39,885 nt of DNA from Candidatus Zixiibacteriota bacterium (GCA_016926795.1 JAFGNW010000079.1:1-39885), one strand, 5' to 3'; positions 1-39,885 are shown, counted from the stretch's first letter. Program-made: numbers and translations. Notes: a model not told the origin generated them from the sequence alone.

Positions 1-578
1 ATAAGTTCATGGCGAGTTTCGCCGGTTTCTTTCCCTGTGAAAAACCGGTTATCGCCGGTGCCGTGGTGCTCGAAACCCCGCACCCGATTACCTACGGCGG
101 CTATACCGCGGGGCCGGCTTTCCGCAAAATCGCCGAAAACTATTCGGTTTTAAATCCGGATTTGTTCACCACCCCGGAACGGATGCTGGTGGAGAAGTCG
201 CGGCGGCTCGACAAGACGGTCGAAGTCCCGGATTTTGTCGGGCGGGATATCGTACAGGCCAGGATGCTGGCCGAACGCGAGGGGGTGAAACTGAGAGGCA
301 CCGCCGCTGAGGGGACGGTGGTCTGGCAGTTTCCCCCCGCTGATAGAATTTTATTTGATTCCGACGAAGTGCTGGTGGTGGTCGCAATCCCCGAGAAAAA
401 AAGTTTTGTCATGGCGGACCTGACCGGTCTGTCGGTCCGGAAGGTGGCCGCCTTCTTGAACTTTATCGGGATCAGTTATACTATCGAAGGAAACGGCCGG
501 GTAGTGAGACAATCGGTCAAGCCCGGCGAAACAGTGACAACCGGGACGGTTTGTCGGCTGCAATGCCGGCCCGGATGA
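1..578 (+). CDS. ftsI: FtsI-type penicillin-binding protein, C-terminal part (PASTA domains)
   Basis: This is the 3' end of a gene that starts before the window; the reading frame is open from position 3 and ends in TGA at 576-578. The visible 191 residues begin inside the end of the transpeptidase domain: the segment ASFAGFFP followed by VIAGAVVLETP and ITYGGYTAGPAFRKIAE is the standard end of a class B PBP. After it come two PASTA-like repeats, roughly residues 72-127 (starting VEVPDFVGR) and 128-190 (starting FVMADLTGLSV). Class B PBPs cross-link septal peptidoglycan in the periplasm together with FtsW. The position just before murE matches ftsI in dcw clusters. The catalytic SxxK, SxN and KTG motifs lie outside the window. 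PASTA repeats on FtsI/SpoVD-like PBPs occur in Gram-positives and in several FCB lineages. Confidence 0.93.
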   Translation, partial: KFMASFAGFFPCEKPVIAGAVVLETPHPITYGGYTAGPAFRKIAENYSVLNPDLFTTPERMLVEKSRRLDKTVEVPDFVGRDIVQARMLAEREGVKLRGTAAEGTVVWQFPPADRILFDSDEVLVVVAIPEKKSFVMADLTGLSVRKVAAFLNFIGISYTIEGNGRVVRQSVKPGETVTTGTVCRLQCRPG

Positions 579-582
579 GGAG
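577..582 (+). promoter_or_regulatory. Ribosome binding site that fixes the murE start at ATC 589
   Basis: GAGGAG lies six bases before ATC 589. The murE reading frame is open back to a stop at 535-537, but between that stop and codon 65 of the family-length protein it contains no ATG, GTG or TTG. The only codon with a proper Shine-Dalgarno spacing is the ATC. The nearby ATG at 575 is in another frame and stops within 12 codons. Confidence 0.55.
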
Positions 583-588
583 TTCAAA

Positions 589-2073
589 ATCACTCTTAAA
601 GAACTCATAAAAAACATCCCGGAGGCTCAACTCAGCGGTGACGGTGATATCATTATCGAGAATATCGATTATGATTCCCGCCTGGTTAAGAAGAACGCCC
701 TTTTCTTCGCGGTAACGGGATTCAAAGTCGACGGTTACGATTATGTCGAGCAGGCGATAACCAACGGCGCTGTTGCCGTTATGGGAGAGCGAAAAAGCTG
801 CCCTCGGGCGGCCAACCATGTCACCGTTAAAAACGTACGCGAAGCCATGGCCGAGGTGGCTGCCCGCTTTTATGGTTACCCCGGGTTGAAAATAAAAGCG
901 GTGGGGGTGACCGGTACCAACGGCAAGACCACCACCTGTTTCATGCTCAAAAAGATTCTTGAGGCGCGCGATAAAACCGTCGGCCTGGTAACCTCGCTGG
1001 AATATGATACCGGCCGGGATATCTTTCCCGCCGAGCGCACCACTCCGGAATCTCTCGATTTGCAACGGCTGTTGTTTTTGATGAAAAGCAATTACTGTGT
1101 CAACGCTGTTATCGAGGTGTCCTCGCACGCCCTGGCGCTGCACCGGGTCGACAATATCAAGTTCACGGTGGCGGTGTTCACTAACCTGACGCGCGACCAT
1201 CTCGATTTCCACAAGGATATGGACGAGTATCTGAAAACCAAAGCGCTGCTTCTGGAAAAACTGGCCGGGCCGATGAGTTACGCCGTCATCAATCTAGATG
1301 TGCCGGAATTTCGGCCCCTGTTCGGAGAACTGGCCTCCGCCTATATCAGCTATTCACTGGAAAACAGCCAGGCCGATGTTTACTGTGGCAACTTTGACCT
1401 CGAGCCGGGGGGCACCATTTTTGATTTAGTGACGCCGATGGGCACCCGAACGGTCAACCTGGGTTTGCCGGGTCGTTTCAACCTGATGAACGCCCTGGCG
1501 GCCGCTTCGGGCGGTCTGGCTGCCGGCATCGATATCGACAGTGTGGTCAACGGCCTGGAAACCGTGCGGCCGCTGCCGGGTCGTTTCAACCATATCGATT
1601 TTGGTCAGCCTTTCGCTCTCTATATCGATTACGCCCACACCCCGGACGCCATCACGCGTTTGTGCGAAGCCGCCCGGGAATTGAATCCCGGTAAGCTGCT
1701 GCTTTTATTCGGCTGCGGCGGCGACCGCGACCGGGGAAAACGGCCGATGATGGGCAGGGCGGCGATGGACAGCGCCGATTATGTCATAGTGACTTCCGAC
1801 AATCCCCGCAGTGAGGACCCGCTGGCCATCATCGAAGATATCAAGCCTTCGCTAAGCGGCGACAAATATGAAATCATGCCCGACCGGAGGGAAGCCGTCG
1901 CCAGCATTTTGAAAAAAGCCGAGGCCGGGGACGTGGTCCTTCTGGCCGGCAAAGGGGCGGAAAAATATCAGGAAATTAACGGGGTACGGCATCCCTATAA
2001 CGAAAGAAAAACCGCCGTGGAAATTCTGGCGGAGATGGGTTATAACCAATCGGTGACCGACGAGGAGAATTGA
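589..2073 (+). CDS. murE: UDP-MurNAc-L-Ala-D-Glu:meso-diaminopimelate ligase MurE
   Basis: Cytoplasmic ATP-dependent ligase adding the third residue of the peptidoglycan stem peptide. Taking ATC 589 as start gives 494 residues, normal for MurE. The N-terminal segment (TLKELIKNIPEAQLSG, then IENIDYDSRLV) matches the family N-domain and would be lost if the first ATG (781) were used. The P-loop VTGTNGKTTT is near residues 107-116; the motif DNPRSE is near 404-409, and DNPR is the signature of meso-diaminopimelate rather than lysine addition. It follows ftsI by 10 bases, and its TGA overlaps the TTG start of murF by four. The start is odd: an ATC, a sequencing error changing ATG to ATC, or a frameshifted N-terminus are the options. 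Confidence 0.95.
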   Translation: MTLKELIKNIPEAQLSGDGDIIIENIDYDSRLVKKNALFFAVTGFKVDGYDYVEQAITNGAVAVMGERKSCPRAANHVTVKNVREAMAEVAARFYGYPGLKIKAVGVTGTNGKTTTCFMLKKILEARDKTVGLVTSLEYDTGRDIFPAERTTPESLDLQRLLFLMKSNYCVNAVIEVSSHALALHRVDNIKFTVAVFTNLTRDHLDFHKDMDEYLKTKALLLEKLAGPMSYAVINLDVPEFRPLFGELASAYISYSLENSQADVYCGNFDLEPGGTIFDLVTPMGTRTVNLGLPGRFNLMNALAAASGGLAAGIDIDSVVNGLETVRPLPGRFNHIDFGQPFALYIDYAHTPDAITRLCEAARELNPGKLLLLFGCGGDRDRGKRPMMGRAAMDSADYVIVTSDNPRSEDPLAIIEDIKPSLSGDKYEIMPDRREAVASILKKAEAGDVVLLAGKGAEKYQEINGVRHPYNERKTAVEILAEMGYNQSVTDEEN

Positions 2074-3461
2074 TTAGTTTGAGTTTCGCCCAACTGGCCC
2101 GTATGCTGGGCGGTCGGCTGTATGAAAAGCCGGGCGCCGAGCCGTCGTTCACGGGTATCTCGATTGACAGTCGCACGCTGCGCGAGCGCGAGCTGTTTTT
2201 CGCCCTGCGGGGGGGAAAGTACGACGGACATGATTATATCGACCAGGCCCTTCAAAAAGGCGCCGCCGGTGTCGTGGTCGAGACAACCTGCCCCGGCCTG
2301 GACAAAATTACGGGCCGGACCATGGTCGTAGCGGTGACCGACAGCCATGAAGCCTTGCTTAAACTGGCGTTCGATTACCGGAATAAAGTCAGGGCGCAAT
2401 ATCTGGTCGTAACTGGTTCCAACGGCAAAACCACTACCAAAGAATTAATTTATTACCTGTTGACGGCTGTAACCGAGGGCGTTTACCGTTCACCGGGAAA
2501 TCTGAACAATCTTTACGGTCTGCCGCTGTCGATTTTTTCGATGCCGCACGAGACCAAAACAGCGGTGATGGAACTCGGCATATCCGTGCCGGGAGAAATG
2601 ACCCGCCTGGCGCACATCGTCCGACCGGATATGATAATCATCACCAACGTCGGCCCCACCCATCTCGAGACGCTCGGGACGGTCGAGGGCGTCGCCCGCG
2701 CCAAGCTGGAACTGGTCCGGGAGGCCGCTCCCGATGTTACGGTTATTATTAACGGCGAGGACCGGGTGCTGCTTGCCGAGACGAAAAAAATCAAAAATGA
2801 TTTTATAACCTTTGGTCTGGAAAGCGAAGTTGTTTTTAAGCCGGATAGAATCGAGCAGGTTGACGGGGGAAACCGGGTGACGGTGGACGGTTTGATGTTC
2901 AACCTCCCGCTGTTCGGACGTTACCAGGTTTACAACTTCATGGCCGCCTACGCTGCGGTCAAAACGCTGGGTTACGTTTTCGATGACGTTGACACTTCGA
3001 CGATAACTTTTCAGACGGCGCCCATGCGGGGGCAGTTTGTCGAAATTAACGGGGTGACATTCATCTCCGACTGTTACAACGCCAATCCCGAATCGGTCAA
3101 AGGCGGCCTGGTATCATTTGCTGCCCAGAGAGCCAAAAAGCGCCGGATAATAATTCTGGGCGATATGCTGGAGCTGGGCGCCCGAGAGGAGGAGCTGCAC
3201 CGTGAAATCGGCCGCCTTCTCTCCGGACAGACTTTTGACCGGGCGGTTCTGGTCGGGCCGCTCGCTAAATTCTATATGGATGAACTTGTCAAAGCGGGTA
3301 TCAAAGGTGATAAAATCAGGCATATCGTCGAGGTCGAAGCCGCCGCGGCGGAAATGTTGAAAATCTTTGAACCCGGCGACCTGGTATATATCAAGGGGTC
3401 GCGGGGTATCGGTCTGGAAAAAATTATGGATGTCTGGAAAAAACGGGGAGGAAACGCCTGA
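2070..3461 (+). CDS. murF: UDP-MurNAc-tripeptide:D-Ala-D-Ala ligase MurF
   Basis: Cytoplasmic ligase that adds D-alanyl-D-alanine to complete the UDP-MurNAc-pentapeptide. It has 463 residues, typical for the family. The N-domain carries the substrate-binding segment FTGISIDSRTL. The P-loop VVTGSNGKTTTKE is near residue 114, and DCYNANPESV in the C-terminal half is the usual MurF signature. The start is TTG 2070, overlapping the murE stop (TTGA), preceded by GAGGAG with good spacing. The ddl gene that supplies D-Ala-D-Ala is not in the window. Confidence 0.97.
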   Translation: MISLSFAQLARMLGGRLYEKPGAEPSFTGISIDSRTLRERELFFALRGGKYDGHDYIDQALQKGAAGVVVETTCPGLDKITGRTMVVAVTDSHEALLKLAFDYRNKVRAQYLVVTGSNGKTTTKELIYYLLTAVTEGVYRSPGNLNNLYGLPLSIFSMPHETKTAVMELGISVPGEMTRLAHIVRPDMIIITNVGPTHLETLGTVEGVARAKLELVREAAPDVTVIINGEDRVLLAETKKIKNDFITFGLESEVVFKPDRIEQVDGGNRVTVDGLMFNLPLFGRYQVYNFMAAYAAVKTLGYVFDDVDTSTITFQTAPMRGQFVEINGVTFISDCYNANPESVKGGLVSFAAQRAKKRRIIILGDMLELGAREEELHREIGRLLSGQTFDRAVLVGPLAKFYMDELVKAGIKGDKIRHIVEVEAAAAEMLKIFEPGDLVYIKGSRGIGLEKIMDVWKKRGGNA

Positions 3462-4549
3462 TGCTGTATCATCTGTTGTTGCCGCTGACCGAATACGTAT
3501 CCGGGTTCAACCTTTTCCGTTATATCACCTTCCGAACGGCCGGGGCGACCGTGACGGCAATTATCATTTGTTTGTTTTTAGGACCCTTCTTTATCAATTT
3601 GCTCAAGAAGTATCAGGTGCGGGAAAGTATCCGTCTTGAAGGTCCGACCAGCCACCAGAAAAAAGCGGGGACGCCGACTATGGGCGGATTGATTATCCTG
3701 GCCGGTATCATCATCCCCTCCCTGCTGTGGGCGCGGCTGGACAATTTCTATATTCTCTCACTGCTGCTGGTTACAGTCTGGCTGGGGATAATCGGTTTCA
3801 TGGACGATTACTTGAAGTGCATTAAAAGACAGCCGCGCGGGTTGGTAGCCCGAAAGAAACTGGTCGGGCAGATTCTGCTGGGTCTGGTATTCGCCCTCTT
3901 TCTGACCTACATGGCGCCCGGCGGCCAGTACAACGGTATGACCAACATCCCGTTTTTCAAAAATTACGTGCTCAATCTGGGGATTTTATATGTCCCGTTT
4001 ATCGTGCTGGTAATAACCAGTTCCTCGAACGCCGTCAACCTCACCGACGGTCTCGACGGTCTGGCAATCGGCCTGTGCGGCATCTGTTTTCTGACTTTCA
4101 CCGGGTTTGTCTATGTGTCCGGTCGGCTGGATTTTTCCAGCTATCTCCAGATTGAGTATTTCCCCGGCAGCGGCGAGCTGGCCGTTTACTGCGGGGCGGC
4201 GCTGGGGGCAGTGCTCGGTTTCCTTTGGTTCAATTCCAACCCGGCCGAGGTTTTTATGGGCGACACCGGCTCGCTGGCGCTGGGCGGGGCGCTGGGTGCC
4301 ATCGCGATTATGATAAAGAAAGAATTACTCCTGGTTATTGTCGGCGGGGTGTTCGTGGTTGAGGTCCTGTCGGTGATTATCCAGGTATTGTCATATAAAT
4401 ATCGGGGCGGCAGGCGAGTGTTCAAAATGGCGCCTTTGCACCACCATTTCGAACTCAAGGGCTGGCCGGAAGCCAAAGTGGTAGTCCGTTTCTGGATTCT
4501 CGGTGCGCTGTGCGCCCTGTTAACCTTAGCGACGTTGAAAGTGCGATGA
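3461..4549 (+). CDS. mraY: Phospho-MurNAc-pentapeptide transferase MraY
   Basis: Integral inner-membrane enzyme that transfers phospho-MurNAc-pentapeptide to undecaprenyl phosphate, forming lipid I. It has 362 residues and about ten hydrophobic segments. Family signatures are visible: FMDDYLK around residue 110 (catalytic Asp pair), NAVNLTDGLDGLA, FMGDTGSLALGG, and the histidine-rich APLHHHFELKGWPE near the C-terminus. ATG 3461 overlaps the murF TGA by one base, implying translational coupling. Confidence 0.98.
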   Translation: MLYHLLLPLTEYVSGFNLFRYITFRTAGATVTAIIICLFLGPFFINLLKKYQVRESIRLEGPTSHQKKAGTPTMGGLIILAGIIIPSLLWARLDNFYILSLLLVTVWLGIIGFMDDYLKCIKRQPRGLVARKKLVGQILLGLVFALFLTYMAPGGQYNGMTNIPFFKNYVLNLGILYVPFIVLVITSSSNAVNLTDGLDGLAIGLCGICFLTFTGFVYVSGRLDFSSYLQIEYFPGSGELAVYCGAALGAVLGFLWFNSNPAEVFMGDTGSLALGGALGAIAIMIKKELLLVIVGGVFVVEVLSVIIQVLSYKYRGGRRVFKMAPLHHHFELKGWPEAKVVVRFWILGALCALLTLATLKVR

Positions 4550-5937
4550 CGGTAGAAGAAAGAATAAAAGGCCGTAAGATAGGCATAATCGGCATGGCCC
4601 GCTCCGGTCTGGCGGCGGCCCTGCTGGCAAAAAGATTTGGCGGCGCTCCTTTGGTATCCGACTCTGCCCGGGCGGAATTAGTCGCCCCGCAGACCGAAAC
4701 GCTCCGACAAGAGGGGATTCCGTACGAAACCGGTGGCCATACGGAACAACTTCTGGGCAGCGATTATTTGATAATTTCACCGGGAGTGCCGCCGAACATT
4801 GATATCGTCGTTAAAGCCCGAGCGGAGGGCCTGCCTATTTTCTCCGAGCTGGAATTCGCTTCCTGGGTATGCCGGGGAAAAATTATCGCCGTCACCGGCT
4901 CCAACGGCAAGACCACCACCACCACTCTCATCGGGGAAATTTTCAAGGAGGCTGGTTTTGAGACCTGGGTCTGCGGTAATATCGGCCGACCCTTTGCCGA
5001 AATCGCCGATAAGGTCACCGAGAGCGGAGTAGCCGTAGTCGAGGTGTCCACTTTCCAGCTGGAGGCTATCGAGGATTTCCGCCCGCATATCGCCGCTATT
5101 TTGAACCTGACGCCGGACCATATTGACCGCCATGGCAGTTTCGAGGCTTACAAGCAGATGAAATACCGCATCACCGAAAATCAGGCAGCCGAGGATTTCT
5201 TAATTTTAAACCATGACGACCCGGAAATAAGCGCCGCTAAAATCAGCACCAGGGCGAAAATACTGTCCTTCTCGATAAAGCCGCCGAACAGCGCCAATAC
5301 ATTTGTCAAAGACGACAGTCTGTTCAGCAATTATAAAAACCGGCAAATAAAAATAATGAAAGTTACGGAGATAAACATTCCCGGCCGGCACAACCTTCAG
5401 AACGCCGCCACCGCCGCTTTGACGGCCGTGCTTTTCGATATCTCTTCGGAGGTGATGCGGAAAGTATTGAAGGAATTTCCCGGGGTGGAACACCGCCTGG
5501 AAAACACCGGTACGGTGGCGGGGGTTTATTTTATCAACGATTCGAAAGCCACTAACGTCGATTCGGTCTGTGTGGCGCTGCAGTCGATGACCCGACCCGT
5601 GTACCTGATTCTGGGCGGTCGCGACAAAGGCGCCGGCTATGAACCGATTATCGAGGTCGGCAGGGATCGGATCAAAGGTATTTTGGCCATCGGCGAGGCT
5701 CGCGAGAAAATATTCAACGCCCTCGGACAGAGTTTCCCCACCCAGTTCGCCGACTCGCTCGAAGAGGCCGTCCACCGGTGTTTCGAACTGGCCCTGCCGG
5801 GGGAGACGGTGCTGCTATCGCCGGGCTGCGCCAGTTTCGACATGTTTGAAAATTTCGAACACCGCGGCAAGGTATTTAAGGCGGTGGTCGATTCGTTGAG
5901 AAAGAACAAGAAAAAAGATGAAACGCTCTCGAACTGA
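4546..5937 (+). CDS. murD: UDP-MurNAc-L-Ala:D-glutamate ligase MurD
   Basis: Cytoplasmic ligase adding D-Glu, the second stem-peptide residue. From ATG 4546 (overlapping the mraY stop as ATGA) it has 463 residues. A GTG at 4510 is in frame, but a start there would lie well inside mraY. The N-domain begins KIGIIGMARSG, a Rossmann-like UDP-binding start. The P-loop VTGSNGKTTTTT is near residue 116, followed by ILNLTPDHIDRHG and GVEHRLE. The C-terminal signature LSPGCASFDMFENFEHRG is typical of MurD. Its 3' end overlaps ftsW by 20 bases. Confidence 0.97.
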   Translation: MTVEERIKGRKIGIIGMARSGLAAALLAKRFGGAPLVSDSARAELVAPQTETLRQEGIPYETGGHTEQLLGSDYLIISPGVPPNIDIVVKARAEGLPIFSELEFASWVCRGKIIAVTGSNGKTTTTTLIGEIFKEAGFETWVCGNIGRPFAEIADKVTESGVAVVEVSTFQLEAIEDFRPHIAAILNLTPDHIDRHGSFEAYKQMKYRITENQAAEDFLILNHDDPEISAAKISTRAKILSFSIKPPNSANTFVKDDSLFSNYKNRQIKIMKVTEINIPGRHNLQNAATAALTAVLFDISSEVMRKVLKEFPGVEHRLENTGTVAGVYFINDSKATNVDSVCVALQSMTRPVYLILGGRDKGAGYEPIIEVGRDRIKGILAIGEAREKIFNALGQSFPTQFADSLEEAVHRCFELALPGETVLLSPGCASFDMFENFEHRGKVFKAVVDSLRKNKKKDETLSN

Positions 5938-7015
5938 GAAAACATACGACGAAAAACTCTTTTTCGGTTACCTGTTTATGCTCCTGGTGGGGCTGGTGAT
6001 GGTCTATTCGACCTCGTCGATGATTGCCGAGAGCCGCCACGGTTCGCACCTTTATTTCTTCGGTCGCCAGCTGGTCTGGGCGTTCTTGTCGCTTATAGCC
6101 ATCTATGTGATAATGAAACTCGATTTGAAGAAACTGACGGTTTACTCGCCGCCGCTGATATTCGTGACGCTGTTGATGTTGATAGCGGTCTTTTTCATGC
6201 CCGCCCGCAATGGAGCGCATCGCTGGATCGTCCTCGGTCCGGTTTCGGTGCAGCCGTCGGAAATTTTCAAATTCCTCACCATTTGTTACCTGGCTTTCTC
6301 GTTGGCCAACCCCAAGCGAAATATGACGGACCTCAAACAGGTGTTGCTGCCGTACCTGCCGATTATCGGCGTCGGTCTGGGATTGATTTTGCTGGAGCCG
6401 GACCTGGGCAGCACCATCGTCATCCTCATAACCACCGTGGGAATATTTTATCTCGCCGGGGCAAGGGTCAAGCATCTGGCGCTGGCTATCCTGCCACAAA
6501 TAGGTCTGGCGGCTATCGTGGTGTTTGGTCTGGGCTATAAAAAAGCTCGCATGATGAGCTATATCGATGCGGTTTGGGACCCCCTCCAGGGCAGTTATCA
6601 TCTCAAACAGGCGGTACTGACACTGGGCTCGGGGGGTGTTTTCGGCACCGGCCTGGGTGAGGGGCGCCAGAAATTATTCTTCCTGCCCTACCCGCATACC
6701 GATTTCATTTTCGCCGGTATCGGCGAGGAACTGGGTTTAATCGGCTTGTTGATAATCCTGGGCGGTTTTTTCTTTATTCTGCGGCGGGGCCTGGCGATTG
6801 CATCGGCGCAACCCGACCGGTTCGGATTCCTGCTTGCGACCGGCATGACCTGGTCGCTTTTTATCAACGTCGCCGTCAACCTGGGAGTGGTCACCGGCTT
6901 GCTGCCGGTTACGGGCCTGGCGCTGCCGTTTCTGTCCTATGGCGGGTCATCGTTACTGATGTCCAGCGCAGCAGTCGGTGTACTGTTGAATCTGTCGCGG
7001 AGGTGCGTGCGATGA
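5918..7015 (+). CDS. ftsW: Lipid II polymerase FtsW (SEDS family)
   Basis: Polytopic inner-membrane glycosyltransferase of the SEDS family, partner of FtsI at the septum. It has 365 residues with about ten hydrophobic segments. Family signatures include NGAHRWIVLGPVSVQPSEIFK, LEPDLGSTIVI, FLPYPHTDFIFAGIGEELG and the C-terminal LPFLSYGGSSLL. The lysine- and arginine-containing N-terminus (KRSRTEKTYDEKL) precedes the first membrane segment. ATG 5918 lies inside the end of murD. The position between murD and murG identifies it as FtsW rather than RodA. Confidence 0.96.
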   Translation: MKRSRTEKTYDEKLFFGYLFMLLVGLVMVYSTSSMIAESRHGSHLYFFGRQLVWAFLSLIAIYVIMKLDLKKLTVYSPPLIFVTLLMLIAVFFMPARNGAHRWIVLGPVSVQPSEIFKFLTICYLAFSLANPKRNMTDLKQVLLPYLPIIGVGLGLILLEPDLGSTIVILITTVGIFYLAGARVKHLALAILPQIGLAAIVVFGLGYKKARMMSYIDAVWDPLQGSYHLKQAVLTLGSGGVFGTGLGEGRQKLFFLPYPHTDFIFAGIGEELGLIGLLIILGGFFFILRRGLAIASAQPDRFGFLLATGMTWSLFINVAVNLGVVTGLLPVTGLALPFLSYGGSSLLMSSAAVGVLLNLSRRCVR

Positions 7016-8175
7016 CGGCTCCCCACAAAACTGCCCGGCTGCTTTTCGCCGGCGGCGGTACTGGCGGACATCTTTATCCCGCAGTGGCGATTGCCGACCG
7101 GATTACGGAACTGTTGGAAGGGATAAGACCCGTGGAAATAATTTTCGTCGGCACCAAACGCGGTCTGGAATACCGTCTGGGAGAAGAGCTCGGTTACCCG
7201 CTGCGGCTTATCAACGTCCGCGGCCTGGTACGGTCTTTTTCCCCGACCAATCTGCTGGTACCGTTCGTGCTGCTCGGCGCCTTGAGAAAAGCTGCGTCGC
7301 TTTTAAAAAAATTCGACCCGCATATAGTTATCGGCACCGGTGGTTATGTTTCCTGGCCGGTTCTGAGAATGGCCGCAAGGAAAAAAATTACCGCCGTCAT
7401 CCAGGAACAAAACTCTTTTCCGGGTATCACCACCCGCAAGCTGGCGCCGAAGGTCGATAAAATTTATCTCGGCTCGGAGAAAGCCCGGGAGTATTTGAAA
7501 ACCACCGCTCCGATAACGGTGACGGGCAACCCGGTGCGGCGCTCGCTGCTCGGCGGTGACCGAGTCGAAGCCCTGGAAAAATTCAAGCTCGACCCGACGA
7601 AGAAAACCATCCTTATAATCGGCGGCTCGCAGGGCGCCCGGGCGCTTAACCGGGCGATTTTGAAAAATCTGGAACAGGAAGCACTAAACGAAAAATATCA
7701 ATTGTTATGGCAAACGGGAAAAAGGGATTACAAGGAGGTAATCGCATCGTCGGGTGAGAAGGTCAAGCATCACTCCCTTTTTCCCTTTGAAAATAATATG
7801 GCGCTGGTGTACGCCGCCGCGGACCTGGTCATTTCCCGGGCCGGGGCGCTGGCCCTGGCGGAGTTCGAAGCCTGCCGCCTGCCAGCGATTCTGGTTCCCT
7901 ATCCCTTTGCGGCCGGGGACCATCAACGGCACAACGCCCGGGAGTTCGTCGAACGGGGATTCGCGGTCATGTTCGATGAAAAGGAACTGCCGCAGGTGAG
8001 CCTGCTGAAAAAAGCGACCGCCCTTATGGAATCCGGCGAGGCGGGCACCTTGCGGGAAAATATCGTGAAAGCGACTGCAAACAAAAAGCCGGCGGTGGAT
8101 ATTATCGCCGAGGACATCATCAACCTTATTTCCGAACGGGAAAGGCGGGAAGGACAGATTGACAACGGAAGTTAA
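7012..8175 (+). CDS. murG: UDP-GlcNAc:lipid I GlcNAc transferase MurG
   Basis: Peripheral inner-membrane glycosyltransferase (GT28) that converts lipid I to lipid II. From ATG 7012 it has 387 residues; GGAGG at 6999-7003 supports this start over the in-frame GTG at 7003. The N-terminal glycine loop FAGGGTGGHLYPAVA is diagnostic. IGTGGYVSWPV, IQEQNSFPG and VTGNPVR follow in the N-domain. The C-domain has IIGGSQGARALN and the UDP-GlcNAc-binding stretch SRAGALALAEFEACRLPAILVP, split by a few residues from AAGDHQRHNAREF. ATG overlaps the ftsW TGA. Confidence 0.97.
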   Translation: MTAPHKTARLLFAGGGTGGHLYPAVAIADRITELLEGIRPVEIIFVGTKRGLEYRLGEELGYPLRLINVRGLVRSFSPTNLLVPFVLLGALRKAASLLKKFDPHIVIGTGGYVSWPVLRMAARKKITAVIQEQNSFPGITTRKLAPKVDKIYLGSEKAREYLKTTAPITVTGNPVRRSLLGGDRVEALEKFKLDPTKKTILIIGGSQGARALNRAILKNLEQEALNEKYQLLWQTGKRDYKEVIASSGEKVKHHSLFPFENNMALVYAAADLVISRAGALALAEFEACRLPAILVPYPFAAGDHQRHNAREFVERGFAVMFDEKELPQVSLLKKATALMESGEAGTLRENIVKATANKKPAVDIIAEDIINLISERERREGQIDNGS

Positions 8176-8212
8176 GACGGTCGTAATTAAAAAATTCGCG
8201 CGGGAAAAGCTT

Positions 8213-9583
8213 ATGTTTGGAAGATTCAAAAAACTTTATTTCGTCGGTATCGGCGGCGCGGGCATGTCCGGCATCGCCGAGATACTCTGCAATCTGGGTT
8301 TCCAGGTAAAGGGTTCCGACAGCACCCCCAGCGAAGTGACCGAGTACCTGCAGACGCTTGGCATCGTCATCGCCCCGGAGCACCGCGCGGCTAATATCGA
8401 GGACGCCGACGTCGTGATAATCTCCTCGGCGGTGGGGGAGAATAATGCCGAAGTGGTCGAAGCCCGGCGGCGGGGTATACCCGTCATCAAACGGGCCGAG
8501 ATGCTGGGTGAGTTAATGCGGTTGAAGTTCGCTGTCGGAATCGCCGGCACCCACGGTAAGACGACCACGACTTCGATGGTGGGCCGGATTCTGCAACACG
8601 GCCAGCTCAACCCGACCCTGATAGTCGGCGGCATCGTGGCCGAACTTGGCACCGGCGCCAGTCTTGGCAGCGGCGATTACATGGTCACCGAAGTAGACGA
8701 GTACGACCGCTCCATCCTGGCCATGTTTCCCAGCATGGCGGTGGTGCTCAATATCGAGCCGGATCATCTTGATTGCTACGCCGACATGGATGATTTAAAA
8801 AACGCTTTTCTCAGTTATATCAACCGTGTGCCGTTTTTCGGTTCAGCTATTATCTCCGCGGATGATGACAATATCAGTTTGCTGAAGCCGCGCATTACCC
8901 GGCCGTACAAGACCTTCGGGTTTGCGACCGAGGCTGACTACCGGGTTGTGGACGTCCGGCTGGAAACCGGCCGCTCGCTGTTTTCTGTCTATTACGAAGG
9001 AGAACTCCTCGGAGAAATTATTCTTAACGTGCCCGGTCGGCACAATGTCGCCAACGCCCTGGCGGCGGTGGCTGTGGCCAACGAACTGCAGGTGCCCTTT
9101 GTGACGATAGCCGAAGCCCTCAGGGGCTTCCGGGGTGTCGGCCGCCGTTTTGAAATTGTCGGCGAGGTTAACGATATTATACTGGTCGATGATTATGCGC
9201 ACCATCCGACCGAACTCAAAGCCGCCCTGACGACCGCGCGGGGATACAACCGGCGATTGATAGTCGTTTTCCAGCCGCACCTGTACAGCCGCACGCAGTA
9301 TTTCATGCGCGAATTCGCCGAGGTTCTTATGCTGGCCGACAAGTGTATCCTGACCGATATCTATCCCGCCCGCGAGGAACCGATCGAGGGAGTGACCTCG
9401 GAACTTATCAAGAACGAAGCCGAGAAGTCCGGTCGGGGTGATTTCAGCTGTGTCGGTAAGAAAGAAAACGCCGTCGAGGCAATCGCCGAAGCGGTCCGGC
9501 CGGGTGATATGGTTATGCTCGTCGGGGCCGGTTCGATCACACACATAAAAAGTCTGGTGTTGAATAGATTGAAGAAGTTATGA
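8213..9583 (+). CDS. murC: UDP-MurNAc:L-alanine ligase MurC
   Basis: Cytoplasmic ligase that attaches L-Ala to UDP-MurNAc, the first step of stem-peptide assembly. From ATG 8213 it has 456 residues beginning MFGRFKKLYFVGIGGAGMSG, the usual MurC start. A longer form from TTG 8159 overlaps the end of murG, has GGAAGGA just upstream, and adds 18 residues; it cannot be excluded. The P-loop AGTHGKTTTTSM is near residue 111, followed by EVDEYDRS, NIEPDHLDCY, and the C-terminal DDYAHHPTELKA and FQPHLYSRT. The frame ends four bases into ftsQ (ATGA). In many dcw clusters murB or ddl comes next; neither does here. Confidence 0.96.
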   Translation: MFGRFKKLYFVGIGGAGMSGIAEILCNLGFQVKGSDSTPSEVTEYLQTLGIVIAPEHRAANIEDADVVIISSAVGENNAEVVEARRRGIPVIKRAEMLGELMRLKFAVGIAGTHGKTTTTSMVGRILQHGQLNPTLIVGGIVAELGTGASLGSGDYMVTEVDEYDRSILAMFPSMAVVLNIEPDHLDCYADMDDLKNAFLSYINRVPFFGSAIISADDDNISLLKPRITRPYKTFGFATEADYRVVDVRLETGRSLFSVYYEGELLGEIILNVPGRHNVANALAAVAVANELQVPFVTIAEALRGFRGVGRRFEIVGEVNDIILVDDYAHHPTELKAALTTARGYNRRLIVVFQPHLYSRTQYFMREFAEVLMLADKCILTDIYPAREEPIEGVTSELIKNEAEKSGRGDFSCVGKKENAVEAIAEAVRPGDMVMLVGAGSITHIKSLVLNRLKKL

Positions 9584-10305
9584 GGTTCATGACGGTTAAA
9601 ATAAAAGCGGCTATGCTTGTCTTTATCGCTCTGGGTTTCGCTCTGGCGGTGGTGGTGAACCTGACCGACGTCTGCCGTCTGGAGGCGGTGGCGCTGGACG
9701 GCCGGGATGTTGACGGCTGGGATAAAAAATACGGTCTGGACGAGCACGGTACGGTGTTCAGCCAGCCGCTGGACAACCTGGCTCTTCAGCTCCTCGGCCG
9801 CAGGGATATCGCCCGGGTGGAAATCGATTACCATTTGCCCGACGGGCTGGAAATCACCACCAACGATTTCGAGCCGGTCTGTTTCGTGGTCAGCCGGTAC
9901 GGTGGCCGGCTCTACGGCCTGGACGAACAGGCCCGGGTCATTTCACTGGACCGAGGCAACATTAACTGGGAACATCCCTGCCTGACCAATGTAAAAGTCA
10001 GCCGTCTTTTTGAAATGTGCGGCGATTACCGGGTGAACCTGGTCGTGTCCCAGCTCGAGGAACTGCGTCGGCAGCACCTTGACCTTTATCGCCTGGTCAA
10101 CGAAATCGATTTCGAAAGCGACCATTTTCTGCTGGTGTCGGTTTCGGGTTTGTCTTTCCGTCTGAAAGTAAAGGCCGAGAGTTTCCTGAGACAGTTTAAT
10201 GTCTTTATTCGTTTCCTGGAAAGTTTTAACACGCATTTGGACAGCGTCCGCGTTGTTGATTTGCGTTTTGACGATATGATTATAACGGTGGGGAAGGATA
10301 TCTGA
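9580..10305 (+). CDS. ftsQ: Cell division protein FtsQ/DivIB
   Basis: Bitopic divisome protein linking early and late division proteins. It has 241 residues: a short basic N-terminus (RFMTVKIK), one membrane segment at about residues 10-27, then a POTRA-like part (LEAVALDGRDV, ARVEIDYHLPDGLEITTNDFEP is split by the beta domain) and a C-terminal beta domain ending VVDLRFDDMIITVG, which matches the usual FtsQ ending of a DLR-F-DG-type strand. Sequence conservation is low, as is usual for FtsQ; the call rests on topology, size and its place between murC and ftsA. The start overlaps the murC stop. Confidence 0.9.
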   Translation: MRFMTVKIKAAMLVFIALGFALAVVVNLTDVCRLEAVALDGRDVDGWDKKYGLDEHGTVFSQPLDNLALQLLGRRDIARVEIDYHLPDGLEITTNDFEPVCFVVSRYGGRLYGLDEQARVISLDRGNINWEHPCLTNVKVSRLFEMCGDYRVNLVVSQLEELRRQHLDLYRLVNEIDFESDHFLLVSVSGLSFRLKVKAESFLRQFNVFIRFLESFNTHLDSVRVVDLRFDDMIITVGKDI

Positions 10306-10306
10306 T

Positions 10307-11530
10307 ATGACCCGGGAAAACATCATAACCGCTCTCGATATCGGCACCACCAAGATTTCAGCTGTGGTGGCGGAGATGGATGAACAGGGGGGAATATTCA
10401 TCGTCGGTCACGGCCGGGCGCCGGCCGAGGGTTTGCGCCGCGGTGTGGTCGTGAACATGGATAAAACGGTGAAGTCCATCCGCAAGGCGCTCGACGACGC
10501 CCAACTGGTGTCGGGTATGGAAATCGATTCGGTCACGGTCGGTATCGCCGGTGAACATATTCGCTCCATCAACAGCCATGGGGTGGTGGCGGTCGGTCGC
10601 TCGGACAACGAGATTACCGCGGCCGATGTCGAGCGGGCGGTGGAAGCCGCCAAGACGGTGGCAATCCCGGTTGACCGGGAAATTATCCATGTCATTCCCC
10701 AGGCTTTCTCTGTCGACGACCAGTCGGGCATCAAGGACCCGGTGGGTATGACGGGGGTGCGGCTGGAGGTCGAAGCGCATATCGTCACGGCCTCGGTGAC
10801 TTCGGCTAAAAATATTTTCCGGGCGCTGGAGCGCTGCCACCTGGCGGTGGACCACATGGTGCTCGAAGCCCTGGCCCTTTCTCATACTCTGCTGACCGAA
10901 AACGAGATGGAAATCGGGGCGGTCACCGTCGATATCGGCGGGGACATAACCAATATCGCCGTCTTCCACGACGGCGCCATCCGGTACACGGCGGCGGTGC
11001 CGCTCGGCGGCAAGAACGTCACCAACGATATCGCCATCGGCCTGCGCACCTCGGTGGACCAGGCCGAACAGTTGAAAATGAACTACGGTTCGGCGCTGGC
11101 CTCGATGGTTGACCCCGAGGAAATGATTGCCGTGCAGGGACTGGCCGGACGCCCCGGCCGCGAGATTTCCCGCAACGTTCTAGCTTCGATTATCGAGCCG
11201 CGTATGGAAGAAATCCTTTCGCTGGTAATGCGCGAGGTCAGAAAGGAACTGCACGGTGATTTGCTCACCGCCGGACTGGTGCTGACCGGCGGCGGTTCCC
11301 TGTTACCGGGCTGTCTCGAACTGGTCGAGCAAATGGTCGAAATTCCGGTCCGCCTCGGTCAGATTACGGGGGTGGAACATTCCCCTGAGGAATTGAACAA
11401 TGTCCGCCACGCTGTCGCGCGCGGCCTGCTCGTTTACGGTTTCACTCACGAGCCGATGGGCGGAACCAAGAGCGGCGGCCTCAGTCGGCTTTTGAAAAGA
11501 ATAGAGAATTGGATAACAAGACAATTTTGA
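10307..11530 (+). CDS. ftsA: Cell division protein FtsA (actin-like membrane anchor)
   Basis: Actin-fold ATPase that tethers FtsZ to the membrane and recruits later divisome proteins. It has 407 residues. The N-terminal phosphate loop ALDIGTTKISAVVAE, the SHS2/1C region with VTVGIAGEHIRSINS, the second phosphate motif VTVDIGGDITNIAVF and the adenosine motif LVLTGGGSLLPG are all present. The C-terminal SRLLKRIENWITRQF can form the amphipathic membrane-targeting helix. ATG 10307 follows the ftsQ TGA by one base, with AAGGA upstream. It ends 26 bases before ftsZ. Confidence 0.97.
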   Translation: MTRENIITALDIGTTKISAVVAEMDEQGGIFIVGHGRAPAEGLRRGVVVNMDKTVKSIRKALDDAQLVSGMEIDSVTVGIAGEHIRSINSHGVVAVGRSDNEITAADVERAVEAAKTVAIPVDREIIHVIPQAFSVDDQSGIKDPVGMTGVRLEVEAHIVTASVTSAKNIFRALERCHLAVDHMVLEALALSHTLLTENEMEIGAVTVDIGGDITNIAVFHDGAIRYTAAVPLGGKNVTNDIAIGLRTSVDQAEQLKMNYGSALASMVDPEEMIAVQGLAGRPGREISRNVLASIIEPRMEEILSLVMREVRKELHGDLLTAGLVLTGGGSLLPGCLELVEQMVEIPVRLGQITGVEHSPEELNNVRHAVARGLLVYGFTHEPMGGTKSGGLSRLLKRIENWITRQF

Positions 11531-11556
11531 CAAATAAAGTTCAAGGAGGAACAGTG

Positions 11557-12822
11557 ATGAGTGAAAGCAAACACCATTTCAACTTTTCGCCCGAATATAT
11601 CGGGTACGCCAATATCAAGGTTGTCGGGGTCGGGGGGGGCGGCGGCAACGCCATCAACCGTATGATTTCTTCGGAATTGAGAGGGGTGGAGTTTATCGCC
11701 GTCAACACCGATTCCCAGGTCCTGGACCAAAACCTGGCGGAAAAGAAAATACAAATCGGTCGGCAGATTACCAACGGCCTGGGTGCCGGGGCCAATCCCG
11801 ATGTCGGCCGCCGTTCCATCGAAGAGAGTCGCGAAGAGGTCCTGCAGGTGCTGGGCAAGCCCAACCTGGTCTTCATCACGGCCGGGATGGGGGGCGGTAC
11901 CGGAACCGGAGCGGCGCCGGTGCTGGCGGAAATAGCCAAATCTACCGGAGCGCTCACGATTGCCATCGTCACCAAACCCTTCCGCTTCGAGGGTCAGAAG
12001 CGCATGAAGAAAGCCGAGGAAGGTCTTGAGGAATTGAAAGCGAAAGTCGATACCCTTATAACTATCCCTAACGAACGGCTGCTGGAGATAGTCGATAAAA
12101 AGACTACTCTGGTGCAGGCTTTCGCCACCGCCGATGAAATTCTGCATCAGGCCACCAAGGGCATTTCCGACCTAATTACCATCCCCGGTCTTATCAACTG
12201 CGACTTCGCCGACGTCCGGACGGTCATGCAGGAAATGGGCGATGCTCTCATGGGTACCGGTTATGCCGAGGGTGACGACAAGGCCGTCAATGCCGCCCGC
12301 GAAGCGATTTCCTCACCGCTTCTCGAGGATGTCTCCATCAGCGGCGCCAAGGGCGTACTTATCAACGTCACCGGTGGTGAGGATATGACCCTCTTCGATG
12401 TCAACAGCGCTACCTCGCTTATTTATGAGGAAGCCGGTTCGGAAGCCAACATTATTTTCGGCGCCGTGATTGACTCCACCATGTCGGACAAGATGCGCGT
12501 GACGGTTATTGCCACGGGATTCGGCAGCGCGGAAAAAGCGGCGGAAAAACCGATCGAGGAAAAAGTCGAGGATATTAAACCGGGGAAAGTAATTTCCTTG
12601 TTCCCCGATGAGGTGGTAACCCGGCCCAAGCAAAACGTTATAGAAGCCGGGGAGGCGGTTATAGCCAGCAGCTATAAAAAAGCCGCGCCCGGTAACTATT
12701 ATCCGGAAAACAGCGAGTCGAGAATCAGAGGCGCCGGCAACGGTGAAAGACATCGGGTACCGATTTTCACCGAAGCCGACCGGACTATTCCGGCTTATAT
12801 CAGGAGACTCGAAGATAACTGA
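11557..12822 (+). CDS. ftsZ: Cell division GTPase FtsZ
   Basis: Tubulin-like GTPase that forms the Z-ring. ATG 11557 is chosen because AAGGAGGA at 11543-11550 gives ideal spacing; the upstream in-frame TTG 11509 would lie inside ftsA. The protein has 421 residues. Signatures: IKVVGVGGGGGNAINRM at the N-terminus, NTDSQVL, the tubulin motif MGGGTGTGAAP near residue 110, and TKPFRFEGQKR. A variable linker of about 80 residues follows residue 320. The conserved C-terminal peptide that binds FtsA is present as IPAYIRR near the end. It is the last gene of the dcw run; the strong ribosome site fits the high demand for FtsZ. Confidence 0.98.
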   Translation: MSESKHHFNFSPEYIGYANIKVVGVGGGGGNAINRMISSELRGVEFIAVNTDSQVLDQNLAEKKIQIGRQITNGLGAGANPDVGRRSIEESREEVLQVLGKPNLVFITAGMGGGTGTGAAPVLAEIAKSTGALTIAIVTKPFRFEGQKRMKKAEEGLEELKAKVDTLITIPNERLLEIVDKKTTLVQAFATADEILHQATKGISDLITIPGLINCDFADVRTVMQEMGDALMGTGYAEGDDKAVNAAREAISSPLLEDVSISGAKGVLINVTGGEDMTLFDVNSATSLIYEEAGSEANIIFGAVIDSTMSDKMRVTVIATGFGSAEKAAEKPIEEKVEDIKPGKVISLFPDEVVTRPKQNVIEAGEAVIASSYKKAAPGNYYPENSESRIRGAGNGERHRVPIFTEADRTIPAYIRRLEDN

Positions 12823-12877
12823 AAAAAGATATAATTAAAAGTAGCTAAAATCACACTTTTATTCGTTCCTCCACAGT

Positions 12878-12906
12878 GCCGTCGGTCAATCTACCCTACC
12901 GGCGGC
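12878..12906 (+). terminator. Weak hairpin after ftsZ
   Basis: GCCGTCGG and CCGGCGGC can pair (eight pairs, one a G-U) around a 13-base loop. What follows is AT-rich (ATATTTATATT) rather than a clean T run, so this may end the dcw transcript inefficiently or be only a hairpin. Confidence 0.35.
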
Positions 12907-13033
12907 ATATTTATATTAATTATCATATTTAATCCTTCAATCTATGGGAAACAGACCATATAATTCCCCTGACAATTCTTTCCCCGGCACCGTAACTTCT
13001 TATATGATTTGCACTTATTATTAAATTTAAGGC

Positions 13034-13047
13034 GGCACAGAGCTTGC
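13034..13047 (+). promoter_or_regulatory. Sigma-54 promoter of the flagellin gene
   Basis: CGGCAC, five bases, then TTGCG places GG (13034-13035) and GC (13046-13047) exactly ten bases apart, matching the -24/-12 consensus of sigma-54. Transcription would start near 13059, giving a leader of about 36 bases with AAGGAGG before the ATG. Flagellin genes commonly use sigma-54 in several phyla. Confidence 0.75.
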
Positions 13048-13094
13048 GTTAATTTAACCGGGCAAAACCTCTGGCGTTATTACAAGGAGGATAC

Positions 13095-13859
13095 ATGGGG
13101 TTTAACTTGAACTCAGTTTACGGCACCGGAATGAGCTTGATAAGCGTCAATACCTCGCTGTCAACCATGCTTCGCTCGATGGAAAAGTTGTCTTCGGGTC
13201 TGCGAATCAACCGGGCTTCCGACGATCCCGCCGGTCTGGTTATATCCGAACAACTGCGCTCTCAAATAGCCGGTCTGAATCAGGAGATTGAAAACCTGTC
13301 GGCCTCTATTAATAAATACGAAACCGCTACCTCAACTGTCAGTTCGCTGAGGTCTTCCCTGACCGAAGTGCGGACGATGGCTCTGGCCGCCGCCAATGAG
13401 GGCTTTTTAAGCGATGATACCCGGGCGGCTTATGCCGCCACGGCGGAAAGTATGACGGAAGCTTTTAACGAGACGGTGCAAAACGCCGAGTTTAACGGGA
13501 TGAAACTCCTGGATGGTTCCGCGGGAGCGCTGGCCGAAGTGGCCGAACTGAGCGGAATCGACCTGTCCTCGGCCGAGGCGGCGGCGCAGTCGGTCGAGGT
13601 TATCGACCAGGCTGTCAAAGACCTTGACGCTGTTCAGGTGGATTTAGCCGTCACCCAGAAGAACGACCTGGAAAGCCGCCGGGTAACTCTCGAAATTACC
13701 CGCGAAAACCTTACGGCTGCGGAATCCCAGGTAAGGGATACCGATTACGCTCTGGAGGTTTCCAACTTTATAGGAAGTATGATTCGAACCCAGGCTTCCC
13801 TGGCGATGCTGACTTATTCGAACATCTCCGGGGCGAGCATTTTGAAATTATTTGAGTAA
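13095..13859 (+). CDS. fliC: Flagellin, minimal (D0/D1 only)
   Basis: Structural subunit of the flagellar filament, exported by the flagellar type III system. The 254 residues contain the conserved N-terminal D0/D1 region (MEKLSSGLRINRASDDPAGL, then ISEQLRSQIAGLNQ) at about residues 29-60. The C-terminal D1/D0 region (ITRENLTAAESQVRDTDYAL) starts near residue 195, and the protein ends in a helix like that of other flagellins. Only about 60 residues separate the two D1 parts, so the variable outer D2/D3 domains are missing and the filament surface should be plain. AAGGAGG precedes ATG 13095. The gene stands alone between its own sigma-54 promoter and a strong terminator. A hook-associated FlgL-type protein is less likely because both ends match flagellin closely. 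Confidence 0.9.
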   Translation: MGFNLNSVYGTGMSLISVNTSLSTMLRSMEKLSSGLRINRASDDPAGLVISEQLRSQIAGLNQEIENLSASINKYETATSTVSSLRSSLTEVRTMALAAANEGFLSDDTRAAYAATAESMTEAFNETVQNAEFNGMKLLDGSAGALAEVAELSGIDLSSAEAAAQSVEVIDQAVKDLDAVQVDLAVTQKNDLESRRVTLEITRENLTAAESQVRDTDYALEVSNFIGSMIRTQASLAMLTYSNISGASILKLFE

Positions 13860-13905
13860 TATCGGACTTCTACCTCCCCTGTTGCTATAGGATAGCCGTT
13901 TACCA

Positions 13906-13939
13906 CCGCCGGGTTCTGCTCCCTCCCGGCGGTTTTTTT
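13906..13939 (+). terminator. Rho-independent terminator after flagellin
   Basis: CCGCCGGG (13906-13913) pairs perfectly with CCCGGCGG (13925-13932) around an 11-base loop and is followed by seven T. Confidence 0.93.
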
Positions 13940-13955
13940 ATGTCTGAGAATAAAC

Positions 13956-13982
13956 AAAAAAAACCGCTCGTCTGAGCGGTTT
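13956..13982 (-). terminator. Rho-independent terminator of rpmB
   Basis: Read on the minus strand, AAACCGCTC pairs with GAGCGGTTT around a four-base loop, followed by a run of eight T. It lies about 44 bases past the rpmB stop and faces the flagellin terminator, insulating the two convergent units. Confidence 0.9.
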
Positions 13983-14025
13983 GATTTTTCCGTTTATATC
14001 CTGTAACAGCTTACGGACGCTTTTA

Positions 14026-14250
14026 TCAGGCCATAGCCTCGGGACGGGTTTTTCTGTTTTTGACGTTTTTAAAAACCTTCCCGGCCTTCAGACAGGATGT
14101 ACAGACCGTAACCCTTTTGGGGACACCGTCAACCAGGGCGCGAACCTTCTGGAGATTGGGGTTCCAGCGCCGTTTGGTTATATTGTGGGCATGGGATACG
14201 TTATTGCCGTAAAGCGGCTTTTTGCCGCATATTTCACAAACTTTAGCCAT
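14026..14250 (-). CDS. rpmB: Large ribosomal subunit protein bL28
   Basis: Small basic protein of the 50S subunit. The 74 residues start [21 protein letters not shown] and include [11 protein letters not shown], the core L28 motif. Two CxxC pairs (C5/C8 in CEIC, and CTSC near residue 50) mark the zinc-binding C+ form. It is monocistronic, with its own promoter and terminator. The nearest good Shine-Dalgarno (GGAG, 14264-14267 on the complement) is 13 bases from the ATG, longer than usual. Confidence 0.97.
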
Positions 14251-14286
14251 TTCTCGACATCAACTCCTTTTCCAAAAAAGTAAAGC

Positions 14287-14314
14287 AATATATACCTTTT
14301 CTCGGAAATGACAA
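14287..14314 (-). promoter_or_regulatory. Sigma-70-type promoter of rpmB
   Basis: On the minus strand, TTGTCA (14309-14314) and TATATT (14287-14292) are separated by 16 bases. The predicted start is about 30 bases before the rpmB ATG. Confidence 0.6.
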
Positions 14315-14413
14315 GAAAAATCTTAAATATATTATTTTTTATCTAAAAGTGAAAAAGCCGGTTTGTACTCTCATACACTATAAATTGGGATTTTAGAATA
14401 TTTTTTTGCAGGT

Positions 14414-14442
14414 TTGACTATCTTATTTGTTTAAATTATAAT
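14414..14442 (+). promoter_or_regulatory. Sigma-70-type promoter of the serS operon
   Basis: TTGACT (14414-14419), 17 bases, TATAAT (14437-14442): a near-perfect housekeeping promoter. Transcription would begin near 14449, about 46 bases before the serS start. Confidence 0.8.
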
Positions 14443-14494
14443 AACCGAATTGACAACTGAGAAGCCCTTGATATATATGTTTTTTGGAGTGTAA

Positions 14495-15763
14495 ATGCTT
14501 GATTTGAAATTCATAAGAGAGAATCCGGAACTGGTTAAAACCGGGGCGGTTAAGAAAAACGAGAAAAAATGTAACGTTGACCTGATTCTCGACCTGGACA
14601 ACCAGCGTCGGGATATAATTCGCGAAGTGGAACAACTGAAAAGCGAGCGGAACCGGGTTTCGGGCGAAATCGCCAAAAAGAAAAAAGCCGGTGAACCGGC
14701 TGAGGATACAATTGCTGCCATGCGGGACCTGGGTGAAAAAATACAAAACCTGGATAACGACCTCAGGGATATCGAGACCAGATTGAATGCCGAGCTGGCC
14801 TGGGTGCCCAATATCCCTCACGATTCGGTTCCGGTTGGCAAGGACGAGAGCGCCAATATTGTCGTCCGTGAATGGGGCGAGATAAAAAAGCCCGCCTTCA
14901 AGGTCCTGCCTCACTGGGAAATAGGAGAGAAGCTCGGTTTGCTCGACCTTCCCGCCGCCGCCCGTATATCCGGATCCGGTTTTTACCTGTTAAAAGGTGC
15001 GGCCGCGCAACTTCAACGGGCTCTTATAAACTATATGCTGGATTTGCATACCTCCGACGGTTACCGGGAAATCTGCGCCCCCTTCATCGTCAACGCGGAC
15101 ACCATGTTCGGCACCGCCCAACTACCCAAGATGGATGAGGATATGTATAAAACCGAGGGGGACGGCCTGTACCTTATACCCACTGGCGAGGTGCCCTTCA
15201 CCAATATTTACCGCCAGGAAATAATCGATGTTGATTTACTGCCGCTATACCTGGTCGGTTATACGCCCTGTTTCCGCCGCGAAGCCGGGGCGGCCGGGAA
15301 AGACACCCGCGGCATGCTGCGGGTGCATCAGTTCGACAAGGTCGAGCTGGTGAAAATCGTGCGACCGGAAAATTCCTACGAGGAATTCGAGGGTTTGGTC
15401 AACCAGGCCGAGAAAGTCATCCGGGGTCTCGAAATCCCCTACCGGGTCAGCCTGCTGTCCACCGGGGATATGACTTTCGCTTCCCGCAAAACCTATGACA
15501 TCGAAATCTGGTCGGCGGGGGTGGAAAAGTATCTGGAGATTTCGTCGATTTCAATCTTTGAAGATTTTCAGGCCCGACGGATGAACTGCCGGTTCCGCGA
15601 TAAAGACAAAAAGGTGCAGTTCGTACATACCATGAACGGCTCTGGTGTCGCCCTGGCGCGACTTATTCCGGCTATCCTGGAAAATTATCAAAACGAGGAT
15701 GGGACGGTCACTATCCCGGAACCCCTGCGGCCGTATATGAAAGGAGCGGACCGAATAACCTGA
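14495..15763 (+). CDS. serS: Seryl-tRNA synthetase
   Basis: Class II aminoacyl-tRNA synthetase charging tRNA-Ser (and tRNA-Sec where present), cytoplasmic. It has 422 residues, the normal length. The N-terminal 110 residues form the antiparallel coiled-coil arm (VEQLKSERNRVSGEIAKKKK). Motif 2 is seen as CFRREAGAAGKDTRGMLRVHQF, split here only by description, and motif 3 as GSGVALARLIPAILENYQ. Upstream GGAG has good spacing to ATG 14495. Its TGA shares one base with the following kinase ATG, so serS heads the long operon. Confidence 0.97.
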   Translation: MLDLKFIRENPELVKTGAVKKNEKKCNVDLILDLDNQRRDIIREVEQLKSERNRVSGEIAKKKKAGEPAEDTIAAMRDLGEKIQNLDNDLRDIETRLNAELAWVPNIPHDSVPVGKDESANIVVREWGEIKKPAFKVLPHWEIGEKLGLLDLPAAARISGSGFYLLKGAAAQLQRALINYMLDLHTSDGYREICAPFIVNADTMFGTAQLPKMDEDMYKTEGDGLYLIPTGEVPFTNIYRQEIIDVDLLPLYLVGYTPCFRREAGAAGKDTRGMLRVHQFDKVELVKIVRPENSYEEFEGLVNQAEKVIRGLEIPYRVSLLSTGDMTFASRKTYDIEIWSAGVEKYLEISSISIFEDFQARRMNCRFRDKDKKVQFVHTMNGSGVALARLIPAILENYQNEDGTVTIPEPLRPYMKGADRIT

Positions 15764-17013
15764 TGGAAAGGAAGTGGCGATACATAAGCCGGCCTTCGGA
15801 TCTCTATATCGGCAAATCCACCCTTTTAAAAACTTTTCTGCTCCTGGGCATTGTCGTTATCGCGGTGGTATTTATCTGGTACACATTCTCGGTTATCGAC
15901 TATCTCAAGGAGGACACCCGCTCCCAGGTGGAAAAATATGTTCGGCTCTGGCAACTGGCCGCCAATTCCCCGACTTCGGGTAACGAGCTTCAGTTCATTT
16001 TCAATGAAATTATCGTCAAAGCCACCTTCCCGATTATCGTTCTGGATGGCGACCGGGAACCGTTGTACTGGCGCAATGTCAAGGGGATTTCCGACGACGA
16101 TACCACCCGCAGCAGTTATCTCGAAATAAAAAAGAAAGTCGAGGCGATGAACCGCGATAACGGTGAATATCCCCTTTATTTCGGCGAGGGATATGTAAAT
16201 TATTTTTATTACGGTGATTCGGAAGTCATCAACCGATTGAAGATGATGCCCTTCATTGAAATTGGCATCGTGCTGGCTTTCATGCTGGTGGGTATAATCG
16301 GTTTTCAGAATATCCGCCGCAGTGAAGAACGGCATATCTGGGTGGGAATGGCCAAAGAAACCGCTCATCAACTGGGCACCCCCATTTCGTCGCTGATGGG
16401 CTGGCTGGAGATGCTGGAAGGTGACCCGGAAACGTTGCCGGGCGAGTCCCGGAAAATGCTCGACGAAACGATCGACAACATGAAAATCGATATTACCCGC
16501 CTCCAGAAAGTAGCTAAGCGGTTTGGGATGATCGGTTCGGTGCCGGAGCTCGAGGAAAGCGATTTGAATAAAATTATCGAAGAAGTGGTGGAATATTATC
16601 GCCGCCGCCTGCCCTTCCAGGGGCGGGGGATCCGGATAGATTTCAACGCCGGTGAAGTTCCCCGGGTACAGTTAAATCCCGAACTTTTCAGCTGGGTGCT
16701 GGAAAATATGATAAAGAACAGCCTCGAGGCGGTGGACTCCAAAACCGGTCGCATTGAGATAAGGACCGGACCCTCATTCGACAACCGGGGCGTGATTATC
16801 GAACTTACCGATAACGGCCGGGGTATAAGTAATGCCGCCGCTCGAAAAATCTTCCGCGCCGGTTTCACTACCAAAAAGCGGGGCTGGGGGTTGGGATTAA
16901 CGCTGGTGAAGCGCATCGTCGAGGAATACCATGTCGGGAAAATTTGGCTCAAAACATCCCGACCGGGAGAAACCGTGTTTGAGATAATGCTGCCCGTCAG
17001 GGCTAAAAAGTAA
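15763..17013 (+). CDS. Membrane sensor histidine kinase, likely partner of the PorX-like regulator
   Basis: Two-component sensor with 416 residues. One hydrophobic helix at about residues 24-42 and a second at about 164-184 flank an extracytoplasmic domain of about 120 residues. The H-box AKETAHQLGTPISSLMGW contains the phospho-acceptor His202. The ATPase domain has N-box ENMIKNSLEAV, G1 box LTDNGRGIS, an F-box (FRAGFTTKK) and G2 box GWGLGLTLVKRI. It is coupled to serS (one-base overlap) and followed nine bases later by a REC-PglZ regulator. The adjacency suggests it plays the part that PorY plays for PorX in Porphyromonas; that assignment is inference, since PorY and PorX genes are not adjacent there. 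Confidence 0.9.
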   Translation: MERKWRYISRPSDLYIGKSTLLKTFLLLGIVVIAVVFIWYTFSVIDYLKEDTRSQVEKYVRLWQLAANSPTSGNELQFIFNEIIVKATFPIIVLDGDREPLYWRNVKGISDDDTTRSSYLEIKKKVEAMNRDNGEYPLYFGEGYVNYFYYGDSEVINRLKMMPFIEIGIVLAFMLVGIIGFQNIRRSEERHIWVGMAKETAHQLGTPISSLMGWLEMLEGDPETLPGESRKMLDETIDNMKIDITRLQKVAKRFGMIGSVPELEESDLNKIIEEVVEYYRRRLPFQGRGIRIDFNAGEVPRVQLNPELFSWVLENMIKNSLEAVDSKTGRIEIRTGPSFDNRGVIIELTDNGRGISNAAARKIFRAGFTTKKRGWGLGLTLVKRIVEEYHVGKIWLKTSRPGETVFEIMLPVRAKK

Positions 17014-17022
17014 GGACAATTG

Positions 17023-18582
17023 ATGATACAAACGACCGCAAGCAAAAAAATTCTCTGGGTTGACGATGAAATTGATTCCCTGAAACCGCATATTTTGTTT
17101 CTGGAAAAGAAAGGATTCGAGGTGGACGGAGTCATGTCCGGCGATGACGCCATCGTGGCGGTGCAGAAAAATATGTACGATTTGGTCCTGCTTGATGAAA
17201 TGATGCCCGGCAAGGACGGTCTGACGACCCTGGAAGAAATAAAAGATATCCGCCCGCACCTGCCGGTCGTCATGGTGACCAAGTCGGAGGAGGAAAGCCT
17301 GATGGACGAGGCTATCGGCCAGAAAATCGATGATTACCTGGTCAAGCCGGTTATTCCCTCCCAGATTCTGCTGGTCATAAAAAGGATTCTCGACTCCAAA
17401 AAAATAATCAGCTCGTCTTCGATGAAGCGCTATATAGCCGAGATAAACCGGTTCAACCAGAAACTGTACGGCGACCTGAGTCCGGAGGACTGGTACGAGG
17501 CCGCCCGGATTCTGGCCTCCTGGGATCTGGAGCTGGACGAGAGCAACGACGTCGGTCTTTTTCAGACCCATGAGGGCACCAAGAAAGAATGGAACATCGA
17601 GTTCACTAAGTATATCGAGAAGGAATACACCCGCTGGCTGTTTTCGGATGACCGACCGGTCCTCTCCCCGGATGTCTCCGGCCGGTTTGTCGTGCCGCGC
17701 CTGAAGGAAAACAAAAAGGTGCTGTTCATCGTGGTGGACTGCATGCGCCTTGACCAATGGATGATGGTCGAGCCGCTTTTGGCGGAATTTTACAATATCG
17801 AGCGTCATTATTACTTTTCCATCCTGCCCAGCGCCACCCCGTTCGCTCGCAATGCCCTGTTCGCCGGGCAATTTCCCGAAGATATCCATGAAATTTACCC
17901 GGATAATTATAAGGTTCAGGATGAGGGTTCGCTGAACCGCTATGAAGACAAATTTCTGGAAGACAACCTCGCCCGCCGGGGGGTGCGACTTCAGAAACAG
18001 CTAAAGTACGTTAAAATATATAACAATACCGAGGGTGAGGAGCTGACCCGGAGGACGGCCGACTATTACGAAAGCCAGATTGCCACCTTCGTGTTCAATT
18101 TCCTCGATATCCTGGCGCACGGTCGCTCGAACAACGTTATCCTGAAAGAGGTGGCCGGGACCGAAGCAGCGTTTCGGTCTTTAATGAAGAGCTGGTTTAA
18201 CCATTCCCCGCTTTTCTCCCTTTTGAAAGCCTTCGCCGGGCGGGATTTTACGGTTATAATAACCTCCGACCATGGCTCGGTGCTGTGCAAGCGGGGTACG
18301 GTGGCGCACGGCCGTAAGTCCACCTCGACCAACCTGCGCTACAAATACGGCGACAACCTTAACTCCGACCTGAAAGAATCAATCCTGATAAAAAAACCCG
18401 AACAATGGCGCCTGCCGTCGTTTACCCTCGCCACTACCTATATTATCGCCAAGGAAGATTTTTATTTCGTGTATCCCAATAATTATAACGAGATGGTCCG
18501 GCAGTTTATGAATTCCTTCCAGCACGGCGGCATATCACTGGAGGAAATGGTGGTGCCGCTGGCCATATTAAATCCGAAATAA
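17023..18582 (+). CDS. porX: PorX-like response regulator with PglZ (alkaline-phosphatase-fold) output domain
   Basis: The 519 residues from ATG 17023 (AAGGA six bases upstream) start with a receiver domain: acidic pair D14/D15, phospho-acceptor D58 in LLDEMMPG, and lysine in DYLVKPV. A helical linker (about 125-225) follows, then a PglZ domain of the alkaline phosphatase superfamily. The PglZ domain has FIVVDCMRLDQW, the nucleophile region SILPSATPFARNALFAG, metal-ligand-like NFLDILAHGRSN, ITSDHGS and the VAHGRKST loop. This architecture and the LAHGRSN-type segment match PorX, the regulator of type IX secretion and gliding in Bacteroidetes. The well-known PorX sequences have LPTAT where this one has LPSAT. 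No type IX secretion genes are in the window. It is followed six bases later by tsaE. Confidence 0.9.
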   Translation: MIQTTASKKILWVDDEIDSLKPHILFLEKKGFEVDGVMSGDDAIVAVQKNMYDLVLLDEMMPGKDGLTTLEEIKDIRPHLPVVMVTKSEEESLMDEAIGQKIDDYLVKPVIPSQILLVIKRILDSKKIISSSSMKRYIAEINRFNQKLYGDLSPEDWYEAARILASWDLELDESNDVGLFQTHEGTKKEWNIEFTKYIEKEYTRWLFSDDRPVLSPDVSGRFVVPRLKENKKVLFIVVDCMRLDQWMMVEPLLAEFYNIERHYYFSILPSATPFARNALFAGQFPEDIHEIYPDNYKVQDEGSLNRYEDKFLEDNLARRGVRLQKQLKYVKIYNNTEGEELTRRTADYYESQIATFVFNFLDILAHGRSNNVILKEVAGTEAAFRSLMKSWFNHSPLFSLLKAFAGRDFTVIITSDHGSVLCKRGTVAHGRKSTSTNLRYKYGDNLNSDLKESILIKKPEQWRLPSFTLATTYIIAKEDFYFVYPNNYNEMVRQFMNSFQHGGISLEEMVVPLAILNPK

Positions 18583-18588
18583 TTTCCC

Positions 18589-19020
18589 GTGAGAGTTTTA
18601 AGTATCGTTTCACATTCCGAAAAGCAGACCATCGCCCTGGCTCATAAGCTGGCGCCTTCTTTCCAACGCGGGGATGTTATCTCTCTGAACGGCTCGCTGG
18701 GTGCGGGTAAGACCGTGTTCGTGCGGGGCCTCGCCGCCGCGCTTAAAATTGACGAGGCTGAGGTCAGCTCCCCCTCGTTCACTTTCGTCAACGAGTACCC
18801 GGGGGAACTGCCCCTTTATCATTTCGACCTCTACCGCATCAAGGACCCCTCGGAACTCTACGAAATCGGTTGGGATGAATACCTGGGACGAGAAGGCCTG
18901 GTCGTGGTCGAATGGGGAGAGAAGGCCGCCGATATGCTGCCGGAGCGTTATTACCAAATCGATTTTAAAATTATAAGTGAAAACGAACGCGAGATAAATA
19001 TTTCCTTGGTGCAGCGATGA
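18589..19020 (+). CDS. tsaE: tRNA threonylcarbamoyladenosine biosynthesis ATPase TsaE
   Basis: P-loop ATPase that works with TsaB and TsaD in making t6A37 in ANN-decoding tRNAs, cytoplasmic. It has 143 residues. The Walker A motif NGSLGAGKTVFVRGLA is at about residues 37-52, followed by SSPSFTFVNEY and the HFDLYRI motif, both characteristic of TsaE; VVVEWGEKA is the Walker B-like strand. The start is GTG 18589, six bases after the porX stop and without a clear ribosome site, so translation is probably coupled. The order porX-tsaE is, to my recollection, also seen in Bacteroidetes. Confidence 0.95.
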   Translation: MRVLSIVSHSEKQTIALAHKLAPSFQRGDVISLNGSLGAGKTVFVRGLAAALKIDEAEVSSPSFTFVNEYPGELPLYHFDLYRIKDPSELYEIGWDEYLGREGLVVVEWGEKAADMLPERYYQIDFKIISENEREINISLVQR

Positions 19021-19706
19021 CCGAAAAAGTCTATCAAAATATCCTGGCGGTCGATACCTCCAGCCTGTATTTGAGACTGGCCCTTCTGTTCGGAGGTGAC
19101 CGGTTGGTAAAATCCGATGAGAAGATGGACAAATCGCACGGGCAACTGATAATCAAAAAAATCAACGAACTCTTTTCCTCGGCCGGCCTGGCGGTCAGAC
19201 AGCTCGATGCCCTGGCGGTGTCAACCGGACCGGGCTCGTTTACCGGCTTGCGGATAGGCCTGGCGGTGGTTAAGGGAATAGCGGTGGCTCGGGATATCCC
19301 GATTGTCGATATTAACCTTTTCGAGTTAGCCGCGTTTAAACTTTCGGAGCGCCCGGAGCCGGTTAAAGTTTTCGTACCCTTTAAAAAAGGGGAGTTTTTC
19401 ATGGCCGAAGTTAAAAACGGTGAATACCTTCTTGAAAATATTACAGTTATTACCGAAAGTAATTTTTCCGAGAAAGTCGGCGGCAGTCCGGTCGCCGGAA
19501 TTAATTTCAATATTATCGACCACTTTCCACAGGCTGTCACTCTGCCCGGTCTGGCCGAAATCGGTTTTGATGCAGCGGATCTTGTTTATCTAGGTCGCAT
19601 TAAACTCGAGCAGGGTCAAAAAGCCGACCTGGCCGGGTTGGAACCTCTCTATCTTCTCAGGTCTCAGGCGGAAATAAAATTTGAAAAGCTTAGAAAGAAA
19701 AAGTAG
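19017..19706 (+). CDS. tsaB: tRNA threonylcarbamoyladenosine biosynthesis protein TsaB
   Basis: ASKHA-fold protein (229 residues) that dimerises with TsaD for t6A synthesis. The N-terminus ILAVDTSSLYLRLALL and the diagnostic STGPGSFTGLRIGLAVVKGIA-type motif (residues about 66-86) are present. It overlaps tsaE by four bases (ATGA) and is itself overlapped by the rimI frame. Grouping of tsaE, tsaB and rimI is widespread in bacteria. Confidence 0.95.
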   Translation: MTEKVYQNILAVDTSSLYLRLALLFGGDRLVKSDEKMDKSHGQLIIKKINELFSSAGLAVRQLDALAVSTGPGSFTGLRIGLAVVKGIAVARDIPIVDINLFELAAFKLSERPEPVKVFVPFKKGEFFMAEVKNGEYLLENITVITESNFSEKVGGSPVAGINFNIIDHFPQAVTLPGLAEIGFDAADLVYLGRIKLEQGQKADLAGLEPLYLLRSQAEIKFEKLRKKK

Positions 19707-20151
19707 GCTGAAATTCACGTTGCGGGATATGACATCAACCGACTTAAAGCCGGTGTTGGTACTGGAACGGAAAATTTTTCCGGATGCCTGGCCGGAATCG
19801 GCATTTCGGGAAATCCTTGAAGATGCTGATTGGTCGGCGGTTGTGGCGGAATACAAAGGAAAAATTATCGGCTATGCTATTTATTTGATTGTTCTCAATG
19901 AGTCGCACCTGGCCAATATCGCTGTCGATGAACCCTTCCGGAGAAAATCTGTTGCCAAACATCTTTTGGAACATATCTTAAAGGTCGTACAAGAGAAGAA
20001 ATGTGAGGTTATTTTACTCGAGGTCCGGGTTTCCAACCGGGAAGCCAGGGCTTTTTACGAACGTTTCGGTTTCAAGGAGTTGTATCGCCGAAAGAAATAT
20101 TACCGGGAGCCGGTCGAAGATGCCCTGGTAATGGCGCGAGCGCTTAATTGA
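19681..20151 (+). CDS. rimI: GNAT acetyltransferase RimI-like
   Basis: Acetyl-CoA-dependent N-acetyltransferase; RimI acetylates the N-terminus of ribosomal protein bS18 in E. coli. With TTG 19681 as start it has 156 residues; TTG 19720 and ATG 19729 are later in-frame options that would shorten it by 13-16 residues, and no clear ribosome site decides between them. GNAT features: FPDAWPESAF in the first helix pair, LANIAVDEPFRRKSVAKHLL (acetyl-CoA binding loop, with RRKSVA where the classic motif is Q/RxxGxG/A), LEVRVSNREARAFYERFGF, and YYREPVEDALVM at the end. The third position of the acetyl-CoA motif being Ser instead of Gly is slightly unusual. Confidence 0.9.
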   Translation: MKSLERKSRLKFTLRDMTSTDLKPVLVLERKIFPDAWPESAFREILEDADWSAVVAEYKGKIIGYAIYLIVLNESHLANIAVDEPFRRKSVAKHLLEHILKVVQEKKCEVILLEVRVSNREARAFYERFGFKELYRRKKYYREPVEDALVMARALN

Positions 20152-20165
20152 CGGCGAGTTGAGAT

Positions 20166-21008
20166 ATGGCCTGGTTCAGAAAAGAAAAAAGCGGTTTAGC
20201 CGCCCAGGAAAAGAAAAATATCCCCGAAGGATTGTGGACCAAGTGCCCCTCCTGCGGAGAGATTGTTTACAGCAAGAAGATGGAGGAGCTTTTCTGGGTC
20301 TGTCCCAACTGCCAGTTCCATTTTAAAATAGCGAGCCGTAAATATATCAGTATCCTTCTCGATGACGGTCAGCTCGAGGAATATGACCGCAACCTGTTCT
20401 CACTGGACCCTTTGAAGTTCAAGGATTCCAAAAAATATCCGGATCGCATCCGGGCCGCTCAGGAAAAATCCAAAACCAACGACGGCGTAATCGCCGGCAT
20501 GGGCAAGATGGGCGGGATTGATATTTCTTTCGCTATAATGGATTTTTCGTTTATCGGCGGTTCGATGGGTTCGGTGGTCGGGGAAATGATTGCCCGGGCT
20601 ATCGAGCGGGCTATTGACAGAGAAGTCCCCCTGGTGATAGTATCCTGTTCCGGCGGCGCCCGCATGCAGGAAGGTATCCTCTCGCTTATGCAGATGGCCA
20701 AAACCTCGGGTCTTCTGGCTGTTCTGGCCGAAAAGAAAATACCGTATATCTCGGTTCTAACCAACCCGACTACGGCCGGGGTAATGGCTTCGTACGCTTC
20801 GCTGGGTGATGTCATCATCGCCGAACCGAAAGCCCTGCTAGGTTTCGCCGGGCCGAGAGTGATTCAGCAGACTATCGGTCAGGACCTGCCCGAGGGTTTC
20901 CAATCCTCCGAGTTCTTTCTCGAAAAGGGTTTCCTTGATAAGATTGTTGAACGGAAAAAACTGCGGGAGACGGTTATCGCGCTCCTGCGTTATATGTGGA
21001 ATAAATGA
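20166..21008 (+). CDS. accD: Acetyl-CoA carboxylase carboxyltransferase subunit beta
   Basis: Subunit of the carboxyltransferase that makes malonyl-CoA for fatty acid synthesis. It has 280 residues. The N-terminal zinc ribbon is visible as CPSCG and CPNCQ (residues about 28-50). The crotonase-like core has DGVIAGMG, FSFIGGSMGSVVGE, the oxyanion-type VSCSGGARMQEG, TNPTTAGVMASYASLGD and LLGFAGPRVIQQT. accA is not adjacent. It is 14 bases after rimI and overlaps folC by four bases (ATGA). accD followed by folC is a common pair. Confidence 0.98.
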   Translation: MAWFRKEKSGLAAQEKKNIPEGLWTKCPSCGEIVYSKKMEELFWVCPNCQFHFKIASRKYISILLDDGQLEEYDRNLFSLDPLKFKDSKKYPDRIRAAQEKSKTNDGVIAGMGKMGGIDISFAIMDFSFIGGSMGSVVGEMIARAIERAIDREVPLVIVSCSGGARMQEGILSLMQMAKTSGLLAVLAEKKIPYISVLTNPTTAGVMASYASLGDVIIAEPKALLGFAGPRVIQQTIGQDLPEGFQSSEFFLEKGFLDKIVERKKLRETVIALLRYMWNK

Positions 21009-22287
21009 TGTCCCGACACGACTATGTCGCCGCTGAGAAATTCATCCTGTCCCGGGAATTTTTCGGGATGAAATTGGGGCTGCAGAATATAACCGAATTC
21101 CTGGATTCTATCGGCAATCCCCAGAGGCAGTACGCTACTGTCCACCTGGCCGGTACCAACGGCAAGGGTTCCACGGCGGCTATGCTCGATGCCGTTTTAC
21201 GCGCCCAGGGCTACCGGGTCGGTTTGTTTACTTCCCCGCATCTGGTCGATTTTCGGGAACGGATTAAAGTGAACGGGGAAAAAATCGCCAAACGAGCGAT
21301 TATTTCTTTTATTGACCGGTACCGCCGGGTACTGGTAAAAAAAAAGTCTCGTTTTTCGAGGTCGTGGCCGCTTTAGCCTTTGATTATTTCCGTCACAGCG
21401 GGGTCGATATCGCCGTTATCGAAACCGGCCTGGGCGGCCGTCTTGACGCCACCAACGTTCTCTCGCCCCTTTTGACCGTCATCACCGATATCAGCCTTGA
21501 CCATGTCGAAATACTCGGGGGCACCCTGAGCAAAATTGCCTACGAGAAAGCCGGTATTATAAAATCCGAGACGCCACACCTGATAGGTTTGTTGCCTCCC
21601 CCGGCGGAGAAGGTTGTTCGCCGCGTCTGTAAGAAAAAAAGAGCGCCTTTTTTCTGTCTGAACAGAAGAGATTTTCGCATATTTCCCAACCGGCTGAAAC
21701 TTGATTTTTCCTCGGACGGTCTGAAGTTCGACTCCCTGGCGCCGTCCCTGGTGGGGGTGCACCAGTTGAAAAACACCGCCCTGACCGTTAAAGCCCTGTC
21801 GATTTTAAGGGATTTCTACGGGTTGAAAATCTCCAGGACGGCTATCAAAGAGGGTTTGCAGCATACCGACTGGCCAGGGCGCTTTCAGGTTATAAAAAAC
21901 AACGGCCGGCCCACCCTGGTGCTCGATGTCTGTCATAACGCCGCCGGAGTAAGAGCTTTTGTGGATTCATACCGGGTCTTGTATCCCAACCGTAAGGCTT
22001 TTATTATAGCCGGTTTCGTCAAGCGCAAGGAGCATCAGTTGATGTTCGACGAATTGTCCCGTATTACCGGGGAAATATACCTTGTCCCCCTGAAGACCAA
22101 ACGCTCGATTGACATCGACGAATTGATGAGGACTATTAATTGGCGCGAACTTCGGGTGAAAAGATGCGGCAGCCTTAACACCGCCTATATAAAAGTCTTG
22201 AAAACAGCCGGGCCGGACGATATAATAAATATAATCGGCTCCCATTATTTGGTCGGTGAATTTCTTAAAAATTATATTTGGAAATGA
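21005..22287 (+). CDS. folC: Folylpolyglutamate/dihydrofolate synthase FolC, split by a -1 frameshift
   Basis: Mur-ligase-family enzyme that adds glutamate to folates. The gene is in two frames: 21005-21376 (N-terminal 123 codons, with the P-loop AGTNGKGSTAAML and FTSPHLVDFRERI) and a second frame open through 21346-22287 (from VSFFEVVAALAFDYF through ETGLGGRLDATNV to DVCHNAAGVRAF). Joined by a -1 shift at the nine-A run 21337-21345 they give about 427 residues, the normal FolC length with no missing segment. Causes: a missing A in the sequence, a real mutation, or programmed slippage. The second frame could start alone at GTG 21364, but would lack the P-loop. It ends overlapping the next kinase (ATGA). 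Confidence 0.92.
21337..21346 (+). other. Nine-A run with a slippery A-AAA-AAG in folC
   Basis: In the folC zero frame the codons are GTA AAA AAA AAG, so the heptamer A AAA AAG (21340-21346) is in the phase used for -1 slippage in E. coli dnaX. A -1 shift continues as GTC TCG TTT TTC GAG, restoring the FolC sequence. A small hairpin (CTCG, five T, CGAG) begins two bases later, closer than usual for a frameshift stimulator. Confidence 0.8.
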
Positions 22288-23675
22288 AAAACCAGAAAAC
22301 CAACAGCAAGAAAAAGAAAACATCCTCGAAAAAAACGACTTCGCCCGCGAAAAATACGAACGTCGAAAAAAACAGCGAGTCGGTAGCTTCGTTAAAGATA
22401 CAACTCGAAGAAAAAATCGCTCTTTTAACCGAGACCAACCGCCAGCTCAAGCGCAAGATTTTCGATTTATACACGATCTTTGAAATCAGCCGCAATTTTA
22501 ACGCTGTTCTGGACTATTACAATTTGCTCGATACGTTCATTTTCACCTGTCTGGGGCAGGTGGGGGCTTTGAAAGGGGCCATCTTTCTCAAGAAGGAAGT
22601 CCGCGGCGACCGGTTTTTTCTGGTGAAATCCAAGGGTTCGGGAGAGCTGCCCGAGCCGGAGCAGTTTTTCCGGACCGATTCCACACTGGCGCAGTATTTG
22701 ACCAGCCTTAACCGCCCGGTACCGACCGCCGAGGTGGCCTGCGATGTCGCCGAGCCGGACGAGGTGGCCATTGTCAAAATGTTCGAGCCGGGGATAATCG
22801 TTCCCCTGGTTTACCAGACGCGTCTGACCGGCATCTTTCTTATGTCGGAAAAAATATCCGGGCGGGAATTCCGGCTGGATGATATCGAATTTCTCTCCAT
22901 CCTGGGCAACCAGATTGCGGTGGCGATAGAAAATGCCCGCCTCTACGAGGGGGAAAAGATGGCTATCCAGCAGCTTCGCTCCGCCCAGCAGCAACTGGTG
23001 CAGACAGAGAAAATCGCCGCTCTGGGGGAGATGTCGGCCAAGGTGGCCCACGAGGTGAACAATCCCCTGGGCATCATCAAGAATTATATCCTGCTAGTTG
23101 AACGCGCCTGCCGGGATAACAAAGAGACCGAGGAATTTGTCGGCATAATCGGGGAGGAAATCGACCGTATCGCCCGCATCGTCAAACAGCTCCTTGATTT
23201 TCATCGTCCCGAAGGGGTAACTTTTCAGAAGGTCAACGTCATTCAGGTTATCAACGACGTCGTGACCCTCATGGAACGACAACTGGCCTCGCATAATATC
23301 GAACTGGTGAAAGAATTCGACGATTCCCGGCCGTATATCCTGGGCGCCCCGGAAAGCCTCAAACAGGTCTTTTTAAACCTGATCATCAATTCCCGCGATG
23401 TCCTGGAGAAGGGGGGCACTATTACGATCGAGGTAACGCCGACCGATAAAGAACTGCGTATAAATTTCAAAGATACCGGTCCGGGCATTCACCCGGATTA
23501 TATCCCGCGTATTTTTGAACCCTTTTTTACAACCAAAGAACTCGGGAAAGGCACCGGCCTGGGACTTTCTGTCTGCTATGGCATAATAAAAAACCATAAA
23601 GGGTCGATAACCTTTAAAAACCTGAACCCCGGAAGCTGTTTCGATATCCGGTTCCCGTCACTTTTTGAAGAGTAG
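22284..23675 (+). CDS. Cytoplasmic GAF-domain sensor histidine kinase
   Basis: Soluble sensor kinase with 463 residues from ATG 22284. The first 35 residues are rich in Lys, Ser and Thr; a coiled coil follows (about 36-65), then a GAF domain (about 70-220, ending LGNQIAVAIENARLYEGE). The HisKA domain contains AKVAHEVNNPLGIIKN with acceptor His256, as in NtrB-type kinases. The ATPase domain has LNLIINSRDVLE (N-box), FKDTGPGI (G1), FEPFFTTKE (F) and GTGLGLSVCYGI (G2). There is no membrane segment, so the signal is intracellular. It is four bases before the end of folC and five bases ahead of the REC-GAF kinase, so the two are probably made together. The signal cannot be told from sequence. Confidence 0.93.
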   Translation: MKNQKTNSKKKKTSSKKTTSPAKNTNVEKNSESVASLKIQLEEKIALLTETNRQLKRKIFDLYTIFEISRNFNAVLDYYNLLDTFIFTCLGQVGALKGAIFLKKEVRGDRFFLVKSKGSGELPEPEQFFRTDSTLAQYLTSLNRPVPTAEVACDVAEPDEVAIVKMFEPGIIVPLVYQTRLTGIFLMSEKISGREFRLDDIEFLSILGNQIAVAIENARLYEGEKMAIQQLRSAQQQLVQTEKIAALGEMSAKVAHEVNNPLGIIKNYILLVERACRDNKETEEFVGIIGEEIDRIARIVKQLLDFHRPEGVTFQKVNVIQVINDVVTLMERQLASHNIELVKEFDDSRPYILGAPESLKQVFLNLIINSRDVLEKGGTITIEVTPTDKELRINFKDTGPGIHPDYIPRIFEPFFTTKELGKGTGLGLSVCYGIIKNHKGSITFKNLNPGSCFDIRFPSLFEE

Positions 23676-23679
23676 TAAA

Positions 23680-25821
23680 ATGAGCTCCGCGACCGAGAAA
23701 ATAATTATTATCGACGATGAAAAGCGCATGTGCGATTCCCTGACCGCCCTCCTGGAAGGTGAGGGCTACCTTGTGCAGAGTTTCCAGCAGTCCCCGCTGG
23801 CCGTCGAAGTCATCCGCAACGAAAAAGTTGACCTGGTAATCACCGATATCAAGATGCCGCAGATGGACGGCCTGGAAATATTGAGGGTTGTCAAGGAGAT
23901 TGATGAAGATATCCCGGTTATCCTGATGACCGGCTATGCCTCGCTGGACACCGCTGTCGATGCCATCGCCCGGGGAGCTTATGATTACCTGATGAAACCG
24001 GTAGAGTTTACCTACCTGGAACTGGCCGTCAAACGGGCGCTGGATAAACGCCGTTCGGAACTGGCCCGGCTGCGGCTTCTGGAGGAGTTGAAACTTTCCA
24101 ACCTGATTCTGCAGCGCCGGATAGGCGAACTCAACGCTCTCTACGAGGCGGGGAAATCCATCGGTTCCTCGGCTAACCTGACCGAACTGCTCCGGCAGCT
24201 GGTAGCCCTGGCCTCGACCGTGACCGAGGCTAAAACCGGTTCGATAATGCTTCTTGACGAACGCAAGGAATACCTGACAATAGAAGCGGCTATCGGACTC
24301 GATGACGAGGTAATCAAAAGCACCCGCCTGCCGATCGGGGCATCTATCGCCGGTTTCGTGGCCAAAACCGGCGAAGCTATTATTGTCGATGATGTCGAAA
24401 GTGATGACCGTTTCAAACGTATCAACCGCGAACGATACCAGACCACCTCGCTTTTGTGCACACCGCTGCGGATAAAAAATAACATCCTGGGCGTTATCAA
24501 TATGTCCAATAAGGAGAACAACCAGCAGTTTACTTCCAATGACCTGCGCCTGCTGACCACTTTTGCTTCCCAGGCGGCGGTGGCGGTTGATGATGCTTAC
24601 CAGTTTGAGAAAAACCGTCGGCGACTGGTCGAGTTCCAGATTCTGCACGAAATTTCCGGCGAATTACCGAGTATCGATTCCTGGACCGATTTCGGTGATT
24701 TGCTGGTAAAGAAACTTTCCCGTCTTTTTTCAGTCGAATATGCTATCCTGTTTTTTTGGGACCGGAATATGAGAATGCTGCTGCCCGATGGGGTGGCCGG
24801 TAAAACCGATATTCCCCTCACCGACAGCGGTAAAATCGACCTGCGTAAAATCGACCGCACCAGCATTTCCCTGTCTAATATCGACCTCGAAGAATTCGAC
24901 TTCGAGGACATCCCCCGGCTTTCCCTGCTGCTGGGCGAAAACCTGGGCGGCAATGAAAATTTCCCCTCTCCCAAACAGGCCTTTATGGCTATTCCGATTA
25001 TGAAAAGCGGCGAGCTGGCTTATATCTTTTACCTGGGTTCGGACCGTGACAAAGCTTACAGTGATGAGGATATCTCCCTGGCGAAACTGATCGTTTCCCA
25101 GGCCACTCTTCTTTTCGAGAAGGAAAAGGCTATACTCAACGCCACCCGCCTTTTGACCATGGGCAATATGATTTCGGAGATATCCCATGATTTGCGTAAA
25201 CCTCTGACCTCGATAAAGGGCGGATTGCAGATTATCAAACAGCGCATTCCCGATGATATAAACGGTTCCGATTTCTTTAGAATGGTCGAAGATGAAATTC
25301 ACCGGATGAACGAACTGGTTCGGGAACTGGTCGATTTTTCCAATCCAAATAAATATGAGACCGAGAAGGTAGACCTGCAACAACTGATCAAAAGAGCCTC
25401 GGAACTGGTCAAACCGGATTTGCGCAAACAGAACGTAACTTTCGAAACCGATTTCGAGAGCATCAACTGGGAAATGATTGTCAATAAAAACCAGATTCTG
25501 GAAGTGTTCCTGAACCTATTTATTAACGCCATCGGGGCTATGCCCGACGGAGGCACCCTGACCGTCAAAGGCCTTATAGAAAAACCCCGGCATAAAGACA
25601 AGGATTTTCAGGCGATAAAAGTACTCGACACCGGCGTCGGTATCAAAAAAGAGAACCTTCCCCGTATTTTCGAGCGCTATTACACTACCAAGGAATCCGG
25701 TACGGGTCTGGGCTTGTCGGTTGTGGAGAGGATTATTTCCGCCCATGGCTGGTTTTGCCGAGTGGAATCAACCGAAGGCCGGGGAACGACTTTTTCCATT
25801 TATATTCCCCTTGACAACTAG
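23680..25821 (+). CDS. Hybrid signalling protein: receiver, two GAF-like domains, histidine kinase
   Basis: 713 residues from ATG 23680 (a TTG at 23665 is in frame but lies inside the previous gene). Domains in order: receiver (1-120; D12/D13, acceptor D56 in ITDIKMPQMDG, lysine in YLMKPVE); a short helical link; GAF (about 150-310, with LASTVTEAKTGSIMLLDE and ending FASQAAVAVDDAYQFEKN); a second, more divergent GAF-like domain (about 315-480); HisKA with ISEISHDLRKPLTSIKGG (acceptor His503); and an ATPase domain with FLNLFINAIGAM, LDTGVGIK, FERYYTTKE and GTGLGLSVVERI. A receiver at the N-terminus followed by a kinase suggests it accepts phosphate from the upstream GAF kinase and relays or tunes signalling to the NtrC-type regulator that follows. 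Confidence 0.92.
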   Translation: MSSATEKIIIIDDEKRMCDSLTALLEGEGYLVQSFQQSPLAVEVIRNEKVDLVITDIKMPQMDGLEILRVVKEIDEDIPVILMTGYASLDTAVDAIARGAYDYLMKPVEFTYLELAVKRALDKRRSELARLRLLEELKLSNLILQRRIGELNALYEAGKSIGSSANLTELLRQLVALASTVTEAKTGSIMLLDERKEYLTIEAAIGLDDEVIKSTRLPIGASIAGFVAKTGEAIIVDDVESDDRFKRINRERYQTTSLLCTPLRIKNNILGVINMSNKENNQQFTSNDLRLLTTFASQAAVAVDDAYQFEKNRRRLVEFQILHEISGELPSIDSWTDFGDLLVKKLSRLFSVEYAILFFWDRNMRMLLPDGVAGKTDIPLTDSGKIDLRKIDRTSISLSNIDLEEFDFEDIPRLSLLLGENLGGNENFPSPKQAFMAIPIMKSGELAYIFYLGSDRDKAYSDEDISLAKLIVSQATLLFEKEKAILNATRLLTMGNMISEISHDLRKPLTSIKGGLQIIKQRIPDDINGSDFFRMVEDEIHRMNELVRELVDFSNPNKYETEKVDLQQLIKRASELVKPDLRKQNVTFETDFESINWEMIVNKNQILEVFLNLFINAIGAMPDGGTLTVKGLIEKPRHKDKDFQAIKVLDTGVGIKKENLPRIFERYYTTKESGTGLGLSVVERIISAHGWFCRVESTEGRGTTFSIYIPLDN

Positions 25822-25919
25822 TGCATTTTTTTGCGAAAAAACGGCAAATATATTGAAAAATTAGCTTGATTTATCCTGTCGTATGCCGATACTTTTATAT
25901 GAATTGGTAACTTACGAAT

Positions 25920-27344
25920 ATGGCAAAGATTAAGACAAAAGTACTGGTCATTGACGACGACCCCAAAGTCTCCTGGATATTATCCGAAGGGCTCGCTTCG
26001 AATTTCGAGTTCGTCTCGGCCCGGGACGGTATTGAGGGGATTCAGATGGTTTCCACCGAGAAACCGGATTTGATTCTGCTGGATATAAAAATGCCGGGTA
26101 TGACCGGGCTCGAAGTACTGGAAAAATTGAATAAACTCGACACGCGCCCGGAAGTTATTATGATTTCCGGCCATGGCGAGACCAGTTACGTCGTCGACTC
26201 AATGAAACACGGTGCGGCTGATTTTATCAATAAGCCCTTTGAAGTCAGAGAAGTCGAGATTCACATTAACAACGTCATGGAGCGCAGCCGGCTCAAAAAG
26301 GAAGTCACCGAGCTGAAAAAAGAGCTGCAATCGAAAAATGTTTACAATAGTTTTATCGGTGATTCCGAGGGTATGCACAAGGTCAAAGCCATTATCGAAC
26401 AGGTGGCCAGTTCTGAATTATCCGTGTTGATTCGGGGTGAGTCGGGTACGGGTAAGGAAATAGTCGCCCGCTCCCTGCACGAACTTTCCAACCGCAAGGA
26501 CCAGCCTTTTGTAAAAGTCAACTGCGCGGCAATCCCCCGCGACCTTCTGGAATCGGAGCTTTTCGGTTATGAAAAAGGCGCCTTTACCGGGGCGCACAAA
26601 AACAAGCAGGGCCGCTTTGAACTGGCCAATTTGGGTACTATCTTTCTCGACGAAATCGGTGATATGCCCCTGGAACTGCAGTCAAAACTGCTGCAGGTAC
26701 TCGAACAGCAGGAATTCGTTCGGGTCGGCGGTATTAATAATATCCATGTCGATGTCCGGATTATCTGCGCCACCAACAAAAATCTGGAACAGGCGATCAA
26801 CCAGCAGTTTTTCCGGGACGACCTCTTTTACCGGCTGAATGAGATAACCATCTTCCTGCCCCCCCTTAGGGACCGGAGGGAGGATATTCCCCTGCTGGTA
26901 AATCATTTTCTCGATAAATACAATAATCTTTATAATAAAAAATTCTACCAGTTCTCGCCCGAGATCATCAACCGGCTGGTAAGTTTCGAATGGCCGGGTA
27001 ATATCCGCCAGCTTGAAAATATGGTCAAGCAGGTGGTGGTCCGCGAGGATGAATCGATTATAGTTGAGCTCATCGCATCCGCCCACAGCCAGGGGATAAA
27101 TGTAAACTTCACCCAACCCCAGACCGTCAACAATCCCCAACCGGTAGCCGTCAATTCCAATCCCGATGATTTTTCTCTAAAAAACCGGGTGGGTAAAACG
27201 GTCGCCGTGGAAGAAAAGCGGCTTATCGCCGAGGTTTTGAACAAAACCAACTGGAATCGCCGAAAAGCGGCGGAATTGCTTCAGATTAGCTATCGTTCCC
27301 TGCTGTACAAAATAAAAGATTACGACCTGAACGTCACCAAATAA
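25920..27344 (+). CDS. NtrC-family sigma-54-dependent response regulator
   Basis: 474 residues in the classic three-part order. Receiver at 1-120 with D12/D13/D14, acceptor D55 in LLDIKMPGMTG and lysine in FINKPFE. AAA+ domain at about 145-385 with Walker A GESGTGKE, the sigma-54-contacting GAFTGA loop, Walker B TIFLDEIGDMP, the sensor segment RIICATNKNLE and the arginine finger region FRDDLFYRLNE. Fis-type helix-turn-helix at the C-terminus (NWNRRKAAELLQISYRSLLYKI). It activates sigma-54 promoters when phosphorylated. It lies 98 bases after the hybrid kinase, its probable partner. ATG 25920 has no obvious Shine-Dalgarno. The target genes are unknown; the flagellin promoter in this window is one candidate. 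Confidence 0.96.
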   Translation: MAKIKTKVLVIDDDPKVSWILSEGLASNFEFVSARDGIEGIQMVSTEKPDLILLDIKMPGMTGLEVLEKLNKLDTRPEVIMISGHGETSYVVDSMKHGAADFINKPFEVREVEIHINNVMERSRLKKEVTELKKELQSKNVYNSFIGDSEGMHKVKAIIEQVASSELSVLIRGESGTGKEIVARSLHELSNRKDQPFVKVNCAAIPRDLLESELFGYEKGAFTGAHKNKQGRFELANLGTIFLDEIGDMPLELQSKLLQVLEQQEFVRVGGINNIHVDVRIICATNKNLEQAINQQFFRDDLFYRLNEITIFLPPLRDRREDIPLLVNHFLDKYNNLYNKKFYQFSPEIINRLVSFEWPGNIRQLENMVKQVVVREDESIIVELIASAHSQGINVNFTQPQTVNNPQPVAVNSNPDDFSLKNRVGKTVAVEEKRLIAEVLNKTNWNRRKAAELLQISYRSLLYKIKDYDLNVTK

Positions 27345-27613
27345 GCTCATCAATACAATAATATTAGTGTATAGCTGTGCAATTTTTGAGCAGCTGATTG
27401 CATTTTAGTGAGGTCAGTTTTCCTGTTCAAAGATAAGTTTATCAACTGGCTGATTTTCTAAGTACCTGGATAGCAATAGGGTAATAAGTACGACCTTGAT
27501 AACGACTGACAGAAACAGGAAATTTTTTACTGATTTCACGCGGTTTTTCAGAAGTGGAATAGTTATTGCTGTATAATTTATGCACAGATTTATCTGTTTC
27601 AGAGAGGAAAGCA

Positions 27614-28051
27614 GTGCAAGTGAATAACTTTACAGAAGTCGACACATTTCTAAACCAGGCCGGCATCGAACTTAAAAGAGCGGAACGGTATCGTGTATTT
27701 ATTTCTTTGATTGTTATTGACCTGTCTTTTACAAATGAACTTTTCGGTGAACAAGCCCGGGAAATGAAAGAGAAAATTATCGAGGTCGCCCAGCAGAATG
27801 TTCGCGGCAGTGACCTGCTGTCCCGGGTGGGCGATGATAAACTGGTTTTGTTGTTTCCGGAGACTTCCCGCCAGGGAGCCGAGGTCACCTCCAAGCGCCT
27901 TTCTGAAATTATTCGCAACCGGTTGTCTATGCTGTCGGAGCGCCGGGTGGACAATATCATCCATCTGGAGATGAGTTCGTTTCCCGACACGGCCGGAGCT
28001 AAAACGGTATCGGCATTTTTGGAAGAACTGGCCAAAAGAAGCAGAAATTAA
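27614..28051 (+). CDS. Degenerate GGDEF-domain protein
   Basis: 145 residues from GTG 27614, chosen because AGAGGA lies five bases upstream; an in-frame TTG at 27566 has no such site. The fold pattern resembles a diguanylate cyclase domain: FLNQAGIELKRAERYRVFISLIVIDLSFTN is the first helix-strand part (given in pieces), then RGSDLLSRVGDDKLVLLFPE, where GGDEF is replaced by VGDDK (residues 72-76), then AEVTSKRLSEII. Loss of the second Gly-Asp-Glu-Phe residues makes cyclase activity unlikely; a binding or scaffold role is possible. The 269 bases before it hold a TATAAT at 27572 but no convincing -35. A terminator follows. Confidence 0.75.
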   Translation: MQVNNFTEVDTFLNQAGIELKRAERYRVFISLIVIDLSFTNELFGEQAREMKEKIIEVAQQNVRGSDLLSRVGDDKLVLLFPETSRQGAEVTSKRLSEIIRNRLSMLSERRVDNIIHLEMSSFPDTAGAKTVSAFLEELAKRSRN

Positions 28052-28080
28052 GATTTTTATAAAAATTCCCATTTCCATTG

Positions 28081-28112
28081 AAGGTCATCCACACCCTCCG
28101 GATGGCCTTTTT
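28081..28112 (+). terminator. Terminator after the GGDEF-like gene
   Basis: AAGGTCATCC (28081-28090) pairs with GGATGGCCTT (28100-28109), one G-U pair, around a nine-base loop and runs into five T. Confidence 0.82.
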
Positions 28113-28118
28113 AAATAT

Positions 28119-28152
28119 AAAAAGCCGGAATCAGGGATGATTCCGGCTTTTT
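28119..28152 (-). terminator. Bidirectional terminator, ends valS
   Basis: A perfect 15-base-pair stem (AAAAAGCCGGAATCA with TGATTCCGGCTTTTT) closes a four-base GGGA loop. A runs on one side and T runs on the other let it stop transcription from both directions. It lies just past the valS stop. Confidence 0.92.
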
Positions 28153-28173
28153 CATTTATAGAAACCGAATTTG

Positions 28174-30852
28174 TTACCAGCCCATAATCTGTTCGAGGTT
28201 CTTGTTTAGCCGCTGGCTGCGTTCCTGGAAATCCTCCTTTTTGCCACGTTCCCGCTCGATAACGTCTTTGGGAGCGTTGGCCAGAAAGTCCGGGTTGGCC
28301 AGCTTTTTGGAAATTTTTTCCAGCTGGACTTTCAGGTCGTCGAGGTTTTTCTGAAGGCGTTTTTTCTCCAGTTCGATATCAATCAGTCCGGAGAGGGGGA
28401 CATAAATCTCCGCCCCGGAAATAACAGCCGAAGCTGAGAAGGGCGGTTTTTTGATATCCACACTGCAGTGAAGGTTTTCCACCCGGGCCAGGGAACGGAA
28501 ATACTGGATGTGATTTTCTAGCAGGGTTGCGAAAGCCGGCTCGTTGACCCTGATATAGAGGTCGGATTTCTTGCCGGGGGGGACGTTCAGTTCCGCCCGG
28601 ATCGAGCGCACCGCCGTGACCACATCCTGAATCTGTTTCAGACTTTCCTCGAGCCTTTCGTCGATATGCCGCCGGTCGCTTTGTGGCCAGGGACCGAAAG
28701 TTATCGTGCCGGGCTGGTTTTCATCGCGTTTGTACAGCTGTAGATATATTTCCTCTGTTACGAAAGGAACGAACGGGTGCAACAGTTTCAATATCTGGTA
28801 GAGTACATAGGTGGCGACGTTGAGAGAGCTTTCCCGAATAGGCATATCCGGGCTGTCGGGTTTTATCAATTCGATATACCAGGAACAGTAATCGTCCCAG
28901 ACGAAATTATACAGTGTCTTAGCGGCACTGGAGAGACGGTAATCCGTGAAGGATTTATCGATCGCCTCGATTGTCCGCTCCAGGCGGGAGAGAATCCAGC
29001 GGTCGAAAATAACCAGGTCCTCGTCCTTAACAACCAGTTTCACGGCCGGTTGGCTTTCCCCCAGGCGCATGTTGACAAAGCGGGAGACCTGGTAGAGTTT
29101 ATTGATAAAATTACGCCCTATTTCGAAAGTGTTTTTGCTTATCCAGGGGTCCTGGCCGTCGGGGGTGGCCAGTACCAGGGATATGCGCAGGGCATCGGCG
29201 CCGTGCTTATCGATAATCTCCAGCGGGTCGATGCCGTTACCCAGCGATTTGGACATCTTGATACCGTTGGCGTCGCGTACCGTACCGTGGATGTAAACAT
29301 CGGAGAACGGGCTTTCACCCATGAACTCATAACCGGCCATAACCATCCGGGCCACCCAGAGGTAGATGATTTCCGAGGCGGTGACAAGGACTCTGGTCGG
29401 GTAGAATTTTTTAAGCTCGCCGGTTTTCTCCGGCCAACCGAAAGTCGAAAAGGGCCAGAGCCAGGACGAAAACCAGGTATCCAGAACATCCTCGTCCTGG
29501 ACGAGACTCTCCGGGTCAAAACCGGGGCACTGCTCTTTGGTGGGGCGGTTGGCGGAGACAAAAACGGTACCATCCTCGGCGTACCAGGCCGGGATACGGT
29601 GGCCCCACCAGAGTTGGCGGGAGATACACCAGTCGCGCACGTTTTCCAGCCAGTGCAGGTAGGTTTTAGACCAGTAATCGGGGTGAAAGCGAAGTTTCCC
29701 GGTATTGACGGCATCAATAGCCGGTTTGGCCAGCTCGTCCATTTTCACGAACCACTGGTCGGACAGATACGGTTCGATTACCTGATGGCAGCGGTAACAG
29801 GTTCCGGCGGCCATCTGGTATTTTTCTATTTTTTCCAAAAGATTCTTTTTCTTGAGGTCCTCGACCAGCTGTTTCCGGGCGACATAGCGGTCCAGCCCCT
29901 TGTACTTACCGGCGTTTTCATTGAGGGTGCCGTCGGTGTTGAGGATATTGACCTCGGGCAGGTCGTGGCGATGGCCGATTTCGAAGTCGTTCGGGTCGTG
30001 GGCCGGGGTCACCTTGACCACTCCGGTACCGAACTCCGGGTCAACATAGCTGTCGGCTACGACGGGTATTTCGCGCTCTAAAATAGGCAGGATAACCGTC
30101 TTCCCGACATATTTCTTGAAGCGGCTGTCTTTGGGATTAACCGCCAGGGCGGTATCGCCCAGCATGGTTTCCGGGCGCGTTGTGGCCACCGTCAGGTATT
30201 CATCGGAGCCTTTGACCTTGTATTTGATATACCACAGTGAACTGTCGAATTCCTGGTGTTCGACCTCATCGTCGGACAGCGAGGTACGGCAGGAGGGACA
30301 CCAGTTGACGATGCGATGACCGCGATAAATCCAGCCCTTGTCGTAGAGGTGCTTGAAAACCTCCGCCACGGCGTTGGACAGGCCCTCATCGAGGGTGAAG
30401 CGGGTTCGTTCCCAGTCGCAGCTGCAGCCGATTTTTTTGAGCTGGTTCAGGATAATATCTTTGTTGCGATAAGCCCAGCTGCGGGTCCGTTCCAAAAACT
30501 TCTCCCGGCCCATCTCGCGGCGGGTGGTACCTTCGGTAAGCAGTTGTTTTTCCACGATTACCTGGGTGGCGATGCCGGCATGGTCGGAGCCCGGCAGCCA
30601 TTCGGTTTCGTAGTTTTCCATCCGGTGCTTGCGCACCAGGATGTCCTGAATGGTATTGTTCAGGGCATGGCCTATATGTAAGACATCGGTGACGTTCGGC
30701 GGGGGAATAACCACGGAGTAGGTCGGCTTTTCGGAATCTTCCCGGCCGTGAAAGATATTGTCTTTCAGCCATTGGTTATAAAGCCGGTCTTCGACTTCCA
30801 CCGGATTGTACGCCAACGATTTTTTGTTTTTTTCCAGGTTTTTATTGTCCAT
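28174..30852 (-). CDS. valS: Valyl-tRNA synthetase
   Basis: Class I synthetase that charges tRNA-Val and edits misactivated threonine. It has 892 residues, normal length. The HIGH-type motif PPNVTDVLHIGHAL is near residue 52, and KMSKSLGNGIDP carries the KMSKS loop. The editing domain has TTRPETMLGDTALAVNP and VTPAHDPNDFEIG. Zinc-like cysteine pairs occur at WCPSCRTSLS and CYRCHQVIEP. The anticodon-binding domain follows, and the C-terminal coiled coil (from about residue 820, LEKKRLQKNLDDLKVQLEK) is typical of ValRS. It is monocistronic on the minus strand, with a consensus promoter upstream and a strong terminator. The ribosome site before ATG 30852 is weak. Confidence 0.98.
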   Translation of the reverse strand: MDNKNLEKNKKSLAYNPVEVEDRLYNQWLKDNIFHGREDSEKPTYSVVIPPPNVTDVLHIGHALNNTIQDILVRKHRMENYETEWLPGSDHAGIATQVIVEKQLLTEGTTRREMGREKFLERTRSWAYRNKDIILNQLKKIGCSCDWERTRFTLDEGLSNAVAEVFKHLYDKGWIYRGHRIVNWCPSCRTSLSDDEVEHQEFDSSLWYIKYKVKGSDEYLTVATTRPETMLGDTALAVNPKDSRFKKYVGKTVILPILEREIPVVADSYVDPEFGTGVVKVTPAHDPNDFEIGHRHDLPEVNILNTDGTLNENAGKYKGLDRYVARKQLVEDLKKKNLLEKIEKYQMAAGTCYRCHQVIEPYLSDQWFVKMDELAKPAIDAVNTGKLRFHPDYWSKTYLHWLENVRDWCISRQLWWGHRIPAWYAEDGTVFVSANRPTKEQCPGFDPESLVQDEDVLDTWFSSWLWPFSTFGWPEKTGELKKFYPTRVLVTASEIIYLWVARMVMAGYEFMGESPFSDVYIHGTVRDANGIKMSKSLGNGIDPLEIIDKHGADALRISLVLATPDGQDPWISKNTFEIGRNFINKLYQVSRFVNMRLGESQPAVKLVVKDEDLVIFDRWILSRLERTIEAIDKSFTDYRLSSAAKTLYNFVWDDYCSWYIELIKPDSPDMPIRESSLNVATYVLYQILKLLHPFVPFVTEEIYLQLYKRDENQPGTITFGPWPQSDRRHIDERLEESLKQIQDVVTAVRSIRAELNVPPGKKSDLYIRVNEPAFATLLENHIQYFRSLARVENLHCSVDIKKPPFSASAVISGAEIYVPLSGLIDIELEKKRLQKNLDDLKVQLEKISKKLANPDFLANAPKDVIERERGKKEDFQERSQRLNKNLEQIMGW

Positions 30853-30916
30853 AACACCGTAATTCTATATATTTTTGAGCCCGTAAGGGGCCGGTTAAAG
30901 TAATTACCGAATCGAA

Positions 30917-30945
30917 ATAATAGTTTTACCAACTCATTTTGTCAA
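30917..30945 (-). promoter_or_regulatory. Consensus sigma-70-type promoter of valS
   Basis: On the minus strand TTGACA (30940-30945), 17 bases, TATTAT (30917-30922). Predicted start near 30910, giving a leader of about 57 bases. No T-box-like elements are seen in this short leader. Confidence 0.82.
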
Positions 30946-31008
30946 GGGTTGAAACTTTATTGAAGATTCGGCCTCAAAAACACACAACAAAAGGTATTAT
31001 CGGCAAAA

Positions 31009-31815
31009 ATGACGGATTTAAAAGCCAGAGTATTAGATAAAAAGCTTACCCCCTTCGAAAGAATTACCCTGCTTATGTCCCTTTTACGGTCTCCCGAGGG
31101 CTGCGCCTGGGACCGGAAGCAGACTCATAAGTCATTGTTACCCTATCTGATAGAGGAGGCTTACGAGGTCGTGGAGGTGATTGAGTCGGGACGTTATGAG
31201 GACCTCCGGGAAGAACTGGGGGATTTGCTCTGCCAGGTGGTATTTCATGCCCAGCTGGCCAGTGAGAGGGGTGATTTCGACATAAACGATTCCATAAATC
31301 TCCTGGTGGATAAGCTTATCCAGCGGCATCCCCATGTTTTCGGGGAGAAGAGAAAGCTGTCGCCTCAGCAGGTGCGCGACCAGTGGGAGTTGATAAAAAC
31401 CCGGAACGTTGACGAGAAAACGGTACTTTCCGGACTGCCGCGTTCGATGCCGGCATTGACGATGGCTTTTCGGATAGGCGAAAAAGCCGGGGGGGTTGGC
31501 TTCGACTGGAATAATCCTGTGGAAGTACTGCAGAAAATCGATGAAGAGATATTGGAAATTAAACAGGAACTCGAAAGGAGTCCGGGAAAAAATAAAGAAT
31601 CGTTGACAAACGAAATCGGTGACCTTTTATTTGCAACGGCGTCATTGGCCCGCAAGCTGGATATCGAACCGGAGACGGCTCTGAGAACCGCTCTGGGTAA
31701 ATTCAGGAAGAGATTCGAGAAATTGGAGAAAAGAGTGGTGGCTTCCGGAGGCGGTTTCGATGATTACACGCTCGTGGAACTGGAAAATATCTGGCAGCAG
31801 GTCAAGAAAGAATAA
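31009..31815 (+). CDS. mazG: Nucleoside triphosphate pyrophosphohydrolase MazG
   Basis: Cytoplasmic enzyme hydrolysing NTPs to NMP and pyrophosphate, thought to clear abnormal nucleotides and influence (p)ppGpp. The 268 residues match the usual two-domain MazG. The first domain has SPEGCAWDRKQTHKSLLPYL and the metal-binding EEAYEVVEVIESGRYEDLREELGDLL pattern (given in pieces: EEAYE and EELGD). The second copy has EILEIKQELE and NEIGDLLFATASLARKL. It diverges from valS. AAAGG lies 14 bases before ATG 31009, a weak site. Confidence 0.96.
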   Translation: MTDLKARVLDKKLTPFERITLLMSLLRSPEGCAWDRKQTHKSLLPYLIEEAYEVVEVIESGRYEDLREELGDLLCQVVFHAQLASERGDFDINDSINLLVDKLIQRHPHVFGEKRKLSPQQVRDQWELIKTRNVDEKTVLSGLPRSMPALTMAFRIGEKAGGVGFDWNNPVEVLQKIDEEILEIKQELERSPGKNKESLTNEIGDLLFATASLARKLDIEPETALRTALGKFRKRFEKLEKRVVASGGGFDDYTLVELENIWQQVKKE

Positions 31816-31862
31816 GCCGTTGAATTTGGATAATTTCATCCTGAATATATAAAAAGTTTTAT

Positions 31863-31890
31863 TTGACTTAATTTATTAAATTGCAATAAT
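31863..31890 (+). promoter_or_regulatory. Candidate promoter of the outer-membrane gene pair
   Basis: TTGACT (31863-31868), 16 bases, AATAAT (31885-31890), in a very AT-rich context that would favour opening but also raises the chance of a random match. Confidence 0.45.
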
Positions 31891-32032
31891 TTTAATGATT
31901 TTTTAGTTGTTTTAAATTTTATTAAAACTTAATATTGCTTTTTAAGGAGAGGTATATTTGATATAAAAATTAAATATAAACAAGGACGTTGAACGAGTCA
32001 TCGTATGTGCTGACAAAAAAGGAGGAATGCCT

Positions 32033-32047
32033 ATGTCAATTCTTTAA
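32033..32047 (+). CDS. Possible leader micro-ORF (MSIL) before the outer-membrane genes
   Basis: ATG TCA ATT CTT TAA sits seven bases after a perfect GGAGG (32021-32025), the best ribosome site in the neighbourhood. An in-frame ATG at 32027 would add two residues but is too close to the site. It ends 90 bases before the first barrel gene. It might couple translation to expression of the barrel genes, or be the remnant of a lost start; there is no proof it is translated. Confidence 0.3.
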   Translation: MSIL

Positions 32048-32137
32048 AGGTTTTTTCAACATGTGAGATTTCGTATCGGTTGAGAAAATTTTTCTACGGG
32101 AAAATTTAATTAAACTATAAAATATAGAGGTTTGGTT

Positions 32138-33481
32138 ATGAAGAAAATTTTACTCCTGACAATTTTTGCACTTCTCTTAATGAGCCTGAGTTCTTTGGCC
32201 ACCGACACCCGGGTTTTGACCATGGGTGAGAACAACACCATCCTCCTGGATGACGCCAATATCTGGCTCTTTCCTTCGCGCATCAACAACTATCCCGACC
32301 TGGCTTTCGCGGAAGTCAGTTACGGACGGTACAAAAATGACAAGCAGTACGGCGATTATACCGACCCTATCACCCGCTTCGGTATTAACTGGAAGTTCGG
32401 CGGCGACAAACCCTGGGTGCTGGGGACCTATTTCCATAACAACGACTATTATGACGAATTCCCGTACGGCGAACAGGATATCATTCCGACCTGGTCGGTG
32501 ATGCCCTGGCACGGCCCGTATAATGGAGCTTACGAAGAACAAAGCTATTCGAACCGCCGTATGGACCTCTTCTGGGGTTACCTGCTGGGCGAGAATCTGC
32601 TCGGCCTGCATATCGGTTATGTCCATTCCTCCTACCAGGATGAAGATGTGGAACAATATGCATCACCCGGTGTCAGCCTCGACGAAAGAGGTTTCAATAA
32701 ATACGATTTCGGCATTGGCCTGACCATGATGGAAGGCAAGCTGGACCTGGCCGCCGGCATTGAAATGTTCTCCTTCACTTATAAAAGTACCGGCGATGAG
32801 AATCCGTCAGGCGAACCCCAATATGTCGCTTACGATGAATACAAACCGGAAGGCAACACCCTCTTTTCCCTGCGCGGCCGTTACTTTTACGAGTACAACC
32901 CGACCTATACCTTCGTGCCGCACGCCGAGGTTATGTTCGGGAAGTTCGAGTACGGCTGGTATTACTGGAACGTTGATCATGATACCCTCGTCTATACCAC
33001 CAAATACAACTGGACCAGTTTCGACATTGGGGTCGGTATGCACTATGTCCCGACCAACAACGTCCTGGGCGTTATCGATGTCGGTTTCATGTACGTCAAC
33101 CTGAAAGAAGAATACACTTTAGAGCCGGTTGACCCGACCCAGACGGATGAGTACAAATGGGGTTATACGGTGCTGCCGTATCTTAAGCTGGGTATGGAAG
33201 CCGACGTATTCAAATGGCTGGATGTCCGTTTCGGCGCCACCTCGTACTGGACTAAATATAGCTACGAAAATACCCTGTATGACCTGGGTACCGAGAAATA
33301 TACCGAAAAGTATCCGTTCAACAACACCTATCTCGGTCTGGGCTTTAATTTCAATCGTCTCCATGTCGACTGCTATGTCGATCCGGAGCTGTTCATGGAC
33401 GGCTTCTACTTCATCAGCGGTGTGGATTCGAAAGAGCGCGGCATGAATTTCAAGATTTCCGCTCTATATGAAATGTTTTAA
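32138..33481 (+). CDS. Predicted outer-membrane beta-barrel protein (copy 1)
   Basis: 447 residues from ATG 32138, with ATAGAGG seven bases upstream. A signal peptide (MKKILLLTIFALLLMSLSSLA) is cut before TDTRVLTMGENN, near residue 22. The mature part is rich in Tyr, Trp, Phe, Gly and Asp, with alternating polar/apolar strands such as YYDEFPYGEQD and RYFYEYNPTYTFVPHAEV, and ends in Phe (KISALYEMF), the usual signal for BAM insertion. The size would fit roughly 14-18 strands. I do not recognise the substrate or a named family; a porin-like or transport role is likely. It is a close paralogue of the next gene, and the pair probably share one transcript. The clean codon choice suggests high expression. 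Confidence 0.85.
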   Translation: MKKILLLTIFALLLMSLSSLATDTRVLTMGENNTILLDDANIWLFPSRINNYPDLAFAEVSYGRYKNDKQYGDYTDPITRFGINWKFGGDKPWVLGTYFHNNDYYDEFPYGEQDIIPTWSVMPWHGPYNGAYEEQSYSNRRMDLFWGYLLGENLLGLHIGYVHSSYQDEDVEQYASPGVSLDERGFNKYDFGIGLTMMEGKLDLAAGIEMFSFTYKSTGDENPSGEPQYVAYDEYKPEGNTLFSLRGRYFYEYNPTYTFVPHAEVMFGKFEYGWYYWNVDHDTLVYTTKYNWTSFDIGVGMHYVPTNNVLGVIDVGFMYVNLKEEYTLEPVDPTQTDEYKWGYTVLPYLKLGMEADVFKWLDVRFGATSYWTKYSYENTLYDLGTEKYTEKYPFNNTYLGLGFNFNRLHVDCYVDPELFMDGFYFISGVDSKERGMNFKISALYEMF

Positions 33482-33514
33482 CGGCGCATTCAGAGAAAGA
33501 GTGAGGTTTAAATT

Positions 33515-34870
33515 ATGAAGAAAATAATTGTCTTATCAGTTTTAATGTTACTGCTCATGGGCGTCAATTCCTTCGCGACCGATACCCGGGTGCTGACAAT
33601 GGGAGAAAACAGCACGGTTCTTCTGGATGACGCCAATATCTGGTTGTATCCTTCCCGGATTAACCATTATCCGAATATCCTGACGGCGGAGATGAGCAGC
33701 ATTGAGTATTATTATTATCCCTCGAAGGCCGACTGGGGCGGAGACCAGCCTATTTCCAAAATCGGCATTAACTGGAAATTCGGCGGCGACAAGCCCTGGA
33801 TTCTGGGCACCTACCTGCACAACAACGCCGTGTATATGGACGAGAACAATCTACTTGGAACGGTAACGCCGTCCACAAGTATCATACCCTGGCACGGCCC
33901 GTACTGGTATGACTCCGAGGGCAGCTACTCCAACAAGCGGGTGGACCTGTTTTGGGGCACCATGTTCGGCGAGAATGCGTTCGGTATTCATATCGGCTAT
34001 GTCCATTCATCCAACAAGAACGATGACACCGAGCCCGACGACGGCATTTATCTGAACGAAAGAGGCTTCGGCAAGTACGATTTCCAACTCGGTCTGACCA
34101 TGATGGAAAACAAACTGGACCTGGCCGCCGGTATCGAGCTGTTTAGCTTTACCTATAAGAACACTTATTATTATACTACTCCCGATACCAGTATGGGTAA
34201 CTATGACCGTTACAAACCGGAAGGTAACTCAACGATGTTCATCCGCGGCCGTTATTTCTACGAATACAGCCCGACCTATACTTTCGTACCGCATGCCGAG
34301 TTCAAAATCGGCAAGTATGAATATACTTCCAATCTCTGGAGTCACGCCCAGGATACGGATTCCCTGCTTTACACCGATAAATACAACCTGACCTCCTTCG
34401 ACCTCGGGGTGGGCATGCAATATACTCCGGCTACCAAGGTTTTGGCGGTTATCGATGTCGGCTTCATGTACGCCGGCTTGAAAGAGGAATATACCCAGGA
34501 AAATGTAGACCCGACGGAGACGGATGAGGAAAAGTGGAACTACACCGTGCTGCCGTATTTCAAGGTCGGTCTTGAAGCCGAAGTTTTCAGCTGGATGGAC
34601 CTGCGTATGGGCGCGATCTCGTACTGGACCATGTACAAGAACGAGGAAGATACATATATTAACGACACCCTTACGGTAAACACTACCTACAAAGAGAAGT
34701 ATCCTTACAACCATACCTATCTCGGTCTGGGCTTCCATTGGAACCGCCTCCATGTCGATACCTATGTCGACCCGGAACTGTTCATGGACGGTTTCTATTT
34801 CCTGAGCGGCGTCGATTCCAAGGTCGCCGGGATGAATTTCCAGATTTCCGCGAAGTACGATATGTTCTAA
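33515..34870 (+). CDS. Predicted outer-membrane beta-barrel protein (copy 2)
   Basis: 451 residues from ATG 33515 (GTGAGG eight bases upstream), 33 bases after copy 1. Signal peptide MKKIIVLSVLMLLLMGVNSFA is followed by TDTRVLTMGENS. It aligns end to end with copy 1: shared blocks include VLLDDANIWLYPSRIN, IGINWKFGGDKPWILGTY, WHGPY, LTMMENKLDLAAGIELFSF and VDPELFMDGFYFLSGVDSK, and it ends in KYDMF. Differences cluster in short segments between the shared blocks, as expected for surface loops of a barrel. Function unknown; tandem duplication with loop divergence is the simplest history. A strong terminator follows. Confidence 0.85.
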   Translation: MKKIIVLSVLMLLLMGVNSFATDTRVLTMGENSTVLLDDANIWLYPSRINHYPNILTAEMSSIEYYYYPSKADWGGDQPISKIGINWKFGGDKPWILGTYLHNNAVYMDENNLLGTVTPSTSIIPWHGPYWYDSEGSYSNKRVDLFWGTMFGENAFGIHIGYVHSSNKNDDTEPDDGIYLNERGFGKYDFQLGLTMMENKLDLAAGIELFSFTYKNTYYYTTPDTSMGNYDRYKPEGNSTMFIRGRYFYEYSPTYTFVPHAEFKIGKYEYTSNLWSHAQDTDSLLYTDKYNLTSFDLGVGMQYTPATKVLAVIDVGFMYAGLKEEYTQENVDPTETDEEKWNYTVLPYFKVGLEAEVFSWMDLRMGAISYWTMYKNEEDTYINDTLTVNTTYKEKYPYNHTYLGLGFHWNRLHVDTYVDPELFMDGFYFLSGVDSKVAGMNFQISAKYDMF

Positions 34871-34884
34871 ACGATGACATAAAC

Positions 34885-34917
34885 AAAAAAACCCGGTCCT
34901 GAGACCGGGTTTTTTTT
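34885..34917 (+). terminator. Bidirectional terminator between the barrel genes and speE
   Basis: ACCCGGTC (34891-34898) pairs perfectly with GACCGGGT (34903-34910) around a CTGA loop, flanked by six A on the left and seven T on the right. It can end both the barrel transcript and the opposing polyamine operon. Confidence 0.92.
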
Positions 34918-34933
34918 ATGCTTAAAATAAAAC

Positions 34934-35830
34934 CTATTTCAACAGGTTCTTAATATACTGGGGCAGGGCAAAAGCCGCGCGGTGGGTTTCGTCATTATAA
35001 TAGCGGGTGGTCAGTTTCAGATTGTCGTAGCGGTTCTGGTCGAAATCTCTGAGCGGGTCGTATTTCTTGCTGCAAAAGGCGAAAGCCCAGCAACCGGAGG
35101 GATAGATGGGCATGAAACAGGTATAGAGGCGGACGATGGGGAAAATATCCGCCAGGTTGGTGTACATGGCTCTGATGGTTTTCTGGTTGAAAAAGGGTGA
35201 TTCGGCCTGGGCGACTAAAATACCATCGTCGTTGAGCTGGTCATAAACGTTCTGGTGAAACGGTTTCTGGAACAGGTCAGCGGCCGGTCCGACCGGGTCG
35301 GAAAGGTCGAGCATTATGATATCATACTTGTTTTTGGATTCCTGCAGGTACACCTTGCCGTCCTGGTAAACGACGTTGGCGCGGGGGTCCGCAAGGCCGG
35401 TGGTAAGATAAGAGAAATGTTTTTTGGAAACTTCCACGACCATCTCGTCGATTTCACACATGGTGCACTTTTCGACCTCGGGGTGTTTCATAACCTCGGT
35501 CAGGGCGCCGCAATCGCCGCCGCCGATAATGAGAACATCCCGGGGTTTGGGGTGGCAGAAAAGGGGGATGTGGGTAATCATCTCGTTGTAGGCGTTGTTG
35601 TCCCGGTCGCAAACCATCAGCGACCCGTAGAGCACCAGCAGCTTGCCGAAATCCTTGTTTTCGATGACTTCGATCCTCTGGAAATCGGAGGCGGTGGATT
35701 CGTAAATGCGGTCGATTTTAAGGGTCAGACCGGCGATACCATCGTGCAGCTCCTTATACCAGATATTCCAGAGGTCCTCCATGCCTTCTTCTTTGATTTT
35801 AATACCGTCGGGGGTGTTTTTATCCGTCAT
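34934..35830 (-). CDS. speE: Spermidine synthase-like aminopropyltransferase
   Basis: Transfers an aminopropyl group from decarboxylated SAM to a diamine. It has 298 residues from ATG 35830 (AGGGA five bases upstream). SAM-binding motif IIGGGDCGALTEVMKHPEVE (shown in full here) is followed by CEIDEMVVEVSKKHF and the catalytic strand IIMLDLSDPVGPA. Some diamine-site positions differ from the familiar pattern: where E. coli has LDG, Q and YHEM, this protein reads LYG, M and YNEM. The gene is last in the regulator-speD-decarboxylase-speE operon, eight bases after the decarboxylase. SpeD supplies decarboxylated SAM and the decarboxylase supplies the diamine. The substrate may not be putrescine. 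Confidence 0.93.
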   Translation of the reverse strand: MTDKNTPDGIKIKEEGMEDLWNIWYKELHDGIAGLTLKIDRIYESTASDFQRIEVIENKDFGKLLVLYGSLMVCDRDNNAYNEMITHIPLFCHPKPRDVLIIGGGDCGALTEVMKHPEVEKCTMCEIDEMVVEVSKKHFSYLTTGLADPRANVVYQDGKVYLQESKNKYDIIMLDLSDPVGPAADLFQKPFHQNVYDQLNDDGILVAQAESPFFNQKTIRAMYTNLADIFPIVRLYTCFMPIYPSGCWAFAFCSKKYDPLRDFDQNRYDNLKLTTRYYNDETHRAAFALPQYIKNLLK

Positions 35831-35838
35831 TTTATCCC

Positions 35839-37017
35839 TTAGTCTATGATTTTGTATTCTGGTCTTCTCAGCGAGTTAAAATCGGACCCGGACACGGCGC
35901 AGTAAGCCCCCGTCATGGGGAAAATCAACATGTCGCCGATATGGTGTTCCGGTATCATCAAACCGTCGTACATCACGTCGAACGAGTCGCAGGTCGGCCC
36001 GGCCAGCACCGAGAGTTTTTCCTCGCCAGTTCGGTTGGTGATAACCGGGTACTGGCAATGGTCGAAAACGATTCCTGAGAAAGTGGAATAAAGACCGTCG
36101 TCGAGATAGTACCACATTTTGCCGTCGCGCAGGGATTTGCCCACGATGGAGCAGATAAGCGTAACCGGACTGGCGGAAATGAACCGTCCGGGTTCGCAGA
36201 TGATTTTGATATCCGGCCGAATGTTGTCGTCCAGAGCCTCGCCTATCGGCTGGCAGAATTCCTCGATACCCGGGATGGGTTCTACGTACTCGACCGGGAA
36301 ACCGCCGCCGATATTAAGAATGCTCGTTTTGAAACCGGCCATATCGAGTTCCTTAATCAACTCCCCGGCGGTAGTGATGGCCTTGACATAGTTTTCGGAG
36401 TAGATGCACTGGGAACCGATATGAAAGCTGAGGCCGTAAAACTCGTGCCCGGCTTCGCGAATCAAATGCGCCAGCGGCAGGACATCATCGACGGTACAGC
36501 CGAATTTGTACTGCAGATTCACTACCGCGGTGGTATTGGTATTGATGCGGTAGCGAATCATGATTTTCAGTTTTTTGTCGCGGTAGCGCGACAGTTTCTG
36601 GATTTCGTCGGGGTTGTCCACCACGAAAATATTGACGCCCCGGCCCACCGCATTGTCGAACTCGTGCACCGGCTTGACCGGCAGGGAGTGCATCAGGTCC
36701 TGCGGTTTGACGCCGGCTTTGATTGCCCGGTCGACTTCCCCGGCCGAGCAGACATCGAAATTCCCGCCGCAGGAGAAAATCTCGTCCAGAATAACCTGGT
36801 GGTTGTTGGACTTGACGGCATAATGAATATCAGCGCGTGGCAGGGCGGCTTTGAGGGCGTTGTAGTTGCGGACTATCTCGCCCCTGGAAATGAACAAAAC
36901 CGGGGTCTCAAATTTCTGATTAAAGGTTTCCCGAATAAATTCGAAACTTATTCCTCCGGTAAGATTTGAATCTTCCATCGTCGGAAAATTCATGGTACGC
37001 GTCATTACCATGTTCAT
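35839..37017 (-). CDS. PLP-dependent ornithine/lysine decarboxylase (fold III)
   Basis: Cytoplasmic alanine-racemase-fold decarboxylase making putrescine and/or cadaverine. It has 392 residues. The PLP lysine is K69 in HYAVKSN; other signatures are FHIGSQC, LNIGGGFPVEY, CEPGRFISASPV and the catalytic-cysteine motif GPTCDSFDV near the C-terminus. The closest well-known relatives are the short bacterial lysine/ornithine decarboxylases and eukaryotic ODC. Substrate choice cannot be settled by reading; carboxynorspermidine decarboxylase is less likely because of the GPTCDS motif. ATG 37017 is the longest start; three further in-frame ATGs lie within 14 codons and the ribosome site (AAGGA) is 12 bases away, so the exact start is open. 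Confidence 0.92.
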   Translation of the reverse strand: MNMVMTRTMNFPTMEDSNLTGGISFEFIRETFNQKFETPVLFISRGEIVRNYNALKAALPRADIHYAVKSNNHQVILDEIFSCGGNFDVCSAGEVDRAIKAGVKPQDLMHSLPVKPVHEFDNAVGRGVNIFVVDNPDEIQKLSRYRDKKLKIMIRYRINTNTTAVVNLQYKFGCTVDDVLPLAHLIREAGHEFYGLSFHIGSQCIYSENYVKAITTAGELIKELDMAGFKTSILNIGGGFPVEYVEPIPGIEEFCQPIGEALDDNIRPDIKIICEPGRFISASPVTLICSIVGKSLRDGKMWYYLDDGLYSTFSGIVFDHCQYPVITNRTGEEKLSVLAGPTCDSFDVMYDGLMIPEHHIGDMLIFPMTGAYCAVSGSDFNSLRRPEYKIID

Positions 37018-37039
37018 TTTAGCTTATTTTCCTTTTAGG

Positions 37040-37432
37040 CTAAAGCGATTCAACAAATTTATGGCTGATAACCTCGTCGGTGGGAGAGGGGATGCCGCGA
37101 TTCAGGTCCCGGACATCAGCCATTTCGGCTTTCAGCATTTTCTGCATATATTGGTGCGCCTTGGACGGGTCGACACTGTTGCCGCAGGTGAAGAAATCTA
37201 CCGCCGCGTAACCGTATTCCGGCCAGGTATGAATCGACAGATGTGACTCCGCGATAATTATCATACCCGAGATACCCTGAGGATTATACCGATGCATGAC
37301 GGAACGGACTATGGTGGCGCCCGATTTTCGAGCCGCTTCCTTCAAATACTCTTCTATCAGAGCCATATTGTCCAGAGTACTCCGGTCGCATCCCGTGTAC
37401 TCCACAATTAAATGACGCCCGAGTATTTTCAT
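37040..37432 (-). CDS. speD: S-adenosylmethionine decarboxylase proenzyme
   Basis: Pyruvoyl enzyme that decarboxylates SAM to supply aminopropyl groups. It has 130 residues, typical of the short bacterial class 1B enzymes. Self-cleavage should occur between Glu62 and Ser63 in AESHLSIHTWPEYGYAAV, producing a pyruvoyl group from Ser63; His68 and the cysteine in FFTCGN are the usual processing and catalytic residues. It is 31 bases after the XRE-cupin gene and 22 before the decarboxylase on the minus strand. Confidence 0.97.
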   Translation of the reverse strand: MKILGRHLIVEYTGCDRSTLDNMALIEEYLKEAARKSGATIVRSVMHRYNPQGISGMIIIAESHLSIHTWPEYGYAAVDFFTCGNSVDPSKAHQYMQKMLKAEMADVRDLNRGIPSPTDEVISHKFVESL

Positions 37433-37463
37433 TTTTTATGGGTCTCCTTCCGTAATTTTAAGG

Positions 37464-38006
37464 TTACATCTGAGGTGGTGAAATAATCCATAGGATGTTG
37501 ACCGTCGATTTATCTTTATTTAAAATCCGGTGCGTCCTATCCGAGGCGAAATAGAAACAATGTCCCTCGGGAACCTTGAAACTTTTCTTGTCGATTTTCA
37601 ACGTCGCGGTGCCCTTCAAAACATAACCGAACTGCTCGCCGGGATGCGGCTCGAAACGGTCGGTAGCTTCTCCCGGTTCCAGGCTTATCAGTATCGGATC
37701 CATCAGGTTGTTGGTCGAACCGGGCACCAAAAGTTCAAATCTGCTGATACCCTTGCCCTCGATACTGACTCGTTCCTCCGGGCTGTACACCGTCTTTATC
37801 TCATCGTTGTCACTAAAAAATTCGGACATGGTCAACCCGAAAACCTCGACAATATCCGCCAGAGAATCGATCTGAATCGAAGTCTGGTCGTTTTCCAGCT
37901 GGGAAATGAATCCCTTGGTGAGTCCGGCCCGGTTGGCCAATTCTTCCTGGGTCAAATCCGAAGCCAGTCTCATCGCCTTAATCTTTTGTCCGATATTCAG
38001 TTCCAC
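37464..38006 (-). CDS. XRE-family regulator with cupin domain, PuuR-like
   Basis: 180 residues from GTG 38006. The N-terminal helix-turn-helix (about 8-62) has LTQEELANRAGLTKGFISQLE, shown only up to here. The C-terminal cupin_2 domain (about 105-175) has EPHPGEQFGYVLKGTATLKI and VPEGHCFYFASDRTHRI. PuuR of E. coli, with this layout, senses putrescine and represses polyamine catabolism. Being first in an operon with speD, a diamine-forming decarboxylase and speE, this one most likely senses a polyamine or an intermediate and controls its own operon. Repeat operators lie immediately upstream. The ligand is not visible from sequence. Confidence 0.93.
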   Translation of the reverse strand: MELNIGQKIKAMRLASDLTQEELANRAGLTKGFISQLENDQTSIQIDSLADIVEVFGLTMSEFFSDNDEIKTVYSPEERVSIEGKGISRFELLVPGSTNNLMDPILISLEPGEATDRFEPHPGEQFGYVLKGTATLKIDKKSFKVPEGHCFYFASDRTHRILNKDKSTVNILWIISPPQM

Positions 38007-38027
38007 GTTTTTTGTTCCATCATAATT

Positions 38028-38060
38028 GTTTAGTAAGGGCTTACTTTTAGTTTAGTAAAC
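38028..38060 (-). promoter_or_regulatory. Predicted operator of the polyamine operon
   Basis: On the plus strand GTTTAGTAA occurs at 38028-38036 and again at 38050-38058, 22 bases (about two helix turns) apart. The right copy is an 11-base palindrome GTTTA-G-TAAAC; between them is a second palindrome AGTAAG-GG-CTTACT (38032-38045). The array lies just downstream of the -10 on the transcribed side, where a bound repressor would block the polymerase. Confidence 0.65.
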
Positions 38061-38066
38061 AATCCA

Positions 38067-38094
38067 ATTATAACTTCTTTAATCGTCATGTCAA
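38067..38094 (-). promoter_or_regulatory. Consensus promoter of the polyamine operon
   Basis: On the minus strand TTGACA (38089-38094), 16 bases, TATAAT (38067-38072): both hexamers are perfect. Predicted start near 38060, leaving a leader of about 54 bases. Confidence 0.88.
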
Positions 38095-38453
38095 GACAAA
38101 AGTTCATTTTTTTTTAGTTAAATGTAAAAAAAAGTTTAATATACTGTCACTGAAAAGTCTTATTTAAAGTGGTACTTTAAGTTAAGAGGATTTAGGAGAG
38201 GTCGTTTCAGCCCCACCGCAGTAACTGCTTATAACCCCCAGCAGATATTAAAATAACTCCCGTAGTATTTGCGCTCACATAAGTCCTTATATAAAAATAG
38301 CTTATCGGACTATTGCAAATTCATATACCTTAAATGGGGTCGCATTAAATGCGCTTTGATGTTTTGGGAGACAATCATGGAGATTTGTCGATATGAGTTA
38401 AGCTGCTGTTAATAAAGAGGTTAATAATAATTTATGGGTGTTGTAAGAGGTTT
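38095..38453. other. Intergenic region upstream of the candidate sRNA
   Basis: No long reading frame is seen. The stretch holds several small inverted repeats, including CGCAT-TAA-ATGCG at about 38341 and GCAG-TAA-CTGC near 38218, and a plus-strand TATACT at 38140-38145 without a clear -35. An 11-codon frame at 38377-38412 follows GGGAG with good spacing but has no other support. Confidence 0.5.
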
Positions 38454-38467
38454 GGCACAGAGATTGA
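38454..38467 (+). promoter_or_regulatory. Sigma-54-like promoter before the candidate sRNA
   Basis: TTTGGCAC, five bases, TTGAT. The -24 part is perfect and shares GGCACAGAG with the flagellin promoter; ten bases after GG (38454-38455) comes GA (38466-38467) instead of GC, so the -12 part is imperfect. Confidence 0.42.
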
Positions 38468-38478
38468 TTATTAATTGG

Positions 38479-38600
38479 GCTGAAGTTTGTTATTGGCGGT
38501 GAAGGGTATTACCGAGGTGAGGGGAAAGAAGTTCCTTTGTGAGGGAGGAATTTCTTTCTAAATGAAGCCTTCAAGTCTTGGATGACTTGGAGGCTTTTTT
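38479..38600 (+). ncRNA. Candidate small RNA with two stem-loops and GGA motifs
   Basis: The stretch between a sigma-54-like promoter and a strong terminator has no convincing reading frame but has clear structure. A 13-pair stem joins GAAAGAAGTTCCT (38524-38536) to AGGAATTTCTTTC (38546-38558) around the loop TTGTGAGGG, followed directly by the terminator stem with loop TTGGAT. Five GGA triplets occur (38523, 38544, 38547, 38580, 38589), one inside the terminator loop. The 5' end is inferred from the promoter. I do not recognise a known family (not tmRNA, RNase P or SRP RNA). A CsrA-binding role is only a guess from the GGA motifs. Confidence 0.45.
38565..38600 (+). terminator. Strong Rho-independent terminator of the candidate sRNA
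   Basis: AAGCCTTCAAGTC (38565-38577) pairs with GACTTGGAGGCTT (38584-38596), 13 pairs with one G-U, around loop TTGGAT, then a run of T to 38600. No protein gene on the plus strand precedes it, which implies a non-coding transcript. Confidence 0.88.
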
Positions 38601-38644
38601 ATATTTTTTTGGAGCTGAATGATTTGTCGGGGTGTACTAATTTC

Positions 38645-38672
38645 TTGACTTACCCGATATTTTACATAAATT
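38645..38672 (+). promoter_or_regulatory. Candidate promoter of tRNA-Met
   Basis: TTGACT (38645-38650), 16 bases, TAAATT (38667-38672). The predicted start lies about 19 bases before the tRNA. Confidence 0.5.
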
Positions 38673-38697
38673 CCGGTTCTACAAAAAAATAATAAAT

Positions 38698-38771
38698 GGC
38701 GGTGTAGCTCAGTTGGTTAGAGCAGCGGAATCATAATCCGCGTGTCCGGGGTTCAAGTCCCTGCACCGCTA
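38698..38771 (+). tRNA. tRNA-Met (CAT anticodon), probably elongator
   Basis: A full cloverleaf of 74 bases. The acceptor stem GGCGGTG pairs with CACCGCT (first pair G-U, as I recall for elongator tRNA-Met of some other bacteria), D stem GCTC/GAGC, anticodon stem GCGGA/TCCGC with loop ATCATAA and anticodon CAT at 38732-38734, five-base variable loop, T stem CGGGG/CCCTG with loop TTCAAGT. The discriminator base is A and the CCA end is not encoded. The paired G-U end differs from the unpaired C1-A72 of initiator tRNA, favouring elongator Met; the modified Ile2 tRNA also has CAT and is not fully excluded. Confidence 0.93.
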
Positions 38772-39226
38772 TTTTTTTATGTCGTTGTATCATCTGGCCG
38801 CTAAAAATAAAATAACCGGTTCCCCGGGTATGACCTTGCTATTGTCGTAATAATGGACATGGTGGACAAATATTGGTTACGGGTAAAATTCCACCGTCCT
38901 TACAGGAACAACTCGCCGTTGATCGAGTCATGCTCGAAGAAGGTTATTGTTAGAAACTTCTCCCGGGTAACTTCCTGTCGGTGGAAGTTTTTCATTTTAT
39001 AGTCACTATTGTATTTGAGCTCTAATCGAATTATTAATTTATTAATTCTGGGGGCAATTTTTTATTTGGCTGACAACTTGAAAATTTCACAGGCACCGGT
39101 GTTAAATCTTGTTCAAGCGTATATATTTGAGTTTTTTTATAGGGATTTCGGTCAGCCATAAGAAAATCCCATAACAACCTTAAGTCATTCAAAGATTTAC
39201 CGATATATGCCCGTATGGGGAAAAGT
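38772..39226. other. Non-coding stretch between tRNA-Met and the last gene
   Basis: No supported gene. It holds an inverted repeat in which GGAC and GGTGG (38855-38865) face CCACC and GTCC (38891-38899), a small stem ACTCG/CGAGT near 38911-38928, a terminator-like hairpin (38969-38992), and GGGATTT/AAATCCC around 39142-39170. A 49-codon frame (38853-39002) has no ribosome site. A structured RNA is possible but unproven. Confidence 0.45.
38969..38992 (+). terminator. Terminator-like hairpin downstream of tRNA-Met
   Basis: AACTTCC (38969-38975) pairs with GGAAGTT (38983-38989) around a seven-base loop, with T continuing to 38992. It may end the tRNA transcript or a separate RNA. Confidence 0.5.
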
Positions 39227-39885
39227 ATGTCCGATAACCTGATTATATACGGAAATATTGTCGGCCACAAGGAGCGGCAACAAATTGAGGAAGACAGTCT
39301 CAACTGTGCCGCCTCGTTGATATGGCGGGATGACCCCCGTTTGTTCAAGATTACCGACGGTTCCTATCTCGTGTTTGTGGACCTTGATGACAAGCGTTTC
39401 TCCGACCCGAGTTTTTTAATGTCGGTGGCCACCGCCGGGAGGAAAGTCCGGCTGGTCGGCAAAACCGTCAGCCCGGACCAGGAAAGCACTATCAGGTTTT
39501 CCAAGCTGGGTATATCGGAGATTCTCACTCCGGATGAATGCCTTAAGCGGTTGAATTCCTTTCTGAACGAACTGGAAACCGATGTCAAAAAAACCGGGAG
39601 CCGTTCCCCTCAATACAATCTCGATATGCTGGTGGGAAACTCCACCAATATTTCAGAGATCAGGAACAATATTAAAGTCCTTTCCGAGGTAGATTTTCCC
39701 AGCGCCATGATTCTGGGTGAGACCGGTACCGGGAAAAGCCTGATTGCCAAAATTCTTCACCATACCGGTTTAAGGCGTTATTACAACCTGGTCGAGGTAA
39801 ACTGTTCGGCCATTCCCGACGAGCTTTTCGAGTCGGAGCTTTTCGGTCATGCCAAGGGGGCTTTTACCGACGCCAAATCGGAAAA
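39227..39885 (+). CDS. Sigma-54-interacting transcription activator, N-terminal part, with degenerate receiver
   Basis: The frame is open from ATG 39227 to the window end (219 full codons); ATG 39215 is an in-frame alternative and GGGGA precedes 39227. The C-terminal visible part is a sigma-54 AAA+ domain: Walker A LGETGTGKSLIAKIL near residue 163, then VNCSAIPDELFESELFGHAK and the loop GAFTDA in place of the usual GAFTGA. The first 130 residues look like a receiver fold (VFVDLDD, VRLVGKT, LGISEILTPDEC) but lack the expected acidic pair, phospho-Asp and lysine pattern, so control by phosphorylation seems unlikely. The rest of the AAA+ domain and any DNA-binding domain lie beyond the window. 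Confidence 0.9.
   Translation, partial: MSDNLIIYGNIVGHKERQQIEEDSLNCAASLIWRDDPRLFKITDGSYLVFVDLDDKRFSDPSFLMSVATAGRKVRLVGKTVSPDQESTIRFSKLGISEILTPDECLKRLNSFLNELETDVKKTGSRSPQYNLDMLVGNSTNISEIRNNIKVLSEVDFPSAMILGETGTGKSLIAKILHHTGLRRYYNLVEVNCSAIPDELFESELFGHAKGAFTDAKSE

Follow-up and report, generated by a model that had tools for sequence, protein, structure and literature searches.

In Porphyromonas gingivalis, the response regulator PorX and the histidine kinase PorY are encoded by unlinked orphan genes, and because the loss of porY is milder than that of porX, a further kinase for PorX has been suggested. PorY (PGN_2001) has 395 residues, with transmembrane (TM) segments at 14-36 and 149-173 and its histidine at H193 (PMC5005315). 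The P. gingivalis rPorY autophosphorylates and then phosphorylates PorX (PMC4800418), and gain-of-function changes affect S241 and S266 (PMC7712824). PorX binds PorL (PMC5005315) and has a PglZ domain that acts as a zinc phosphodiesterase (PMC10951265); the published nucleophiles, T271 in Flavobacterium johnsoniae and T272 in P. gingivalis, are the second threonine of the motif LPTAT.

Here we describe a locus of Zixibacteriota in which a porX gene directly follows a kinase gene. We interpret it as a PorY-PorX two-component system controlling type IX secretion and encoded by adjacent, probably co-transcribed genes, a reading to which we assign a probability of roughly 0.85. The two-component system itself is known, but apparently neither its occurrence in this phylum nor the kinase-porX operon nor the conserved succession of porX and tsaE has been reported: among the open papers of a limited library, we found none on Zixibacteria with a type IX secretion system (T9SS) or on PorX with TsaE.

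The locus and its regulator

The window, i.e., the whole stretch of 39,885 nucleotides that was analysed, belongs to a Zixibacteriota genome of 3.29 Mb that is 88.5% complete. From position 14495, a tight run of genes on the plus strand comprises serS, a membrane histidine kinase, porX (REC-PglZ), tsaE, tsaB, rimI, accD and folC (Table 1). A strong sigma-70-like match is a candidate promoter for this serS-led operon. The genes are closely packed: serS and the kinase start overlap by one base (TGATG), 9 bases separate the kinase from porX, and 6 bases separate porX from tsaE. A sequence-only reading of this DNA had placed a two-TM kinase nine bases upstream of the regulator, inside a serS-to-tsaE operon; the coordinates were confirmed and the arrangement recurs in the phylum (29 of 30 genomes). 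The porX frame starts at ATG 17023, with TTG 17020 also in frame, and stops at 18582.

Table 1. Features of the serS-led operon, in window coordinates.
Feature	Position	Strand	Evidence
Sigma-70-like promoter TTGACT-17-TATAAT, candidate operon promoter, upstream of serS	14414..14442	+	consensus scan only, 11/12 positions
serS, serine--tRNA ligase, first operon gene	14495..15763	+	TIGR00414 503.8 bits, cut-off 301.7
porY-like membrane sensor histidine kinase, 416 aa	15763..17013	+	HATPase_c 67 bits, HisKA weak
Kinase TM segment 1, about aa 19-47	15817..15903	+	hydropathy; helix 18-67 in low-confidence model
Kinase extracytoplasmic sensor loop, about 112 aa	15904..16239	+	between both TM segments
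Kinase TM segment 2, about aa 160-183	16240..16311	+	hydropathy
H-box AHQLGTP, phosphoacceptor H202, Gln not Glu/Asp at H+1	16363..16383	+	invariant in the profile of 16 kinases
AAGGA, likely porX ribosome-binding site	17012..17016	+	direct sequence reading
porX, REC-PglZ response regulator, 519 aa from ATG	17023..18582	+	NF052313 648.7 bits, cut-off 300
REC phosphoacceptor Asp, D58 from ATG, D59 from TTG	17194..17196	+	alignment to F. johnsoniae D54 and P. gingivalis D58
LPSAT; last residue T273 (TTG numbering), catalytic Thr, intact	17824..17838	+	alignment to T271/T272
tsaE, t6A-synthesis ATPase	18589..19020	+	TIGR00150 116.3 bits, cut-off 60.1
tsaB, overlaps tsaE	19017..19706	+	TIGR03725 126.2 bits, cut-off 69.3
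rimI	19681..20151	+	TIGR01575 124.5 bits, cut-off 86.4
accD	20166..21008	+	TIGR00515 382.6 bits, cut-off 317.5

Judged by its sequence, the product of this open reading frame is a genuine PorX. It matches the curated equivalog model NF052313 over its full length (model positions 2-513 of 513) and aligns end to end with the solved PorX 7pv7 (phmmer E 2e-136). Like the PorX of P. gingivalis and F. johnsoniae (PDB 7pv7, 8p6f, 8ted), to which it is 44% and 42% identical, respectively, it has a full-length REC-helical bundle-PglZ architecture. The phosphoacceptor aspartate, the switch lysine (K109 in TTG numbering, aligned to K104 of F. johnsoniae and equivalent to Lys108), the catalytic threonine and the contact made by Tyr332 in P. 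gingivalis PorX are all kept. So are 7 of the 7 zinc ligands (D240, T273, D417 and H418, together with D363, H367 and H502; TTG numbering), and in the alignment to solved structures the metal-site residues match one for one those published for F. johnsoniae. The recognition, from the DNA alone, of a REC-PglZ regulator with D58 and a PorX-type metal site was thus borne out by the model score and by the residues aligned with solved PorX.

The same reading had singled out LPSAT, in place of LPTAT, at the presumed nucleophile. Because the catalytic residue is the second threonine of LPTAT, this change, two residues before the nucleophile, leaves it untouched: S271 is not the nucleophile and the threonine that follows is intact. 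The variant PSAT was found in 8 Zixibacteriota and one Bacteroidota PorX among those sampled. Apart from this motif, the regulator differs from its P. gingivalis and F. johnsoniae counterparts in belonging to another phylum and in being encoded directly behind its kinase gene.

In a quick tree of 50 PorX, which had no non-PorX REC-PglZ outgroup, a branch with support 100 sets off the Zixibacteriota sequences from the Bacteroidota PorX, which include both solved ones; the phylogeny called for earlier therefore does not place the regulator outside the PorX clade. To catch both phyla, named genomes were scanned with a hybrid query that joined the N-terminal part of the window PorX to the C-terminal part of that of F. 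johnsoniae. The window PorX is 70-77% identical to PorX on contigs named Candidatus Zixiibacteriota (L043, L045, L068, L095), and a few contigs with an equally close PorX are labelled Calditrichota, Ignavibacterium or 'bacterium'. PorX is above cut-off in 118 of the 132 genomes of the phylum. A PglZ protein of BREX systems, which has the PglZ domain in common with PorX, was considered and rejected: NF033449 gave only 114 bits, well short of its curated threshold of 250, the neighbouring genes include none of BREX, and a REC domain is present. Apart from the window PorX, the genome search returned no PglZ protein.

From its gene content, the genome that carries this locus encodes a type IX secretion system. 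The search for sov and for T9SS C-terminal domains proposed in the sequence-only reading returned SprA/Sov at 560.5 bits (cut-off 200) and 40 matches to the C-terminal sorting domain (Por_Secre_tail). The SprA gene is adjoined by selA (L310, L311; contig C203), with a selB-like GTPase, recognised by eye only, close by; selenocysteine machinery is likely.

Linkage and co-occurrence of the kinase with PorX

In further porX loci of the phylum, the kinase gene lies directly 5' of porX in 29 of 30, at 44-64% identity, and tsaE lies 3' of porX in all 30. The kinase-porX-tsaE arrangement is thus found far beyond chance. All 8 further contigs of Zixibacteriota type, named or labelled, likewise have the kinase beside porX, and one of these contigs ends within porX and so shows no tsaE; serS precedes the kinase in the 7 named loci of this type that have enough flank.

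The association extends to genomes in which the two genes are apart. The kinase and porX genes of Bacteroidota are not linked; one genome has the kinase gene behind tig-clpP-clpX, some 10 kb away from porX, and in Flavobacterium sp. SLB02 the orthologue occupies about 4,527,836-4,528,933 of NZ_CP045928. Ten Bacteroidota genomes, searched with a profile built from 16 Zixibacteriota kinases, each yielded a single full-length relative that scored 269-300 bits, with the runner-up kinase in each genome at 110 bits or less. Across 118 Bacteroidota genomes, the profile matched once each in 92 and had no match in 26, and PorX was above cut-off in the same 92; in an order represented by 77 genomes, kinase and PorX were both present in the same 10. 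The negatives of these two draws (26 and 67) come mostly from one order and so amount to few independent losses. Among 256 Bacteroidia, 244 have both proteins, 4 have PorX only (one a fragment), 3 have the kinase only and 5 have neither (Fisher p 8e-7). Kinase and PorX distances correlate with r 0.93 over 79 genomes, which reflects mainly shared descent. The kinase family, including the single-copy kinases of Bacteroidota, forms one clade with support 98/98, apart from NtrY-like kinases. These patterns in sequenced genomes support the view that the adjacent kinase behaves as the partner of PorX.

Two assemblies in this material look anomalous. One labelled Lentimicrobium (G132; L102 / L131) carries a PorX 85% identical to that of F. 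johnsoniae together with a Flavobacterium-like kinase, and is mislabelled or contaminated. In CP070777 (G140; L123, L134), the kinase gene is split, with one half at 1.15 Mb, the other at 2.39 Mb and masked bases bordering each, i.e., a misassembly or an effect of masking.

Relation of the kinase to PorY

The kinase follows the published layout of PorY. Both have two TM segments, a loop of similar length (about 115 residues in P. gingivalis PorY vs about 112), a histidine about 20 residues after the second TM segment and about 200 residues from this histidine to the C terminus; it is H202 of 416 residues here and H193 of 395 in PorY, and the gap from TM2 to the histidine is 17-25 across the window kinase family. 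The soluble part of the window kinase covers about aa 184-416. In PorY, the two serines hit by gain-of-function changes lie at H+48 and H+73. In Bacteroidia members of the family, the serine of RFxxIGS, equivalent to S241, is a serine in 43 of the 50 that can be aligned and falls at H+48 in 28 of the 50, the most frequent spacing, and a second serine stands 25 residues beyond it, at the position of S266, in 44 of the 50. Zixibacteriota members keep the IGS serine in 28 of 29 alignable sequences and have a proline at the S266 position. The genomic context differs, with porY about 1000 genes from porX in P. gingivalis and 9 bases between the two genes here. No Porphyromonas genome was among those sampled, the nearest PorX being 65% identical (G472). 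The window kinase is most likely the orthologue of PorY, as judged from published coordinates rather than from an alignment to PGN_2001. The PorY-PorX-like pair proposed from the DNA alone is supported by linkage in the phylum, co-occurrence in Bacteroidota and fit to the published topology.

This identification is at odds with the NCBIfam model named for the kinase, NF052314 ('T9SS_HK_PorY'), against which the window kinase scores 46.3 bits, far under the cut-off of 350, and its Bacteroidota relatives up to 52. The kinases that do match NF052314, a set from Bacteroidota, are likewise HisKA/HATPase membrane kinases, but they form a separate clade (100/99) with the H-box SHELQTP. They are a poor fit to the published PorY because their gap from TM2 to the histidine is 69-70 (vs about 20) and because they have a leucine at H+48. 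They are also found above cut-off in Bacteroides ihuae, which is PorX-negative. This suggests that NF052314 marks a kinase clade other than the real PorY and is possibly mis-named; being in wide annotation use, it would then label the wrong kinases as PorY.

Alternatively, the kinase could be the partner of PorX without being PorY, i.e., a second, more widely conserved 'other sensor kinase'. NF052314 is above cut-off in only 25 of the 118 Bacteroidota genomes, whereas 92 have PorX and a member of the window kinase family. The milder phenotype of the porY deletion in P. gingivalis has led authors to propose an additional kinase. We nevertheless regard this alternative as unlikely, since the published coordinates of PorY agree with the window kinase family but not with NF052314, and since the 162 PorX and 162 PorY homologues counted over the classes of Bacteroidetes (Emrizal 2020, PMC7323717) suit the former and not the latter. 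The first of these reasons also speaks against an entirely new 'missing' PorX kinase other than PorY, a reading that was considered and then demoted.

With the kinase taken as PorY, the main value of the locus lies in independent support for a disputed PorY-PorX pairing: a kinase linked to porX in an operon of another phylum is genetic evidence, obtained separately, that this kinase family is the cognate partner of PorX.

Most HisKA kinases have a glutamate or an aspartate at H+1. In the window family, the H-box is invariant in the profile of 16 kinases and shows conservation of 97% or more across 79 homologues from two phyla, so that an invariant glutamine in place of the usual acidic residue appears to be an oddity of this family. 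The signature AHQ[LI]GTP, RFxxIGS, RGWGLGL is usable to find the PorX partner in any T9SS genome, including those of model gliders such as F. johnsoniae. The AlphaFold model of the kinase is weak (pLDDT 63.8, pTM 0.46); its sensor loop may be a small alpha/beta domain with a PAS/PDC-like order of elements (block pLDDT about 49-83).

Gene neighbours and proposed mechanism

The genes that surround the pair, together with a reported action of PorX on oligonucleotide signals through PglZ, had suggested a link to tRNA and translation status. Gene order is the sole basis for this link in the data, and Bacteroidota share this order. There, tsaE comes after porX in nearly every named locus of Bacteroidia and in 19 of the 20 loci analysed from other classes; in many of the latter, tsaB and accD come next. 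In contrast, serS is a neighbour in Zixibacteriota only, and neither serS nor rimI is a neighbour in most Bacteroidota loci. The porX-tsaE order predates the split of the two phyla or a transfer between them. Since this order is conserved in Bacteroidota too, the translation-linked neighbours represent an inherited, old synteny and give no evidence for a translation signal; on these data, a functional tRNA link is unsupported and the conserved order is a lead rather than evidence. The finding of the pair in a second phylum indicates that PorXY control of the T9SS is older than Bacteroidota or was shared between phyla.

The conservation of porX-tsaE-tsaB could still reflect a functional coupling, in which control of the T9SS through the oligonucleotide phosphodiesterase of PorX is tuned to t6A modification of tRNA or to translation capacity, but we consider this improbable. 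A stronger version, in which the pair lost or never had a role in type IX secretion and links t6A or translation status to an oligonucleotide signal via PglZ, is more improbable again. It would account for a porX-tsaE order conserved across two phyla and for the presence of serS, tsaE, tsaB and rimI in one operon. Against it stand the T9SS translocon and 40 cargo-type domains encoded by the genome, the absence of serS and rimI from the vicinity of porX in most loci of Bacteroidota, where PorX controls the T9SS, and the inclusion in the same run of accD and folC, which are not translation genes. The least probable account is that the kinase serves another regulator and adjoins porX incidentally, since the lack of linkage in Bacteroidota, which speaks for it, is outweighed by neighbouring kinase and porX genes in 29 of 30 Zixibacteriota genomes (44-64% identity), by single-copy co-occurrence with PorX in another phylum and by the correlated distances (r 0.93, mostly shared descent).

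As a PorY-PorX system, the pair would work as follows. Both proteins would be made from one messenger. The PorY orthologue would sense a periplasmic cue through its loop of roughly 112 residues and autophosphorylate on H202, and the phosphate would then pass to the receiver aspartate of PorX. Phosphorylated PorX would dimerise, its zinc-dependent PglZ domain becoming an active phosphodiesterase, and would act on the T9SS through the PorL/GldL motor, gene expression or both, as described for Bacteroidota. The phosphodiesterase activity, dimerisation and PorL/GldL binding of PorX are published for Bacteroidota proteins, and by analogy we infer them here.

The flanks of the operon hold further genes of interest. 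Just before serS, at 13095-13859 of the window, lies a flagellin gene with both flagellin domains, so that this T9SS genome also has at least one flagellin. At the end of the run, folC is present as two overlapping reading frames (21005-21376 and 21364-22287), indicating a frameshift or an assembly error. It is followed, at 22278-27344, by consecutive genes for a GAF-HisKA kinase, a REC-GAF-HisKA hybrid kinase and, at 25920-27344, an NtrC-type sigma-54 regulator, which make up a second signalling cluster.
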